Assembly: GCF_001458315.1 (NCBI RefSeq)
Contig: NZ_CYRX01000025.1
Span: 1-64,000 of the forward strand
DNA from: Thalassobacter stenotrophicus
GTDB taxonomy: Bacteria; Pseudomonadota; Alphaproteobacteria; Rhodobacterales; Rhodobacteraceae
DNA length: 64,000 nucleotides
Direction: 5' to 3'
Shown here: in pieces, positions 1-64,000 of the stretch
Layout: each line of letters begins with the position of its first letter
How positions within the stretch are numbered: the first letter of the stretch is position 1
Translations under genes and position numbers: made by a program
The notes under the pieces: model-generated
Seen by the model: only the letters and a program-made list of their open reading frames with translations
What the model was told of the DNA's origin: nothing
Databases searched by the model: none

Positions 1-279
1 TCTGAATCGCAGATCACGCACTATGCCGTAAGTGTGGGGCGGAAACACCGCTTACTGTGGAACTGCGTAGCAGTGACGCAAACAAAAATCCAAATGCAAA
101 TACAAACTGTAAAATGAACAGCTATGGCTCAAACTCAAATGTCATAGAATATGTATTGTCTGATATTTACACATAACCAACTGTTATCGAACAGGATTGT
201 TAATCTCAGTATTGTGGTTGCTCATCTGCAATATCAGACTTTACGCTTGTGCTTAACCAACGTGATATTTGAGGTTGAT
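1..279. other. Non-coding or unresolved left edge
   Basis: AT-rich sequence ahead of the first recombinase. One plus-strand frame is open from base 1 to a TGA at 115-117 (38 codons) and could be the tail of a gene beginning outside the window. It resembles no family I know, and its codons give no clear support. A short ATG frame overlaps that stop at 114-176 and encodes only 20 residues. I see no RNA gene here. Confidence 0.3.
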
Positions 280-846
280 ATGGCACAAGCTAAGACACTC
301 ACAGACGCTCAGCTGAAGCGAGCCTTACGCTACTGCGCAACTCGCAAACATACGGTGCGTGACAAAACGATACTGCTGTTGGCGATGAACACAGGGCTAA
401 GGGCAAAGGAAGTTGCAGCACTGCGCTTTGGTGATGTGTTTGACGAGGAACAAAAGCCACGCAGCCAGTTCACACTGTCAAAGACACAAACCAAAGGCGC
501 ATGTATACGCACAGTGTTTGTAAACAAGCAGCTTAGCCAAGCACTTGCTGAGTATCAGCACTGTACACGCTGCGTAGACGCTGCAGCGCCATTGTTCCGC
601 AGTCAGAAAGGGGGACACTTTAGTGCCAACACCATGTGTCAGCTGTTCCTCAACATATTCCACGCATGTGGATTGCAAGGCGCAAGCAGCCACAGTCCTC
701 GCAGAACATTCATCACACGTTTGGCGAACAAGGGAATTGGAGTTCGTGTGTTGGCTGAACTTGCTGGGCACAGCTCAATAGCTGTCACACAAAGGTATAT
801 TGATGTGAATGATGAGCAGATGGCAAATGCTGTGGAGTTGCTTTGA
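280..846 (+). CDS. Tyrosine recombinase, catalytic domain only
   Basis: Site-specific DNA recombinase of the phage integrase family, 188 residues, consisting of little more than the catalytic domain. The catalytic set is complete: Arg41 (TGLRAKE), a Lys near 68-72, His138 and Arg141 (SHSPRRTF), His164 (LAGHSS) and nucleophile Tyr173 (TQRYID). The frame is open back to 151, but the ATG at 280 has GAGG six bases upstream and begins where the family core begins. The N-terminal core-binding domain of typical integrases is absent, so it may act on its own short sites, as XerC/D-like minimal recombinases do, or be a remnant. It converges on the larger integrase. AT-rich codon use marks it as acquired. 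Confidence 0.8.
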   Translation: MAQAKTLTDAQLKRALRYCATRKHTVRDKTILLLAMNTGLRAKEVAALRFGDVFDEEQKPRSQFTLSKTQTKGACIRTVFVNKQLSQALAEYQHCTRCVDAAAPLFRSQKGGHFSANTMCQLFLNIFHACGLQGASSHSPRRTFITRLANKGIGVRVLAELAGHSSIAVTQRYIDVNDEQMANAVELL

Positions 847-897
847 TTAGGGCATTGGATTAGTATCTTTTTGGAACTCAATAGATAGGACATCAGT

Positions 898-1008
898 ATG
901 CGTAAAATCAGCTCACTACTCATCCTCTGCAGCGTAATCGCTGTGTCAGCTTGCACACCACCAGCCACCACAATGGTTGAGCCAGAGATTACAAGCAACA
1001 AGCTATAA
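898..1008 (+). CDS. Small predicted lipoprotein, 36 residues
   Basis: The frame begins with ATG at 898, seven bases after an AGGA ribosome site at 887-890, and encodes 36 residues. The N-terminus is a textbook lipoprotein signal: Lys-Arg start, a hydrophobic stretch, then a lipobox ending VSAC with Cys19, followed by a Pro/Thr-rich tail. It would be lipid-anchored and about 18 residues long after processing. Its size resembles entericidin-like or lysis-type small lipoproteins of mobile elements, but no sequence match can be claimed. It lies 51 bases after the first recombinase on the same strand and may be co-transcribed. Too short for most gene finders. Confidence 0.55.
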   Translation: MRKISSLLILCSVIAVSACTPPATTMVEPEITSNKL

Positions 1009-1013
1009 CATTC

Positions 1014-1041
1014 AAAAGGGTAGGTTCGAACCTACCCTTTT
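1014..1041. terminator. Perfect 28-bp palindrome between convergent genes
   Basis: Positions 1014-1041 equal their own reverse complement over all 28 bases: AAAAGGGTAGGTTC followed by its complement. The RNA would be a stem of at least 12 bp with an A run before it and a T run after it on both strands. It sits six bases after the small lipoprotein stop and overlaps the integrase stop at 1040, so a bidirectional intrinsic terminator is the simplest reading. A recombinase or regulator binding site is an alternative. Confidence 0.65.
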
Positions 1042-2329
1042 ATCCACCCAGCCTCGTAGCCAATTCCTGCGCAGTAGCGTGTTTGCCGTAGTAACTTTCA
1101 ATAATCTGCACACTGGTGCCCATGTTACGGGCGATATCAAACACATTAACTTTGCCATGTCTCAGCATCTGCACAGCGTAAAAGTGCCTTAGGCTGTACA
1201 GCGTGTATTTCTCACCATCAGCATTATGGGTGATATTTTCACGCTTAAGAACTTCGTTAAATTGATCAATTAGCGTGATAATCTTGTTGCCATCTGGCAT
1301 TCTAAACAGCCAATCATCATGCTGTGCTGTTTTACGACTGTGTTGTTTTGCACCAACTGCTGCTGTACGTGCCCACTCTTCTTGCCAACGAGAATTGCGT
1401 TCAAGTGTACGTTCCACATATCTTGCAGCGTTAGCACGTAGAATAACATAACGCTTTCCAGTCTTACCGTTGACGTTAAATGCGTAGTTTTCTCTACCAC
1501 GTTCGTCTGTAAATCGCTCTAAGTCGCCAATACGTAGGTTGTTAGCTTCGCCTACACGCATGCCACTGTTGGCAAGGACAAGCACATAGTCACGCAGTAG
1601 CTCACGTGTGTAGCGCCAACGAGCATTGTCTTTCTCCTCATGCATCCAGCGCCTAATACCTTTGTACAGCACACTGTATTCACGCAGTGTGAATGCTGGG
1701 CGTGTTTTAGTACGCTGTGCTTTGTGCCTAAACGTTGGTGTTGGTTTGTTACCTCTGTATCCACGTTCTTGTGCAAACTTCAGCACAGTGAGCGCAAAGG
1801 TTGTTTCCCACTCAAGTGTTTTATCTGCTGGATTTAAGCTGTGGTTCTTTGGACGCTGTTCAACTGGCATGCGATGATAGTAGTCACGTCGCCAATCCAC
1901 ATAGTCACGCAGCAGTGCGTTATCTATCTTATCAACAGGCTTCTTGCCACAATACTCGTGCCAGAACTTGCTCACACGCACTATCTGACGCAGCATGTAA
2001 TCACTGGTTTGCTGTTGATTGGCTTTGTTACTGTGTTTGTAAGTGCCACGTGCGTTTTGGCTCTCACGCAGTTTGGCATATTCGTTGAGCACATCACTGA
2101 AACGTTTAATCTGCAGTGGTAGCTGTTCTTCTTTGCGGAACTCTAACTCGTAGTGCGCACGTACTGCCAAATCACGTGCCTTAGCCAAGTCTCGTGTCTT
2201 AAGGCTTTTGTAGATGTACTGACGCTTACCTTTGTACAAACGCACTTGAAAGATGCCATTGCGCGAGAACAGCAGCACCCTTCCGTCAAGCAGCTTTTCT
2301 TCAAACTCACCCTCAGTTTTGCCTAACAA
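1040..2329 (-). CDS. Phage-type integrase (tyrosine recombinase)
   Basis: Site-specific recombinase of 429 residues with an N-terminal arm-binding part (about 20-60), a core-binding domain (about 75-200) and a C-terminal catalytic domain (about 210-425). Visible catalytic residues are Arg258 (NSGMRVGEA), Arg381-His382 (YSLRHFYA) and Tyr413/414 (ESYYGK). The usual first His of box II is Tyr378 and the usual GH is MGT, a substitution pattern common in proteobacterial phage integrases. The frame begins with TTG at 2329 and no ATG is available, so the true start may lie a little inside. It is transcribed away from secA, with repeats just upstream. It is the best candidate for the recombinase that inserted this element. 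Confidence 0.85.
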   Translation of the reverse strand: MLGKTEGEFEEKLLDGRVLLFSRNGIFQVRLYKGKRQYIYKSLKTRDLAKARDLAVRAHYELEFRKEEQLPLQIKRFSDVLNEYAKLRESQNARGTYKHSNKANQQQTSDYMLRQIVRVSKFWHEYCGKKPVDKIDNALLRDYVDWRRDYYHRMPVEQRPKNHSLNPADKTLEWETTFALTVLKFAQERGYRGNKPTPTFRHKAQRTKTRPAFTLREYSVLYKGIRRWMHEEKDNARWRYTRELLRDYVLVLANSGMRVGEANNLRIGDLERFTDERGRENYAFNVNGKTGKRYVILRANAARYVERTLERNSRWQEEWARTAAVGAKQHSRKTAQHDDWLFRMPDGNKIITLIDQFNEVLKRENITHNADGEKYTLYSLRHFYAVQMLRHGKVNVFDIARNMGTSVQIIESYYGKHATAQELATRLGG

Positions 2330-2340
2330 ATGCCTAACAA
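2320..2340. repeat. Tandem 10-bp direct repeat before the integrase
   Basis: TGCCTAACAA occurs at 2320-2329 and again at 2331-2340, exactly one 11-base step apart, at the very start of the integrase gene. Closely spaced repeats on one helix face suit an integrase arm site or a regulator site. Their role is inference. Confidence 0.5.
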
Positions 2341-2342
2341 CC

Positions 2343-2365
2343 TATGCAAAATCGCCATTTGCATA
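2343..2365. promoter_or_regulatory. Inverted repeat upstream of the integrase
   Basis: TATGCAAA (2343-2350) and TTTGCATA (2358-2365) are perfect inverted arms separated by seven bases, in the 85-base AT-rich gap between the integrase and secA. This is a typical dimeric-repressor operator or recombinase core layout. A further ATGC-TTTGCAA variant follows at about 2373-2382. Confidence 0.45.
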
Positions 2366-2414
2366 ACATTTTATGCTTTGCAATTGATTGTTAAATCACT
2401 GTTATTAAACAGAT

Positions 2415-5117
2415 TTATATGCGCCCGTGACAGTGCTTGAACTTTTTGCCTGACCCGCAGGGGCATTTGTCGTTGCGGCTTGGATTTCCCCAAGTGCTTT
2501 GATCGTTCTCGTTAAAGTCCGGTGCCGCAGCTTCGGCTCCGTCAGCCGCCTCTGCCGGGGCGTTTCCTGATGCGGCAGCCTGTTGGGCGGCTTGCTGCGC
2601 CATAAGCTGCGCGATCAGGGCTTTTTGCTCTTCCTCCGTGCGGGGGCGGATGGTCGACAAAATCTTTGTCACCTCGGCGCGCAGACTATCAAGCATCGAG
2701 GCAAAGAGCTGGAAGCCTTCGGTTTTATACTCATTCAGAGGGTCGCGCTGCGCATAGCCGCGGAAGCCCACAACTGAGCGCAATTGTTCCAGCATCAAAA
2801 GATGCTCGCGCCATTTGCTATCAATCGTCTGCAAAAGCACCTGCTTTTCGATGGTGCGCATCGCATCGGGGCCAAACTGAGCCGCCTTCGCAGCCATGTA
2901 TTCGTCGGCCGCTTTTACGATCCGCTCACGCATGACATCTTGGTCCACGCCGTCTTCTTCGGCCCAGTCTTTGACCGGCATATCGATGTTCAGATGTGCC
3001 GTGATATCAGCGTTCAGAGCCTCGGTATCCCACTGCTCCGAATAGCTGCGAGGGGGCATATGCAGGTCGATCAGGTCGTCGATCACCTCATGACGCATGT
3101 CGCGCGCCACTTCCGAGATATCCTCGGCTTCCATGATCTCAAGACGCTGCTCAAACACCGCTTTACGCTGGTCATTCATGACGTCGTCGAACTTCAACAA
3201 CTGTTTGCGGATATCAAAGTTACGGCCCTCGACCTTGGCCTGTGCCTTTTCAAGCGACTTGTTGACCCAAGGGTGCACGATGGCCTCACCCTCTTTCATC
3301 CCAAGCGTTGAGAGCACTTTTTCCAGCCTTTCAGAGCCGAAAATCCGCATCAGGTCATCATCAAGTGAGAGAAAAAAGCTGGACCGACCGGGATCACCCT
3401 GACGGCCTGAACGGCCGCGCAGCTGGTTATCAATCCGGCGGCTTTCGTGGCGCTCCGTGGCAAGCACAAATAGCCCGCCCGCATCCAGAACCTTCTGCTT
3501 TTCCTCAGCGACTTCGGCTTCGATCCGGGCACGGGTTTCCGCAGGATCGGCGTCGGGGGGGTCAGCCATGGCCTGCAAAACGCGCATTTCGACGTTGCCA
3601 CCCAGTTGGATGTCGGTGCCACGGCCCGCCATGTTGGTGGCAATAGTGACCTGACCCAGTTTGCCTGCGTCCGCTACGATTTGGGCTTCTTGCTCGTGCT
3701 GGCGAGCGTTCAAAACGTTGTGCGCGATGCCCTCTTTGGTCAGCAACTGGCTCAGCATTTCTGATTTTTCGATCGAAGTGGTGCCGACCAAAACGGGCTG
3801 GCCCTTGGCGTTCGCTTCTTTGATCGAAATTACCACGGCGCCGAATTTTTCTTGTGCCGTGCGATAGATTTGATCGTGCTCGTCTACACGTGCGATGGGC
3901 TTGTTGGTGGGCACTTCGATCACGCCCAATCCGTAGATGGACGCGAATTCTTCGGCCTCGGTCGCCGCCGTCCCGGTCATGCCGGACAGTGTGTTGTACA
4001 GGCGGAAATAGTTCTGGAACGTCACCGAGGCGAGTGTCACGTTTTCGGGCTGAATTTGGCAGCCTTCTTTTGCCTCAATCGCTTGGTGTAGACCGTCGCC
4101 CAAACGTCGCCCGGCCATCATGCGGCCCGTGAATTCGTCGATCAAAACGACCTCGTTGTTGCGCACGATATATTGTGTGTCTTTCAAGAACAGCTTGTGC
4201 GCGCGCAGACCCTGATTGACGTGATGCACCAGTGTGACGCTTTCGGGATCGTACAGGGACTGCTCGGCATCCAGAAGACCAGCTTCGTGAAGGATCTCCT
4301 CAAGGAATTCGTTGCCTTCGTCAGTAAAGGTCACGTTCCGGGTCTTTTCGTCGAGCGTGTAATGCTCTTCGCGGACCTGTGGGATCAGTTCGTTTACCTT
4401 GATGTATAGGTCAGAGCGATCCTCAGAGGGGCCCGAGATCACCAGTGGTGTCCGCGCCTCATCGATCAGGATTGAGTCGACTTCATCCACGATGGCAAAG
4501 AAATGCCCGCGCTGCGCCATATCTGATTTGTTGGCGCGCATGTTGTCGCGCAGGTAGTCAAAACCCAACTCGTTGTTGGTCGCGTATGTGATGTCCGCCG
4601 CGTAGGCCGCTTGCTTTTCGGCCTCGGGCTGCTGGGGGTAAACGACGCCGGTGGTCATGCCCAATTGCGCGAACACTTTGCCCATCCATTCGGCGTCACG
4701 TTTTGCGAGATAATCGTTAACGGTCACGACGTGGACGCCCTTGCCCGCAAGCGCATTCAGGTACGCGGGCAGGGTGGACATGAGGGTCTTGCCCTCACCG
4801 GTTTTCATCTCGGCGATGTTGCCTTCGTGCAGGAAAATCCCGCCTAAGAGCTGTACGTCAAAGGCGCGCAGGCCAAGCGCGCGTCGCGCCCCTTCGCGGC
4901 AGTTGGCAAAAGCTTCGGGCAGTAGCGCATCCAGGCTTTCGCCGTTCTGGGCCCGCTCTTGCAATGTGCGGGTGCGTGCGATGATCTCTTCGTCTGACAG
5001 GGCCTGAAATTCAGGCTCCAGCGCATTGATTTGAGCGACAATCTTGCGGGTTGCTTTTACTTTGCGATCGTTCGGCGTGCCAAAAACCTTTTTGGCAATA
5101 GTTCCCATCCCCAACAT
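2415..5117 (-). CDS. secA: Preprotein translocase ATPase SecA
   Basis: Cytosolic motor ATPase that drives unfolded preproteins through SecYEG. The protein is 900 residues from the ATG at 5117, which has a GGGGA ribosome site upstream and matches the conserved N-terminus ([11 protein letters not shown]). The frame extends ten codons further, but those are not family-like. Walker A is MKTGEGKT at 104-111, and the DEVD box and helicase motifs ([21 protein letters not shown]) are present. The Ala/Glu-rich linker and the C-terminal zinc motif [13 protein letters not shown], which binds SecB and ribosomes, complete it. It is intact, so the adjoining element did not truncate it. It is monocistronic and divergent from the parvulin gene. 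Confidence 0.97.
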
Positions 5118-5259
5118 CAGCGTCGCATCCCCAATCGTAAGTTGCACGCAATCGCATGCGTGCGAAAAGTTTGGTGACAGTCCGCTTGTCCCTGTCGCGC
5201 GTGACCAGTATCAATGACATGAGCGCTGTTGATAAGGGCGGACTGACTTCGTCTATCGG

Positions 5260-5288
5260 CACATAAGCGGCTGTCTATGGGCTGTCAA
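5260..5288 (-). promoter_or_regulatory. Candidate sigma-70 promoter for secA
   Basis: Read on the minus strand, TTGACA (5288-5283) is followed after 17 bases by TATGTG (5265-5260). The -35 is consensus and the -10 shares its first three bases with consensus. It lies about 145 bases upstream of the secA start, in the gap shared with the divergent parvulin gene. Confidence 0.4.
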
Positions 5289-5365
5289 CGTGACGAACCC
5301 GACATGTGCGCAGGATTGACACTATCACCTGCGCACCGCGCGGTTCCAAACCTCAAAGGATCTTC

Positions 5366-6196
5366 ATGAAACATCTTCTCGCTTCTGCCGCCATGATCGC
5401 CTTTCTTACTGCTCCCGCCGTGGCGCAGGATGCCGACACAGTTCTTGTGACGGTGAACGGCAAGGACATCACCCTTGGCCATATTATTGCGGTTGCCGAT
5501 AATCTGCCTGCCCAGTTTCAGCAGTTGCCCGATGAGCAGCTTTATAACGGGTTGTTGGAGCAATTGATCCGTCAGGAAGCACTGGCATCGGGCGTGCGCG
5601 ACGATATGAGCCGGGCGTTGCGTCTGTCGCTAGAGGCGCAGGAAACCGCGCTTATCGCGAATTTCGTGGTGGACCAGGCCGGCAGCGGCGAAGTAAGCGA
5701 AGCCGACCTGCGTGCCCAATATGAAGCGCAATTCGGTAACGCGGAGCCCACGCCAGAGTTCAACGCCTCTCATATTTTGGTCGGAACCGAGGCGGAAGCT
5801 GCGTCGTTGGTGAGCCAATTGGCTGAGGGTGCGGATTTCGTGGAACTGGCGAAAACCTTCTCGACTGGCCCGTCGGGGCCCAACGGCGGCAACTTGGGCT
5901 GGTTTGGTTTGGGCCAGATGGTGCCCCCCTTTGAGGCCGCGGTGCAGGCACTTGAGGTAGGCGAGGTGTCCGCGCCCGTTGAGACCCAGTTCGGCTGGCA
6001 TGTCCTGATACTGAATGACCAGCGGGAAGTTGGAGGCCCGACCTTTGATGAGGTTCGGGATGCACTGGCCGAGTCTGTACGGGAAGCACGTGTGGCGGCC
6101 GCCGTTGAGGGCGCGATGGCTGCGTCGACGGTCGTGCGCGCCGAAGTGGAAATTGATCCCGCCCTTGTCCGCAACAGCGATCTGATCGCTGACTAA
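5366..6196 (+). CDS. Periplasmic parvulin-type peptidyl-prolyl isomerase
   Basis: Isomerises prolyl peptide bonds in exported proteins. The chosen start is ATG 5366, with AAAGGA at 5355-5360, because it begins a clean Sec signal peptide cleaved near APAVAQ. The frame is open from 5306. The mature 276-residue precursor has a SurA/PrsA-like helical N-domain followed by one PpiC parvulin domain at about residues 130-225 (ASHILV, GGNLGWFGLGQMVPPFE, TQFGWHVL). It is divergent from secA, so export motor and folding catalyst share an intergenic region, and is followed six bases later by argJ. Confidence 0.9.
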   Translation: MKHLLASAAMIAFLTAPAVAQDADTVLVTVNGKDITLGHIIAVADNLPAQFQQLPDEQLYNGLLEQLIRQEALASGVRDDMSRALRLSLEAQETALIANFVVDQAGSGEVSEADLRAQYEAQFGNAEPTPEFNASHILVGTEAEAASLVSQLAEGADFVELAKTFSTGPSGPNGGNLGWFGLGQMVPPFEAAVQALEVGEVSAPVETQFGWHVLILNDQREVGGPTFDEVRDALAESVREARVAAAVEGAMAASTVVRAEVEIDPALVRNSDLIAD

Positions 6197-6201
6197 AGCC
6201 C

Positions 6202-7539
6202 ATGAAAACGGTTGAGCGTCCTGAGATGTCGAAGAAAAAACAGAAAATCAAGGCGCTGAAGGCCGAAGTTAAACGCCTTCGCCGCGCGTTAGAGGCGCCA
6301 AAGGGGCCGTTGGTCTCCCCCTTGGCGCCTGCCGCATTTCCGGAATTGCCCATTGTGCCCGGTGTGCGCTTTGCCACGGCTGCGGCGGGTGTTAAATACG
6401 CGGGCCGCACGGATGTGATGCTGGCGGAATTGGCGCCGGGAACAGCGGTGGCTGGCGTGTTCACGCGTTCTGCCACGCGGTCGGCGAACGTGCTGGATTG
6501 TCAGGCCAAGATCGGTAGCGCGCCTGACGCAGGGGCCGCAATCATCGTGAATTCCGGCAACTCCAATGCGTTCACAGGGGCGGCGGGCGATGCATCAGTC
6601 GCGGCGATTTGTGATGCGGTGGCGCAAGGCTTGGCGTTGCCTGTGGACCGGGTCTTTACGGCCTCAACCGGGGTGATTGGGCAGCGTTTGCCACATGATC
6701 GGATCACTGCGAAGGTCACGGAATTGGTCGATGCGCTGCATCCGGATGGTGTGGCCCAAGCCGCCGCTGCAATCATGACGACCGATACTTTTGCCAAAGG
6801 CGCTAAGGCGACGGCCGACATTGCGGGCACGCCCGTGCAGGTTGTGGGTATCGCCAAAGGCTCAGGCATGATTGCGCCGGATATGGCCACGATGTTGGTC
6901 TATATCTTCACCGATGCTGCGATTGCACAGCCCACCTTGCAGGCTATGTTGGCGCGTCTTACGGACCGGACGTTCAATGCGATTACGGTTGATAGCGACA
7001 CCTCTACCTCCGATAGCTTGATGCTCGCTGCGACTGGTGTGGCTGAACATGCGATGATCGACGACCTCACAATACCTGAAGCCGCCGCGTTTGAAGCTGC
7101 TTTGCACACCGTGATGCATGATCTTGCCTTGCAGGTGGTGCGCGACGGTGAGGGCGCGACCAAGCTGGTTGAGGTCCAAGTCACCGGTGCCGCAAGCGAA
7201 GCGGATGCCCGCAAAGTGGCCTCTGCGATCGCGAATTCACCCCTTGTGAAGACAGCGATCGCTGGCGAAGACCCCAACTGGGGGCGCATCGTGATGGCCG
7301 TGGGCAAGTCGGGCGCGGTTGCGGACCGCGACACGCTTACGATCCGGTTCGGCGATATCGTGGTCGCGGAAAAAGGCTGGGTCAGCCCCGAGTACACCGA
7401 GGAAGCAGGCGCCGCCTATATGAAAAACGACCAGATCACTGTCGCGGTCGATCTCGGCGTTGGGGCTGCGCGCGATACAATGTGGACCTGCGATTTGACG
7501 TATCGCTACGTCGAGATAAACGCAGACTACCGGTCCTGA
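6202..7539 (+). CDS. argJ: Bifunctional glutamate N-acetyltransferase/ornithine acetyltransferase
   Basis: ArgJ transfers acetyl from N-acetylornithine to glutamate in the cyclic arginine pathway, and can also use acetyl-CoA when bifunctional. The chain self-cleaves before a nucleophilic Thr, seen here in PDMATMLVYIF. Other conserved stretches are VNSGNSNAFTG, STGVIGQRLP and EDPNWGRI. At 445 residues it is longer than the usual 400-410 because of about 30 Lys/Arg-rich residues before the conserved VSPLAP. A second ATG at 6226 would shorten this by eight residues. Neither start has a strong ribosome site. It follows the parvulin gene by six bases and precedes mutT by 20, suggesting one transcript. 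Confidence 0.95.
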   Translation: MKTVERPEMSKKKQKIKALKAEVKRLRRALEAPKGPLVSPLAPAAFPELPIVPGVRFATAAAGVKYAGRTDVMLAELAPGTAVAGVFTRSATRSANVLDCQAKIGSAPDAGAAIIVNSGNSNAFTGAAGDASVAAICDAVAQGLALPVDRVFTASTGVIGQRLPHDRITAKVTELVDALHPDGVAQAAAAIMTTDTFAKGAKATADIAGTPVQVVGIAKGSGMIAPDMATMLVYIFTDAAIAQPTLQAMLARLTDRTFNAITVDSDTSTSDSLMLAATGVAEHAMIDDLTIPEAAAFEAALHTVMHDLALQVVRDGEGATKLVEVQVTGAASEADARKVASAIANSPLVKTAIAGEDPNWGRIVMAVGKSGAVADRDTLTIRFGDIVVAEKGWVSPEYTEEAGAAYMKNDQITVAVDLGVGAARDTMWTCDLTYRYVEINADYRS

Positions 7540-7559
7540 TCCGGATTTAGGGGAATAGT

Positions 7560-7958
7560 ATGAAGGTCGTTTTGGTTTCGGCCGTCGCGTTGATTGATGT
7601 CGATGGGCGGGTTTTGTTGGGGCAACGCCCCGAAGGCAAAAGCATGGCGGGTCTGTGGGAATTTCCAGGGGGCAAGGTTGAGCCCGGTGAGACGCCCGAA
7701 GCCGCATTGGTGCGGGAACTAGAGGAAGAACTGGGCATCAACACGTGGTCGTCCTGCTTGGCGCCGTTAACGTTTGCCAGTCATACTTATGAGGATTTTC
7801 ACCTCTTGATGCCTCTGTTTGCCTGCCGCAAGTGGGAGGGGCAGGCCCAATCCCGTGAAGGCCAGGCGCTAAAATGGGTTCGGCCCAACGCTTTAAAGGA
7901 TTATCCAATGCCTGCGGCTGATGTGCCGCTCATCCCGATCCTGCGGGATTGGCTGTAG
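7560..7958 (+). CDS. mutT: 8-oxo-dGTP diphosphatase MutT
   Basis: Nudix hydrolase that removes oxidised guanine nucleotides from the pool and so prevents A:T to C:G transversions. The protein has 132 residues, the family length. The Nudix box lies at about residues 37-59: GGKVEPGE, then RELEEELGI. WEFPGGK before it and the C-terminal QALKWVRP segment are typical of MutT rather than of other Nudix enzymes. It lies 20 bases downstream of argJ, and argJ-mutT adjacency is common in this family of bacteria. No downstream partner follows on this strand for more than 250 bases. Confidence 0.9.
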   Translation: MKVVLVSAVALIDVDGRVLLGQRPEGKSMAGLWEFPGGKVEPGETPEAALVRELEEELGINTWSSCLAPLTFASHTYEDFHLLMPLFACRKWEGQAQSREGQALKWVRPNALKDYPMPAADVPLIPILRDWL

Positions 7959-8220
7959 GCCGCAGTTTCAAAATTCACGGACATTTAACCGACCTGAATC
8001 GATTTAGGCGTGAGTAAATGTGTATGCCTAATACTGCAGCGGGTGCCTCAAAATAAGGCGATAGTGGCCGGTGTGCATACTAGATGTGCCTCTGAACTAT
8101 GCGCAGATGCGTTTAAATCGGCAAAAATACGCGCAAAAGGCGAGCGATCGGAACTTAAATTAATAGATGCTTAACTTGTGGGCACTATAACGTTTGTGAG
8201 GTTGAGGAGGAGCCTGCACA

Positions 8221-8352
8221 ATGATCAAAACCATAATGATTGGATCGACCGTATCCGTGCAGGGCATCTTCGTGAAGCTGCTTCCCAACAAACTGATGCA
8301 GGTCCGGGTCGGTTCTCGGATATTCACGGGGCGCCCAGTGGGGGCTGGCTGA
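8221..8352 (+). CDS. Small hypothetical protein, 43 residues
   Basis: An ATG at 8221 follows a very strong GAGGAGGAG ribosome site at 8204-8212. The 43-residue product begins MIKTIMIGSTVSVQG and is basic and beta-rich (VRVGSRIFTGRPV). It looks like small proteins I have seen annotated as hypothetical in Rhodobacteraceae, but I cannot name a family. A longer overlapping frame at 8178-8384 lacks a ribosome site and looks spurious. The gene stands alone between mutT and convergent hemH. The 260 bases upstream are AT-rich and hold no other convincing frame, so they could carry its promoter. Confidence 0.5.
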   Translation: MIKTIMIGSTVSVQGIFVKLLPNKLMQVRVGSRIFTGRPVGAG

Positions 8353-8371
8353 CCACGTTTCGTAGTCAGCC
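8347..8371. terminator. Hairpin between convergent genes
   Basis: GGCTGAC (8347-8353) pairs with GTCAGCC (8365-8371), and ACG/CGT can extend the stem inside. It overlaps the stop of the 43-residue frame and ends ten bases before the hemH stop. No T run follows, so it would be a weak or factor-assisted terminator. Confidence 0.35.
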
Positions 8372-8380
8372 GATCGGGAT

Positions 8381-9472
8381 TTAGACCCAGCCACCAAGGT
8401 TATCGCGTACGATGTCCGCGAGAGCATCCATGTGGACATCGTCATCGTTCAGGCATGGGATATAGGTGAATTGCTCACCGCCGGCCTCTTCAAAGCTCTC
8501 TTTGATCTCCTCGTTGATCTCTTCCAGTGTCTCGATGCAGTCGGCTGAGAACGCGGGCGCGATGACGGCGATCTTCTTCTTGCCGTCCTCTTCCGCAAGG
8601 CGCGCGACCTCTTTGACCGTGTAGGGCTTCAGCCATTCTTCAGGACCGAATTTCGACTGGAAGGTCGTCATAATCTCGCTCTTGTCCCAGCCCAACCGTT
8701 CGCGCAGCAGACGCGTCGTTTTCTGGCACTGGCAGTGGTAGGGGTCACCCTCCATCAGGTACCGTTTTGGCACGCCGTGATAGGAACAGACCAAGATGTC
8801 AGGTCGGTCTTCGATGTTGGCGTAGGCGCGTTCTACGGATTGCGCGAGGGCCTCGATATAGCGCGGGTCGCTCGAATACGCAGAGATTGTGCGCACTGCT
8901 GGTTGCCACTTGGGGGCCATCAACGCGCGGAAAAACTGGTCGTTTGCCGTGGCGCTCGTGGCACCTGCGTATTGCGGATAAAGCGGGAAAAACAAGATCT
9001 TATCACAGCCAGCGGCCAGCATCTGCTCGACCTTGGATTTGGTCGATGGGTTGCCGTAGCGCATGCAATAATCCACCACCACGCGGTCGCCAAAGCTTTC
9101 GGCCATCCTCTGCGCCATTTTTGCGGTTTGCGCTTTGGTGATTGTGGCCAAGGGGCTTTCGCCTTTGTCCTCGTTCCAGATGGATTTGTACGCCGCACCA
9201 GAGCTAAAGGGCCGCTTGGTCAAGATCACGAGCTGCAACAGCGGCTGCCACAGCCAAGGGGAATAATCGATGACGCGGCGGTCGCTCAGGAACTCACCCA
9301 GGTAGCGGCGCATGGGCCAGTATGTATAGTGATCCGGCGTGCCCAGATTGGCCAGCAGCACACCGACTTTGCCAAACTTCACCTTTGGGTGATCCGCATC
9401 GGCATGGGTCAGCGAGCCGTCGGGCTTGAAGTCGGGCAGGGTGTTGCTTGGGGAATGCATCGCGTCTTTCAT
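8381..9472 (-). CDS. hemH: Ferrochelatase
   Basis: Inserts Fe2+ into protoporphyrin IX, the last step of protoheme synthesis. The protein has 363 residues. The metal-site His is in SYHGVPKRY and the catalytic Glu in SADCIETLEEI. The N-terminal GVLLANLGTP and the KILFFPLYPQY segment are family signatures. The ATG at 9472 has GGAG six bases upstream and overlaps the preceding methyltransferase stop as ATGA, so the two are translationally coupled. An internal ATG 12 bases later is possible but unnecessary. An N-terminal extension of about 30 polar residues precedes the core. Confidence 0.96.
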   Translation of the reverse strand: MKDAMHSPSNTLPDFKPDGSLTHADADHPKVKFGKVGVLLANLGTPDHYTYWPMRRYLGEFLSDRRVIDYSPWLWQPLLQLVILTKRPFSSGAAYKSIWNEDKGESPLATITKAQTAKMAQRMAESFGDRVVVDYCMRYGNPSTKSKVEQMLAAGCDKILFFPLYPQYAGATSATANDQFFRALMAPKWQPAVRTISAYSSDPRYIEALAQSVERAYANIEDRPDILVCSYHGVPKRYLMEGDPYHCQCQKTTRLLRERLGWDKSEIMTTFQSKFGPEEWLKPYTVKEVARLAEEDGKKKIAVIAPAFSADCIETLEEINEEIKESFEEAGGEQFTYIPCLNDDDVHMDALADIVRDNLGGWV

Positions 9473-10323
9473 GTCGTCTCCGGTGGGGGGTAGCTTGTCT
9501 CAGTATACTCGACGGTGCCAAGCGCGTCAGCAAGGCGGGCGGTTGCCGAGCCGGGGCGCAGCGGTTTGGGTTGATCGGCAGAGGGTGCCCAGCCGGTTAG
9601 AAAGGCCAGCTCAAAGGTCGCCTGGATGCGACCGCCCTCTGCGGGAAAGGCTTGGCTATAAATATGGGCCGCTCGTGGGAAAAGGCCACGTTTGGGCGGT
9701 GTTTTGTGTCGATCGGCCAGCGCGTTGGTCTCGCCCATGGCGCGCAGGTCACCGATCAGGTGGGTCAGATCGCGGTAGGTTACGGCGCGTGTCAACACAT
9801 CGGCCACAGGCAGGGCCAGCCCTGCACGCCCCAAAAGCGCGCCCAGATCACGGATGTCACCCATCGGTGCGACCCGCGGCGATAGCCCGCCCATTTCGGC
9901 GGCTTCAGCTTCGGACATCGCGGCGCGCAGTTCGCGCAGGGTTTGCCCGCCAAAGGCCACGCACAACAACAGCCCATCAGGTTTGAGCGCGCGGCGCGCC
10001 TGCACCAACTGCCCGACCGGGTCATTGGCCCAGTGCAGGGCCATCGCGTGGATGACCAGATCATGCGCACCAGGCGTCAGATCCAGCTGGTCAGTGTCGG
10101 GCACAATATGCGCATCAGGAAAGGCAGGGCCCCAAATTTGCGGGGCACCGGTCACAATCGCAGGCTCTGTAAACGTTCTATTAACGTCGATGAGTCTTTC
10201 TTTGATCTCATCAATGGCGTCGTGGTGCAGAAACCACGCGCCGACATCACCGTGCCGGGCGGCGCGCGCACGGGCATGGGCCAGTGCGGTTTCATCGGTT
10301 AGTCGGGGCGTTTGGGTCATCAT
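9469..10323 (-). CDS. SAM-dependent methyltransferase, BioC/NDUFAF5-like
   Basis: A 284-residue protein of the class I methyltransferase fold, with the sequence pattern of the alphaproteobacterial relatives of mitochondrial NDUFAF5 and of BioC. Recognisable parts are the N-terminal arginine-rich helix and DLVIHAMALHWANDPVGQL. ALKPDGLLLCVAFGG (motif post II/III) and the C-terminal FELAFLTGWAPS follow. The classic GxGxG loop is poorly preserved. NDUFAF5 hydroxylates a complex I arginine, and whether this protein does so is unknown. Adjacent ATGs at 10323 and 10320 are both usable, and the frame open to 10389 lacks family support. It is coupled to hemH and divergent from comF. Confidence 0.75.
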   Translation of the reverse strand: MMTQTPRLTDETALAHARARAARHGDVGAWFLHHDAIDEIKERLIDVNRTFTEPAIVTGAPQIWGPAFPDAHIVPDTDQLDLTPGAHDLVIHAMALHWANDPVGQLVQARRALKPDGLLLCVAFGGQTLRELRAAMSEAEAAEMGGLSPRVAPMGDIRDLGALLGRAGLALPVADVLTRAVTYRDLTHLIGDLRAMGETNALADRHKTPPKRGLFPRAAHIYSQAFPAEGGRIQATFELAFLTGWAPSADQPKPLRPGSATARLADALGTVEYTETSYPPPETT

Positions 10324-10347
10324 AACCAGCGTAGATAGGAGAAACCT

Positions 10348-11064
10348 TTGGGTTTGCAAACCGTCATCCGTGCGCTTTTCCCGCCGCAATGCCTTCTGTG
10401 TGAGGCGTGGGTGGCAGAGGCGGGTGGTTTATGCCCGGAATGTTGGCGAGAGACAGAGTTTCTGACGGGCGTGCTATGCGACAGTTGTGCCGCCCCTCTG
10501 CCGGGCTTGGAGGCTGATATCGCTGTACAATGCGATACGTGCTTGTCCACGCCGCCACCATGGCGACATGCGCGCGCGGTGATGCGCTATTCAGGGCGGG
10601 GGCGGCATTTGGTCTTGGCGCTCAAGCACTCCGACAGGACCGATATTGCGCCGGGTGCGGCGAGCATGATGCACCGCGCTGCCCATGACATAATCACCAC
10701 AGAAAGCGTTTTCGTACCGGTCCCGCTGCATTGGACCCGGTTGGCCAAGCGACGCTATAACCAGGCGGCTCTTTTGGCGCAGGCTTTGGCGAAACAGACG
10801 GGCGCTCAGGCAGCGGTGGGCGCGCTGCATCGATCGAAACGAACACGCTCACTGGGTGGGTTAAATGCAGATGCCCGCGCGCGGGAGTTAGATGCCACGA
10901 TTGTCGTTGCGCAGCCGCAAGCTGTTCTGGGCCGTCACGTCGTTATTGTGGATGACGTTCTGACCTCTGGGGCCACGTTGCGGGCCTGTGCCCGTACGAT
11001 ACTGCAAGCCGGTGCGGCCCATGTTGATATTGTGGTTTTGGCGCGCGCGGCACCTCAGGCCTGA
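10348..11064 (+). CDS. comF: ComF family phosphoribosyltransferase-like protein
   Basis: A 238-residue ComF/GntX-type protein, a family needed for DNA uptake or use in several bacteria with an incompletely known biochemical role. The N-terminal zinc-ribbon is visible as CLLCEAW, CPECW, CDSC and CDTC within residues 15-60. The C-terminal type I phosphoribosyltransferase fold carries VFVPVPLHWTRLAKRRYNQA and the PRPP loop VVIVDDVLTSGAT at about 200-212. The start is TTG at 10348, set five bases after an AGGAGA ribosome site. No ATG fits. It is divergent from the methyltransferase, 24 bases apart. Confidence 0.88.
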   Translation: MGLQTVIRALFPPQCLLCEAWVAEAGGLCPECWRETEFLTGVLCDSCAAPLPGLEADIAVQCDTCLSTPPPWRHARAVMRYSGRGRHLVLALKHSDRTDIAPGAASMMHRAAHDIITTESVFVPVPLHWTRLAKRRYNQAALLAQALAKQTGAQAAVGALHRSKRTRSLGGLNADARARELDATIVVAQPQAVLGRHVVIVDDVLTSGATLRACARTILQAGAAHVDIVVLARAAPQA

Positions 11065-11150
11065 TGGCCCTTGTGGCCTCCCGACTGGACCTTTGGGTGC
11101 GGCCATGCTTTAGGACTGTGTAACCCAACGCCCCTGCGAGAGGAGTGCAC

Positions 11151-11408
11151 ATGCAACCCGTCGAAATCTATACCTCCCCCACATGTGGTTTTTGCCATGC
11201 GGCCAAGCGGCTGTTGTCCTCCAAGTCGGTGAATTTTGTTGAGTTCGACGTCTCGCGCACCCCTGAAAAACGTCAAGAAATGATGTCGCGGGCCCATGGT
11301 GGCCACACCGTTCCGCAAATTTTCGTCGGCGACATCCATGTGGGTGGATGTGATGATCTTTATGCCTTGGACCGCGCCGGAAAGCTGGACGCGCTACTTG
11401 CTGGGTAG
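11151..11408 (+). CDS. grxC: Glutaredoxin 3
   Basis: Small cytosolic thiol-disulfide oxidoreductase, reduced by glutathione, 85 residues. The active site reads TCGFC in place of the classical CPYC, still dithiol. The GSH-binding TVPQIFVGDIHVGGCDD segment is complete. The ATG at 11151 follows AGGAG at 11141-11145. A GTG six bases earlier is not needed. It is followed nine bases later by the nitrilase-family gene, a pairing that suits a shared link to glutathione metabolism. Confidence 0.93.
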   Translation: MQPVEIYTSPTCGFCHAAKRLLSSKSVNFVEFDVSRTPEKRQEMMSRAHGGHTVPQIFVGDIHVGGCDDLYALDRAGKLDALLAG

Positions 11409-11417
11409 CGAAGCCCG

Positions 11418-12248
11418 ATGAGGCTGGGCCTGATCCAACCCACCGCGAGCGATACGCCCGCCGACAACCTTGCGGCCACGCTGGCTGATATTGAGCGGGC
11501 GGTTGAGCAGGGCGCCGAATGGGTGCTGACCCCAGAGGTCACCAATTGTGTGTCCGCCAGCCGTACCCGTCAGGTTGAGGTGCTAGAGTTGGAGGAGCAT
11601 GACACCACCCTGCCTGCTTTGCAAAAAGCGGCGGCGGATCATGGGATTTGGCTGCTGATTGGATCACTCGCGATCAAGACAAACGACCCTGATGGGCGCT
11701 TTGCCAACCGATCCTATCTGATTGATCCCTTTGGTGAAATTACGGCCCGCTACGACAAGATCCATATGTTCGACGTAGACGTGTCCGCGACCGAAACCTA
11801 CCGCGAAAGCGAAGGCTACCGCCCGGGTGACAAGGCTGTGCTTGCGCAAACCCCTTGGGGCGCTGTGGGCATGACGATCTGCTACGACGTGCGGTTTGCG
11901 CATTTGTATCGGGGGCTGGCGCAGGCGGGGGCGACGTTCTTGACTGTGCCGTCTGCGTTTTCGCCCGTTACGGGGGCGGCGCATTGGCATGCTCTCTTGC
12001 GGGCGCGGGCGATTGAAACGGGCTGTTTCGTGATTGCGCCCGCGCAAACCGGTACGCATCCGACGACGCGCGGCCGCGCGCGGGCTACCTATGGTCATTC
12101 ACTTGTCGTCACGCCATGGGGCGACGTGGCGCTGGATGCGGGTGAGGCATGCGGTGTATACCTATGCGATATCGCGCCTGAAGAGGCGGCCGCGGCGCGC
12201 GCACGCGTGCCCTCAATCACAAAGGATGCGCCCTTTACCGGGCCCTAA
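11418..12248 (+). CDS. Nitrilase-superfamily amidohydrolase, Nit1/Nit2-like
   Basis: A carbon-nitrogen hydrolase of 276 residues. The Glu-Lys-Cys triad is visible: Glu in LTPEVTN, Lys in RYDKIHMFDVD and Cys in MTICYDVRF. The FDVD and CYDVRFAHLYR context is that of the Nit branch, whose members hydrolyse deaminated glutathione or omega-amidated 2-oxo acids. Placement directly after grxC fits glutathione repair. Exact substrate is inference. It starts nine bases after grxC and ends 13 bases before the MarR gene, so the three probably form one transcript. Confidence 0.85.
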   Translation: MRLGLIQPTASDTPADNLAATLADIERAVEQGAEWVLTPEVTNCVSASRTRQVEVLELEEHDTTLPALQKAAADHGIWLLIGSLAIKTNDPDGRFANRSYLIDPFGEITARYDKIHMFDVDVSATETYRESEGYRPGDKAVLAQTPWGAVGMTICYDVRFAHLYRGLAQAGATFLTVPSAFSPVTGAAHWHALLRARAIETGCFVIAPAQTGTHPTTRGRARATYGHSLVVTPWGDVALDAGEACGVYLCDIAPEEAAAARARVPSITKDAPFTGP

Positions 12249-12261
12249 TGCAGCAAAAAGC

Positions 12262-12705
12262 ATGACGACCGACACCGAAGACCTCGCCGTATCGCTCTTT
12301 TCGGAGATGCTCACAGCAGATCAACTGCTGCGCAGTCGGCTGTCAAAAGTGCTGCCCAAGGGGATGGAGTTGAGCCATTTTGCCGTGCTCAACCACCTTG
12401 CGCACATCCAAGAAGAGCGGTCCCCCGCGCAGCTGGCTCAGACATTTAATGTCACCCGTGGGGCGATGACCAATACGTTGGGAAAGTTGGAATGGGCCGG
12501 TCACGTGCACATTCGCCCCGACTGGGATGATGCCCGTCGCAAGATGATCGCGATCAGCCCCGCCGGGATTAAGGCTCGGGATGCCGCTGTGGCGGCCCTT
12601 CTGCCGTTGATTGTGGATTTGGTCGAAAGCATCGGGCGCCAAAAGGCGCGTGCGACCGTGCCGGTCCTGCGGGAGATGCGCAATCGGCTGGCTAGGGACG
12701 ATTGA
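12262..12705 (+). CDS. MarR-family transcriptional regulator
   Basis: A 147-residue winged-helix DNA-binding protein. The DNA-binding part is at about residues 30-95: LSHFAVLNHLAHI, SPAQLAQTFNVTRGAMTNTLGKLE as recognition helix region, then the wing DWDDARRKMIAIS. Flanking helices would form the dimer. The start at 12262 is chosen because the frame upstream lies inside the amidohydrolase gene. It sits 13 bases after that gene and is followed by an intrinsic terminator, so it is the last gene of the grxC transcript. Ligand and targets are unknown. Confidence 0.88.
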   Translation: MTTDTEDLAVSLFSEMLTADQLLRSRLSKVLPKGMELSHFAVLNHLAHIQEERSPAQLAQTFNVTRGAMTNTLGKLEWAGHVHIRPDWDDARRKMIAISPAGIKARDAAVAALLPLIVDLVESIGRQKARATVPVLREMRNRLARDD

Positions 12706-12726
12706 TCCCATCAGTGCCCGCAGCGT

Positions 12727-12760
12727 AAAAAGGGCGCCCCGAGGAGCGCCCTTTCTTTAA
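12727..12760. terminator. Intrinsic terminator after the MarR gene
   Basis: AAAGGGCGC (12729-12737) and GCGCCCTTT (12746-12754) form a 9-bp stem with an 8-base loop, preceded by an A run and followed by CTTTAA. It can work on both strands and separates the convergent MarR and VPLPA-CTERM genes. Confidence 0.85.
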
Positions 12761-12797
12761 AATGCATGTCATAAATAATTTTTAGAGGGACCTGAGA

Positions 12798-13433
12798 TCA
12801 GGACTTCTTGCGACGGCTCCGCATAAAGGCGATGCCACCCAGACCTGCAAACAGCAGGGGCAGGGATGCTGGCAGCGGAACAGCAGCCATTGTCAGGTTA
12901 GCGAATTCAAACGCGGGCAGACCAACCGACTTGAATGTGATCGAGTCGAAACCAGCACCTGTTGTGTCTGTGATCGTGACCAGCACCGCACCACGGCCAA
13001 GACCGGGCGAAGGGAAGATCGGCTGCAGAGCAGGGTCCGCACCGTTGATCACAGTCGTGGCGCCGCCACCGGACAATGTGATTTCGAGATCATTGTATGT
13101 GTCTGGCGAGCCCCAGATGAACGAAACCACGCCCATCGAGTTACCTGTCAGGCTGTATGTCGCCGTCGAGTCGCGGGAAACCGCCGTGTAAAGTGCGGAT
13201 GGATCGTCGACATTGATGATGCCTGTCCATGGGCTTAGGCGTTGGTTCGGGAACACGGAGGAGTTACCCACCACGTTCTCGGCCACAAAGCCAGTTGTTG
13301 AGTCCGCAAGCGGGTTTGCAACGGGTGTGGTGGGAATGACATTGGATTGCGTGATCGTCACGGCGAATGCCAGTGACGCAGAGGCAGCCAACATCCCCGC
13401 AGCAACTAAAGTGGTTTTTAAAGTTTTAAACAT
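12798..13433 (-). CDS. VPLPA-CTERM sorted surface protein
   Basis: A 211-residue exported protein with a Sec signal peptide (cleavage near ASLAFA). Its C-terminal sorting signal is VPLPASLPLLFAGLGG, a hydrophobic helix followed by RSRRKK. That tripartite tail is the VPLPA-CTERM signal, a rhodobacterial version of PEP-CTERM thought to be recognised by a dedicated exosortase that cleaves and transfers the protein to the envelope or matrix. The middle is beta-rich (DLEITLSGGGATTVING). No catalytic motif is visible. An AAATC-spaced GAGG lies before the ATG. It is monocistronic between terminator and ubiG. No exosortase gene occurs in this window. Confidence 0.85.
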   Translation of the reverse strand: MFKTLKTTLVAAGMLAASASLAFAVTITQSNVIPTTPVANPLADSTTGFVAENVVGNSSVFPNQRLSPWTGIINVDDPSALYTAVSRDSTATYSLTGNSMGVVSFIWGSPDTYNDLEITLSGGGATTVINGADPALQPIFPSPGLGRGAVLVTITDTTGAGFDSITFKSVGLPAFEFANLTMAAVPLPASLPLLFAGLGGIAFMRSRRKKS

Positions 13434-13614
13434 GATTTCCTCATCAGTAACTAATCTTAAGATACATTACATGAGGTGTTTAAAATCTTCAACGTTTTCG
13501 TGCAAAAACGACCATAACCCTTAAAAATGGACAAATTTGAGTGAAAACAAGGCACTTATAGGGCAAAGTTGCGCAGTCGTTAAGCACATGACGCTTCGTG
13601 ACGTTAACGTTTTG

Positions 13615-14352
13615 TTATCTTTTGATACTCGCGGTCACATAATTGACCGAAAGATCCTTGGCGGAGATTCGCCACTTCCACGTTACCGGGTTGAACTGAA
13701 ATCCCTTGCGATCAACGGGTGTGAGGCCGGATTGTTCAATGAGTTGAAACAGTTCGTCAGGGGTGATGAACTTGCGCCAGTCGTGGGTACCTTTGGGCAG
13801 CCAGCGCATCACATATTCGGCGCCGATGATCCCCATGACAAAGCTTTTGGGGTTCCGATTCAGGGTGGAGCAGATCATCAGTCCACCCGATTTCATCAAT
13901 TGCTGGCAGGCTGTCAGATAGGCGAGGGGATCGGCCACATGTTCGACGACCTCCATGTTCAGAACAACGTCAAACCGGGGCTCATCACTGGCGGCCAAAT
14001 CTTCGGCCGTGGTGCAGCGGTAATCGATTTCGAGGCCGGATTGCTCTGCGTGTAGCTGTGCCACGGGGATGTTCCGTTCTGCGGCATCAACACCCACTAC
14101 GGTTGCACCCAACCGCGTCATTGGCTCAGCCAAAAGGCCGCCTCCACAGCCAATATCCAGCAGGCGCAGGCCCTTAAACGGCTCTGGCTGGGTCAAGTCA
14201 CGGTCAAATTCCATCGCGATCTGCTGGGTGATGTAGTCCAACCGGCAGGGGTTCAGCATGTGCAGGGGCTTGAACTTGCCATTGGTGTCCCACCACTCGG
14301 CGGCCATGGCTTCGAATTTTGCGATCTCGGCGGCGTCAACTGTTGTGGTCAT
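13615..14352 (-). CDS. ubiG: Ubiquinone biosynthesis O-methyltransferase
   Basis: SAM-dependent enzyme carrying out both O-methylations of ubiquinone synthesis. The protein has 245 residues. SAM motif I is [14 protein letters not shown] at about 64-77, followed by [11 protein letters not shown], the EVVEHVADP segment and the UbiG-specific TLNRNPKSF and PKGTHDW stretches. The N-terminal [18 protein letters not shown] is also family-specific. It is divergent from pip with a 63-base gap. The 180 bases between its stop and the VPLPA-CTERM gene hold no other supported gene, and a plus-strand frame across its 3' part is a shadow. Confidence 0.97.
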
Positions 14353-14415
14353 GGGGGCAACTCTTCGGTAGGGTTTGTGTGGTGCAAGGTTTCCAAAGGG
14401 CTATATAGAGCACCC

Positions 14416-15408
14416 ATGGACAGATACCCGAGTCAAAAGCGCGCAGGCGCATACCTGTACCCGCCGTTGGACCCCTGGGACCAGCGAATGTTAGAGGTAG
14501 GCGAGGGGCACCGCATCTATGTAGAGCAGTGTGGCAACCCCGAAGGCGCGCCGGTGATTGTGCTGCATGGTGGCCCCGGTGGCGGCTGTAGCCCATCTAT
14601 GCGGCGCTATTTCGACCCCAATGTGTGGCGGATCATTCTGTTTGATCAGCGTGGATGTGGCCGCTCGCGCCCCCATGCGGTGGTCAAGGACAATACAACT
14701 TGGCACCTTGTGCGCGATATTGAGGCCATTCGAAACACGCTGGGCATCGATCGGTGGGCGGTTTTCGGCGGCTCATGGGGGGCGACGCTGGCGTTGATCT
14801 ACGCGATCACGCATCCCGAGCGCGTCGGTTATCTCGCGGTGCGTGGTGTTTTCCTTATGATGCAGCGAGAGTTGGATTGGTTTTACGGCGGCGGAGCGGG
14901 GCAATTCTGGCCCGAGCAATGGGCGCGGTTTGTCGGCCTCATTCCCGAGGAAGAGCGGGACGACCTGATTGCGGCCTATCATTCTCGGCTATTCTCCGGT
15001 GATCTGATGCAGGAGACCCGCTATGCGCGGGCTTGGGCCGCGTGGGAAAATGCGTTGGCCTCGATGGCGAGCCAAGGCCACGGTGGGGATAGCCCCGCGG
15101 AATACGCCCGGGCGTTTTCGCGGCTTGAGAACCATTATTTCGTGAACAAAGGTTGGCTCGAATCCGACGGTTGGATCTTGAACAACCTTGGCCGGATTGC
15201 AGGCACACCCGGTGTGATCGTGCAGGGCCGGTATGATATGATCTGCCCGCCCTATTCGGCGCAGGCTTTGTCGGATGCATGGTCGGGCAGCACCTTGCAT
15301 ATGATCCCTAACGCAGGCCACGCCCTGTCAGAGCCGGGGATCAGTGAGGCATTGGTCGAGGCGATGAACCGCGCCGGCCAACGGACCAAATCGCTCGGGT
15401 TGCTTTAA
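14416..15408 (+). CDS. pip: Proline iminopeptidase
   Basis: Alpha/beta-hydrolase peptidase (family S33) releasing N-terminal proline from peptides. The protein has 330 residues from ATG 14416. The frame is open from 14260, but that part overlaps ubiG. The oxyanion HGGPGGGCSP, the DQRGCGRSRPH loop and the nucleophile elbow GGSWGATLAL (about 110-119) are typical. The Asp is near GRYDMICPP and the His in NAGHALSE. The last bases TTAA carry its stop and the stop of the opposing gene together. Cytosolic. Confidence 0.93.
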   Translation: MDRYPSQKRAGAYLYPPLDPWDQRMLEVGEGHRIYVEQCGNPEGAPVIVLHGGPGGGCSPSMRRYFDPNVWRIILFDQRGCGRSRPHAVVKDNTTWHLVRDIEAIRNTLGIDRWAVFGGSWGATLALIYAITHPERVGYLAVRGVFLMMQRELDWFYGGGAGQFWPEQWARFVGLIPEEERDDLIAAYHSRLFSGDLMQETRYARAWAAWENALASMASQGHGGDSPAEYARAFSRLENHYFVNKGWLESDGWILNNLGRIAGTPGVIVQGRYDMICPPYSAQALSDAWSGSTLHMIPNAGHALSEPGISEALVEAMNRAGQRTKSLGLL

Positions 15409-15872
15409 CGCGGGCATTGCCCAGCAAGGCAGGCGCGCACTTCGGCGCGCGCGGCTGGGCTGTCACGGTGGAGTGCGTAATCGGGGCAGGGACCGGACCG
15501 CAACACGTGGGTGTCGCCGCGCCGCTCTAGAAACACGATGAACCCGCCTTGGGGCACGGCCCCGCATCGCAGTCCTGCGCAACTCACTTCAACTGTGATG
15601 ATTTCATTGAAGCGTTGGTTCAGCCCGCCTGCACCTGCGCGAACGCCGGTAAATCGGGCCTTGGCCTCAAAGGATTGCGGCACACCGCGCAGATCCGTGC
15701 GTGCGGTGCTTTGCTGTCCACCCAGCCGGTCCACAATGCCAGCCGCAAGCACATAGGCCCGGTCCGAGCCTGCGGCGAAGCGAAAACTGTCCGATAGGGT
15801 GGGCGCCTCCCGGCAGGACTGCGCCTGCGCCGAAGACGCGACTATCAGGGCAGTGAAAGCGATGCGCAACAT
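15405..15872 (-). CDS. Secreted hypothetical protein
   Basis: A 155-residue protein with a short Sec signal peptide (MLRIAFTALIVASSAQAQ) and six or more cysteines in the mature part (SCREAP, VSCAGLRCGAV, GPCPDY, ACLAGQCPR), which suggests disulfides in the periplasm. I recognise no family or active site. It ends by overlapping the pip stop in the opposite direction by four bases. It lies 52 bases downstream of rppH on the same strand and may be the last gene of that operon. Confidence 0.7.
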   Translation of the reverse strand: MLRIAFTALIVASSAQAQSCREAPTLSDSFRFAAGSDRAYVLAAGIVDRLGGQQSTARTDLRGVPQSFEAKARFTGVRAGAGGLNQRFNEIITVEVSCAGLRCGAVPQGGFIVFLERRGDTHVLRSGPCPDYALHRDSPAARAEVRACLAGQCPR

Positions 15873-15924
15873 AACGCACAGCCTGCGCGCTCAGAGGGGC
15901 GCAGGCCAAGGGGGTATATCGTCG

Positions 15925-16404
15925 CTACAGCAGTGCGAATTCCCGTAAGACATCGCGGTAAATGTCGCGCTTGAACGGAACGATGGCATCTAGCAGGTCA
16001 GGCCCACGCATCCACTGCCAGCGCAGGAATTCCGGGTGCTCGGTTTCGATCACGATGGCCGTGTCGGGCGCGAGCATGCGCATGCGAAACCATGTCTGCT
16101 CTTGGCCGCGAAACCGGCCCTTCCAAAGCTTGGGCAACAGATCCAGTGGCAGGTCGTAGCGCAGGGGTGTCGCGGTTTGGCCCAGCACGTCGACCTGATC
16201 GGCGCGCAGGCCGGTCTCTTCCTCCAGCTCGCGCAGGCCAGCGGTGCGCAGGTCTTCGCCTGCGTCCACGCCGCCCTGTGGCATCTGCCACGCGCCGGGA
16301 GTGTCAATCCGCTCACCCGCCCAGATTAACCCATCAGGGTTGAGAAGGCACAGGCCTACGTTGGGCCTGTACGGCAGCTTGGCTGCGTCTTCTAATGTGA
16401 TCAT
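15925..16404 (-). CDS. rppH: RNA pyrophosphohydrolase
   Basis: Nudix enzyme that removes pyrophosphate from mRNA 5' ends and so triggers decay; the alphaproteobacterial form was earlier described as dinucleoside polyphosphate hydrolase. The protein has 159 residues from ATG 16404, five bases after the ctpA stop. The frame reaches 16461 but overlaps ctpA. Signatures are [26 protein letters not shown] and the Nudix RELEEETGL, then [12 protein letters not shown]. Translational coupling with ctpA is likely. Confidence 0.93.
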
Positions 16405-16408
16405 CGGT

Positions 16409-17743
16409 TTATTGCGCCGCCATGTCGATGGCGCTGAGGCCTTTGAGGATATCAACAGCATACGCCAGTTGGTAATCGTCGGTGCGCAGTTGCGCAGCCT
16501 GCTCAGCGGCTTCCTGCTCTTGCAGGATTTGCTGTTGCTGATCTTCGCTCAGGCTGTCGTTTGAGATGGACCCACGCAGACCCGCCTCAGAGCGGCGGGG
16601 GCGATCATCGGCCTCTTCTTCGGTCTGCTGCACGCGTGGCGGTTGCTGCACGACGATATCGGGGGATACGCCCAAGGCTTGGATCGAGCGACCCGAAGGG
16701 GTGTAGTAGCGCGAGGTCGTCAGGCGCATCGCCCCGTCACCCTGCACCGGCATGATCGACTGCACCGACCCTTTGCCAAAGCTTTTGGTGCCCACAACCA
16801 CAGCGCGGCGGTGGTCCTGCAATGCACCTGCCACGATCTCAGACGCGGAGGCCGAACCACCGTTGATCAACACGACCAGCGGCAGGCCGTTGATCGTATC
16901 ACCGGGGCGCGCGTTGAACCGGTCGCCGTCACGCGGGTTGCGCCCCCGGGTTGAGACGATTTCACCCTGCTCAAGGAAGATATCGGCCAGTTCGACGCCT
17001 GCCGTTAGCAGGCCACCGGGGTTATTGCGCAAATCCAGCACGACGCCGTTGATGCTGTCCAAACCGCCCGCGGCTTCGATCTCACGCTCCATGCCGTCGC
17101 GCACGTTGGGCAGGGTCTGTTCGTTAAAGGTCGAGACCCGCACCACGACGCTGTCGCCTTCGGTGCGCACGCGCGCGGCGGTCAGCTTGATGTTACCGCG
17201 GGTAACGCCAATCTCCAGCGGCTCCTCTACGCCTTCGCGCCGCACGGTCAGCTCAACATCGGTGCCCACAGGGCCCTTCATCAACTCAACCGCTTCGCCA
17301 AGCGTCAGGCCAAGTAGGCTTTCGCCATCTACTGCGGTGATAAAATCGCCCGCCTCAATGCCCGCTTCTAGCGCGGGGCTGCCGTCCATCGGTGTGACAA
17401 CCTTCACAAAGCCGCTTTCCTGTTGGACCTCAATGCCAAGGCCACCGAATTCACCCCGGTTGTCCACCTGCATGGCCGTAAAGGCCTGGGGCGGCAGGTA
17501 GCTGGAATGCGGGTCAAGTGAGGTCAGCATGCCGTTGATGGCGGCTTCAATCAGTTCACCCTCATCGACTTCCTCGACGTATTGGGTGCGGATACGCTCA
17601 AAAATTATGCCGAACAGGTCGAGCTGTTCATACACACTCGCTCTATCGCCAGCTTCTTCGGCAAGCAAAGGGCCAGCGATGTAGGTTGTCGCGCCAATCC
17701 CGGTAATCGTGCCGACTGCGGCGGCCATGAGCATCTTTTTCAT
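16409..17743 (-). CDS. ctpA: Carboxyl-terminal processing protease (S41)
   Basis: Periplasmic serine protease that trims C-termini of envelope proteins and affects cell-wall hydrolases. The protein has 444 residues with an N-terminal signal/anchor, a PDZ domain at about 90-175 ([17 protein letters not shown]) and the S41 catalytic domain. Ser299 in GGSASASEI and Lys324 in SFGKG are 25 apart, the family spacing. AGAGAG-type ribosome site precedes ATG 17743. It lies between envC and rppH in the conserved minus-strand operon. Co-occurrence with envC fits control of peptidoglycan hydrolysis. Confidence 0.95.
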
Positions 17744-17775
17744 ATGATCTCTCTTTTATGCATCAAGCGGCGGGC

Positions 17776-18906
17776 CTATTGGGCAAACCAATCCGCGGGG
17801 TCCACCGGTGTGTTCCGGTCTCTTACCTCTATATAAAGCGTCTCGGAGCGGCCTGCGCCACCACCTTGTCCCACCTCGCGCAGAAAATCCTGCGCGCGTG
17901 GCAAGGTGCCGCCCATCACGCCGACGGGTGCGCCTTGGTTCAGGATCGTTCCGGATGTGCCATAAGCCTCTGACATTCCAGCAAGAATGATCAATTCGTT
18001 GGGGCTGGGTTCAAGGATGATCACTTGCCCCTGGTCCAACAAGGGCCCAGCATAGCGAATGGTCGCGTCTAACGGAGATGTGACCAAAGCGCCGGGTGTT
18101 GTGGCGATAAGCCAGCCGTTGCGGACAATTCCGGCGGCATCTGCCTCGCCAAAGGTGCGCAGCACTTGGCCGGTGACGGGCAGGGGCAGGGCCGTGGTTG
18201 CGGCCTCGGGCGCGGGCGTCATGCCTGCACTAGACAACGTGCTCAGCCCATCGGCAAAGCCGGACAAAGTATCGGCGTTTTGCACAAGGGTCGCCATGGC
18301 GTCCGCGTCCTGTACAAATCGTTGGGGCCTGTCCGTGCGGTTGGATAGGGCGGTTGCCAGCTCGGTGCGTGCGGTCTGCACCTCGGCCAATCCTGTCTCT
18401 AGCGTTGTGCGGGCGTGGTTTTGCAGGTCCCGCAAAAGCGCAAGGTCAGCCAAATCTGTGCTGAGTGTGTCGACCTTTGCCTGTAAGGCGGGGGTGATCG
18501 CGGCCACCATTTGCCCCGCTTGGGCCGTGCCAACAGGCCCCGAAGGATGCAGGTTCAAAAGGGGCGCGGGCGTATGCCCAATCCGTGCAAGCACACCCAA
18601 CAGTTGGGCCACCTCGGCGCGGCGGTCCTCAAATTCAGCCGTTAGCACCCGTTCGCGGGCATTGACCTGCCGCAGGCCATCGCGCAGCGCGGACAGCCCG
18701 TCCTCATAGGCGCGAACGGTCCGGGTAAGGGCCGCAATCCGGTCCGAGGCGCGGTTGGCATCCGCAAGCAGATCACCCGCTGCGATCAACTGCTCGGCTG
18801 CGGCGCGGGCCGTTTGTTCCAGCGTTTGTGCGCGGGCAGGCCCGATGGATAGCGCGCCCAACGTGCCCGCCAGTGTGGCGGCCATGATGACCGCGCGCAG
18901 GGTCAT
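17776..18906 (-). CDS. envC: EnvC-like murein hydrolase activator
   Basis: Periplasmic coiled-coil protein that activates amidases at the division site. The protein has 376 residues from ATG 18906, which overlaps the gpmI stop as ATGA. A GTG at 18918 is the alternative. A signal peptide ends near GPARAQ, two helical coiled-coil segments cover about 28-215, and a LytM (M23) domain covers about 250-376. The LytM zinc ligands are missing: the expected HLHFE reads ETLYIEV. This matches EnvC, which activates but does not cut. It is 32 bases upstream of ctpA. Confidence 0.85.
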   Translation of the reverse strand: MTLRAVIMAATLAGTLGALSIGPARAQTLEQTARAAAEQLIAAGDLLADANRASDRIAALTRTVRAYEDGLSALRDGLRQVNARERVLTAEFEDRRAEVAQLLGVLARIGHTPAPLLNLHPSGPVGTAQAGQMVAAITPALQAKVDTLSTDLADLALLRDLQNHARTTLETGLAEVQTARTELATALSNRTDRPQRFVQDADAMATLVQNADTLSGFADGLSTLSSAGMTPAPEAATTALPLPVTGQVLRTFGEADAAGIVRNGWLIATTPGALVTSPLDATIRYAGPLLDQGQVIILEPSPNELIILAGMSEAYGTSGTILNQGAPVGVMGGTLPRAQDFLREVGQGGGAGRSETLYIEVRDRNTPVDPADWFAQ

Positions 18907-20435
18907 CCGAACAGGCACCGGCCTGTCATTTCGGGCGGTGGTTGCAGCCCCATCAGGGCCAGCACTGTGGGCGCGAGGTCGGCCAAACGCCCGTCCTGCA
19001 TCGTCGCGCCTGTGGGGCCGCCGACCATGATCACCGGAACAGGGTTGAGCGTATGGGCGGTGTGCGGCGCGCCTGTCGTCGGCTCAACCATGGTTTCGCA
19101 ATTGCCGTGGTCGGCGCAGATAATCGCGGCGCCGCCTTTGGCTTCTAGGGCCGCTAGGGCCGCACCAAGCCCGGCATCCACCGCTTCGCAGGCCTTGGCT
19201 GCCGCCGCGAGGTCCCCGGTGTGGCCGACCATATCGGGGTTGGCGTAGTTCACAACGATCAGGTCATAGCCTGCATTGATTGCGCCGATGAAATGCTCGG
19301 TCACTTCGGCTGCAGACATCTCGGGTTGCAAGTCATAGGTCGCGACTGCGGGTGATTTCGGCATGAACCGATCCTCGCCCGGTTCTGGCGTTTCCTTGCC
19401 GCCGTTCAAAAAGAACGTGACGTGTGGGTATTTTTCGGTCTCCGCGAGGTGAAATTGCCGTTTTCCGGCCTGAGCCACCCATGCGCCCAGTGTGTTTTCG
19501 ACCTGTTTTTTGGGGTAGACCGTCGCCATAAAGGCGTTGTGCGCCTCGGAGTAGTCGACCATGCCCAACATATGCAGCGGCGTTTGTGTCCGCGCGAACC
19601 CGTCGAACGCAGGATCGGCCAGCGCGCTGAGGATTTCGCGGGCACGGTCGGCACGGAAGTTGAGGCAAAAGAACCCGTCGCCCGCGGCTATCCCGGTGTG
19701 ACCGGGCAAGACCGTTGGTGCGATAAATTCGTCTGTTTCCCCTTTGGCATAGCTTTGCGCGACGGCGGTGGCTGCATCCGGGGCCGCATCGCCTTTGGCA
19801 TAGACCATCGCATCATAAGCGCGCTCAACACGGTCCCAGCGTGTGTCACGGTCCATCGCCCAGTAGCGGCCGATGACTGTCGCGATCTGCGCGCCAGAGG
19901 GCAGGGCGGATTGAAGTTGGCCAAGAAAGCCATCAGCGGATTGCGGGGCCACATCGCGGCCATCGGTGATGGCGTGAATGGCCACGGGCACTCCGGCTGC
20001 GGTGATCGCATCAACGGCGGCGATGATGTGGGACAGGTGCCCATGCACGCCGCCATCAGACACAACGCCCATCAGGTGCGCAGTGCCGCCCGATGCCTTG
20101 AGGCTGTCGATCCAAGCCGTCAGAGAGGGCGCGGTGGCAAAGCTGCCATCCTCAACCGCCAGATCAATCTGGCCCAAATCCATCGCAACGACCCGGCCTG
20201 CGCCGATATTCATGTGCCCCACCTCTGAGTTGCCCATTTGCCCGCGGGGCAGGCCCACATCAGGGCCATGGGTAATGAGCGTGGCATTGGGGCAGGTCGC
20301 CATCAGGCGGTCCATCGTGGGCGTATGCGCCACATCAGGGGCCGATGTTGCGGGCGTGTCGGATAGGCCCCATCCATCCAGAATACACAGGACGACGGGC
20401 GCTTTGGCGGGGGTGGTTTGTTTGGTCATGGGCAT
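18903..20435 (-). CDS. gpmI: 2,3-bisphosphoglycerate-independent phosphoglycerate mutase
   Basis: Manganese-dependent glycolytic enzyme that interconverts 3- and 2-phosphoglycerate. The protein has 510 residues. N-terminal metal Asp is in LCILDGWG, the phosphorylated Ser in GQMGNSEVGH, and GRDVAPQSADG, YWAMDRDTRWDR and ADHGNCE complete the metal and substrate sites. ATGs at 20435 and 20429 are equally plausible, while a TTG at 20447 is less likely. It follows rlmH by 48 bases and overlaps envC, inside the rsfS to rppH series. Confidence 0.96.
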   Translation of the reverse strand: MPMTKQTTPAKAPVVLCILDGWGLSDTPATSAPDVAHTPTMDRLMATCPNATLITHGPDVGLPRGQMGNSEVGHMNIGAGRVVAMDLGQIDLAVEDGSFATAPSLTAWIDSLKASGGTAHLMGVVSDGGVHGHLSHIIAAVDAITAAGVPVAIHAITDGRDVAPQSADGFLGQLQSALPSGAQIATVIGRYWAMDRDTRWDRVERAYDAMVYAKGDAAPDAATAVAQSYAKGETDEFIAPTVLPGHTGIAAGDGFFCLNFRADRAREILSALADPAFDGFARTQTPLHMLGMVDYSEAHNAFMATVYPKKQVENTLGAWVAQAGKRQFHLAETEKYPHVTFFLNGGKETPEPGEDRFMPKSPAVATYDLQPEMSAAEVTEHFIGAINAGYDLIVVNYANPDMVGHTGDLAAAAKACEAVDAGLGAALAALEAKGGAAIICADHGNCETMVEPTTGAPHTAHTLNPVPVIMVGGPTGATMQDGRLADLAPTVLALMGLQPPPEMTGRCLFG

Positions 20436-20483
20436 CTTTTGGACCAAGGACCGTGGCGGGACAAGTCCCGGTAGCGGCGCGGC

Positions 20484-20954
20484 TTAGACCCTGTGGTAGG
20501 GGCTGCCTGCCAAAATGCTTGCGGCGCGGTACATCTGTTCGGCCAGCATGACCCGGACCAACATATGCGGCCAAACCATCGCGCCAAAGCTGAGGGTCAT
20601 GTCCGCTTGCGCCCTGAGGCTTGAATCGATGCCGTCCGCGCCGCCAATCACAAAGGCCAGATCACCCCGGCCCTGATCGCGCACGCGGCCTAACCGGTCG
20701 GCGAACGTAGGTGATGTCATCACCTCACCACGTTCATCAAGACACCAGAGTGCGGCACCGGTCGGCAGCGCACGGCGCAGCAACTCGGCTTCAGCAGCCA
20801 TGCCGCCGCCGCGTTTATCCTCAACCTCAACGACACGCGCAGGACCCAGTCCTAGACTGCGCCCCGTGCGGTCAAACCGGGTGAGATAATCATCGATTAA
20901 CGCTTTTTCTGGCCCCTTACGGAGCCGGCCCACAACGCACAGGTGGACGCGCAT
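20484..20954 (-). CDS. rlmH: 23S rRNA pseudouridine-1915 N3-methyltransferase
   Basis: SPOUT-class methyltransferase acting on the assembled 70S ribosome at helix 69. The protein has 156 residues, the family length. The knot segment shows LAFVIGGADGID and the C-terminal PHMLVRVMLAEQMYRA and SPYHR, both diagnostic. Its ATG shares bases with the rsfS stop (TGATG), so the two are translationally coupled, the usual rsfS-rlmH pair. Confidence 0.97.
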   Translation of the reverse strand: MRVHLCVVGRLRKGPEKALIDDYLTRFDRTGRSLGLGPARVVEVEDKRGGGMAAEAELLRRALPTGAALWCLDERGEVMTSPTFADRLGRVRDQGRGDLAFVIGGADGIDSSLRAQADMTLSFGAMVWPHMLVRVMLAEQMYRAASILAGSPYHRV

Positions 20955-21367
20955 CAGACCTTCGCGGCGTTCGCCGAGGCGGGGTCAGAGGGGCTGGCTT
21001 GCCACATCTTTTCCAGTTGGTAGAACTCGCGCACTTCAGGGCGGAACACGTGGACAATTACGTCACCTGCGTCGAGCAGCACCCAATCACCGGCGCCTTT
21101 GCCTTCGATTTTGCAGCTCCGGCCCAGTTGGACCTTAAGAACTTCGGCCAGCTTTTCGGACAGGGCGCTTACTTGACGGGTCGAGCGGCCCGAGCAAACC
21201 ACCATGTGGTCCGCCATCGAGGTTTTGCCGCGCAGGTCGATCTGCACAATATCTTCGGCCTTTTCGGCCTCCAGCGATGTCAGGATAAGAGCAAGCGTAG
21301 CGTCCGAAGCGGCCGTGTCGCTGGTTGCGTGTGGCGCTGTCGTGGCGCCCGGGGTCTGAGCAGACAG
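20954..21367 (-). CDS. rsfS: Ribosomal silencing factor RsfS
   Basis: Binds ribosomal protein uL14 and blocks 30S-50S joining in stationary phase. The core is complete: DIVQIDLRGKTSMADHMVV, GRSTRQVSAL, GKGAGDWVLLD and HVFRPEVREFYQLEKMW. There is no ATG or GTG at the 5' end. I place the start at CTG 21367 because GGAGG stands eight bases before it. In-frame TTGs at 21382 and 21424 would give 142 or 156 residues but have weak or no ribosome site. With CTG the protein has 137 residues, close to the family norm. The N-terminal 20 residues are Ala/Thr-rich linker. Confidence 0.9.
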   Translation of the reverse strand: MSAQTPGATTAPHATSDTAASDATLALILTSLEAEKAEDIVQIDLRGKTSMADHMVVCSGRSTRQVSALSEKLAEVLKVQLGRSCKIEGKGAGDWVLLDAGDVIVHVFRPEVREFYQLEKMWQASPSDPASANAAKV

Positions 21368-21550
21368 GGTCTGATCCTCCAAAAAATGGTGCGCCTCTCG
21401 CGCGTCCTGTCCGTAGGCTACCAAAGGTTGAGCCGCAAAACAATGATATCCGCAGGTGTGCGGAAGCGGCCTGATGCCCTGTGATGGGCGGAATGTCCAG
21501 CCCCCATGGGTTAAGGCTACTGCGAACGGCGTATCGTGGGGCCTTAAACG

Positions 21551-22948
21551 TTAGGCCGGTGGTTGATCCGCGTCATGTTGTGCGGCGGGCAGCATCGTGA
21601 CCTCTCGCTGAGGGAAGGGGATGGAAATGCCATGCTCGCGGAAGGCATCCCACAAAGCCAAGAACACATTGCCGCGAATGTTGGTCAGCCCGCCGGTGGG
21701 GTCTTTGATCCAAAACCGCAGGATATAATCCACCGAACTGTCGCCAAACCCCACGACATGGCAAACAGGCGGGCGGTGGCTGAGGACGCGGTCCACACCT
21801 TGCGCGGCTTCTATCGCGACCTTGCGCACCAGATGGGGGTCGTCGTTGTAAGCGGTGCCAAAGTGGATATCGAGGCGCACGAACTCATTGGAGTGGGACC
21901 AGTTCACCACTTGGCCTGTGATCAGGTCCTCATTCGGGATCAGATATTCCTTGCCGTCGCGGGTGACCACACTGGCGTAGCGCGCACCCAGCGTTTGGAT
22001 CCAGCCAAAGGTGTCCCCAAGGGAAATCACGTCGCCGGGTTTGATCGACTTGTCCAACAGAATGATGACGCCCGACACAAGGTTCGACACGACCTTTTGC
22101 AACCCGAACCCAAGCCCGACGCCGATCGCCCCGGACAAAACCGCAAGCCCGGTCAGGTCGATCCCGACGGTTCCCAACCCGATAAAGATCGCTGCCCCAT
22201 AAAACACGACTTGGATGACCTTGATGGCCAAAACCCGCATCGAGGGGGACATGTCCTCATTGGTTTGCAGCCGCTCAGCGGTGGTGCGGGTGATAAAGCG
22301 TGCGCCCATCACCAGAACCGCCAGAAGGGCCGCGCCTTGCAGGATTTGCCACAAGCTGATGGAGCTATCGCCCATCCCGATGCGGGCACTGTCCAACACG
22401 ACCTGCGTGTCGTCATCCAGTTGCAGAAGGCGCAGTGTGATCCATATCCAAGCGGCCCAATTCACAATGCGGCGTAAGGCATTGTTTTTGATGAGCCGTG
22501 TGGCAAAGGCCACGATCAGCCAAGCGGTGGCCAGATTGGCCGCAATCGCAATCAGGTAGTAGCGCGAAGGAAACCGAAACATCTCTTGCATGATGGCCAA
22601 GGCGCCCCACGCAAGAAGGACAAAGACGATCCCACGCAACCGGTTGCGCACCACGACCAGCCAACGCAATTGCCACTTTGGCATGCCCTCGCGGGTGCGG
22701 ACCCATGCCTCTAGCTTTGGGGTCAGGACCCTGCGCGCGCCTTCGGCAACCAACAACAGCACCACAAGGATTACGATCTGGGTCAGGCTTGAGATGCGCA
22801 AAAGTCCCGATGCGAAAAGCTCCGCCTGCCGCAGGATCATCTGCGCCGTGTCGCTGGCGACCTCTAGGGTGGTTGCGTCGGTTTGTGGACTGTCATGATT
22901 GGCCATTTGGGCAGAGTGCGCCACAGATGTGCCCGCGGCAAGGGCCAT
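21551..22948 (-). CDS. MscS-family mechanosensitive channel
   Basis: Inner-membrane channel that opens under tension and releases solutes on osmotic downshift. The protein has 465 residues with several hydrophobic segments before the pore helix: about 55-70, 100-118, 130-150, 165-180, 210-225 and 245-265. The MscS core is GVGLGFGLQKVVSNLVSG then ILLDKSIKPGDVI, followed by the beta domain and a C-terminal region ending FPQREVTMLP. ATG 22948 follows GAGGAG closely, and an in-frame ATG at 22906 is possible. It is separated from rsfS by 126 bases. It is larger than E. coli MscS (286), like YbdG/YjeP-type relatives. Confidence 0.9.
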   Translation of the reverse strand: MALAAGTSVAHSAQMANHDSPQTDATTLEVASDTAQMILRQAELFASGLLRISSLTQIVILVVLLLVAEGARRVLTPKLEAWVRTREGMPKWQLRWLVVVRNRLRGIVFVLLAWGALAIMQEMFRFPSRYYLIAIAANLATAWLIVAFATRLIKNNALRRIVNWAAWIWITLRLLQLDDDTQVVLDSARIGMGDSSISLWQILQGAALLAVLVMGARFITRTTAERLQTNEDMSPSMRVLAIKVIQVVFYGAAIFIGLGTVGIDLTGLAVLSGAIGVGLGFGLQKVVSNLVSGVIILLDKSIKPGDVISLGDTFGWIQTLGARYASVVTRDGKEYLIPNEDLITGQVVNWSHSNEFVRLDIHFGTAYNDDPHLVRKVAIEAAQGVDRVLSHRPPVCHVVGFGDSSVDYILRFWIKDPTGGLTNIRGNVFLALWDAFREHGISIPFPQREVTMLPAAQHDADQPPA

Positions 22949-23194
22949 GGCTCCTCAGGTCGGCGCGCCGGATCTGAGGCTTGCGAAGGCGGTGTGAAAC
23001 GCGTCCCTTGCGAAGGGCGCGATCCGGTTGTATCTCAGCGTCATGACGACCTTTATTCTCATGGATGATCGCGCCCGACTGCGTGAACGCTTTTACGGCG
23101 CCTCCATGAGCGTGCGCGCGCGGCTCGGCTGACCCGCCCACCCCTGAACAGACCACAGACGCTCACCAACAACATCACGGGAGAGGACCCCATC

Positions 23195-24601
23195 ATGTCC
23201 CCCAAAACGCTCTACGACAAAATCTGGGACGCGCACCTCGCGCATGAAGCCGAAGACGGCACCAGCCTGCTATATATCGACCGCCACCTTGTGCACGAAG
23301 TGACCTCGCCGCAGGCGTTCGAAGGCCTACGCCTGACGGGCCGCACGGTGCGCGCACCAGAAAAAACCATCGCGGTGCCTGATCATAACGTCCCGACGAC
23401 CCCGGGTCGTGAAGACCCCGCCAACATGACCGAGGATTCGGCCATTCAGGTGGCCGCGCTCGACAAGAACGCCAAGGATTTTGGTATTCACTACTATCCC
23501 GTATCTGACGTGCGTCAGGGTATCGTGCACATCGTCGGCCCCGAGCAGGGCTGGACATTGCCCGGCATGACCGTTGTGTGCGGCGACAGCCACACCGCGA
23601 CCCACGGCGCATTTGGCGCGCTGGCCCACGGCATCGGCACATCCGAGGTTGAGCACGTTCTGGCCACGCAAACGCTGATCCAGAAAAAATCCAAGAACAT
23701 GAAGGTCGAGATCACCGGCAAGCTGGCGCCGGGCGTGACCGCCAAGGACATCGTTCTGACCATCATCGGTGAGACCGGGACCGCAGGCGGCACCGGCTAC
23801 GTGATTGAATACTGCGGTGAGGCGATCCGCGATCTGTCCATGGAAGGTCGTATGACCATCTGTAACATGGCCATCGAGGGCGGCGCACGCGCAGGCCTGA
23901 TCGCACCAGATGAAACCACATACGCATATGTCGAAGGCCGCCCCCACGCCCCGAAAGGTGCCCAGTGGGAAGCCGCGATGAACTGGTGGAAAACGCTCTA
24001 TTCCGACGATGATGCGGCATGGGACAAGGTCCTGACGATCCGGGGCGAAGACATCGCACCGACCGTCACGTGGGGCACCTCGCCCGAGGATGTTTTGCCC
24101 ATCACTGCAGCCGTGCCATCCGCATCTGACTTCAAAGGCGGCAAGGTCGATGCAGCGCAACGTTCGCTCGATTACATGGGGCTAACTGCGGGCACGCCTC
24201 TGGCTGAGGTTGCCATTGATACGGTCTTTATCGGGTCTTGCACCAATGGCCGGATTGAGGATCTGCGTGCCGCTGCCGCGATCCTGAAGGGCAAAAAGAA
24301 GAAAGACGGGATCCGCGCGATGGTCGTGCCAGGGTCTGGCCTTGTGCGCGCGCAAGCCGAAGAAGAAGGCTTGGCCGACATCTTCAAAGAGGCCGGTTTT
24401 GAATGGCGCCTTGCGGGCTGTTCGATGTGTCTAGCGATGAACCCGGACCAATTGGCACCGGGCGAGCGGTGTGCCGCGACCTCTAACCGTAACTTTGAGG
24501 GTCGTCAGGGCCGGGGTGGGCGCACGCACTTGATGTCGCCCGCAATGGCAGCTGCTGCCGCGATTACGGGCCGTCTGACGGATGTCCGCGAGCTGATGTA
24601 G
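23195..24601 (+). CDS. leuC: 3-isopropylmalate dehydratase large subunit
   Basis: Aconitase-family subunit that, with LeuD, isomerises 2-isopropylmalate to 3-isopropylmalate in leucine synthesis. The protein has 468 residues. The [4Fe-4S] cysteines are in [13 protein letters not shown] and the pair [18 protein letters not shown] and [13 protein letters not shown] are family signatures. The C-terminal [18 protein letters not shown] is also typical. GGGAGAGGACC provides the ribosome site. The small subunit leuD does not follow within this window. Two hairpin terminators lie directly downstream. Confidence 0.97.
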
Positions 24602-24611
24602 GCTCTTATCG

Positions 24612-24635
24612 GGCGCCTCGTAGGAGGCGCTCTTT
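24612..24635 (+). terminator. Intrinsic terminator after leuC
   Basis: GCGCCTC (24613-24619) and GAGGCGC (24624-24630) form a 7-bp stem with a GTAG loop, followed by TCTTTAA. It begins 12 bases after the leuC stop. Confidence 0.7.
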
Positions 24636-24647
24636 AACTGACTAAAG

Positions 24648-24683
24648 CAAAACGCCGCCCATGATGACATGGGCGGCGTTTTG
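24648..24683. terminator. Strong bidirectional terminator
   Basis: A perfect 16-bp stem: CAAAACGCCGCCCATG (24648-24663), loop ATGA, and its complement (24668-24683). The base of the stem supplies T-rich tails on both strands (TTTTG). It separates leuC from the convergent formate dehydrogenase gene. Confidence 0.88.
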
Positions 24684-24729
24684 TATTTTGGCCTTGCTTG
24701 ATGGGTTAACGGGCAGAGCGCCCATTAGC

Positions 24730-27492
24730 TTATTCGGCTGCTATCGCCGCCGGCTTTTCGGCTCGCACAGCGCTGAATTTGAACTCGGGGATCTTGCCGT
24801 ATGGATCAACCGCCGAGTTGGTCAGCAGGTTCGCCGCCGCCTCAACGTATGCAAAGGGCAGGAACACCATGTCCGGGGCCACGGCGCGGTCCGCCCGCGC
24901 CATGATCGTGACCGATCCGCGACGTGTGGTCAGTTGCACCATCTCACCGGGGTTTACCCCAATTTTTCTGAGGGTTGAGGGGTGCAGCGATGCGTTCGCT
25001 TCCGGCTCAACCGCGTCCAAAACGCTCGACCGCCGGGTCATGGAACCGGTGTGCCAATGCTCAAGCTGCCGCCCGGTGGTCAGGATCATCGGGTAATCCG
25101 CATCGGGGGCTTCGGCCGGTGGGATCACATCAGCGGGTGTGAAGCGCGCGCGCCCTTCGGGCCGTGGAAACCCGTCTGAGAAAACAATGGCTTGACCGGG
25201 GTCCGTGGGCGAAAGGGACGGGTAAGTCACCGCATTTTCGCCCTCAAGCCGATCCCATGTGATGTTGTCGAGGGACTTCATAAAGCCCTTCATTTCGGCG
25301 AAAATCTCGCTTGGATGGGTGTAGGTCCAGTCCAGCCCGCAACGTTTCGCAAGTTCGGTTGTGATCCACCAATCCTCTCGCGCCTCACCTGGAGGTGCGA
25401 CGGCGGGCCGTCCCATTTGGACCTGTCGGTTGGTGTTGGTCACAGTGCCAGATTTTTCTGCAAAGGCAGAAGCGGGCAGGATCACATCAGCGTAGTTCGC
25501 TGTTTCCGTTATGAAAATATCCTGGACCACGAGGTGATCCAGCTTGGCGAGGGCTGCACGCGCGTGATCCACATCCGGGTCCGACATGGCGGGGTTCTCA
25601 CCCAAGATATACATCGCTTTGATCTGATCGGCGTGGATGGCATCCACAATTTCGGTGACCGTCAGGCCCTTTTCAGCCGAAAAATCGCCGCTGCCCCAAA
25701 CGTCGGTAAATGCGCTGCGCACACCGTCGTCGGTGACGGTCTGATAGTCGGGCAGGAACATCGGGATAAGGCCCGCATCAGATGCGCCCTGCACGTTGTT
25801 TTGCCCACGCAGCGGGTGCAAGCCAGAGCCGGGCCGCCCCACTTGACCGGTCATAAGCGCAAGTGAAATCAAGCACCTAGAGTTGTCTGTGCCGTGGATG
25901 TGCTGGCTGACGCCCATACCCCAGAAGATCATCGCGGCTTTGGCGCCTGCGAATGTGCGGGCCACCTCGCGTAGGGTTTCTGCGTCGATCCCGCAGATCG
26001 CCTCCATCGCTTCGGGGGCAAAGCCTGCGAGGTGCGATTTCTCCGCTTCCCAGTTTTCGGTGTAGGCGTCGATGTATTGTTGATCGTAGAGTTTTTCTTC
26101 CACGATTACGTGCATGATCGCGTTCAGCATCGAGACGTCCGCTCCGGGGCGGAATTGCAGCATGTGGCTCGCGAACCGTTTCAGTGCTTGTCCCCGTGGG
26201 TCCATCACGATCAGCTTGCCGCCGCGCTTGGTGAATTGCTTGAAGTACGTCGCTGCAACGGGGTGGTTTTCGATCGGGTTCGCGCCGATGACGATGGCCA
26301 CATCGGCGTTTTCAATTTCATTGAACGTCGCCGTGACCGCGCCCGAACCCACGTTTTCCAATAAGGCCGCAACCGATGACGCATGGCACAGCCGGGTGCA
26401 GTGATCGACGTTGTTATGGCCAAACCCTTGGCGGATAAACTTCTGGAACAAATAGGCTTCTTCGTTGGTGCATTTGGCAGAGCCAAAGCCTGCAACATCG
26501 CGCCCGCGTCCCTTGAGGCCCGCGCTTGCGGCCTCTAGCGCTTCTTCCCAAGTGGCTTCGCGGAAGTGTGTTTGCCAGTTTGCTGGATCCACATTCAACC
26601 CCTTGGCAGGGGCGTCATCGCGGCGGATTAGTGGTTTGGTCAGGCGATGATCGTGGTGGATATAGTCAAACCCAAATCGCCCTTTGACGCACAAACGCCC
26701 TTCGTTTGCGGGACCATCGATGCCCTCAACAAACTTCACGCGGCCGTCTTTGACCTTGAGAGAGACCTGGCAGCCGACGCCGCAGAAGGGGCAAACGCTC
26801 TTAACTTCTTCGTCATAATCCTTGCTGTCGCCGACCTGTTCTGCGTCCACCACAGTGGCGGGCATCAACGCGCCCGTGGGGCAGGCTTGCACACATTCAC
26901 CGCACGCCACGCAGGAGCTTTCGCCCATAGGGTCGGCGAAATCGAACGTTGGATAGCTGTCGTGCCCGCGACCGGCCATGCCGATCACGTCATTGACCTG
27001 CACCTCGCGGCAGGCGCGCACGCACAAGCCACATTGGATACAGGCGTCCAAGTTGACGGACATCGCAACGTGGGTGTCATCGAGCAGGGGGATGCGCTCA
27101 GCCTCTAGGGTCGGCAGGCGGCTGGTGGTGACGCCATTCGCCTCGGCCATGTCCCACAGGTGGCTGGATTTATCATGGGCCACATCGCGCTCGGGCTGGT
27201 CGGCCACAAGCATTTCCATGACCATTTTGCGTGCCGCCACCGGACGCGCCGAGGCAGTATTCACCACCATACCTTCGGCCGGTTCGCGGATACAGGATGC
27301 GGCCAAGGTCCGCTCGCCTTCAATCTCGACCATGCAGGCGCGGCAGTTTCCGTCGGGGCGGTAGCCCGGCGCGGGCTTGTGGCACAGATGCGGTATCACG
27401 AGGCCGCGGCCATTCGCGACCTCCCAAATCGTCAGCCCAGCGGGTGCCTCGATCTGTTCGCCGTCAAGCGTGAAACGGATGGTGTCGGTCAT
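24730..27492 (-). CDS. fdhF: Formate dehydrogenase alpha subunit, stand-alone
   Basis: Oxidises formate to CO2 on a molybdenum or tungsten bis-pterin site. The protein has 920 residues from ATG 27492 with GGGAG upstream. The frame runs back to 27651 without family support. It has an N-terminal [2Fe-2S] domain (HLCHK, CRAC, SCIR), a His-Cys cluster, and two [4Fe-4S] motifs (CIQCGLCVRAC, CVACGECVQAC). Next come the CPFCGVGC cluster, the catalytic domain with Cys369 in RLCHASS (Cys, not selenocysteine) and a MopB C-terminus. This is the cytosolic NAD-linked alpha-subunit architecture. No Tat signal is seen. The beta and gamma diaphorase subunits and fdhD are not adjacent, which is unusual. Confidence 0.92.
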   Translation of the reverse strand: MTDTIRFTLDGEQIEAPAGLTIWEVANGRGLVIPHLCHKPAPGYRPDGNCRACMVEIEGERTLAASCIREPAEGMVVNTASARPVAARKMVMEMLVADQPERDVAHDKSSHLWDMAEANGVTTSRLPTLEAERIPLLDDTHVAMSVNLDACIQCGLCVRACREVQVNDVIGMAGRGHDSYPTFDFADPMGESSCVACGECVQACPTGALMPATVVDAEQVGDSKDYDEEVKSVCPFCGVGCQVSLKVKDGRVKFVEGIDGPANEGRLCVKGRFGFDYIHHDHRLTKPLIRRDDAPAKGLNVDPANWQTHFREATWEEALEAASAGLKGRGRDVAGFGSAKCTNEEAYLFQKFIRQGFGHNNVDHCTRLCHASSVAALLENVGSGAVTATFNEIENADVAIVIGANPIENHPVAATYFKQFTKRGGKLIVMDPRGQALKRFASHMLQFRPGADVSMLNAIMHVIVEEKLYDQQYIDAYTENWEAEKSHLAGFAPEAMEAICGIDAETLREVARTFAGAKAAMIFWGMGVSQHIHGTDNSRCLISLALMTGQVGRPGSGLHPLRGQNNVQGASDAGLIPMFLPDYQTVTDDGVRSAFTDVWGSGDFSAEKGLTVTEIVDAIHADQIKAMYILGENPAMSDPDVDHARAALAKLDHLVVQDIFITETANYADVILPASAFAEKSGTVTNTNRQVQMGRPAVAPPGEAREDWWITTELAKRCGLDWTYTHPSEIFAEMKGFMKSLDNITWDRLEGENAVTYPSLSPTDPGQAIVFSDGFPRPEGRARFTPADVIPPAEAPDADYPMILTTGRQLEHWHTGSMTRRSSVLDAVEPEANASLHPSTLRKIGVNPGEMVQLTTRRGSVTIMARADRAVAPDMVFLPFAYVEAAANLLTNSAVDPYGKIPEFKFSAVRAEKPAAIAAE

Positions 27493-27667
27493 GTCTAGCG
27501 CTCTCCCGGTCGCATTTCGTGAAACCCTAGCCCATTTTTTCACTTCCACAAAAGGACATCCGCGACGCGCCATCGTCCGTTTACGCCCTGTGTGGCAGCT
27601 ATCGGCCATTGGCTTTTCCGATAAGAAACGGCATGACCCTAAGGGAGCCAAAAGAGGGCAGGAAAAG

Positions 27668-28318
27668 ATGGCAGAAATCGTGTTGGTGCGCCACGGTCAG
27701 GCGAATTCAGCGGCAAAAGATGAGCTGAGCTACGACAGGTTGTCGGACCTCGGTCATCAGCAGGCGCGCTGGTTGGGAGAGCATTTGTCCGCCACCAACG
27801 GGCATTTTGACAACGTTATTTGTGGCGACATGCGGCGGCATCGTGAAACGGCTGCGGGCATCGGGTTCGACAACCCCCAAGTCGATGCGCGCTGGAATGA
27901 GCTGAGCTATTTCGCCCTGTCCGAAGCCCTTGAACGGAAAACAGGCGCGCCCCATCCGGGCGACACGGGCGGGTTTATCACGCACGTGGATGAGGTGTTT
28001 TCGCATTGGAAGGCCGATGGGTTGGACGACGTGCCTGAAACCTACGCCAACTTTGATGCCCGCGTTACGGCCGCGTTAGAGGATGCTGCGCAATTGGGTG
28101 GGAGGAGCTTGGTGGTGACGTCCACCGGGGTGATCGCGATGGTGTTGCGCCATGTGCTAGACCTAAGCCACCATGGCCACATGAAGATGATCGTGCAGAC
28201 TGCAAATACATCGCTGCACCGGGTCGAGCGGTTACATGATACGTTTTATGTGGCCGAATACGGGGCGACGCCGCATTTGGATGCGCCAGAACGGCGCGCC
28301 GCGCGCACGCACTACTAA
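27668..28318 (+). CDS. Histidine phosphatase (phosphoglycerate-mutase-like)
   Basis: A 216-residue member of the histidine phosphatase superfamily. The phospho-accepting His is in VLVRHGQAN at residue 9, with a supporting Arg in CGDMRRHRETA and a second His region near VVTSTGVIAMVL. The mutase-specific residues are not evident, so a phosphatase on a small phosphorylated metabolite is more likely. Substrate unknown. The ATG at 27668 follows AGGA; the track upstream lies in the fdhF promoter region and lacks support. It is divergent from fdhF and 57 bases upstream of the saccharopine dehydrogenase. Confidence 0.8.
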   Translation: MAEIVLVRHGQANSAAKDELSYDRLSDLGHQQARWLGEHLSATNGHFDNVICGDMRRHRETAAGIGFDNPQVDARWNELSYFALSEALERKTGAPHPGDTGGFITHVDEVFSHWKADGLDDVPETYANFDARVTAALEDAAQLGGRSLVVTSTGVIAMVLRHVLDLSHHGHMKMIVQTANTSLHRVERLHDTFYVAEYGATPHLDAPERRAARTHY

Positions 28319-28375
28319 CGACGGCTGCAACGGATCGCCTTTGCAAAAGGCGGACGCCTTGGGGGAGGAGATCAC

Positions 28376-29440
28376 ATGGTACATTTATGGGTACGCGCCG
28401 AGAGCCGCGAACATGAACAACGCGTTGGCGTCACGCCAGAGGGCTGTGCAATCCTCATCGCGCGCGGTTTTCAGGTCACGGTTGAGCAAAGCCCAACCCG
28501 GATCATCGAGGCCGAAGCATACCGCGCCGCCGGGTGCGCCATCGCACCCGAGGGGGCTTGGACTGGGGCGCCCAAAGATGCGATTATTTTTGGCCTCAAG
28601 GAGTTGCCCGAGGATGGCACACCTCTGATCCATCGCCACATCATGTTTGGTCACGCCTACAAGGGACAGCCCGCAGGGCAGGTCTTGTTGCAGCGTTTTC
28701 GTACAGGTGGTGGGGCGCTCTATGACCTCGAATATTTGGTCGATGCCCAAGGCCGCAGGGTGGCGGCGTTCGGCTATTGGGCGGGATACGCAGGAGCGGC
28801 CGTGGCCTTGATGTGCTGGGTCGCGCAGCAGCGAGGTGCCCTGTGTGGGCCCGTGGATGCCTATGGGACCGCTGACGATATGCGCGCCGCATTGCGCGCG
28901 GATTTGGCGGACATCAACGCGGCCCCGCCCACCGCCCTAATCATCGGGGCCTTGGGGCGTGTGGGCGCAGGGGCCGCAGATTTGTGCGCCGCGATGGGCG
29001 TGGCCGTGACGAAATGGGATATGGATGAGACCGCCCATGGCGGCCCCTTCCCAGAGGTCTTGGCCCATAACATCTTTCTGAATTGCATCCTTGCACGGCC
29101 CGGCACCCCGGTCTTTGTGGCCAGTGACGCAGGTGCCGCGGCACGGCAATTGTCGGTCATCGGCGACATTGCCTGCGACCCGGACAGCGCGTTTTCCCCG
29201 ATCAAGGTTTATGACCGTGTCACCACGTGGGAAACACCGGCGCTGCGCGTCCACGATGCCCCGGCGTTGGATGTCACAGCTATTGATAACCTTCCCTCTA
29301 TGCTGCCGCTCGAATCCTCTGAGGATTTTGCCGCACAGCTTTTGCCGGTCCTGATGGGGTTGGATCAGCTGGATGTGGACATCTGGGGGCGGGCGGCACT
29401 AGCCTTTCGGGAGGCAATTGGGGGGCTGGGCGCGGAATGA
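28376..29440 (+). CDS. Saccharopine dehydrogenase (NAD+, L-lysine-forming type)
   Basis: A 354-residue protein of the fungal LYS1 type, which interconverts saccharopine and lysine plus 2-oxoglutarate. It has the alanine-dehydrogenase-like N-domain (ESREHEQRVGVTPEG, then FGLKELPEDGTPL, HIMFGHAYK) and a Rossmann segment (TALIIGALGRVGAGA at about 182-196). The C-terminal YDRVTTWETP is also typical. GGAGGAG precedes ATG 28376. The next gene, L-2-hydroxyglutarate oxidase, overlaps by ATGA. In bacteria without the fungal lysine pathway the likely direction is lysine breakdown to saccharopine, which is inference. Confidence 0.88.
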   Translation: MVHLWVRAESREHEQRVGVTPEGCAILIARGFQVTVEQSPTRIIEAEAYRAAGCAIAPEGAWTGAPKDAIIFGLKELPEDGTPLIHRHIMFGHAYKGQPAGQVLLQRFRTGGGALYDLEYLVDAQGRRVAAFGYWAGYAGAAVALMCWVAQQRGALCGPVDAYGTADDMRAALRADLADINAAPPTALIIGALGRVGAGAADLCAAMGVAVTKWDMDETAHGGPFPEVLAHNIFLNCILARPGTPVFVASDAGAAARQLSVIGDIACDPDSAFSPIKVYDRVTTWETPALRVHDAPALDVTAIDNLPSMLPLESSEDFAAQLLPVLMGLDQLDVDIWGRAALAFREAIGGLGAE

Positions 29441-30630
29441 GCCAGATGTACGATTATCTTGTGATTGGCGGGGGTATTGTTGGCGCCTCAACCGCGATGC
29501 AACTGGGGCAAACATACCCCGACGCGCGCATCGGCCTGATCGAGAAAGAGCCCGATTTGGCCGCACATCAGACGGGCCACAACAGCGGGGTCATTCACGC
29601 AGGCGTCTATTATGCGCCGGGCAGCATGAAGGCGCGGTTTTGCCGGGCGGGTGTGGATGCGACCCTCGCGTTTTCGCGCGCCCACAACATCCCGGTAGAG
29701 CAAAGCGGCAAGATGATTGTCGCCACTGAACACAGTGAGCTGGCTCGCATGGCCGACCTGCATGAGCGCGCCACGCAAAACGGGCTTCAGATCACGCGCC
29801 TCGGGGCCGAGGAATTGTCGGAGCGAGAGCCTAACGTGCGCGGGGTTGGGGCCTTGTTCGTGTCGGTCACGGGCATCGCGAACTACCCCGCGATCACGGT
29901 CGCGATGGGTCGGGAAATCACCGCACAGGGTGGCGATTTGCATCTTGGCCAAACCGTGCGCGCCATCGCAGAGCGGGCCGATAGCGTCACGGTTGAGACG
30001 GATATGGCCACGTATCAAACCCGGCAACTGGTCGTGTGCGGCGGGCTGCAAGCGGACCGTTTGGCACGCATGGCAGGCCTTGAGGCGGATTTCGCGATTG
30101 TGCCGTTTCGTGGGGAATATTTTCGGCTCGCGCCACGCCATGACGACATCGTTCGCAGCCTGATTTACCCGGTGCCCGATCCGTCGGTCCCCTTTTTGGG
30201 TGTGCACCTGACGCGAATGATCGGCGGTTACGTGACGGTCGGTCCGAACGCGGTGCTGGGGCTGTCGCGTGAAGGTTATGCCAAGACAGATGTGTCCTTG
30301 CGCGATATGGCCGAGATGGCGGGCTACGCGGGGTTCTGGCGTGTAATGGCCAAAAACCTAAGCCACGGCGTAGGAGAAATGCGCAATTCGCTCAGCCGAA
30401 AGCGGTACCTTAAACTGTGCCAGCGCTATGCTCCGGGGTTGGAGCTAGAAGATCTGCAACCCTATCCTGCGGGCATTCGGGCGCAAGCGGTCGCGCGCGA
30501 CGGTACGTTGGTGCATGACTTCTTGCTCAAGCGGACGGCGCGGATGCTGCATGTGTGCAACGCGCCGTCTCCCGCGGCCACATCCGCGTTACCGATTGGC
30601 GCGCATATCGTTGAAACGCTGGCGGGCTGA
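29437..30630 (+). CDS. lhgO: L-2-hydroxyglutarate oxidase
   Basis: FAD-dependent enzyme that oxidises L-2-hydroxyglutarate to 2-oxoglutarate, passing electrons to the quinone pool or oxygen. The protein has 397 residues. The dinucleotide-binding motif is VIGGGIVGAS at about 9-18. HQTGHNSGVIHAGVYY is the family's signature near residue 46, and GPNAVLGLSREGY and APSPAATSALPIG complete it. It is translationally coupled to the saccharopine dehydrogenase. LhgO is the last step of the glutarate branch of lysine breakdown, so the pairing is metabolically coherent, although csiD (glutarate hydroxylase) is absent here. Confidence 0.92.
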   Translation: MSQMYDYLVIGGGIVGASTAMQLGQTYPDARIGLIEKEPDLAAHQTGHNSGVIHAGVYYAPGSMKARFCRAGVDATLAFSRAHNIPVEQSGKMIVATEHSELARMADLHERATQNGLQITRLGAEELSEREPNVRGVGALFVSVTGIANYPAITVAMGREITAQGGDLHLGQTVRAIAERADSVTVETDMATYQTRQLVVCGGLQADRLARMAGLEADFAIVPFRGEYFRLAPRHDDIVRSLIYPVPDPSVPFLGVHLTRMIGGYVTVGPNAVLGLSREGYAKTDVSLRDMAEMAGYAGFWRVMAKNLSHGVGEMRNSLSRKRYLKLCQRYAPGLELEDLQPYPAGIRAQAVARDGTLVHDFLLKRTARMLHVCNAPSPAATSALPIGAHIVETLAG

Positions 30631-30672
30631 CAAACCCCAAGTCCCAATTTGATGACCGAAAAAGGATATTTC

Positions 30673-31134
30673 ATGAAGCTTTTCCCCTTGGCAGTAGCAT
30701 TTGCTCTGATGGCTTTTCCCGCGGCGTCGCAAGACAACCGGGCCCTCGCGCAGCAGTATGTTGAGCTGCCCACTGTGCAGAAAATGATGGACGATCTTTT
30801 CGCCCCCGAGGCTCTCGCAGGTGGTGTTTTGGCGCAATTGCCGCCCGGCATGCAGGTCAGCCAAGACCAAGCGACCCGGCTGGGTGAGACGATGGCCAAA
30901 TCAATGGCGAGCCTTCGTCCGCGTATGGTGGAGTTGATGATCACCGGGTCCGCCGCGACGTTTTCGGCCGCTGAGCTAGAGGCGCTGATCGCCTTTTATT
31001 AATCCGAACATGGCGCAGAGATCATGGCCAAGATGCCTGTTTTGATGCAGTCCACGATGCAGCAAATGGCCCCAAATATTCAGGCCCTCCAGATGGAGCT
31101 CGGCCCCCAGATTGAGGCGATCTTGCGCGAATAG
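30673..31134 (+). pseudogene. DUF2059-like secreted protein gene with an internal stop
   Basis: ATG 30673 follows AGGA and starts a Sec signal peptide ending near FPAASQ. The frame encodes 109 residues to a TAA at 31000-31002, immediately after the conserved FSAAELEALIAFY. The same frame stays open beyond that stop for 43 codons (SEHGAEIMAKMPVLMQ and so on) to a TAG at 31132-31134. The continuation is what a DUF2059 domain should have after that point. A single base change, for example from GAA or a similar codon, would explain the break. The N-terminal part may still be made. Function of DUF2059 proteins is unknown. Confidence 0.75.
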
Positions 31135-31138
31135 CCGC

Positions 31139-32737
31139 TTAGTTTACCTCTGATAGGATCAGGTCGGCGCATTTCTCACCGATCATGATCGCGGGCGCGT
31201 TTGTGTTGCCCGACACGATTTCCGGCATGATCGAGCAATCCGCCACGCGCAGCCCGTGGATACCGTGTACGCGCAAGGCCGCATCCACCACCGCCGTCTT
31301 GTCGGTGCCCATTTTGCAGGTGCCCGTCGGGTGATAGATCGACGCCGTGTTCGAGCGCGCCCAATCAAGCGTCGCGTCATAATCATCCATCGGCAGGTCG
31401 GCATTGGGCCGAAACTCTTGCGATATCTTCTCGGTCAGGGGGGCGTGGCGTGCGATCCGGCGGGCGATGTTGACGCCTTCAACCACGGTATCGCAGTCGG
31501 TCTTGGTGCTAAGGTAATTGGGGATGATTGCGGGATATGCGCGCGGATTGCGCGACTTGAGCCGAATCTCACCCTTCGATTCGGGGCGAAGCTGGCACAC
31601 CGACATCGTAAAGGCCGAAAACGGGTCCGCACCTTTGCCTGGGTTTTCGGCCGATAGGGGTTGGACGTGGAATTGGATGTCAGGTGTTTCAACCGTTTCG
31701 CGCGTTTTCAAAAAACCAGTCGCAAGGCTTGCGGCCATGGTCATTGGCCCCGTGCGGTTGGCCACATAGCGCAGCCCGATCTTGGCCTGCCCCCAAAGAG
31801 AGCGGACCTCGTCGTTCAGCGTCGGCTCGTTGCATTTGTAAACCAACCGCGCCTGTAGGTGGTCTTGCATGTTTTTGCCAACGCCGGGCAGGTCGGCCTG
31901 CACCTCAATCCCGTGCTCGGCCAGTTGGGCTGCCTCACCAATGCCCGACAGCATCAGCAGTTGCGGCGAATTGATCGCGCCGCCAGAGAGGATCACTTCG
32001 CGCGCAGCTTTGACATGATGCACGACACCGCCGCGATCCGTGTATTCGACCCCTGTGCAGCGGCCGTTCTCTAGCGTGACGCGGTCAACCTGCGCATGGG
32101 TGACGATTCGCAGGTTGGGCCGCTTGCGCGCCGGGTTCAGATAGGCCACCGCCGCCGAACATCGCCGCCCATTGCGCGCGGTCAGCTGGAAAAAGCCCAC
32201 GCCCTCTTGGCTTGCGCCGTTGTAATCGGGGTTGAACGGATACCCTGCGGCCTGCGCGGCCTTGACCCATGCGTCGGTAATCGGGCGCTCAATCCGCATG
32301 TTGGAGACGGACAGGGGACCATCGCTGCCGTGAAATTCATCTGCGCCGCGCTCATTGCTTTCGGCGCGTTTGAACAGTGGCAGGACATCATCCCATGACC
32401 AGCCTTTGTTGCCCATCTGGGCCCAGCGATCGTAGTCTTGCGCTTGGCCGCGCACGTACAAAAGCCCGTTCAAGGAGGACGATCCGCCTAGCACTTTGCC
32501 CCGTGGCCACTCGATTGAGCGGCCATTCAGACCCGGATCGGGTTCGGTTTTGTAGCACCAATCGACTGCCGGATTGTGGATTGTCTTGAAGTACCCAACG
32601 GGAATGTGAATCCACGGGTTCAAATCACGTCCACCGGCCTCTAGCAGAATCACGCGATTTTTTGGGTTTGCACTCAATCGGTTAGCGACAACACACCCAG
32701 CGGAGCCTGCGCCCACGACTACATAATCTGCTTCCAT
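31139..32737 (-). CDS. GMC-family FAD oxidoreductase (choline dehydrogenase-like)
   Basis: A 532-residue flavoprotein that oxidises an alcohol group. FAD-binding motif [15 protein letters not shown] is at about 7-21 and LLEAGG follows. GMC signatures are [18 protein letters not shown] (about 84-101) and [17 protein letters not shown] (about 250-266). The active-site His lies in [12 protein letters not shown]. Length and motifs match choline/alcohol dehydrogenases, but the substrate cannot be assigned. It is divergent from a TRAP transporter, so it probably acts on the imported compound or a product of it. It ends four bases after the broken DUF2059 gene. Confidence 0.9.
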
Positions 32738-32825
32738 TGAGAACTTTCCCTCCTCAAAATCGCCTAAAAGTGCGACCTTCTGTCAAAAATCTCTATACAA
32801 ACCAAAAATCATATACTAGCCTTTT

Positions 32826-32844
32826 TTGAAACTATAAGTCTCAA
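32826..32844. promoter_or_regulatory. Candidate operator in the GMC/TRAP divergent region
   Basis: TTGAAAC (32826-32832), TATAA, GTCTCAA (32838-32844): a 19-bp dyad with one mismatch in seven, 25 bases upstream of the TRAP binding-protein start. An IclR regulator is encoded at the end of the same gene set, and IclR sites are short dyads of this sort. Binding is inference. Confidence 0.4.
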
Positions 32845-32868
32845 TAATGGGTCAAATGGGAGGACCAC

Positions 32869-34098
32869 ATGAAAGTAAGCGATAAACTCGCGCGCATGAC
32901 GCGTCGGGATCTGTTTAAGGTCGCGGGGAGCTACGGTATGAGCTCCACGCTGCTGGCGGCAGGGACCTTCGGTGGCGCAATGACGGTTGCTGAGCTGGCG
33001 AAAGCGGCTGAGTCGACCTACGAAAAGCGCTTCGCGAAAGAAGCTAAGCACGTGCTGAAGTTTGGCGCGGCTGGCTTTAACCAGCGCAACCTGCTCATCG
33101 AGCGGGCTGGTTGTCTTGAGTTCGCACGCGACCTCGAATCCCGCACGGATGGGGAGATCCGTGTTGAATTCATCGGCGACAACCAAATCTGTGGTCAGCT
33201 TTCTTGCGTTGAAAAAGCGCAGCAGGGCATCATCGACATCTACGCCGCCTCCACGCAGAACTCTGCTGGTGGTGCGCCTTATCTGAACGTTCTGGATTAC
33301 GCGTACATGTTCCGTAACCGCGCGGATCAGTACCACTTCCTCTACTCGCCAGAATCGCAGCGCATCCTGCGTGAGCCGTTTGAAAAGCGTCACGGGCTGA
33401 AATTCCTGTTCTCGCACGCGGAACTGCGCGGCATCCAGATGGGTCTGGCATGGGAAGATCGTCCCACGATCACCAAACTGGAAGAGATTTTTGGCACCAA
33501 AAACCGCGTGACGGGCACCCAGCTGGGTCGGATCGCGATGCAGGCGCTGAACCTCAACCCAGTGCCAATCGCGTGGGAAGAAACCCTCGATGGCCTCAAG
33601 CAGGGTCTGATCGATGGTGCTGAGACATGGGCATCCGCCGTGGCATACGCCAACATGGGTCCTGTTGTGTCTCAGTCGGTGAACCTGAACTTCTTCTGCG
33701 GTACCGAGCACACAGCCATGAACGCAGAATCGTTCGACGGTCTGTCCGGTGATCTGCAGGATGCGGTGATGGAATCGTCCTACCTTACGCAGGTTCATGT
33801 CCAAGCGGCCAACGAAGCCGCCCTCGTGAACACCGTGGGTCAGTCCGATCCGATGCTACCAAACACGATCTTTGCACAAAACAACGTGCGCAACGTGTTC
33901 CTGCCCGACAGCGAGATCAAAATGGCCGAGGAAATGTGCTCGCCCGAGTTCCAACCACAGCTCTGGGAGCAGTGGCGTGAGCGGATCAACGGCTGGGCCG
34001 GTGGTATCGATACATACCAGGACATCTACAACGAAGTCCGCACCAACACCCACACACTGGCCGAAAACGTCGAACCCCGCCGTTGGTGGAAAGCGTAA
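32869..34098 (+). CDS. TRAP transporter substrate-binding protein (DctP type)
   Basis: Periplasmic receptor of a sodium-driven TRAP uptake system, 409 residues. The N-terminus carries a Tat-like twin-arginine signal (MTRRDLFKVAGSYG) with a long hydrophobic stretch, so it may be exported folded. The DctP fold shows GAETWASAVAYANMGPVVSQ and a ligand-site Arg candidate in NRVTGTQLGRIAMQAL. The ligand is probably a carboxylate, as in nearly all TRAP systems; which one is unknown. GGGAGG precedes ATG 32869. Two terminator-like hairpins separate it from the membrane genes, which would give more receptor than permease. Confidence 0.92.
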   Translation: MKVSDKLARMTRRDLFKVAGSYGMSSTLLAAGTFGGAMTVAELAKAAESTYEKRFAKEAKHVLKFGAAGFNQRNLLIERAGCLEFARDLESRTDGEIRVEFIGDNQICGQLSCVEKAQQGIIDIYAASTQNSAGGAPYLNVLDYAYMFRNRADQYHFLYSPESQRILREPFEKRHGLKFLFSHAELRGIQMGLAWEDRPTITKLEEIFGTKNRVTGTQLGRIAMQALNLNPVPIAWEETLDGLKQGLIDGAETWASAVAYANMGPVVSQSVNLNFFCGTEHTAMNAESFDGLSGDLQDAVMESSYLTQVHVQAANEAALVNTVGQSDPMLPNTIFAQNNVRNVFLPDSEIKMAEEMCSPEFQPQLWEQWRERINGWAGGIDTYQDIYNEVRTNTHTLAENVEPRRWWKA

Positions 34099-34117
34099 TC
34101 GCCTAAATATGCCAAAG

Positions 34118-34154
34118 GGCCAATCCCCGTGTGTCGGGGGTTGGCCTTTTTTTT
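34118..34154 (+). terminator. Intrinsic terminator or attenuator after the TRAP receptor
   Basis: GGCCAATCCCCG (34118-34129) pairs with CGGGGGTTGGCC (34135-34146) through a TGTGT loop with one G-U pair, followed by eight T residues. It starts 19 bases after the receptor stop. Confidence 0.88.
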
Positions 34155-34189
34155 CGGTAAAACCATGATCCGGACAACCGGACGGGTTC

Positions 34190-34212
34190 GGCCCTGAAAA
34201 GGGGCCTTTTTT
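34190..34212 (+). terminator. Second terminator-like hairpin before the TRAP permease
   Basis: GGCCC (34190-34194) and GGGCC (34202-34206) with a short A-rich loop, then six T residues. It is a weaker copy of the terminator just upstream and lies 25 bases before the small permease start. Confidence 0.6.
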
Positions 34213-34237
34213 AGAGTTGGAATAGGAGGGACGACCC

Positions 34238-34906
34238 ATGGAAATGGTGTCGGATATGGGGACCATCATCTCGGCGATGATCTCCGGGGATGTCTGGGCG
34301 ATCAGGCAGGCGCTGCGGGCGGATGCCGCCTATGCGCTGGGCGCCATTACGGTGACCGTCGCGGGATATGGGATGATGATGCTCTACCGGGCAGTGCCCG
34401 TTATCGAGCGTCAGCTGGAACGCACGGTTATGGTGGGCAGCTACTTGGCGATTGCCTACATTATCTTTTCGGGCGTGATCGAGCGGTTTGTGTTTAACGA
34501 CCAAGAGCCTTGGTCCACGACGATCCCGCCGTTCCTGTTCATGATCATGGCGTGGTTTGGCGCGTCCTATAACGTGCGGCTGCGCACGCACCTCAGCTTT
34601 AACGAATTTCGCATGAACATGCCACGTGCCGCACAGTACATGTGCCTGTGGCTGGATGCGGTTTTGTGGTTCGTCTTTGCTGTCATCGTCTTTGTGACGA
34701 CGGCGCGGCAAACCGCACTTGTGGCCGATAACTTTGCCATCGTGATGGGGACCGACAATGTGATGCAGTGGTGGTTCCTAACGGCCGCACCTATCGCGTT
34801 TGTGCTTTTGGTCACCCGTGTCTTCCAAAACCTAAGCGACGATATCCGCGCGTGGCGCAACAATGAGCCGCTGATCAAACAAGCTGTTATCGGGGGGGAT
34901 ACGTAA
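34238..34906 (+). CDS. TRAP transporter small permease (DctQ type)
   Basis: A 222-residue inner-membrane protein with four hydrophobic segments (about 30-50, 65-85, 90-108 and 135-160, with another near 180-200) and the DctQ-type SYNVRLRTHLSFNEF loop between membrane segments. It partners with the large permease. GGAGGG precedes ATG 34238. Its stop overlaps the large-permease ATG by one base (TAATG), so the two are coupled. Confidence 0.9.
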   Translation: MEMVSDMGTIISAMISGDVWAIRQALRADAAYALGAITVTVAGYGMMMLYRAVPVIERQLERTVMVGSYLAIAYIIFSGVIERFVFNDQEPWSTTIPPFLFMIMAWFGASYNVRLRTHLSFNEFRMNMPRAAQYMCLWLDAVLWFVFAVIVFVTTARQTALVADNFAIVMGTDNVMQWWFLTAAPIAFVLLVTRVFQNLSDDIRAWRNNEPLIKQAVIGGDT

Positions 34907-36273
34907 TGGCTGAATGGACTGATGGAACCTGGGTCACGCTGATCTCATTGACGGTGACGTTCCTGTTTATGCTCGGCGTGCCGGTGTTGTTGGTGATCTC
35001 GTATTGGATCATTGGCTGCTCGTTCGTGCTGGGCCTGACGCTTGATAACATGGGCGCTGAGCTGTTGAACGTGTTCAACAAGGGCTTTGCGCTTCTGGCG
35101 ATGCCGCTGTTCATTTTGACGGGGGACCTGATTAACAAATCAGGCATCGCGCGCAGGCTGTCTGATTTTGCGTATTCCTGCCTTGGTTGGCTGCGGGGCG
35201 GTCTGGCGATGGCGGCGATTGGGGCCTGTGGTCTGTTCGCGGCGATCTCTGGGTCAAACTCTGCGACGACGGCGACGATCGGCTCGATGCTGCACCCCGA
35301 GATGGTCAAAGGTGGCTATGATGAGCGTTTCTCGGCCGCGACTGCTGCGGCAGGCGGCACGGTCGGGATCATCATCCCGCCCTCGATCATCTTCATCGTG
35401 TATGGCTTCTTGATGAACCTGCCCATCTCGGACCTGTTCGTGGCGGGCATCTTGCCCGGTGCGCTGATGGTCTTTGGCATGCAGTTCGCCTGCTGGCTGA
35501 TCTGCCGTGCAAACGGCTGGGGCTACCTGATCCCGATCCAACTGAACCGCATCTTGAAAACGGCGTTCGGAGCATGGCTTGGGTTCTTTGCTATTGGTCT
35601 GGTGCTTTGGGGCATCTACACCGGCAAATTCTCACCCACCGAGGCGGCGGGTGTGACAGTGGGCTTCTGCATCATCGCAGGCATCCTCAGCTATTATGCG
35701 ACTAAGTTCTTGCACGTGGACAACACGCAAGCGCTTGAGCAGAAGAGCTTTGCCTCCATGTTTGTGGTCGAAGGCTTCAATGTGGGTGACATCCCGTCCA
35801 TCGTGATCCGCTCGGCGCAGATCACCGGCATTCTGGCGCCGCTGATCGCGGTGTCGGTGGTGATGCAACAGATCCTGTCGCTGTTGGGCGCACAGGAGGT
35901 CATTGGCGGATTCCTCACGGCGATGGGCGGCTACTACGCGGTTCTGTTCACGGCGATGATCATTGTGTTCATCTCGGGCATGATCCTCGAGTCGCTGCCG
36001 GTCACGATTATCCTTGCCCCGATTTTGGCCCCGATTGCGGCCAGCGTGGGGGTCGATCCGATCCACTTTGCGGTGATTTTCTTGGTCGGTGCGTCGATTG
36101 GTTTCATCACACCTCCCTATGGTTTGAACCTATACGTCGCCTCCGGAGTGACCGGGGTGCAGTATTTCCGCATCTTGCGGTACATCTTTCCGTACCTTAT
36201 CGCTCTGATCTCGGTATGGATTTTCGTAGCACTGGTGCCGTCAACGGCTCTGTCGCTGCTGCCCAACAGGTAA
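34906..36273 (+). CDS. TRAP transporter large permease (DctM type)
   Basis: A 455-residue membrane protein with about 12 hydrophobic segments that catalyses sodium-coupled import. Typical stretches are GFALLAMPLFILTGDL (about 64-79), GACGLFAAISGSNSATTATIG and PPSIIFIVYG (about 155-165). The C-terminal GFITPPYGLNLYVASG is also typical. It follows the small permease with a one-base overlap and precedes the IclR regulator by 15 bases. The GSNSATTA and ITPPYGLNL loops are the two conserved re-entrant hairpins of the family. Confidence 0.93.
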   Translation: MAEWTDGTWVTLISLTVTFLFMLGVPVLLVISYWIIGCSFVLGLTLDNMGAELLNVFNKGFALLAMPLFILTGDLINKSGIARRLSDFAYSCLGWLRGGLAMAAIGACGLFAAISGSNSATTATIGSMLHPEMVKGGYDERFSAATAAAGGTVGIIIPPSIIFIVYGFLMNLPISDLFVAGILPGALMVFGMQFACWLICRANGWGYLIPIQLNRILKTAFGAWLGFFAIGLVLWGIYTGKFSPTEAAGVTVGFCIIAGILSYYATKFLHVDNTQALEQKSFASMFVVEGFNVGDIPSIVIRSAQITGILAPLIAVSVVMQQILSLLGAQEVIGGFLTAMGGYYAVLFTAMIIVFISGMILESLPVTIILAPILAPIAASVGVDPIHFAVIFLVGASIGFITPPYGLNLYVASGVTGVQYFRILRYIFPYLIALISVWIFVALVPSTALSLLPNR

Positions 36274-36288
36274 CTGGGACGCATAGGT

Positions 36289-37074
36289 ATGGCTGAGGAC
36301 ACCGCAAAATCGAATGCGGACGAACATATTCCCACTAACCTCCGGTTGCTTCGGCTGCTGGAGGAGGTGGCCAAAGCGGGCACGCCCGTGACGCCATCTA
36401 ATGTGAATGATACCCTCGGCCTGCCCAAGCCCACCCTGCACAGGCTGTTTCACACCGCCGAACAGGAGGGCTTTTTACAACGGGATCTCGACGGGCGGAG
36501 CTATAGCCCCGGCCGTCGTCTGCGCCACCTCGCGGTGGATACGCTCAGCTCGGAGAGGGTGCGCACCGTGCGCATTGCCGTTCTCCGTTCAATCGTCGAT
36601 GCCGTAGGTGAGACCTGTAACATCGCCATCGCCGACCGTGACGGAATGTACTACCTCGACCGGATCGAAAGCGCGTGGCCCCTTCGGATCGCTATGCCGG
36701 TGGGCACGATTGTGCCCTTCCACTGCACCGCATCGGGTAAACTATATCTGTCGTCGCTTCGGCCGGACTATCTGGATCGCTATCTGCGCAATGCACCGCT
36801 TGAGGCGCATACAGGCAACACCGTAACCGATCCGGCTGCGCTCAAGACGAGCATGGCGCAAATTCGGGCGAAAGGGTATTCGGTCGATGATGAGGAATAC
36901 ATGGAAGGCATGTGCGCCATCGCCGTGCCCATCAAAAGCGATCAGGGGCGGCTGCTATGTACCCTATCGATCCACGCTCCGACCCAGCGGCAGTCAGTGC
37001 ATGATCTGATGCACCACCTCGATCGGTTGATCGACGGCGCCGCAGAACTCGCGTCTGTTGTGTCCGAGGCTTAG
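36289..37074 (+). CDS. IclR-family transcriptional regulator
   Basis: A 261-residue regulator with an N-terminal winged helix (about 17-75: LRLLRLLEEVAKAG, NDTLGLPKPTLHRLFHTAE) and a C-terminal effector-binding domain (about 90-255: CNIAIADRDGMYYLDRIES, PFHCTASGKLYLS, CAIAVPIKSD). It is the last gene after the TRAP transporter, 15 bases downstream, and almost touches the opposing DUF4387 gene at 37076. It is the obvious candidate to control the TRAP, GMC and TctABC genes. Ligand unknown. Confidence 0.9.
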   Translation: MAEDTAKSNADEHIPTNLRLLRLLEEVAKAGTPVTPSNVNDTLGLPKPTLHRLFHTAEQEGFLQRDLDGRSYSPGRRLRHLAVDTLSSERVRTVRIAVLRSIVDAVGETCNIAIADRDGMYYLDRIESAWPLRIAMPVGTIVPFHCTASGKLYLSSLRPDYLDRYLRNAPLEAHTGNTVTDPAALKTSMAQIRAKGYSVDDEEYMEGMCAIAVPIKSDQGRLLCTLSIHAPTQRQSVHDLMHHLDRLIDGAAELASVVSEA

Positions 37075-37075
37075 G

Positions 37076-37375
37076 CTAAATCTGCATTTCACCCACAAGG
37101 GCGGCCCATGAGGCACCGTGCATGTCGCGGTCTTCAATCGCGCCCTGAATAGTGGGGCGAGGCAGGCTGATTTTGATCACATGCAGGTCTGGAATATCGA
37201 AGCGTTTGAACGTTGCGGGATCTTTGTCAAAAACCCGCGCCACAGCCGCCGTGTCCAGCCGGGGCTGCACCACCGTGTAGGCCGCCGCACTGCCGCAGAA
37301 TATATCAATCGTCAGCCAAAACGGCCCTGCATTCTTGGACCGGACCTTTTGGACGAGGGCGCGTAATTCAGCCAT
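37076..37375 (-). CDS. DUF4387 family protein
   Basis: A 99-residue protein beginning MAELRALVQKVRSKNAGPFWLT, which matches the DUF4387 family I know from gene neighbourhoods with AtuA-type proteins. ATG 37375 fits the family start, and an ATG six bases earlier also exists. Both overlap the end of the AtuA-type gene, so translation is coupled. The family is often fused to, or placed next to, AtuA domains and may be a small subunit of the same enzyme. No catalytic motif is evident. It is the last gene of the minus-strand operon, and its stop abuts the IclR stop. Confidence 0.8.
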   Translation of the reverse strand: MAELRALVQKVRSKNAGPFWLTIDIFCGSAAAYTVVQPRLDTAAVARVFDKDPATFKRFDIPDLHVIKISLPRPTIQGAIEDRDMHGASWAALVGEMQI

Positions 37376-38705
37376 GCTCATGCACCTCTAGGCGGAACGC
37401 CTCCATTGGGTCGTTCAATGTCATCGTGTGATGCAGCGTGAACGCATAGGTCGCGCCGCGTTTCATTTCGGGAGGAGAGAAGAGGAAGGCAAACGTGGGC
37501 TGCTCTTCTTCTTGGGTCAGCGGGTGATGCAGCAGATAGGGGTTTAGGATCTTGGCGATTTCTTCGGCGCGGGCCTCGGTTGGGGCGGTCACAATGGCGG
37601 TGACGCCGATCTCATTCGGGGCGCTGGCCTTGGTTTCCAGCGGGCCAAAGCTGGCGTTCTGGCCAATGAGGCGCAGCTCAATGTGAAAATCGGTGGTGCC
37701 GAGCCGGGCCTCAACTTTGGCGCGGGCTTTGGTGGCGATATCATCGGCCCAGACCTGCGCGTTGGCGACATAGCGGGTGTCGCGCAACAGCGCCATGGCC
37801 ACGACCTGATAGCCTGCCACACGCGCGCCCTCTAACTTAACGGTGTAGTCCTCTGACGGGACCCAAGCCGAGCCTTCGACCCGGACACGGCGATCGTCCA
37901 GCGCGGTGTAGGTGGCGTCACGGACATCCAAATAACCGCCCGGTTCATACAGGATAAAGGGGTCAGAATTTTCGTACAGCATATGGGCATAGACCGTGTG
38001 TGGCGTGGCGTGGGCCCCGTCAGCAAGCGGCGTGATGGTGAAGCCCGTCGCGTCAAAATCCACCTGCAGAACGCCGGATTGTGGGTTGGTCGCACACAAC
38101 GCGCCGCATTCGCCGATCTTGGCCCCATGCCATGCCGCGCCCGCGTGGTCGCCCTTTTGCAACGGCAGGGCGGCGATGATGGCCGTGTCCGTCGCCCGGC
38201 CACAGATGACGATATCCGCACCTGTGTTCAGGGCCTGCGTGACCTGCTCGGCCCCGGCGAGGGCCACGATGTTGCTGCACGCGGCGATATCCTCGGCCGT
38301 GACGTCGGGTGCACCGGGCAGGGGGCTTAGGTTGGCCTTGGCGATGGCCTCCGGGTCTTGGCCGGATTTCAGGGTCGCGATCTTGACGGGCGTACCTTGC
38401 TCAGCCGCGATTTCTCGGGTCAGCTCTAGCATCCAGTCGACCGCCGTGTCGGCCCCGCAGGTGCCCGCCGTGCCGATCACCAGCGGCACATCAGCCTTGG
38501 CGCGCGCGGCCATCAGCCCCGCCCATTCCACCTTGGTGGAGGCGCGGGCGTATTTCGACACGCCGCGGCCCAGATACGCAGGTCCGCTGTCGGTGCTGCC
38601 TCCGTCGATGACGATGATGTCGGGGCCATTGGCGATACCCCGCTCTAACGCGGCTTGGTCATAATTCAGCCCAAGGGCACCGGAGGGGATCAGAACGCGT
38701 GTCAT
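37368..38705 (-). CDS. AtuA-family (DUF1446) acyclic terpene utilisation-like protein
   Basis: A 445-residue protein. The N-terminus IPSGALGLNYDQAALERGI, then GPDIIVIDGGSTDSGPAYLG, VIGTAGTCGADTAVDW and ADIVICGRATDTA, are the AtuA/DUF1446 signature stretches. The family is named for terpene catabolism but is widespread next to carboxylate transporters, where its reaction is undefined. Its ATG overlaps the TctA stop (TGATG) and its end overlaps DUF4387. The context points to catabolism of an organic acid taken up by TctABC. Confident on family, not on reaction. Confidence 0.85.
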   Translation of the reverse strand: MTRVLIPSGALGLNYDQAALERGIANGPDIIVIDGGSTDSGPAYLGRGVSKYARASTKVEWAGLMAARAKADVPLVIGTAGTCGADTAVDWMLELTREIAAEQGTPVKIATLKSGQDPEAIAKANLSPLPGAPDVTAEDIAACSNIVALAGAEQVTQALNTGADIVICGRATDTAIIAALPLQKGDHAGAAWHGAKIGECGALCATNPQSGVLQVDFDATGFTITPLADGAHATPHTVYAHMLYENSDPFILYEPGGYLDVRDATYTALDDRRVRVEGSAWVPSEDYTVKLEGARVAGYQVVAMALLRDTRYVANAQVWADDIATKARAKVEARLGTTDFHIELRLIGQNASFGPLETKASAPNEIGVTAIVTAPTEARAEEIAKILNPYLLHHPLTQEEEQPTFAFLFSPPEMKRGATYAFTLHHTMTLNDPMEAFRLEVHEHG

Positions 38706-40210
38706 CAGTCAGTCGGCAGTTGTGGTTTTTTGAGGAACTTGCGCAGGAACATCGGCGCGATGAAGCCAAGGAACGCCGCCACAAACAGCCCGATGGAAAT
38801 CCCGCTCGACAGCAGATAGGTCCAGTCGCCGTCGCTTAGGACCATTGCGTCGCGCAATTGTTTCTCCATCTTGCCGCCCAACAGAATGCCAAGGATGACG
38901 GGTACCGTAGGGATATCCAACTTGCGCAGGACGTAGCCAAGAATGCCAAACAGGACGACCAAAAGTAGATCAAAGTAGCTGCCCGTGAGCGAGTAAATCC
39001 CCACAAAGCTGACCATCGTCACGCCGGGCATCAGGATGGCGGGTGGCAGTTCCAGCAGCTTTACGAACACTTTCACCATTGGCACGTTCATCGCCAGTAG
39101 CACAAAGTTCGCGATCAGCAGCGATGCGATCAGCCCCCAAACCACGTCGGGTCTGTCGGTAAACAGCGTCGGCCCCGGGGTGATGTTGAGGGTGACAAGT
39201 ACCGCGAGCAACACGGCTGTTGTGCCAGATCCGGGCACACCAAGGGTCAGCATCGGCACCAGCGCGCCACCTGCGGCCGCGTTATTGCCGACCTCAGGGG
39301 CGGCAATGCCCTTGGCCACACCGGTCCCGAACTTGCCCTTTTCACCGGCAATGGATTTCTCGGTCACATAGGTCAGGAACGAGCCAAGAGAGGCCCCCGC
39401 GCCGGGCAAAACCCCAGCAATAAAGCCCAAGACGGAAGACCGCAGCATGACCCAGCGTGTGGACCAAATCTCTAGCCACGGGACAGTGACCTTGTCGATC
39501 TTGATGTTGAGCGCGCCCTGTTTGCCGTGCTTTTCGATGAAAAAGAATACCTCGGACACGGCGAACAAGCCGACGATGGCCACAAGGAAATCGATCCCGT
39601 CATAAAGGTGCAAATTGCCCCCCGTCAGCCGCGCCATGCCGGAGTTCGGGTCCAGCCCGATCATCGCAATCATGATCCCCAAGCAGGATGCAAAGGCGGC
39701 CTTGGCTTGGTTGTTCGAGGCAATGCCCCCCAGTGTGCAGAACGCCAACAGGTATAGGGCGAAATATTCTGCCGGGCCGAATTGATACGCAATCCGCGAA
39801 AGTGCGGGTGCCAGCAGCATCAACCCGATGGTTGACAGGAACGCCCCCACAAATGATGCCACGCCAGAGATGACCAAGGCATCACCGGGGCGGCCGTTCT
39901 TGGCCATTGGGTGACCATCCAGACAGGTCATCATTGCGGGCTCATCGCCGGGGATGTTCAGCAGGATCGAACTGATCCGTCCGCCGTACATCGCGCCGTA
40001 GTAAATAGAGGTCAGCAGGACCAACGCGGCGACCGCATCAAGGCCCAGCGAAAACGTGATTGGGATCATGATCGCCACGCCATTTGCAGGGCCAAGGCCC
40101 GGCAGGGCGCCGACGATCGTGCCGATGAAGCAGCCCAAAACGGCCAGCATCAAAGTATAAGGCGACAGCGCGATGCCAAAGCCGAGGGAGAGATTTGCCA
40201 AAAGGTCCAT
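38705..40210 (-). CDS. Tripartite tricarboxylate transporter permease (TctA type)
   Basis: A 501-residue large membrane subunit with about 11-12 hydrophobic segments. The paired conserved loops are GALPGLGPANGVAIMIP (about 34-50) and LPGAGASLGSFLTYVTEK (about 250-270). The GVPGSGTTAVLLAVL segment near 318 is also characteristic. It works with TctB and the periplasmic TctC as a secondary, cation-driven carboxylate importer. It follows tctB-like by 12 bases and is coupled to the AtuA-type gene. Confidence 0.95.
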   Translation of the reverse strand: MDLLANLSLGFGIALSPYTLMLAVLGCFIGTIVGALPGLGPANGVAIMIPITFSLGLDAVAALVLLTSIYYGAMYGGRISSILLNIPGDEPAMMTCLDGHPMAKNGRPGDALVISGVASFVGAFLSTIGLMLLAPALSRIAYQFGPAEYFALYLLAFCTLGGIASNNQAKAAFASCLGIMIAMIGLDPNSGMARLTGGNLHLYDGIDFLVAIVGLFAVSEVFFFIEKHGKQGALNIKIDKVTVPWLEIWSTRWVMLRSSVLGFIAGVLPGAGASLGSFLTYVTEKSIAGEKGKFGTGVAKGIAAPEVGNNAAAGGALVPMLTLGVPGSGTTAVLLAVLVTLNITPGPTLFTDRPDVVWGLIASLLIANFVLLAMNVPMVKVFVKLLELPPAILMPGVTMVSFVGIYSLTGSYFDLLLVVLFGILGYVLRKLDIPTVPVILGILLGGKMEKQLRDAMVLSDGDWTYLLSSGISIGLFVAAFLGFIAPMFLRKFLKKPQLPTD

Positions 40211-40222
40211 GCGCGCGCGCCC

Positions 40223-40663
40223 TTAAAACCAGCCGCGCGGGAAGCCAAACAGGCTCAACCCCAGCACGAAACGAAATAGAACAAAAAGCCCAACCGACAG
40301 GCCCAATCCAGCGAGGATCGCGGGCACAACGCGCGGCGCGATTTGATAGCTCAGGATTGCAGACACGACCGCCGTGGGCAGCAAGAACCCCATGGGCTTG
40401 AGCGCGTAGGCATACCCCACCAACGCAATCGTCGCGACCAACAGCGCCCCGAGGGAGGCAAGGCCGGGCCACTCTGGCTCTGCGTCCGGGCGCCAGACCA
40501 TCATCGCACCGCACAGCGCTGCACAACTGCCCACAATCATCGGAAACGCACGCGTCCCGAGCGGGTCAGAGAAAAACGGGGCGGGGATTTGGGCGGCAGT
40601 TGCGACGTAGCCAAGGGCTCCGAGCACGACCACCGCACCGAATATGCGGTCGCTAGCAAGCAT
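40223..40663 (-). CDS. Tripartite tricarboxylate transporter small subunit (TctB type)
   Basis: A 146-residue membrane protein with four hydrophobic segments (about 8-25, 40-58, 75-92 and 115-140), typical of TctB. The start at ATG 40663 has GGAG upstream; the frame back to 40711 begins in a proline-rich, unsupported stretch. DPLGTRAFPMIVG is the recognisable TctB motif. It lies 81 bases downstream of the TctC gene and 12 bases upstream of the TctA gene. Confidence 0.9.
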   Translation of the reverse strand: MLASDRIFGAVVVLGALGYVATAAQIPAPFFSDPLGTRAFPMIVGSCAALCGAMMVWRPDAEPEWPGLASLGALLVATIALVGYAYALKPMGFLLPTAVVSAILSYQIAPRVVPAILAGLGLSVGLFVLFRFVLGLSLFGFPRGWF

Positions 40664-40744
40664 GGGATATCTCCAGAGTGTCGGAGGAGGGGGGGGGCTG
40701 GGCGCGCACACGAAGGCGCGCCCAGCGTTAGAATAAGCGTGCGC

Positions 40745-41728
40745 CTATTGGATGATGCCGATTTCTTTGGACAGCTTGGTCACATCGGCCATGTTTTGGG
40801 CGATGAAGCTTTCAAAGTCGCCACCGATCACGGTGAACGGGGCAAGGCCATTTGCCTTCATTGCGGCTTGCCACTCGTCGGACTCGCCCACGGCTTGCAG
40901 CTTTGCGACCCAGTCGTTGAACCGCTCGTCCGAGATGTCCTTGGGCACGTACAGACCGCGCCAGTTCACGGCGACGACGTCAAAGCCTTGCTCAACAGCC
41001 GTTGGGATGTCGTCAAAACCTGGCACACGCTCGTTCGACAGCACAGCCAGTGCACGCACTTCGCCGGTGCCAAGGAAGCCTACGATTTCGGACATGTCGC
41101 CGGTCATGCCTTGGGTAAAGCCGCCAACAGTTTGGGTGATTGCGTCTGCGCCACCGTCCACGCCGATGTAGCGGATTTTGGTGACGTCAGCCACGCCGCC
41201 CGCTTGGGCCACTTGCAGCACCTTGAGGTGGTCAAAGCCGCCCGCCGCAGAACCGCCCGCAAAGGCCACCGAACCGGGATCAGCCTTCATAGCTGCGACC
41301 AAATCGCCGAGGTTTTGGAATGGGCTGTCCGCAGAGACAACAATCACGCCGGGGTCAGCCCCGATGGCGCCCAAAAAGCGCACTTGGTCAGGTGTCGCGC
41401 CGCCGTAGGCGTTTTGCGCAAGGCGGGTTGCGGTGGCTTGGCTTGCGGCCACGATCAGGTTCGCATCATCGGTCCGCTCATTGGCAACGGTGCCATAGGC
41501 CAGACCGCCGCCGCCACCGGCCATGTTGGTGATCTGTACGGGTGCATCGACAAGACCGATATCGTACATGATTTTGCCGATCTGACGGCAGGTAAAGTCC
41601 CAGCCGCCGCCGGGGTTGGCGGGTGCAATACATTCAGCGGCGTGTGCGCTGGTTGCGGTGAAAACACCGCCAGCGGACGCGGCTACTACGGCGCTCGTAA
41701 GCACCGCCTTAAAAAGACGTTTGGTCAT
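40745..41728 (-). CDS. Tripartite tricarboxylate transporter receptor (TctC type)
   Basis: A 327-residue periplasmic binding protein of the Bug/TctC family. The start at ATG 41728 has GGAGG upstream and begins a Sec signal peptide cut near SAHA. The fold signature AECIAPANPGGGWDFTCRQIG is at the start of the mature protein, close to the ligand loop, followed by MAGGGGGLAYG and AFAGGSAAGGFDHLKVL. The motifs resemble receptors for citrate-like or other di/tricarboxylates. Ligand not assignable. Confidence 0.93.
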   Translation of the reverse strand: MTKRLFKAVLTSAVVAASAGGVFTATSAHAAECIAPANPGGGWDFTCRQIGKIMYDIGLVDAPVQITNMAGGGGGLAYGTVANERTDDANLIVAASQATATRLAQNAYGGATPDQVRFLGAIGADPGVIVVSADSPFQNLGDLVAAMKADPGSVAFAGGSAAGGFDHLKVLQVAQAGGVADVTKIRYIGVDGGADAITQTVGGFTQGMTGDMSEIVGFLGTGEVRALAVLSNERVPGFDDIPTAVEQGFDVVAVNWRGLYVPKDISDERFNDWVAKLQAVGESDEWQAAMKANGLAPFTVIGGDFESFIAQNMADVTKLSKEIGIIQ

Positions 41729-41829
41729 AGTTTCCTCCCAGATGTTGGCGGGTGGATCCCGCCTTTTGACGTCTGGAAGGTGACTATTGATCTCGCTCGT
41801 TGTCAAGCTGTTAGCGGTAACAAGTCCGC

Positions 41830-42171
41830 CTAGGCTTGCGCTGCGGTCACGATGATTTCGACCTTATATTCAGGGGTTGCCAGCTTGGCTTCGCCGCAAG
41901 CGCGGGCCGGGGTGTGACCTTGGGGGACCCATGCATCCCACACGCCGTTCATTTCCGCAAAATCCGCCATGTCCGCGAGCCAAATAACCACCTGCAGCAT
42001 GTTGGTATTGTCCGACCCGGCCTCAGCCAAAAGGGCGTCCACTTGGGCAAGGCACCCGGCGGTCTGCTCGGCCACGGTCGCGCCTTTGGCGACCTGTCCT
42101 GCCAAGTAAACTGTGCCGTTGTGGGTGACGATCTGGCTCATGCGGGGGCCGGATTGGTGGCGGGTGATCAT
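41830..42171 (-). CDS. RidA-family protein
   Basis: A 113-residue protein of the RidA/YjgF family, which removes reactive enamine or imine intermediates by hydrolysis. [12 protein letters not shown] and [22 protein letters not shown] (with the conserved Arg in PARACGE) are the family motifs. The ATG at 42171 overlaps the stop of the preceding isomerase-like gene as ATGA. Within a catabolic operon it likely protects against or processes an imine made by the pathway. The subfamily is not RidA proper. Confidence 0.9.
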
Positions 42172-42950
42172 GTGCGTTTCTCCTGTTGTAGCCACGCAAG
42201 GGTGGCGTCTGTTGGTCCGTTGGGTTTGTACTCTGCGCCCAGCGGGTGATCCCAGCCAAGGGTCGCGAGGTGGGCGTATATGTGGGGGTAGTGCAGCTCA
42301 CCGTGATCGGGTGCGCCGCGATCCGGCACAGAGGCGATTTGAACGTGACCAATGTGCGGCAGACATGCTGTGAGGCGACGGCTCAGGTCGCCCTCCATGA
42401 TCTGAAGGTGGTAGCAGTCAAACATCAATTTCAGGTTGGGCAGGTTCAACCTTTCAATGATTGTAACGGCTTGACGGGATGTCTTGAGGTAATATCCCGG
42501 CGCATCGTAGCTGTTGAGCGGCTCGATAAGGATGGTCATTCCCATATCCGCAGCCTTGGAGCAGGCGTAGCGCAGGTTATCCGCAAAGGCGGCGTCGGCC
42601 TCGGGGCCTTCGGCAAAACCGGCCATCACGTGGACCGCCCCAGCGCCAATTTCAAATCCATAGGTTAGGGCCTGATCAATGGCTGCGCGGGCTTCATCCT
42701 CGCGGCCGGGCAAAGCCGACAGCCCGTTTTCACCGGGATTGCCGCGCACGGTGTTCAGGCCGAGCATGGTTAGGCCCGTTTCTTTCAGAGCCGCCAACAC
42801 ATCAGAGGGGGGCGTGTCATAGGGCCAGTGGCATTCAACCGCGTCAAACCCCGCGGCTTTGGCTGCGCGGATGGCATCGGGCAGGGGCAGGTCTGCCCAT
42901 AAAAACCCAAGATTGGCCGAAAAACGCTGGTGTTGTGTGTGATTGGTCAT
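42168..42950 (-). CDS. Hydroxypyruvate isomerase family protein (OtnI-like)
   Basis: A 260-residue TIM-barrel protein of the Hyi/OtnI family, whose members isomerise hydroxypyruvate or 2-oxo-tetronate. Recognisable stretches are [43 protein letters not shown] (metal Glu), [14 protein letters not shown] and [22 protein letters not shown] 42950 is chosen because the frame upstream to 43007 lacks family residues. First gene of the seven-gene minus-strand operon, translationally coupled to RidA. Its presence suggests a hydroxylated C3-C4 acid as intermediate. Confidence 0.88.
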
Positions 42951-43204
42951 ATGCGTATCCCCCTGAAAAACTGGGTAAAGCTTGCTTGCCCCTGAGGCAA
43001 TCCACAAAGGCGACCTAGCGGGCCAAACCGCGTACCTCTGCCGGTGTTTTCACCGTTGAGAGGTGGACACCAGCGACCGCTGCTATATTCCCAGCGCACC
43101 ACCTAAGTGGCATCCGGTAAGCCATGCAGACGCACGCCATGGTAGATGTTGGCTTCGCCGCGCATTCGGATAAAGTGTAAAACAAAATGGAGGCCCTCGC
43201 GCCC

Positions 43205-43909
43205 ATGGCAGATATCTGGCTCGGCTTATCGCAGGCGTTTTGGCTTGTGATCACCTTTGACGCAGAGTTGATGGAAATCACTCTGCGTTCCTTGATGGTG
43301 AGCCTGAGTGCGCTTGTGATCGCAAGCGCCATTGCGCTGCCGCTTGCGGCCCTATTGGCCGTTCGGCGGTTCCGGTGGCGGCGCTGGGTGATTGCGATCT
43401 TGAACGCGCTTATGGGGCTGCCGCCGGTTGTGGTGGGGCTGATCGTGTATGTGGTCCTCTCGCGCTCCGGCCCGCTGGGCGTGTTGGGCTTGTTGTTCAC
43501 GCCGACAGCGATGGTCATTGCGCAGGTCATCATTATCGTGCCGCTGATTGCCTCTGTCGCCCATCAGGCACTGCGCGATTTATGGAGCGAATATCACGAT
43601 CTGCTGATTTCTATGCACGTGACCCAAGGCCAAAAGGTCGCCACGCTTTTGTGGGATGCGCGCCGCGCGCTGCTCACGGCATCGCTGGCTGGGTTCGGTC
43701 GCGCGATTGGTGAGGTCGGGGCGATCATGATTGTGGGCGGCAATATCGACAACGTTACCCGCGTGCTGACCACGGCCATCGCACTTGAAACCGGCAAGGG
43801 AGAATTCGCGCTGGCTCTTGGCCTTGGCTTTGTGTTGATCGGATTGGCCATTGCGGTGAACCTGTCGATCCACGCGTTGTCGCGCACGGAAGTGGAGGCC
43901 CGCTGGTGA
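43205..43909 (+). CDS. tupB: Tungstate ABC transporter permease
   Basis: A 234-residue inner-membrane permease with six hydrophobic segments. The TupB/WtpB type is indicated by the EITLRSLMVSLSALVIAS start, LPPVVVGLIVYVVLSR and the cytoplasmic EAA-like loop GRAIGEVGAIMIVGGNI. ATG 43205 has GGAGG 11 bases upstream and an ATG at 43187 has none. The following ATP-binding gene overlaps by GTGA. Identification as tungstate rather than molybdate rests mainly on the binding protein. Confidence 0.9.
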   Translation: MADIWLGLSQAFWLVITFDAELMEITLRSLMVSLSALVIASAIALPLAALLAVRRFRWRRWVIAILNALMGLPPVVVGLIVYVVLSRSGPLGVLGLLFTPTAMVIAQVIIIVPLIASVAHQALRDLWSEYHDLLISMHVTQGQKVATLLWDARRALLTASLAGFGRAIGEVGAIMIVGGNIDNVTRVLTTAIALETGKGEFALALGLGFVLIGLAIAVNLSIHALSRTEVEARW

Positions 43910-44619
43910 GCCACCTTCTGCCACTTACGGTCCAAGGGGCCGAAACGACCCACCGCGGTAAGCGGCTTGTGGGGCCGATTGACCTGACGATCGAAGGGGC
44001 CGGGGCCACGGTTATTGTGGGGCCAAACGGTTCGGGCAAAACCACGCTGCTGCGTCTTTTGCACGGGGCGGCACGGCTGACACACGGTGAGATCGCGTGG
44101 AATTGTCCGATGGATGAGGCGCAATTGCATCAGGCTTTCGTGTTTCAGCGGCCCGTGATGCTGCGCCGGACCGTGTTGGAAAACCTGATCTATCCGCTCA
44201 AGGTGCGGGGCACCTCCAAGCGTGAGGCGCGCAAATCTGCGGTGGCTTGGGCGGCCAAGATCGGCCTGTCCGATATGATTGATCGCTCCGCGCTGGTTCT
44301 ATCAGGGGGGGAGCAGCAGAAGCTTGCGCTGGCCCGTGCTTTGATCACCGCGCCTAAGGTTCTGTTTCTGGATGAACCCTGTGCCGCTCTTGATGGTCGC
44401 GCCACCCGCGAGGTCGAGGTGATCTTGCAAGCGGCCAAGCAAAACGGCACCCGGCTGATCCTATCGACCCACGACATGGGGCAGGCCCGCCGCCTTGCCG
44501 ATGAAATGCTGTTCATGCTGGGCGGTAAAATCCATGAATTCGGCCCAGCCGATACGTTTTTTGAGGCGGCGCAAACCGCCTCTGCCCGTGCATTCCTAAA
44601 AGGAGATATCGTCGAATGA
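43906..44619 (+). CDS. tupC: Tungstate ABC transporter ATP-binding protein
   Basis: A 237-residue ABC ATPase that powers the tungstate permease. It has Walker A GPNGSGKTT (about 39-47), signature LSGGEQQKLALARAL, Walker B VLFLDEPCAALD and the switch His in STHDMGQARR. The start is GTG at 43906, overlapping the tupB stop, and its own end overlaps tupA as ATGA. The regulatory C-terminal TOBE domain of molybdate ATPases (ModC) is absent, as in Tup systems. Confidence 0.9.
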   Translation: MSHLLPLTVQGAETTHRGKRLVGPIDLTIEGAGATVIVGPNGSGKTTLLRLLHGAARLTHGEIAWNCPMDEAQLHQAFVFQRPVMLRRTVLENLIYPLKVRGTSKREARKSAVAWAAKIGLSDMIDRSALVLSGGEQQKLALARALITAPKVLFLDEPCAALDGRATREVEVILQAAKQNGTRLILSTHDMGQARRLADEMLFMLGGKIHEFGPADTFFEAAQTASARAFLKGDIVE

Positions 44620-45431
44620 AACGCTTTGTCCTAACCCTTGCGACCCTCGCTATGACCGCAACGGCCAGTGCCGCTGACACCATGAAAATGGCTGTCACGA
44701 CGTCCTTCCATAATTCGGGGTTGTCTGAGATTTTGCTGCCCGCGATTGAACAAGACCTAGGCCTTGAAGTGCAATTGTTGGTGGTTGGCACGGGCCAAGC
44801 GCTGCAATTGGGCCGTTCCGGCGACGTAGACGCGATCCTTGTGCATTCGCGCAGCGCAGAGGAGGCGTTTGTGGCCGAGGGGGCAGGCACCCACCGGCGT
44901 GAAATTATGTACAACGATTTCGTTGTGATCGGCCCTTCGGAGGATCCCGCGGATGTGGCGAGCGCCGAAACCGTGCTGGACGCTTTGCAATCCATCGCCG
45001 CAAGCGAGGCGCGTTTCGTCAGCCGCGGTGATGACAGCGGCACCCACAAAAAGGAACTCAGCCTATGGGCCGCAGCCAGCCAAACGCCCGAAGGTGCTTG
45101 GTACAACGCGGTCGGTGCAGGCATGGGGGCCGCGCTCAACACGGCATCTGGGCTTAACGCCTACATCCTATCGGATCGGGCCAGCTGGCTGAACTTTGGC
45201 AACAAGGGTGACCTTGCGCTGTTGTTCTCAGGTGACCCGGTGCTGTTCAACCAATACGCGTTTTTGCCCGTGAACCCAGAGGTTCATGCACATGTGGCCA
45301 ATGGCTTGGCGCAGAAATTGGAGGGGTGGTTGGTGTCAGATCGCGCAGCCGACCTGATCAATGGCTACCGTCTTGGGGGCGAGCAGTTGTTCGTGTTCAA
45401 CGCCACGCCGGATGCCAGCCCCCAAGGGTAA
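44616..45431 (+). CDS. tupA: Tungstate-binding periplasmic protein
   Basis: A 271-residue periplasmic receptor with a signal peptide ending near ASAADT. TupA motifs are complete: TTSFHNSGLSEILLP (oxyanion loop), VVGTGQALQLGRSGDVDAILVH, the MYNDFVVIGPSEDP strand and SRGDDSGTHKKEL. This set distinguishes tungstate receptors from ModA. It is placed last in tupBCA and followed by the convergent DUF6505 gene. Since both formate dehydrogenases in this window need W or Mo in the pterin, the transporter probably supplies them. Confidence 0.92.
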   Translation: MKRFVLTLATLAMTATASAADTMKMAVTTSFHNSGLSEILLPAIEQDLGLEVQLLVVGTGQALQLGRSGDVDAILVHSRSAEEAFVAEGAGTHRREIMYNDFVVIGPSEDPADVASAETVLDALQSIAASEARFVSRGDDSGTHKKELSLWAAASQTPEGAWYNAVGAGMGAALNTASGLNAYILSDRASWLNFGNKGDLALLFSGDPVLFNQYAFLPVNPEVHAHVANGLAQKLEGWLVSDRAADLINGYRLGGEQLFVFNATPDASPQG

Positions 45432-45444
45432 TGTCCCAACGGAC

Positions 45445-45464
45445 CGCTGGTTATTCGTCCAGCG
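45445..45464. terminator. Hairpin between tupA and DUF6505
   Basis: CGCTGG (45445-45450) and CCAGCG (45459-45464) are inverted around the convergent stop, with a partial GGA/TCC extension. No T run follows, so any termination would be weak. Confidence 0.3.
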
Positions 45465-45942
45465 ATCCGTGAATGGCAAATTGGTCGAGCCCGGCATCGT
45501 TGGGCTCAATCATTCTAAAGCTTTCGCGCACACCAACGTCAGACAGCTCCCGCAGGACCGTGAGCAGGGTGTTGGGGCCGTGCTCTGCGCATAGGTCGGC
45601 CATCTGATCCAGCTCTTCTTGGGCGGTGGGCAGGGCGGCCTCTACGCTGGGTGCGCCGTAGTAGGTGACAAAATGCTCCGCCAACATTTGCGCCAATGAC
45701 GCCATTTCACCGGGCTCTACCTGGGTGACAGCCACAAATGTGACCCGCCCGCCGGTTTCCAAGCCGAACCAACCGTTCGAGAACGCCTGACGGTTTTTGC
45801 CGGACAGATCGCCCTCGGACCAGTTCGAAAACTCAAACCCGCCGGAAATACACCATTCGCCCGTGCGCGCAGGCACGTGAAACACGCGCTGATCGCTTTC
45901 GTCAAAGTGAATGGCGCGGGCCAGTTTTAGGGGAGCGGTCAT
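45451..45942 (-). CDS. DUF6505 family protein
   Basis: A 163-residue protein beginning MTAPLKLARAIHFDESD, acidic, with FHVPARTGEWCISGGFEF and PNTLLTVLRELSDVG. I know this type as DUF6505, a rhodobacterial family found beside formate dehydrogenase accessory genes. No catalytic motif, signal or membrane segment is visible, so it is cytosolic. Its start overlaps the biotin/lipoate-ligase-like stop as ATGA, so it is the coupled last gene of the minus-strand operon. Role unknown, and the family label is from memory. Confidence 0.7.
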   Translation of the reverse strand: MTAPLKLARAIHFDESDQRVFHVPARTGEWCISGGFEFSNWSEGDLSGKNRQAFSNGWFGLETGGRVTFVAVTQVEPGEMASLAQMLAEHFVTYYGAPSVEAALPTAQEELDQMADLCAEHGPNTLLTVLRELSDVGVRESFRMIEPNDAGLDQFAIHGSLDE

Positions 45943-46658
45943 GGCGTTGTCTCCAGCAAGCGCGTCAAGGGAATAAGCTGCGTGGCGCCATCGGCGTCGC
46001 GCAAGAGCAGGCCGAAATTCTCGTCCACGCCCAAAAATGTGCCGGTTGTGCCAAGCACGGTGACGTCTTCACCGATTTGCCATGCCAAGCCCCGCCACGC
46101 TTCGTGCAGGGGTTTGATCCCGTCATCTTCCCATGAGCGGACCCATGTGAGCGTGTGCCGGGACCACGACTCCAATAGCTGCGGCGCCTGCACATCGGTA
46201 CAGCCTTCGGCATAGAGGGCGGTATCCTCGGGGTGCTCGCCGGGGGCATCGCTGAGCGGCCAAAGCGGCAGCGTGAGGTCAATCACCATCCAGTCGGGCA
46301 CTTCAGTGGGGTTATCGGTGCTGGCGTGGATGCCAAACCGGCCACAGCGCGCGGCGTTCAGGCGGATACCGCCATCCCATTCCAGCTGCACGGCGGTTTC
46401 GGGTGGGCCGAGCGCACCTAGGGCGTTCTGAAAGCCCACGGCACATAGCGGCAGCATCACAGCCGCCTCCGCCAAGGTCACGTCAGGGGCGAAAACAATC
46501 GCCGCCTGAAGGGTGCTTTGCCCAAGGTCATAGGCCACAAGGCCGGCATCACAGCCCTGAATGGCCCGCATCTGCGCGTGTGTGACGGGGTCGGCCGCAG
46601 CCTCCCCGTACATCAGCGGCGGGAAGGTCGGCGTATGCGGGGCATCAAGCGTGCTCAT
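45939..46658 (-). CDS. Biotin/lipoate-protein ligase-like protein
   Basis: A 239-residue protein of the BPL/LPL-like fold with a C-terminal beta-barrel (DUF4444-like). The middle shows TAVQLEWDGGIRLNAARCGRFG and VPDWMVIDLTLPLWP, the strand pattern of ligase catalytic cores. The C-terminus TGTFLGVDENFGLLLRDADG is a typical ligase end domain. The BPL Gly-rich GRGR-type motif is not evident, so ligase activity is doubtful. Four-base ATGA overlaps with both Mrp and DUF6505 make the three proteins stoichiometrically linked. Confidence 0.65.
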   Translation of the reverse strand: MSTLDAPHTPTFPPLMYGEAAADPVTHAQMRAIQGCDAGLVAYDLGQSTLQAAIVFAPDVTLAEAAVMLPLCAVGFQNALGALGPPETAVQLEWDGGIRLNAARCGRFGIHASTDNPTEVPDWMVIDLTLPLWPLSDAPGEHPEDTALYAEGCTDVQAPQLLESWSRHTLTWVRSWEDDGIKPLHEAWRGLAWQIGEDVTVLGTTGTFLGVDENFGLLLRDADGATQLIPLTRLLETTP

Positions 46659-47737
46659 GCAACGCCCTTCTCCACGAGGGTGGCCGCGATCGTACGGAAC
46701 ACCTCAGCCTGTGGGCTGTCGGGGGCGCTGGCGACGATGGGTGCGCCACCGTCTGCGGCTTGGCGGATCGACATGTGCAGCGGTACTTCGGCCAGCAGGT
46801 CGATGCCCAGCTTTTCGGCCTCGCTTGCGACGCCGCCATGCCCGAACAGATGTTCTTCGTGGCCGCAGTTCGAACAGATATGCGTGGACATGTTCTCGAT
46901 CATCCCGACAACGGGGATGTTCATCTGGTTGAACATATCCAGACCCTTGCGGGCGTCGATCAATGCTATGTCCTGCGGGGTTGAGACCACCACAGCGCCA
47001 TCCACCTTGAACTTCTGGCCAAGGGTCATCTGCACGTCACCGGTGCCGGGTGGAAGATCCACGATCAGCACATCCAGCGCGCCCCATTGGACCTGCGTCA
47101 TCATCTGTTGCAGCGCGCCCATCAGCATCGGTCCACGCCAGACAACGGCTTGGTCGTCATTGGTCATGTAGCCGATCGACATGGAGGTCACGCCATGGTT
47201 GCGCAGGGGCAGAATGGTGGTGCCATCCGGGCTTGCGGGACGGCCCGTGATGCCAAGCATCCTAGGCTGCGAGGGGCCATACACATCGGCGTCCAGCAAC
47301 CCGACCCGGCGGCCTTGCTGCGCAAGCGCCACGGCCAAGTTGGCAGACACAGTGGATTTGCCCACACCGCCCTTGCCCGATGCAATCGCTAGAATGCGTG
47401 CCACGCCCGGTACAGGCTGCGGCCCGGCGGGTGCGGTTTTTTGCGGCTTCAGGTCGGGGGGCGCTTCGCCTGTCGGGGCGGCGGGTTTTGACGGCGCGCT
47501 GTGGCCCGTCATCACGATTTGCACGGCCTCAACCCCGATCCCTTGCAGGGCGGTTTCGGCAGCGGTTTTGACTGCGCCATAGGCTTCGGCATCCGACGGG
47601 GCGATTTCCATCACAAAGCGGACATTGCCCTCATCCACGTTCAACGCCCGAACGACGCCTGACTCTACCAAATCTGTGCCGCTTGGGGTGCTGACACCCT
47701 TGAGGGCCTCAAGGACGGCGTCTCTTGTAATTGTCAC
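46655..47737 (-). CDS. Mrp/NBP35-family Fe-S carrier ATPase
   Basis: A 360-residue P-loop ATPase that binds and delivers Fe-S clusters. It has an N-terminal DUF59-type (MIP18-like) domain at about 1-85, then Walker A SGKGGVGKSTVSANLA, DADVYGPSQPRMLG, VDLPPGTGD and the cluster-binding CXXC pair in STHICSNCGHEEHLFG. The GTG start at 47737 has GGGAG upstream. It follows DUF6494 by one base. Next to an enzyme system rich in [4Fe-4S] clusters, it is the natural cluster supplier. Confidence 0.93.
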   Translation of the reverse strand: MTITRDAVLEALKGVSTPSGTDLVESGVVRALNVDEGNVRFVMEIAPSDAEAYGAVKTAAETALQGIGVEAVQIVMTGHSAPSKPAAPTGEAPPDLKPQKTAPAGPQPVPGVARILAIASGKGGVGKSTVSANLAVALAQQGRRVGLLDADVYGPSQPRMLGITGRPASPDGTTILPLRNHGVTSMSIGYMTNDDQAVVWRGPMLMGALQQMMTQVQWGALDVLIVDLPPGTGDVQMTLGQKFKVDGAVVVSTPQDIALIDARKGLDMFNQMNIPVVGMIENMSTHICSNCGHEEHLFGHGGVASEAEKLGIDLLAEVPLHMSIRQAADGGAPIVASAPDSPQAEVFRTIAATLVEKGVA

Positions 47738-47738
47738 G

Positions 47739-47927
47739 TTATTCTCCCGAAACGTCGCCGGTGACTGTGTGTTCCAGCCCCAACTCTTCGCATGTGAGTG
47801 TCATCTTCAGTGTGTAGCTTTTGCCCGCTTCGCCTTTGTTGCGCAACGCGGCCTCAATCTCTTGTTGGCTTGTTACGCCGACTTGCTTGAGGAATTTGCG
47901 CATCGACATGTTGAACGCATCACTCAT
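47739..47927 (-). CDS. DUF6494 family small protein
   Basis: A 62-residue protein beginning MSDAFNMSMRKFLKQVGVTSQQEIE and ending with a short beta segment (KMTLTCEELGLEHTVTGDV). I recognise it as DUF6494, a small rhodobacterial or proteobacterial family. GGAGAG precedes the ATG. It stops one base before the Mrp GTG. No function is known to me, and small size plus coupling suggest an adaptor. Confidence 0.75.
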   Translation of the reverse strand: MSDAFNMSMRKFLKQVGVTSQQEIEAALRNKGEAGKSYTLKMTLTCEELGLEHTVTGDVSGE

Positions 47928-47978
47928 TCGCTCTCTCCCTGGTGATCTGGTGTTTGGCCGATGGTGCGGCCCAGAATA

Positions 47979-49925
47979 TCAATGGTCACGACGTTTGCTT
48001 AGATAGTCTTCGGTCGTGCGTGGCTTGGGCCGGGGCGCACTGGTGAAGGGGTTGTTCTGGCTGTGCATCTGCGCGCGCACACGGCAGTCATCACACATCT
48101 GGATCAGGCGCAACTTATCTTCGTCGAACATGGAATGCCCGGCCAGCCGTTCTGTGATCTTGTCGATGGTGGATTTGACGCCGAACAGGCTGTTGCATTC
48201 TACGCAGGCAAACGGCTCTTCTTCGTGGATCACCCGTTGTTCCAACGCGGCGTCCGTCAGGTCCAGACGAGGTTCCAGCGTGATAGCCGTTTCGGGGCAG
48301 GCCGAGGCGCAGATCCCGCATTGCAGGCAAGCATCCTCTTGGAAACGCAACTGCGGCAGATCCGGGTTGTCACCCAGCGCGCCCGAGGGGCAAAGCGAAA
48401 CACACGACAGGCACAGGGTGCAGGCGTCGGTGTCGACCAGAACCGCACCGTAGGGCGCGCCTTCGGGCAGGGGCAGAACCGTGTCCGAGCCGAGTGTGGC
48501 GCGCGCGGCCTGCCGGGTGATCTGACGCCGTGTGCCCATGGGGCGGACAGGGCTGTGGGCCGCGTAGGACCGAGGCGCGTCATACAATGCGTCGCTCATG
48601 GCGTCGGGGTCTGGCGTATCGATCAGGGTGATCGTCTCCGCGCCAACAATCGCGCGGGCCAGCTCCATCTGGGTGTCCAGCGCATCACGGTCGGAGTTTG
48701 GCTCTGGTACGATGCTGACGCGTGTAAATCCGGCACCGTGGGCGGCGACCATCTCGGCATGACCAAACCCGTTTAGCGCGGTGATCTCCATTGGGATGAC
48801 ATGGCTGGGCAGACCGCGCCCAAACCGTGCGGCCATGCGGATCATCTCGGACCCGTTGGAGCCGGTCACCAACAGGTGGGGCGTTGCACCGCCTGCATCC
48901 GAATAAGCCTTGGCCAACGTGTTGATGCGGACGAATGTATGGGACGCCGCGGGCGCGTCAAAACTTATCGCGCCAGAAGGGCAGGCGGCGGAACACGCGC
49001 CGCACCCGGCACAGACCAGCGGGTCGATGACCACATGTTCACCCGCGGATTGGATCGCGCTTGTGGGGCACAGGTCGAGACAGCGGGTGCAGCCGGTCTG
49101 TTCGGCGCGGCTATGGGCGCACAACAGGGGCTCGGATTTGATATGGAGCGTTTTCTCAAAAGTGCCGACCATGTGGCTGGCGGCCAATATCGCGGCGGAC
49201 ACCGATCCGGGATGGGAGGGGTCTGCGCGTAGGTAGCCGTCCCGCTTTTCGGGGGCGGGGAACAGCGGCGTGCCACCGGTTAGGTCCAGCAGAATATCAC
49301 ACTCGGACTGTGCACCGTTGCGAGCAGGCGACAGGGTTGGTGTGCCGCGTCCCTCGGGGGCAGGTTGCTGTAGTGCGTCGATTGAGACCGAGAATTGCCC
49401 GAACGAGCCTGTGGCCCGCCGTAGCGTGCCAAAGATGATGTCAGCCTCGGTCGTGCCGGGATGCTCTTCGCCAGGGGCCAGCAAAACCGTTACAGATAGG
49501 TAAGGTGTCAATGCCTCGGCCGCGGCAAGGGCGGTTGCAGCTGGCCCAACAATTAAGCATAGTCCGTCGGATACCACGTCGATGGTCTTGTCTGGGTGGG
49601 TCGGAAGCAAGCCTTCGGCCACCAAAGCGGCCATCTTGGGACCCGTTGAGGTTGTATCCTCGGTCCAGCCACCCCGGTCGCGGATGTCGATCAATGGGGC
49701 GGATGCGACCTCCAGCTCATCGGCCAAAGCGTCGAAAATCGCGCTTTGCTGGGTGCAGCAAATTGCGGCGTCTCCGGCCTGCAATGCGTCCGCCGCAATT
49801 TGCAACTGTGAGGTGCAAAGCGCCGTGCAGGTCCGCGGGACCGCAAGTCCGGTCGCTTGTGCAAGTGCGTCGCTATCTACGGTTTGGCTGCCGCCACAAT
49901 CGCACGTTATCAATGACTTGATCAC
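47979..49925 (-). CDS. Multi-cluster ferredoxin of the FDH accessory operon
   Basis: A 648-residue cytosolic iron-sulfur protein. The first 60 residues hold Cys8, Cys10, Cys33, Cys37 and the pair Cys56-Cys57, a CxCGG...CC layout reminiscent of HdrA-type N-domains. Four ferredoxin motifs follow: Cys279-282-286 (with Cys269), Cys305-308-311-315, Cys502-505-508-512 and Cys533-536-539-543. CXXC pairs occur at 574/577 and 611/614. The region 340-450 between the two cluster pairs contains a Rossmann-like LLVTGSNGSEMIRMAARFG. The start is GTG 49925 with GGAGG upstream. It opens the five-gene operon divergent from the FDH genes. An electron-transfer role is inference. Confidence 0.85.
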   Translation of the reverse strand: MIKSLITCDCGGSQTVDSDALAQATGLAVPRTCTALCTSQLQIAADALQAGDAAICCTQQSAIFDALADELEVASAPLIDIRDRGGWTEDTTSTGPKMAALVAEGLLPTHPDKTIDVVSDGLCLIVGPAATALAAAEALTPYLSVTVLLAPGEEHPGTTEADIIFGTLRRATGSFGQFSVSIDALQQPAPEGRGTPTLSPARNGAQSECDILLDLTGGTPLFPAPEKRDGYLRADPSHPGSVSAAILAASHMVGTFEKTLHIKSEPLLCAHSRAEQTGCTRCLDLCPTSAIQSAGEHVVIDPLVCAGCGACSAACPSGAISFDAPAASHTFVRINTLAKAYSDAGGATPHLLVTGSNGSEMIRMAARFGRGLPSHVIPMEITALNGFGHAEMVAAHGAGFTRVSIVPEPNSDRDALDTQMELARAIVGAETITLIDTPDPDAMSDALYDAPRSYAAHSPVRPMGTRRQITRQAARATLGSDTVLPLPEGAPYGAVLVDTDACTLCLSCVSLCPSGALGDNPDLPQLRFQEDACLQCGICASACPETAITLEPRLDLTDAALEQRVIHEEEPFACVECNSLFGVKSTIDKITERLAGHSMFDEDKLRLIQMCDDCRVRAQMHSQNNPFTSAPRPKPRTTEDYLSKRRDH

Positions 49926-50043
49926 GTTAATCCTCCCAGATCCGTCCCTTTGGGGCCAGTTGGGCGCCCGCTTTGTTCGCGCAGTTTAGACGTGTTGCGC
50001 AGGGGTCTACAACCGCTTTCGCAATTTGCAGTTGTTTGTAATT

Positions 50044-50058
50044 TTGCATTCAATGCAA
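50044..50058. promoter_or_regulatory. Perfect palindromic operator between divergent FDH operons
   Basis: TTGCATT (50044-50050), C, AATGCAA (50052-50058): an exact 15-bp dyad in the 225-base space between the ferredoxin operon and the DUF3305-FDH operon. Another TTTGCA half lies about 20 bases left. It is placed to control both directions. The regulator is not identified in the window. Confidence 0.55.
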
Positions 50059-50150
50059 TTTCAGGCTTCTGATTTCGGAAATTATGGTCTAACAATTTGG
50101 TATGCCGTTGTGTCCTGATGGGGGCATGGCGGTTAGGATCGGGAGGGTCC

Positions 50151-50717
50151 ATGATATACAACCCTGACCAGTATTGCGCGTTGCCGTTGGGAATCGTGCT
50201 GCGTAGAACGCCCGGCCAGACGCGCTGGGCTAAGTACTACTGGCGAGTCAGTGGTGTCCTTCCGGGTGCGGGGCCTGCCGCCGGGCAGGTTTTGCGGTCC
50301 GAGGGCGATGCGGTTGAGGTTCATGCGGCCACCGTTACCCTTGAAATGCACGGCGCCGAGACGGAGGCCTATGTGCACGAGTTGCAAGCCGAGGTTCCCA
50401 GCGTGTACGTGATTTTGCGCGAGGGCGACACGCCCGCCGACGCGCCCGAGGCGGTTTTGGCCACGCCCAGCCCCTATGAGGCGCAAGACTACTGTGACAG
50501 CGGCGAAGAGCTGGTTGAGAAGATCGCCATGCCCCCATCTGTTCGCGTGGCCGTTGAGGCCTTTATCGAAGATTTCCACGCCGAAGAAACGTTCAAGAAG
50601 CGTAAGCGCGACAAGCAGCGCGTTGACCTGAAGGCCGACGGCATCGGGGATCGGCGCATCGCGGGCATGACGGATGTCTATGCATCCCCTGCGCGCAAGC
50701 GGGAGCGTCTGATATGA
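50151..50717 (+). CDS. DUF3305 family protein, FDH-associated
   Basis: A 188-residue cytosolic protein starting MIYNPDQYCALPLGIVLRRTPG and containing QTRWAKYYWRVSGVLPGAG, the DUF3305 signature. An Arg/Lys-rich C-terminus follows (FKKRKRDKQR). ATG 50151 has GGAGGG upstream. The family always travels with DUF3306 and the alpha subunit of this FDH type in proteobacteria, and is assumed to help enzyme assembly. It opens the FDH operon and overlaps DUF3306 as ATGA. Exact role unknown. Confidence 0.88.
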   Translation: MIYNPDQYCALPLGIVLRRTPGQTRWAKYYWRVSGVLPGAGPAAGQVLRSEGDAVEVHAATVTLEMHGAETEAYVHELQAEVPSVYVILREGDTPADAPEAVLATPSPYEAQDYCDSGEELVEKIAMPPSVRVAVEAFIEDFHAEETFKKRKRDKQRVDLKADGIGDRRIAGMTDVYASPARKRERLI

Positions 50718-51319
50718 TGCGCTCTTGGTCGGATCGTAAAGCCGCCGTCGCCGCAGAGGCGCAGGCTGAGGTTGCTGCCGAAGAGGCGGCACAGGTTGAG
50801 GCGTTTGAGGCTGAACAGGCCGAGCGCACAGATGCTGAGATCCTTGAGGAGCTCGGCCTGCCTGATCCCGACACACTAGAGGAGGGGGCCGATTTTAAAG
50901 GTTTCCTTAACAAAAACGTCCCCGAGAGGATCAAGACCCGCGCGCTCAGACGCCTTTGGCGACTGAACCCCGTTTTGGCGAATGTCGATGGCTTGGTCGA
51001 TTACGGCGAGGATTACACCGACGCTGCTTGCGTCATTGAGGGTATGCAAACCGCCTATCAGGTCGGAAAAGGCATGCTGAAGCATATCGAGGCGTTGGCT
51101 GAGCAGTCCGAAGCTGATGCCGCCGCGCCCGAGGTAGCCGATGCAGACGCCGAAGACACACCCGAATATGTAACCGGCGAAGCTACCGATCCCGTAGAAC
51201 CTGCCGAAGACATCCCCGCACCCGTATATTCCGCGGCAGACGTCCTTGAGGATGATGCCGCCGCTGTGGCCCCTCCGTTGCGGCGCCGCATGACATTCAC
51301 CTTCGAGGAGACCGCCTGA
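50714..51319 (+). CDS. DUF3306 family protein, FDH-associated
   Basis: A 201-residue, very acidic protein. The start SWSDRKAAVAAEAQAE leads a long helical segment, then LPDPDTLEEGADFKGFLNKNVPERIKTRALRRLWRL, the DUF3306 core with the WRLNPVLANVDGLVDYGEDYT stretch. A Glu/Ala/Asp-rich tail covers 130-190. It probably partners DUF3305 in maturation of the FDH catalytic subunit. It overlaps its neighbours on both sides by one to four bases. Confidence 0.88.
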   Translation: MMRSWSDRKAAVAAEAQAEVAAEEAAQVEAFEAEQAERTDAEILEELGLPDPDTLEEGADFKGFLNKNVPERIKTRALRRLWRLNPVLANVDGLVDYGEDYTDAACVIEGMQTAYQVGKGMLKHIEALAEQSEADAAAPEVADADAEDTPEYVTGEATDPVEPAEDIPAPVYSAADVLEDDAAAVAPPLRRRMTFTFEETA

Positions 51320-51924
51320 TGAACGCCGCCGCCGATGTCACCCTGCCCGAGGAGGACCGCCTGCGCGCGGACCTTTATAACTACCTTGGGCTGATCCTGT
51401 CGGCGCCACCCGATCAAACGCTGTTGGACCAAACCGCAAGCCTCGCTGGCGATGAGGGTGATCTGGGGGCGGCGATCAACACGTTGGCCAAGCTGGCGCG
51501 CATCACCAAGCCCGCCGCGATTGAGCGTGAGTTCAACGCGCTGTTCATCGGTCTGGGCCGGGGCGAATTGCTGCCCTACGCGAGCTTTTACCTCACGGGC
51601 TTTCTTAACGAAAAGCCGCTGGCCGCGCTGCGCCAAGACATGGCGCGCAAGGGTATTGGCCGGTCGGACACAGTGTTTGAGCCCGAAGACAACATCGCCA
51701 GCATGATGGAGATGATGGGCGCGATGGTTGCGGGCCGCTTTGGCAAGCCCGTGCCGCTGAACGAGCAAAAAGAGTTCTTCAACAAACACATCGGCCCTTG
51801 GGCCCCTCACTTCTTTAGTGATTTGGAAGGTGCGAAAACCTCACTCTTTTACACACCGATCGGAACGATCGGGCGTGTGTTCATGGAGATTGAGGCCGAA
51901 GCCTTCCGGATGAGCGCGGAGTAA
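51319..51924 (+). CDS. TorD/DmsD-family chaperone
   Basis: A 201-residue all-helical cytosolic chaperone. It has the EREFNALFIGLGRGELLPYASFYLTGFL stretch with the typical YxSxY, and the NDUF-like HIGPWAPHFFSDLE end near 155. Members bind the Tat leader of Mo/W enzymes until cofactor insertion is done. Its ATG overlaps the DUF3306 stop (TGATG). It is directly upstream of the Tat-leader protein and FDH alpha, both plausible clients. Confidence 0.88.
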   Translation: MNAAADVTLPEEDRLRADLYNYLGLILSAPPDQTLLDQTASLAGDEGDLGAAINTLAKLARITKPAAIEREFNALFIGLGRGELLPYASFYLTGFLNEKPLAALRQDMARKGIGRSDTVFEPEDNIASMMEMMGAMVAGRFGKPVPLNEQKEFFNKHIGPWAPHFFSDLEGAKTSLFYTPIGTIGRVFMEIEAEAFRMSAE

Positions 51925-51994
51925 TCCGCATTTCGAGTGGCGCAAGCACCGTAAAGGGCTGGTGTCAGAACCCCATGAAACCCACGGAGATTTC

Positions 51995-52180
51995 ATGACA
52001 GAGAAAGCCACAAAGGCATCACGCCGCGACTTTCTGAAACTTGCAGGCACTGCGGCACCCGTTGCTGCGGTTGCAATGGCAGCAGGGGACACGGCTGAAG
52101 CCGCGGCACCCGACCTGACCAGCGAGACCATTCAGGATACCGCACACACGCGTGCCTATTTTGAAAGCGCCCGTTTCTAG
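51995..52180 (+). CDS. Formate dehydrogenase region Tat-leader protein
   Basis: A 61-residue protein from ATG 51995, preceded by GGAG. It is almost entirely a twin-arginine leader (SRRDFLKLAGTAAPVAAVAMAAG) and then about 30 residues ending DTAHTRAYFESARF. This is the known short Tat-target family of FDH regions (TIGR02811 type). After export the peptide would be about 30 residues, and the function is not established. A frame start at 51962 exists but lacks a ribosome site. Confidence 0.88.
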   Translation: MTEKATKASRRDFLKLAGTAAPVAAVAMAAGDTAEAAAPDLTSETIQDTAHTRAYFESARF

Positions 52181-52330
52181 GCGCAGATGATTTCGGCGTC
52201 CGGTTTTCGGGCGTGGGAGGAAACGATCCAAGCGACTGGTTGCGTGACGCCCGACTGCGACAGATCACACTTTAACACCAAGCGCGTGAGGCCCTCGAAC
52301 GGGGTCGAACAAGCACGGAAGGAATGAAAT

Positions 52331-55228
52331 ATGCTTAGGAAAAAGACCAATGGGGTTGCGCGACGCCCCCAGCGGACCACTCTCCTGTCTGAAGCAGCCA
52401 ACGCCACGGTAGACCGGCGCGCTTTCTTGCGCGGTTCGGGTCTGGCCATCGGCGGTCTGGCGGCCATCGCAGCCACTGGTGGTGCGGTGAAACCCGCATC
52501 CGCAGCAGCGGGCGCAGTTTCAGGCAACGTTGAAACCATTAAATCGGTCTGCACCCACTGTTCCGTGGGTTGTTCCGTTGTGGCCGAAGTGTCCAACGGC
52601 GTGTGGACTGGGCAAGAGCCCGGCTGGGACAGCCCCTTCAACCTCGGTGCGCATTGCGCCAAGGGGGCCTCGGTTCGTGAGCACGCCCACGGCGAACGCC
52701 GCCTCAAGTACCCTATGAAAAAAGAGGGTGGTGAGTGGAAGCGCATTAGCTGGGAACAGGCGATCAATGAGATCGGCGACGGCATGACGTCCATCCGCGA
52801 AGAAAGCGGCCCGGACAGCGTTTACTGGCTCGGCTCCGCCAAGCACAACAACGAACAGGCTTACCTGTTCCGCAAGTTCGCAGCCTACTGGGGCACGAAC
52901 AACGTGGATCACCAAGCCCGTATTTGTCACTCCACGACTGTGGCTGGTGTTGCGAACACATGGGGCTACGGCGCCATGACGAACTCGTACAACGACATCC
53001 ACAACTCCAAAGCAATCTTCATGATCGGCTCCAACGCCGCCGAAGCGCACCCGATTTCGCTGCTTCACATCCTGAAGGCGAAGGAAGAAAACAACGCACC
53101 CGTCATCGTTTGCGACCCGCGCTTCACGCGGACTGCGGCACACGCTGATGAGTACGTTCGCTTCCGTCCCGGCACCGACGTGGCGCTGGTTTGGGGTATT
53201 CTGTACCACATCTTCGAAAACGGTTGGGAAGACAAAGAGTTCATCCGCACCCGCGTTTGGGGCATGGACCAGATCCGTGACGAAGTGGCCAAATGGACAC
53301 CCGAAGAAGTTGAGCGCGTAACCGGCACCCCCGGTGAGCAGCTGCGCCGCGTTGCTAAAACGCTCGCAAACAACCGCCCCGGCACCGTGATTTGGTGTAT
53401 GGGTGGCACGCAGCACACCAACGGTAACAACAACACACGTGCATATTGCGTGCTTCAGCTGGCGCTGGGCAACATGGGCACGACGGGTGGCGGCACCAAC
53501 ATTTTCCGTGGCCACGACAACGTGCAAGGCGCAACCGACCTTGGTGTTCTGTCGCACACGCTGCCAGGTTACTACGGTCTGTCCAACGGCGCTTGGGGCC
53601 ACTGGGCCCGCGTTTGGGGTGAAGATCCCGAGTGGCTTGCAGGTCAGTTCGGTTCCATCACTGGCGCCGACGGCAAGGAAAAGTCGCTTCAGAACCTCAC
53701 GGGTATTCCTGTGTCGCGCTGGATCGATGGTATCCTCGAAGAAAAGGACAACATGGACCAGAACGACAACGTTCGTGCCATGGTGCTCTGGGGCCACGCG
53801 CCCAACTCGCAAACCCGTCAGGTCGAGATGAAGACCGCGATGGAGAAGCTGGACATGCTGGTCGTTATCGATCCGTATCCCACCGTCTCTGCCGTTCTGC
53901 ACGACCGTACCGATGGTGTTTACCTGCTGCCCGCGTGTACGCAGTTCGAAACACGCGGCTCGGTGACGGCCTCCAACCGTTCGCTTCAGTGGCGTGACAA
54001 GGTTGTTGACCCTCTCTTCGAGAGCAAAACAGACCACGAAATCATCGGTTTGTTGGCGAAGAAGTTCGGCTTTGCCGACCGTTTCTTCCGCAACATCGAG
54101 ATGGAAGACGAAGTTACGCCAAACGTTGAAAGCGTCACGCGTGAGTTCAACAGCGGTTTGTGGACAATCGGCTACACGGGTCAAAGCCCTGAGCGGATCA
54201 AACTCCACATGGCCAACCAGCACACCTTTGATCGCACGACGCTCAAAGCCGTTGGTGGACCCGCTGATGGGGACTACTACGGTCTGCCATGGCCTTGCTG
54301 GGGCACCGCCGACATGAAGCACCCCGGTACGCCCAACCTCTACGATATGTCGAAGTCGGTTGCTGATGGTGGTCTGACCTTCCGCGCACGTTTCGGCGTT
54401 GAGCGGGACGGCGACAACCTGTTGGCCGAAGGCGTCTACTCCAAAGACAGTGAGATCAAGGACGGCTACCCAGAGTTCACCATGCAGATGCTGATGGACC
54501 TTGGTTGGGACGGCGATTTGACTGCGGACGAACGTGCCGCGATCGACGCTGTTGCAGGCCCCAAGACCAACTGGAAAACCGACCTTTCGGGCGGCATCCA
54601 GCGGGTCGCGATCAAGCATGGTTGTGCGCCCTTCGGGAACGCAAAAGCCCGTGCAGTCGTGTGGACCTTCCCTGATCCGGTACCAACACACCGTGAGCCG
54701 CTCTATACGCCACGTCGTGATCTGGTTGCGGATTATCCCACCTATGAGGACCGTAAGTTCTATCGTCTGCCGACGATGTACGCCTCGATCCAAAAGAACG
54801 ACTTCAGCAAGGATTACCCAATTATCCTGACCTCTGGTCGTCTTGTGGAATATGAAGGTGGCGGTGATGAAACCCGTTCGAACCCCTGGCTGGCTGAACT
54901 TCAGCAAGACATGTTCGTTGAAATCCACCCACGTGACGCCAACAACCTTGGTGTGCGGGATGGGTCTCAGGTTTGGGTCGAAGGCCCAGAGGGCGGCAAA
55001 GTCAAAGTCATGGCGATGGTCACCGAGCGGGTGGGTGAGGGCGTTGCCTTCATGCCGTTCCACTTCGGCGGTCACTTCCAAGGCCAAGACCTGCGAGCGA
55101 AATATCCAGAAGGGGCAGACCCCTATGTTCTGGGTGAATCGTGTAACACCGCGCAAACCTACGGCTACGACTCGGTCACTCAGATGCAAGAGACCAAGTC
55201 CACGCTTTGCAAAATTATGCCTGCGTAA
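52331..55228 (+). CDS. fdhA: Periplasmic formate dehydrogenase alpha subunit
   Basis: A 965-residue catalytic subunit oxidising formate to CO2 in the periplasm. It has an N-terminal Tat signal (VDRRAFLRGSGLAIGG, cleavage near ASAAAG), then the [4Fe-4S] motif CTHCSVGC and the bis-MGD domains. Cys199 in RICHSTTVAG takes the place of selenocysteine. GTQHTNGNNNTRAYC is the pterin-binding loop region, and the C-terminus shows the MopB barrel (LTSGRLVEYEGGGDETRSN). GGAAGGA precedes the ATG. Length and motifs place it in the FdoG/FdnG-like group. A 1124-codon frame runs antisense and is only a codon-bias shadow. Confidence 0.95.
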   Translation: MLRKKTNGVARRPQRTTLLSEAANATVDRRAFLRGSGLAIGGLAAIAATGGAVKPASAAAGAVSGNVETIKSVCTHCSVGCSVVAEVSNGVWTGQEPGWDSPFNLGAHCAKGASVREHAHGERRLKYPMKKEGGEWKRISWEQAINEIGDGMTSIREESGPDSVYWLGSAKHNNEQAYLFRKFAAYWGTNNVDHQARICHSTTVAGVANTWGYGAMTNSYNDIHNSKAIFMIGSNAAEAHPISLLHILKAKEENNAPVIVCDPRFTRTAAHADEYVRFRPGTDVALVWGILYHIFENGWEDKEFIRTRVWGMDQIRDEVAKWTPEEVERVTGTPGEQLRRVAKTLANNRPGTVIWCMGGTQHTNGNNNTRAYCVLQLALGNMGTTGGGTNIFRGHDNVQGATDLGVLSHTLPGYYGLSNGAWGHWARVWGEDPEWLAGQFGSITGADGKEKSLQNLTGIPVSRWIDGILEEKDNMDQNDNVRAMVLWGHAPNSQTRQVEMKTAMEKLDMLVVIDPYPTVSAVLHDRTDGVYLLPACTQFETRGSVTASNRSLQWRDKVVDPLFESKTDHEIIGLLAKKFGFADRFFRNIEMEDEVTPNVESVTREFNSGLWTIGYTGQSPERIKLHMANQHTFDRTTLKAVGGPADGDYYGLPWPCWGTADMKHPGTPNLYDMSKSVADGGLTFRARFGVERDGDNLLAEGVYSKDSEIKDGYPEFTMQMLMDLGWDGDLTADERAAIDAVAGPKTNWKTDLSGGIQRVAIKHGCAPFGNAKARAVVWTFPDPVPTHREPLYTPRRDLVADYPTYEDRKFYRLPTMYASIQKNDFSKDYPIILTSGRLVEYEGGGDETRSNPWLAELQQDMFVEIHPRDANNLGVRDGSQVWVEGPEGGKVKVMAMVTERVGEGVAFMPFHFGGHFQGQDLRAKYPEGADPYVLGESCNTAQTYGYDSVTQMQETKSTLCKIMPA

Positions 55229-55240
55229 GGAGAGAGAAAA

Positions 55241-55834
55241 ATGGCAAGAGCAAAATTTCTCTGTGACGCCGAGCGCTGCATCGAATGCAACGCCTGTGTG
55301 ACGGCCTGTAAGAACGAGCACGAGGTGCCTTGGGGCATCAACCGGCGCCGCGTGGTGACCATCGAAGATGGTAAGCCCGGGGAACGTTCGATCTCGGTCG
55401 CATGTATGCACTGCTCGGATGCGCCGTGTATGGCTGTGTGTCCTGTGGATTGCTTCTACCAGACCGATGACGGTGTGGTTCTGCACTCCAAAGACCTGTG
55501 CATCGGGTGTGGTTACTGCTTCTACGCGTGTCCCTTCGGCGCGCCGCAGTACCCACAGGCTGGCAACTTCGGTTCGCGCGGCAAGATGGACAAGTGTACA
55601 TTCTGTGCCGGTGGCCCAGAAGAAACACACTCCACAGCCGAGTTCGGCAAATACGGTCGTAACCGGATTGCAGAAGGCAAACTGCCTATCTGTGCCGAGA
55701 TGTGCTCTACTAAGGCGCTTCTGGCGGGCGATGGCGACACAGTGTCGAACATCTACCGTGAGCGTATCGTGGCGCGCGGCTTCGGTTCCGGTGCTTGGGG
55801 CTGGGGTACAGCCTACGAGCGTAAAGGCGGCTAA
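55241..55834 (+). CDS. fdh3B: Formate dehydrogenase beta (iron-sulfur) subunit
   Basis: A 197-residue electron-transfer subunit with four [4Fe-4S] motifs: CIECNACVTACKNEH, CMHCSDAPCMAVCP, CIGCGYCFYACP, and the split CTFC with CAEMC. It carries electrons from the alpha to the cytochrome subunit. Unlike E. coli FdnH it has no C-terminal membrane helix, as in the short FDH3-type beta subunits. GGAGAGA stands before the ATG. It follows fdhA by 12 bases and has no signal, so it is probably exported with the Tat-directed alpha subunit. Confidence 0.93.
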   Translation: MARAKFLCDAERCIECNACVTACKNEHEVPWGINRRRVVTIEDGKPGERSISVACMHCSDAPCMAVCPVDCFYQTDDGVVLHSKDLCIGCGYCFYACPFGAPQYPQAGNFGSRGKMDKCTFCAGGPEETHSTAEFGKYGRNRIAEGKLPICAEMCSTKALLAGDGDTVSNIYRERIVARGFGSGAWGWGTAYERKGG

Positions 55835-55848
55835 GCCGCTCAGACGTT

Positions 55849-55869
55849 CGGCCCGCTTTGTTCGGGCCG
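55849..55869. terminator. GC-rich hairpin after the FDH beta gene
   Basis: CGGCCCG (55849-55855) and CGGGCCG (55863-55869) with a 7-base loop start 15 bases after the stop. No T run follows, so by itself it would pause or stabilise mRNA. Confidence 0.4.
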
Positions 55870-55884
55870 GACTCTGAGATTGGA

Positions 55885-55914
55885 GAGGCCGCACACAACC
55901 GTGCGGCCTTTTTT
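55885..55914 (+). terminator. Intrinsic terminator between FDH beta and gamma genes
   Basis: GGCCGCAC (55887-55894), six-base loop, GTGCGGCC (55901-55908), followed by six T residues. It is a strong terminator lying before the gamma-subunit gene, so full co-transcription would need read-through. Confidence 0.85.
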
Positions 55915-56065
55915 CGCTGTTTCATGCAGGAGCGTGGCGCGCCTTATCGATCTGGCGTCGCTCTGCTTTCGCAGCCTTTGCGGGGTCTTGTGGTGCTCAT
56001 ACACGGAGCCGACCGCTTGGGTTGTTTGGATAAAAATAGGGGTGGATGACCCCAAGGAGACAGAC

Positions 56066-57259
56066 ATGCTGAACCGATTACTATCGATTGCGCTGCTCGT
56101 TATGACAGTGTCGGTCACCGGCGTTTGGGCGCAGGATACTGACCGCACGTCGACTGGCGGCGCGCAAACTCTTCAGGACATTCTCGCGCGTCAAAACGCA
56201 GAAAAAGTCGACAACTCATTCCGCAGCGAGGCGACGGGTGATCCGTCGATCGCGGCACCGATCACCGAAAACCTTGGCACGCTCGGCGGCCAGTCGGACC
56301 CCGAACTGTGGCGTGCGCTCCGCTTTGGCAGTGCCGACGTCACCGTCAGCTCAGGCGGTGAGGTGGCAGAGGTCATCATGCAGGACACAGGCTCTGCTTG
56401 GTTGCAGTTCCGCCAAGGCCCGCTGCTGAGCTATGGCGCTTACATCCTTGGCGGCACGCTTTTGGCGCTGTTGGTGTTTTACCTGCTGCGTGGCCCGGTC
56501 AAAGTGGATGAGCCCTTCACGGGCCGCACCGTCACGCGCTTCAAGGCGGTTGAGCGGTTTGCGCACTGGCTCTTGGCCAGTTCATTCATCGCGCTGGGTA
56601 TCACCGGGTTGTTGGTGCTGTTCGGGCGGCTCTACATTGCGCCGTACCTTGGCAAAGATACCAACGCGCTGCTGCTGGGCTATTCCAAGCTTGTGCACAA
56701 CAGCATTGGCTGGGCCTTTATGGTCGCGCTGGTGATGATCTTTGTGTTCTGGGTCGCGCACAACCTGCCTGACCGTACAGACATCAAATGGTTCGCGCAG
56801 TTCGGCGGCATCGTCGGCAAAAACCACCCCCCCGCGAAAAAGTTCAATGGCGGTCAAAAGATTATCTTCTGGTCTGTGATTGTTTTTGGCTCCGTGATCT
56901 CGCTAACGGGTGTGTCGCTGCTGTTCCCCTACGAGGTGCAGATTTTTGCGCAGTTCAACCCGCTGATGAACCAGCTGGGTCTGGCTGAGATGATCTGGGG
57001 CACCACTCTGCCCGAGGCACCGCTGCCGCACCAAGAAATGCAAGCTTCGCAGATGATGCACACAGGCGCTGCATTGGTTCTGATGGCGATCATCGTGGCC
57101 CATATCTACATCGGTACGGTGGGGATGCAGGGCGCGTATGACGCGATGGGTTCGGGTGAAGTCGATGAGGCATGGGCCCATCAACACCACTCGCTCTGGC
57201 TCGAAGAAGTAAAAGAAAAAGAAGGCGCGGCACCCAAAAGTGCAACGCCCGCAGAGTAG
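56066..57259 (+). CDS. Formate dehydrogenase gamma (cytochrome b) subunit
   Basis: A 397-residue membrane cytochrome that hands electrons to quinone. A Sec signal peptide (cleavage near GVWAQ), about 100 periplasmic residues, and five hydrophobic segments (about 118-140, 165-188, 212-232, 270-290, 330-350). Likely heme His are in RFAHWLL, VHNSIGW, MMHTGAA and VAHIYIGTVG. The extra N-terminal domain is typical of the FDH3-type gamma and absent from E. coli FdnI. ATG 56066 follows AAGGAGA, and the frame back to 55880 is spurious. It lies 231 bases after beta, past a terminator. Confidence 0.92.
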   Translation: MLNRLLSIALLVMTVSVTGVWAQDTDRTSTGGAQTLQDILARQNAEKVDNSFRSEATGDPSIAAPITENLGTLGGQSDPELWRALRFGSADVTVSSGGEVAEVIMQDTGSAWLQFRQGPLLSYGAYILGGTLLALLVFYLLRGPVKVDEPFTGRTVTRFKAVERFAHWLLASSFIALGITGLLVLFGRLYIAPYLGKDTNALLLGYSKLVHNSIGWAFMVALVMIFVFWVAHNLPDRTDIKWFAQFGGIVGKNHPPAKKFNGGQKIIFWSVIVFGSVISLTGVSLLFPYEVQIFAQFNPLMNQLGLAEMIWGTTLPEAPLPHQEMQASQMMHTGAALVLMAIIVAHIYIGTVGMQGAYDAMGSGEVDEAWAHQHHSLWLEEVKEKEGAAPKSATPAE

Positions 57260-57271
57260 AAAGACAGATCC

Positions 57272-57397
57272 ATGAAAGCACTTTTACTCGGCGTATTGAC
57301 GACCTGCGTGATCGGTGTTGTGGCCTATTATGGCCTCAACAACGCAGGCTGGTCGTCGCAGGACGTCTATAGCAGCGAGAACGTGCGCCTCGACTAA
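57272..57397 (+). CDS. Small membrane protein following the FDH gamma gene
   Basis: An ATG at 57272, 12 bases after the gamma stop and with AAAGACAG before it, opens a 41-residue frame. Residues 4-22 (LLLGVLTTCVIGVVAYYGL) are a hydrophobic helix and the last 20 are polar (SSQDVYSSENVRLD). A single-pass small subunit or stability factor of the FDH is the likely role, by position and size. The terminator 30 bases downstream ends the operon. No named family is known to me, and gene finders often miss it. Confidence 0.65.
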   Translation: MKALLLGVLTTCVIGVVAYYGLNNAGWSSQDVYSSENVRLD

Positions 57398-57426
57398 ACG
57401 GGCCACGATCAAGACGAAAAATCAAA

Positions 57427-57458
57427 GGCGCGGGTCTCTCAGGAGGTCCGCGCTTTTT
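57427..57458 (+). terminator. Intrinsic terminator ending the FDH operon
   Basis: GCGCGG (57428-57433) and CCGCGC (57448-57453) are joined by a 14-base loop and followed by five T residues. It starts 30 bases after the small membrane protein. Confidence 0.75.
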
Positions 57459-57798
57459 CGTATGGTCGTAACGGATAAGTGGGCAGGCTTGCGAAAAAGG
57501 GTAAACCCCCACAGCCGACCGCAGTCGTCTTTTTCGCAGTATTAACCTGAAAAGGGGGTGGATGGTGGGCGACCCTGCCGGTTAGAAAAGCCCGTTGTTT
57601 TCGAAGGTTAGGCTATAGGTGCGGGAGAGTTGGCCCCTTTGAAATCTTTGATGAATTTTCGCGCAGTCCCGCACCCTTATTGGCGGTTATTGCTCCGATA
57701 AAAAGGGCCGGATCGCGTGCGTACATATCAGATGGACAGTCAAAGCGGAGTCGGATTAGGCTCCGCTAAGAAGCAGAATAAAATTCGAGAATTAATTT
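57459..57798. other. Intergenic region between FDH and restriction operons
   Basis: 340 bases without a supported gene. It holds the end of the FDH terminator, AT-rich stretches, and an inverted repeat just before hsdM. No tRNA or attachment site was seen. It presumably carries the hsd promoter, but no clear -35/-10 pair stands out. Confidence 0.4.
57744..57767. repeat. Inverted repeat upstream of hsdM
   Basis: AGCGGAG (57744-57750) and CTCCGCT (57761-57767) are perfect 7-bp arms around a 10-base spacer, 31 bases before the hsdM start. It might be a regulator site or an RNA hairpin controlling translation. Confidence 0.4.
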
Positions 57799-59355
57799 AT
57801 GTCCAGTCATGCGCGCCAATCCGACCTCGACTTCGCGGCGGATCTCTTCAAAGCAGCCGATAAAATGCGTGGGGGGTTGGAGCCGTCAGAATATAAGCAC
57901 GTAGCACTTGGCCTGATCTTCCTAAAATACATCTCAGAGGCCTTTCAGGCGATGCATGACAAGCTCGCTGAAGATGAACTCGCCGACCCCGAAGACCCCG
58001 AAGAATACTTGGCGGAGCGTGTCTTCTGGGTTCCAGAAACGGCGCGCTGGTCCCATCTCCAGCAAAACGCGCGCTCAGAAAACATCGGTAAAATTATCGA
58101 TGACGCGATGGAGGCCATCGAAGCCGAACCAGCCAACGAGACACTGAAAGGTGTTCTGCCCAAGAACTATGCGCGCCCAACGCTCGACAAGACCATGCTG
58201 GGGGAGTTGGTTGATCTCTTTTCCAATGTCAAAATGCACGACGACGCGGATCGAGCGCGTGATCTCCTTGGCCGGGTCTACGAATACTTCATCTCGGGCT
58301 TTGCGAGCGCCGAAGGCAAGCGCGGTGGGGAGTTCTTCACGCCCCGCTCTGTCGTCCGCACGCTGGTCGAGATGCTCGAACCCTACCAAGGCCGCGTCTA
58401 TGATCCCTGCTGCGGCTCAGGCGGCATGTTTATCCAGTCTGAGAAGTTCATCGCGGACCACGGCGGCAACCCTCTGAACCTCTCGGTTTATGGGCAGGAG
58501 ATCAACCACACGACATGGCGACTGGCCAAGATGAACCTTGCCGTCCATGGCATAGACGCGGATATCGCCTGGGACAGTGCGGGGACATTTCATAAGGCCG
58601 CGCACCCTGGGTTGAAGGCTGACTACATTCTCGCCAACCCACCCTTCAACATCTCGGATTGGGGCGGTGAGCGGTTGTTGGAAGATGACCGCTGGCAATA
58701 TGGCATCCCGCCCAAGGGCAACGCGAACTTTGGCTGGATACAACACATCATCCACCACCTCGCCCCGCGCGGCCATGCGGGCGTGGTGCTCGCCAATGGC
58801 TCCATGTCGTCGCAGTCCAGCGGTGAGGGCGAGATCAGGAAACGCCTAATCGAGGAAGACCGCGTCGATTGCATGGTCGCCCTGCCGGGGCAATTGTTCT
58901 ATTCCACGCAAATTCCCGTCTGCCTATGGATTTTGAGCCGGGACAAATCTGCCAACGGGCTGCGCGACCGGCGCGGCGAGGTGCTGTTCATCGACGCCCG
59001 CAACAAAGGCCATATGGTGGACCGAGTGCGGCGCGAGTTCTCAGACGACGACATAGAGAGTATCGCAGGCACCTACCGCCGCTGGCGTGCCAAGCCCGAG
59101 ACGCTGGAGGAGAAAGGCTGGGAGGGCTACACCGACACGCCGGGGTTTTGCAAATCCGAAGGGCTGGAGACCATCCGCAAGTTCGACCACGTGCTGACGC
59201 CGGGGCGGTATGTGGGCGCGGCGGATGTAGAGAGTGACGGGGTGTCGTTTGAGGAGAAGTTTGGCGTTCTTGCGTCTCAACTGTCGGACCAGATTGCTTC
59301 AGGAGATCAACTGTCAGAGCGTATTCGGGATATGGTCAAAGGCGTAGCGCAATGA
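57799..59355 (+). CDS. hsdM: Type I restriction-modification methyltransferase HsdM
   Basis: N6-adenine DNA methyltransferase subunit, 518 residues. The N-terminal helical domain (about 1-140) leads to SAM motif I ([12 protein letters not shown], Asp202) and catalytic motif IV NPPF at 280-283. The full enzyme methylates adenine in a bipartite site with HsdS and restricts with HsdR. No strong ribosome site stands before ATG 57799. Its end overlaps hsdS as ATGA. Codon use is somewhat less GC-rich than the FDH genes upstream, consistent with horizontal origin. Confidence 0.96.
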
Positions 59356-60713
59356 GCGCCGAAGCTTTGTTCCCTTTGAAGCAAAATTGGGAGGTTACGA
59401 CGCTCGGTGATGTTGCTGTTCGTGGTGGCGGATCGATACAAACAGGGCCATTCGGCAGTCAACTGCACGCGTCTGATTATGTTGATCAAGGAATTCCGTC
59501 GATAATGCCTCAAAACATTACGACGGATCGAATATCGGCAGAAGGCATTGCCCGGATTACCGAGCAAGATGCAAATCGACTATCCAAGTATAGAGTTCGA
59601 AAAGGCGACATTGTTTATAGTCGACGTGGTGATGTTGAGCGTCGTGCTTTGGTTCGGCAGGAAAACGATGGGTGGCTTTGTGGCACTGGATGCTTAAAAG
59701 TAAGCTTTGGATACGGTGTCGTCGTTCCTGAATATGCAGCGTTCTACTTGAGCCATCCCGCATCCAAAGCTTGGGTCGTGCAACACGCGGTGGGCGCGAC
59801 CATGCCCAATCTAAATACTTCCATTCTTTCCGCACTACCATTCGTGTTGCCACCAATCGAGATTCAGGAAGATATCGCGGCTGCGCTAAGTACCCTCGAA
59901 GACAAGATCGAGCTGAACCGGCAGATGAATGAGACGTTGGAAGAGATGGCGCGGGCGTTGTTTCGGGATTGGTTTGTCGATTTCGGCCCCACCCGCCGCC
60001 AGATGGAGGGCGCAACCGACCCCGCCGTCATCATGGGCCAAGCCTTCCCCCCCGAAAAAGCCGCCACCCTCGCGCCGCTGTTTCCTGTAGAGTTGGGGGA
60101 TGATGGCTTGCCGGTGGGGTGGGAGGAGCGCCCGCTGAGCAGTGTTGTCGAGCAGCAAAAGCAATCAGTTAAACCAGATCAGTACCTCCACGAGGTATTC
60201 GAGCATTTTAGCTTGCCAGCCTTCGACAAGGCCAAATGGCCGACGCTCGAAAAAGGTTCAGAGATCAAGAGTAACAAAACGTCAGTTCCGCCAAACGCGC
60301 TATTGGTCTCCAAGCTCAACCCACGCATTGAGCGCGTGTGGGTCCCTCAGTCTGCAGGTCAACATCGTCTGATTTGCTCGACTGAGTTTCTGTGCTTCAA
60401 GCCGTCATCGGACCTAGGGCTGGCGACGGTAGAAGCGTTGTTCCGCTCGGACAAGATGCGCGAGAAAATGGCCTCAATGGTCACGGGAACGTCGAACAGC
60501 CATCAGCGCGTGCCGCCTAAGGTTTTGATGCAGGCGGACGTGTTACTGCCAGAAGACTGCGGAGCGGCATTTGAGGCGGTAGCTTTGCCGCTGCTGCAAA
60601 AACGCCAAGCCAACGAACAAGAAAACCAAACCCTCGCCGCCCTCCGCGACCTTCTTTTGCCCAAGCTCATGTCCGGCGAAATCCGCCTGAAAGACGCGGA
60701 GGCGCTGGTGTGA
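59352..60713 (+). CDS. hsdS: Type I restriction specificity subunit HsdS
   Basis: DNA-recognition subunit of 453 residues with two target-recognition domains, about 15-170 and 255-400. Each is followed by a coiled-coil spacer ([23 protein letters not shown], then [23 protein letters not shown]). The DNA sequence recognised cannot be predicted from sequence alone. The C-terminal [13 protein letters not shown] is typical. It is coupled to hsdM by four bases and to the next gene by GTGA. Base use in the first recognition domain is more AT-rich than in the spacer, as expected for swapped domains. Confidence 0.95.
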
Positions 60714-61405
60714 GCGTCCCCTCCCCAACGCTTCAGTTACTGCTTCGCCTTGGGTTTGTTGAGCAAGCGCCGGAGTGGGGAATGCCCTGTGTCTCCTACG
60801 AGCTGCCACATTTAACCCTGACATGTTGTGATGGGATCAATAAGCATTTTCGGGAGGTGGTTTTAGTTTCAGGCATCTACAATAACGGTCGCTCTCTGTC
60901 CGAAATCAGTTATCAAATCCCGCCTGATCTTTCAACGGACGAAAACGCGGCGGCTTGGTTGGTCTACGTCTTGAGACGAGACCTGGACGAGATTGGTCCC
61001 TTGCCTGATTGGGTCTCGCTTGGGCGCGCCAATCAGATGCTCGTCCCGATGGTCGCTGAGCAAGAGGCATATAGGAACAGGCCTGCTTGCAACATCGAGG
61101 CCGATTTTGCCCGCATTCTCCGTGCGCGTATGACCGCCCTGATTGCGGAACTTGCAAGCGATGCCTCGCTTCGGATCGAGTTTGACGGATCAATGCTGCA
61201 AGCTGTTGTGAACAAGGAAGCTGTCAAAGTTCCCGCTGAAGGCATTGCATGGACCGGACACATCGTCGTTCCTAGTGCAAATGCCTTTAAGTTTCCAAAG
61301 CGGATAGCGGCGCAGGGAACCACTTTGGACTTTTGGGACGGTTTGATGGGTCTTGGCAGACGAGGTTACCACGCGGAATGGGTGGAGGATGGTGGTCATG
61401 GCTGA
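60710..61405 (+). CDS. Unrecognised gene inside the type I restriction operon
   Basis: A 231-residue protein starting with GTG, overlapping the hsdS stop by four bases, and ending 82 bases before hsdR. I recognise no family. The sequence starts PSPTLQLLLRLGFVEQAPEWG and has a mixed alpha/beta character with no signal, membrane segment or obvious catalytic triad. Candidate motifs are weak: an acidic stretch near ISYQIPPDLSTDENAA and a C-terminal GLGRRGYHAEW. Position in the coupled operon suggests it tunes or protects the restriction enzyme, or is an unrelated defence gene. Function is open. Confidence 0.75.
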   Translation: MSVPSPTLQLLLRLGFVEQAPEWGMPCVSYELPHLTLTCCDGINKHFREVVLVSGIYNNGRSLSEISYQIPPDLSTDENAAAWLVYVLRRDLDEIGPLPDWVSLGRANQMLVPMVAEQEAYRNRPACNIEADFARILRARMTALIAELASDASLRIEFDGSMLQAVVNKEAVKVPAEGIAWTGHIVVPSANAFKFPKRIAAQGTTLDFWDGLMGLGRRGYHAEWVEDGGHG

Positions 61406-61487
61406 CCTGGTGCGCATATGCTCTCTAGATAGGTGGCAGGGGACAAGAACTAACACCGGCTTGGCCATTTTCTGAGGAGAAACCGAT

Positions 61488-64000
61488 TTGAGCTTCACTG
61501 AAGACCTTGTCGAACAAGTGGCTCTGGGCATCCTCCAGGAGTTGGGTTGGCGCTATGAGAACCCTGTTTCGATTGCTCCGGATGGGCCGGAGAGGCTGCG
61601 GGTGTCCAACACAGAGACTGTCTTGTCCGGGGTGCTGGAAGCCGCGGCGAGGCGGCTGAACCCAAGCATCCCGGATGACGCTCTACACGTCGCGCTAAAG
61701 CAAGTGCAGGTGTCCGAGACGCCATCGCTGATAGAAGAGAACCGCCGCATCCACCGTATGCTCGTAGATGGCGTCGACGTCGAGTATCGCCGCCCTGATG
61801 GCTCGATCAAAGGCGACAAGGTGCGTCTGATCGACTTTGGCGAACCTGCCAACAATGACCTGATGGTCACGAACCAGTTCACCGTAGTTGAGGGGGGGCA
61901 CAATCGCCGCCCGGATGTGGTGGCTTTCGTGAACGGGCTGCCCCTGGTGGTGATCGAACTCAAGAACGCCGCCAGCGAAAACGCGACAATCGAAGATGCT
62001 TTCAATCAGCTACAAACCTACAAGGCCCAAATTCCATCTCTGTTCCGCACCAATGCCGCTCTAATCACCTCAGACGGGCTGCTGGCTCGTGTTGGTTCGC
62101 TGAGTGCGGGTGAGGACCGTTTCATGCCCTGGCGGACCGTGACGGGCGCGCAGGATGACTTCACACCTGAAGGGCCGAAAGAGATGGAGACGCTCCTTCG
62201 TGGTCTCATGCAGCCAGAAAACCTGCTGCAGTTGGTGCGGGACTTCACCGTGTTTGGCGACAAGGGTGATGGAGTTTTCAAGATCATTGCCGGGTATCAC
62301 CAGTTCCACGGCGCGCGGAAGGCTCTCACCAGCGCAGTCAAAGCGGTGGATGAACACGGAGACCGCAAGGTCGGCGTGATCTGGCACACACAAGGCTCCG
62401 GTAAAAGCTTTTTGATGGCATTCTTCGCGGGGCTTCTGGTCAGAGCACCTGAGATGCAAAACCCGACTATCCTTGTTGTCACCGATCGCAATGATCTGGA
62501 TGATCAGCTTTACGGCACCTTTTCTTTATGTCGTGACTTGGTTCGCCAGACCCCGGAGCAGATCGCAGATAGGGATGATCTACGCCAAAAATTGGATCGG
62601 CGATCTGGTGGCGTTATCTTTTCTACGCTGCAAAAGTTTTCGCCGATGGCAGGGGAGGAAGACTTCCCGATGCTCTCTGACCGCCGCAACATCGTTGTTA
62701 TCGCGGACGAAGCGCACCGTAGCCAATATGGGTTTGATGCTAAGCTAGATCGCACCACTGGCGCCCGCAAATATGGTTATGCGCATTATTTGCGGCAGGC
62801 CTTACCAAATGCTTCTTTCGCCGGGTTCACGGGAACGCCAATCGAAGCCGCTGACGTAAACACGCCAGCCGTTTTCGGCGACTACGTCGATGTGTACGAC
62901 ATCAGTAGAGCTGTGGAAGACAAGTCTACCGTTCCGATCTACTACGAGAGCCGTCTTGCGCGGGTAGAGCTCGAAACAGAGAAGCTGCCTGAGATTGACG
63001 CCGCCGTTGACGCATTGTTCGACGATGAAACTATCTCTGAACAGGAGAAGGCTAAATCGAACTGGAGCAGCGTAGAGCGCCTTGTTGGCGCACCACCAAG
63101 ACTGGACATAGTCGCTCAGGACATAGTCGATCATTTCGAAGATCGGCTTGAGGCCATGGCCGGTAAGGGCATGATTGTCTGCATGAGCCGCGCTATTTGT
63201 GTGGATCTCTATAGTCGAATAACAGCACTACGCCCTGATTGGCATTCAGAGGATGACAAAGAGGGGGCGATCAAAGTCGTGATGACTGGGTCGGCTTCTG
63301 ATCCGCTGGAGTGGCAGCAGCATATTGGGAGCAAGATGCGCCGCGACCTCTTGGCTAAGCGAGCGCGCAATCCGGCTGATCCTCTGAAGATGGTGATTGT
63401 TCGCGATATGTGGCTGACAGGTTTCGACGCGCCTTGCATGCACACAATGTATATCGACAAGCCGATGCGTGGTCATGGTCTAATGCAGGCGATTGCGAGG
63501 GTGAACCGAGTGTTCAAAGATAAGCCCGGCGGGCTTGTAGTGGACTACATCGGTATAGGCCAGAACTTGAAGAAGGCTCTTCAGAATTACACAGCAACTG
63601 ACCGCGACCAAACCGGAATTGATGAGGAGGAAGCCGTTGCGGCGCTTCAGGAGTTGGTCGAGCGAAGTCAAAACTTCTTTTCAGGCTTTGACTATCGTGC
63701 AGGTATCGATGGGGCGCCCCAGGACCGCCTACAGGCCCTCGCTGGAGCCATGGAGTGGGCTTTAGAAAAGCAGAAGGCGCGTGCTGATAGCGCTCGTGAC
63801 GAGAAGGCCAAGAAAGCGGAGCTGACGTACTACGCCGACTTGGTCTCAAACCTGTCCAAGGCCTTCGCGCTGGGATCGGCTAGCGACTATGCCCAATCGG
63901 TCAAAGAGGAAGTTGGGTTTTTCCAAGCCGTGCGTGCGGCTTTGTCAAAGACATCACCAAAGTCTGGGATGAGTAAACGTGAGAAAGAGTTCGCTATTGG
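61488..64000 (+). CDS. hsdR: Type I restriction endonuclease subunit HsdR (partial)
   Basis: Motor and nuclease subunit; 837 codons are visible and the gene runs off the window end. The start is TTG at 61488, with GAGGAGA eight bases upstream. The PD-(D/E)xK nuclease shows Asp143 (RPDVVAF) and Glu157-x-Lys159 (VIELKN). The superfamily 2 helicase has Walker A GSGKS with Lys306 and the DEAH box at 407-410. Later motifs are [19 protein letters not shown] and AIARVNR. It translocates DNA and cuts unmethylated DNA far from the site. Open to the last base in frame. Confidence 0.95.

Follow-up and report, generated by a model that had tools for sequence, protein, structure and literature searches.

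Gene X of Thalassobacter stenotrophicus, a rare gene of no known family, occupies a variable cargo slot between hsdS and hsdR of a type I restriction operon, and the C-terminal half of its product is predicted to fold as a single DNA-clamp domain. The gene is real, and it stands in a slot that is filled in related operons by other cargo genes; gene, slot and company are matters of direct observation. The step from this slot to a role in defence is one of guilt by association. We infer, at about even odds (a probability near 0.5), that X is a defence cargo gene whose product would use its one clamp-like domain to act at replication forks, on clamp-binding proteins or on the restriction enzyme.

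Gene X, its operon and its homologues

The window, which is the whole stretch of DNA analysed here, comprises positions 1-64,000 of contig NZ_CYRX01000025.1 (GCF_001458315.1). Gene X is read from a GTG start codon over 231 codons, and the first four of its nucleotides are also the last four of hsdS (Table 1). The preliminary description had placed this open reading frame between hsdS and hsdR, coupled to hsdS through GTGA and inside a type I operon, and all of this is borne out by the sequence and by the Pfam and NCBIfam matches of the neighbouring genes, with hsdM and hsdS upstream and hsdR downstream.

Table 1. Coordinates of gene X, its predicted parts and the surrounding type I operon in the window
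Feature	Position	Strand	Evidence
hsdM, type I methyltransferase, 518 aa	57799..59355	+	PF02384 E 3.5e-105; HsdM_N E 1.8e-24
hsdS, specificity subunit, 453 aa	59352..60713	+	PF01420 E 2.3e-16; PADLOC Specificity_I E 2.8e-108
GTGA overlap, X start codon on hsdS stop	60710..60713	+	Sequence; GTGA in G757 too; Litoreibacter has an ATG start with the same 4-nt overlap
X, orphan gene, slot cargo, 231 aa	60710..61405	+	No known family; homologues; pattern indicating purifying selection
X N-terminal part, aa 1-122	60710..61075	+	AlphaFold2 model mf9e9f67a2649: helix, strand meander, then three helices
X C-terminal domain, aa 124-227, predicted single DNA-clamp (DnaN-like) domain	61079..61390	+	VIA-align, Foldseek
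82-nt gap, X to hsdR	61406..61487	+	Litoreibacter: DUF4268 gene (~320 codons, PADLOC PDC-S11) at the same place
hsdR, TTG start, 1046 aa	61488..64000 in the window, on to contig position 64628	+	HSDR_N and SWI2_SNF2; TIGR00348 E 1.7e-177; full length in L053

Beyond the window and downstream of hsdR, contig positions 65728-74157 (L053:10728-19157) carry phage-type matches on the opposite strand, namely tail fibre, baseplate/endolysin, 2OG-Fe(II) oxygenase and radical SAM protein (7/8 proteins scanned). In addition, the start of a viral contig of 50,196 bases in IMG/VR coincides with the first base of X, and over the 5,693 bases compared it does not differ from the contig of the window.

That X matches nothing known, as had been remarked from the sequence, held in five libraries. 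The window protein had zero matches in Pfam, NCBIfam, PADLOC and PHROGs at E-values up to 1, the clamp profiles of Pfam and NCBIfam included, and none among PDB sequences using phmmer. The homologue from Litoreibacter ascidiaceicola was likewise empty in Pfam up to E = 1, and neither this homologue nor the one from genome G757 had a PADLOC match up to E = 1e-4. Two isolated rows were read as noise: Spb1_C, the sole Pfam row for the G757 protein, at an E-value of 0.053 and under the cut-off, and AIF6, the sole row of a three-sequence X profile against PDB sequences, at an E-value of 1.7. HsdM, HsdS and HsdR domains are absent from X according to Pfam, NCBIfam and PADLOC, the same three libraries gave no match in X to PrrC-type ATPase and anticodon-nuclease domains, and no catalytic motif was recognised by eye in the alignment of the three homologues.

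The family has three members found so far, and all three lie between hsdS and hsdR and overlap the end of hsdS by 4 nt. The preliminary description had named a search for the same gene in other type I operons as a check; two further copies in such operons are now known. The Litoreibacter gene (L002:7442-8137, 231 aa) is 56-57% identical to that of the window and stands in the order hsdM-hsdS-X-DUF4268-hsdR, starting with ATG. The G757 gene (L085:9671-10375, 234 aa) is 31% identical, comes from a genome of another family in the same class, carries GTGA at the end of hsdS and also overlaps the start of hsdR by 4 nt. Homologues found widely outside restriction operons with a clear housekeeping role had been set beforehand as grounds for refutation; none is among the three, all of which sit in the slot.

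The X family is rare. Searches of five overlapping sets of genomes matched 5 of 394 genomes with one full-length match (its own), 12 of 292 at E <= 0.1 with two full-length matches (its own and G512, where the match has the same place in its contig as in the Litoreibacter locus), 4 of 385, among which its own and G757 (residues 5-215) were taken as real, 4 of 329 with one full-length match (again its own), and 1 of 11 (G757). The other matches were short, with E-values of 0.003 to 0.1, and were taken as chance; the one that was opened, in G575, looks like chance, as it fell on an open reading frame similar to ClpP in which a QLVPMVVEQ stretch resembles X. Short exact patterns found only Litoreibacter in the species-genome collection, IMG/VR yielded only DNA identical to the contig of the window, and tblastn against plasmid and phage collections gave no relative of the window or G757 gene.

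Between the window and Litoreibacter copies, identity at codon positions 1, 2 and 3 is 0.688, 0.740 and 0.442, and the NG86 estimates are dN 0.35 and dS 1.94, with dS near saturation so that the ratio is rough. These codon-position identities, together with dN so far below dS, argue that X is a maintained protein, and judged by its codons it is under purifying selection; a chance open reading frame was ruled out on the homologues, the codon-position pattern and dN/dS. Amino acid identity between the two operons is 56% for X, 88.5% for hsdM, 89.3% for hsdR and 40% for hsdS. The faster divergence of X than of hsdM and hsdR is as would be expected of exchanged or arms-race cargo, and the value for hsdS as would be expected where recognition domains have been swapped. 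To G757, identity is 31% for X, 61% for hsdM and 53% for hsdR. Within HsdS, residues 225-400 of the window protein (60024-60551), the second recognition region, are 45% identical to those of G757 (165 residues, E 1e-41), and Litoreibacter HsdS matches only 57 residues, at the start of this region.

Contents of the hsdS-hsdR interval

The interval was surveyed at places in the same family with a similar HsdR (E <= 1e-40), of which there are 33 in 32 of 388 genomes. Regions were read for 27 of the 33, leaving out G167, G347, G338, G245, G284 and G119, and for Litoreibacter, giving 28; five of these were dropped because they had no complete hsdM-S-R reading (L055, L059, L065, L068 and L073, the last being the Litoreibacter X locus). 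The 23 operons that were counted include that of the window (L053) and a second operon of the same genome (L080). All 23 have a gap of at most 32 nt between hsdM and hsdS, and the gap between hsdS and hsdR ranges from 395 to 4059 nt in 20 operons and is -1 nt in the other three. The hsdS-hsdR interval is a variable cargo slot, and X is slot cargo in that it lies between the two genes and is absent or replaced in related operons. In one of the dropped regions (L055:11593-14739), no hsdM or hsdS was recognised around an HsdR that shares 89% identity with the window protein.

A known or candidate defence type is present in 15 of the 19 filled slots other than that of the window, a count in which some types repeat, so that the events are not independent, and which comes with no baseline of random neighbouring genes. 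Direct PADLOC matches (E <= 1e-4) account for 11 of the 19, from a scan that left out some cargo genes, among them those of L078 and two of L063: FRG/PDC-S15 (L054), ThsA-like SIR2 (L056, L070, L074), PDC-S11 (L057, L076), capP/RmrA-like M78 protease (L060, L063), PDC-M23A/B with a HamB-like helicase (L062), HEC-09 NYN (L067) and SoFic (L071). The label PDC denotes candidate systems, not proven ones. The slots of L077 and L078 contain relatives (60-63%) of the PDC-S11 protein of L076, which is a DUF4268 protein, and L058 and L061 hold Abi_C according to Pfam. In L064, L066, L069 and L079, none of those defence types was recognised in the slot; The likeness of L079 to L077 (DUF3800) was judged by eye, on sequence alone. 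As for the extra defence or anti-restriction role first suggested for X, its location fits defence cargo, and nothing found points to anti-restriction specifically.

Several other contents of the slot were recorded. Small proteins of 129-143 aa (L064:10452-10841, L066:9959-10354 and L069:10055-10486), with neither a Pfam (E <= 0.01) nor a PADLOC match (E <= 1e-4), may be further unnamed cargo. DUF6615 proteins (PF20320) recur at L057:7541-8428, L076:5557-6420 and L058:10207-11040, twice directly before a DUF4268/PDC-S11 gene, which suggests a DUF6615-DUF4268 two-gene module. In the G757 operon (L085:10372-12385), the hsdS frame has an N-terminal nucleotidyltransferase domain (MNT-like, PF01909 E 1.7e-5) and is preceded by an NTase_sub_bind/HepT-like gene (PF08780 E 2.9e-17), so that by its domain matches a HEPN-MNT-like pair appears to be built into this type I operon, its MNT half being joined to HsdS in one frame.

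The DUF4268/PDC-S11 protein shares the slot with X and directly follows it in Litoreibacter, but is a different protein, which other operons carry without X and which also occurs away from type I operons. No type I genes are annotated next to its plasmid relatives from Rhizobium, Agrobacterium and Burkholderia. A relative in Deinococcus grandis has hsdM and a helicase in its surroundings, and the gene in that region which overlaps its predecessor has no relation to X. Published work describes DUF4268 as an additional domain in enzymes of the GmrSD type (PMC4619093).

Accessory genes at this position have precedents. The gene for PrrC lies between hsdS and hsdR and encodes an anticodon nuclease that also has an ABC-ATPase part, whereas X, which shares with it the trait of lying as an accessory gene inside a type I operon, has 231 aa and matches no such family. 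Published work describes PrrC as embedded in the EcoprrI type IC locus (PMC3874165, PMC12707154) and as kept latent by the restriction enzyme until a phage inhibits that enzyme (PMC3874165, PMC12707154, PMC3874168). DarTG2, a two-gene toxin-antitoxin pair of E. coli E2348/69, is likewise described as lying between hsdS and hsdR, its locus being the RRDM island (PMC12255303); it has the same position as X, and since X lacks a match in the libraries searched, no relation between the two was seen. With these precedents in print, the slot is not the novelty. The new point is the protein, encoded in a type I operon and with a predicted domain of the clamp fold, and titles and abstract openings on sliding clamps and type I restriction contained no report of a clamp-fold protein in such an operon.

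Predicted fold of the X protein

Structure prediction, another check named at the outset, gave a DnaN-like domain for residues 124-227, of which the preliminary description had no hint, and no recognised fold for residues 1-122. An AlphaFold2 model from two sequences (pLDDT 38.8) was too poor to use. With three sequences, the five models of a single run ranged in pLDDT from 83.6 to 47.7, and the best (83.6, pTM 0.51) has the residue blocks from 131 to 220 at pLDDT 84-93. In VIA-align, residues 124-227 of this model superpose on one DnaN domain with a Z of 11.0 and an rmsd of 2.9 over 99 aligned residues, where the best Z is usually 7-8 if a model has no clear match. Every one of the 50 entries in the list is DnaN, the match falling on its first or its third domain; as VIA-align re-examines the picks of Foldseek and DnaN has many PDB entries, these rows are not 50 confirmations, and the Z counts for more. 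Clamps also top both Foldseek libraries. In the PDB, the best match is DnaN at an E-value of 8.8e-3, none reaching 0.001, and the DnaN alignments span both halves of X with TM-scores of 0.2-0.3 and an rmsd of about 15-18; in the viral library, a phage beta clamp comes first at 2.3e-4, the sole match below 0.001. Residues 1-122 are barely covered by structure matches. Taken from the model, residues 124-227 are a predicted single domain of the DNA-clamp fold, and the N-terminal half would be a separate alpha/beta domain.

A profile of X compared with 20 DnaN sequences gave no signal, with a single 18-column match at a probability of 0.2%. Scored globally against each of the three domains of DnaN, the C-terminal half reaches 0.4, 5.7 and 2.2, which is within the range of 60 column shuffles (maxima 9.4, 14.7 and 11.9). 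As the DnaN domains score only 6.3 to 12.3 against each other, which is near the shuffles, this profile test has little power.

Sliding clamps have two or three clamp domains per chain, forming a six-domain ring with a DNA channel lined by basic helices, and DnaN has three per chain. The X model shares with DnaN the predicted fold of residues 124-227, but has one matched clamp domain and an N-terminal part, without a Pfam or NCBIfam clamp match. The helix at residues 130-146, which would be the one to line DNA, is only mildly basic, with a net charge of +1, +1 and +4 in the three homologues. With a single domain in evidence and no match to the sequence profiles, we do not class X among the sliding clamps.

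Readings of the role of X

In the reading that we favour, X would be a rare functional cargo gene of the hsdS-hsdR slot, probably translated together with hsdS, whose product may serve as a second-layer phage-defence protein beside the restriction enzyme, by analogy with PrrC. The clamp-like domain would engage replicating DNA, or phage or host replication proteins that normally meet the sliding clamp. A more specific version, which we put forward tentatively, is that a stand-alone clamp-fold domain links restriction with DNA replication, either by sitting on the replication clamp or by mimicking it. The effect might be that phage replication is poisoned, that a replisome is sensed when it is stalled or belongs to a phage, or that the restriction enzyme is kept at forks.

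It is somewhat doubtful, though worth weighing, that X is no independent defence gene but serves the type I enzyme as a dedicated accessory subunit or regulator, binding HsdR, the HsdM-HsdS complex or DNA, and restraining or tethering the motor with the clamp-like domain as a docking surface for DNA or protein. The confinement of all three copies to type I operons, none having been found elsewhere, would suit such a subunit, as would the overlap with hsdS in every copy and with the start of hsdR in G757, and the divergence of X along with hsdM and hsdR toward G757 fits a long joint descent. The other 22 counted operons, however, carry different genes in the slot or none, so that this type of enzyme does not need X, and a start overlapping the end of hsdS is common among unrelated slot cargo. 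A partnership with the DUF4268 protein, X being its antitoxin or partner and the window copy a leftover after loss of that partner, is very unlikely. It draws on the Litoreibacter gene order and on a resemblance between the start of DUF4268 and the first few codons around the X stop in the window. Only those codons are alike; the rest of the 82-nt gap is no better than shuffles (284 of 500 reach the score), and tblastn finds no DUF4268 remnant there up to E 10. With two of the three X loci lacking DUF4268, and with relatives of DUF4268 following other genes in the slot without X (DUF6615 in L057 and L076, DUF3800 in L077), this partnership is disfavoured.

The remaining alternative concerns the fold itself: X may be cargo of another kind, with the clamp an artefact of AlphaFold2. 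The alignment of three sequences, the pTM, the weak Foldseek E-values, the low TM-scores and the lack of sequence support all speak for this, but an artefact sits poorly with the high pLDDT of residues 131 to 220, with a Z well above that usual for models without a clear match, and with clamps coming first in both Foldseek libraries, and we regard it as unlikely.

For the search for new defence genes the hsdS-hsdR slot is a compact site, and X represents an unnamed family known so far from this slot alone. Should the clamp-like domain prove real, it would suggest a direct physical link from a type I restriction system to the replication machinery, and the three natural versions of X offer material on which such a link could be tested.
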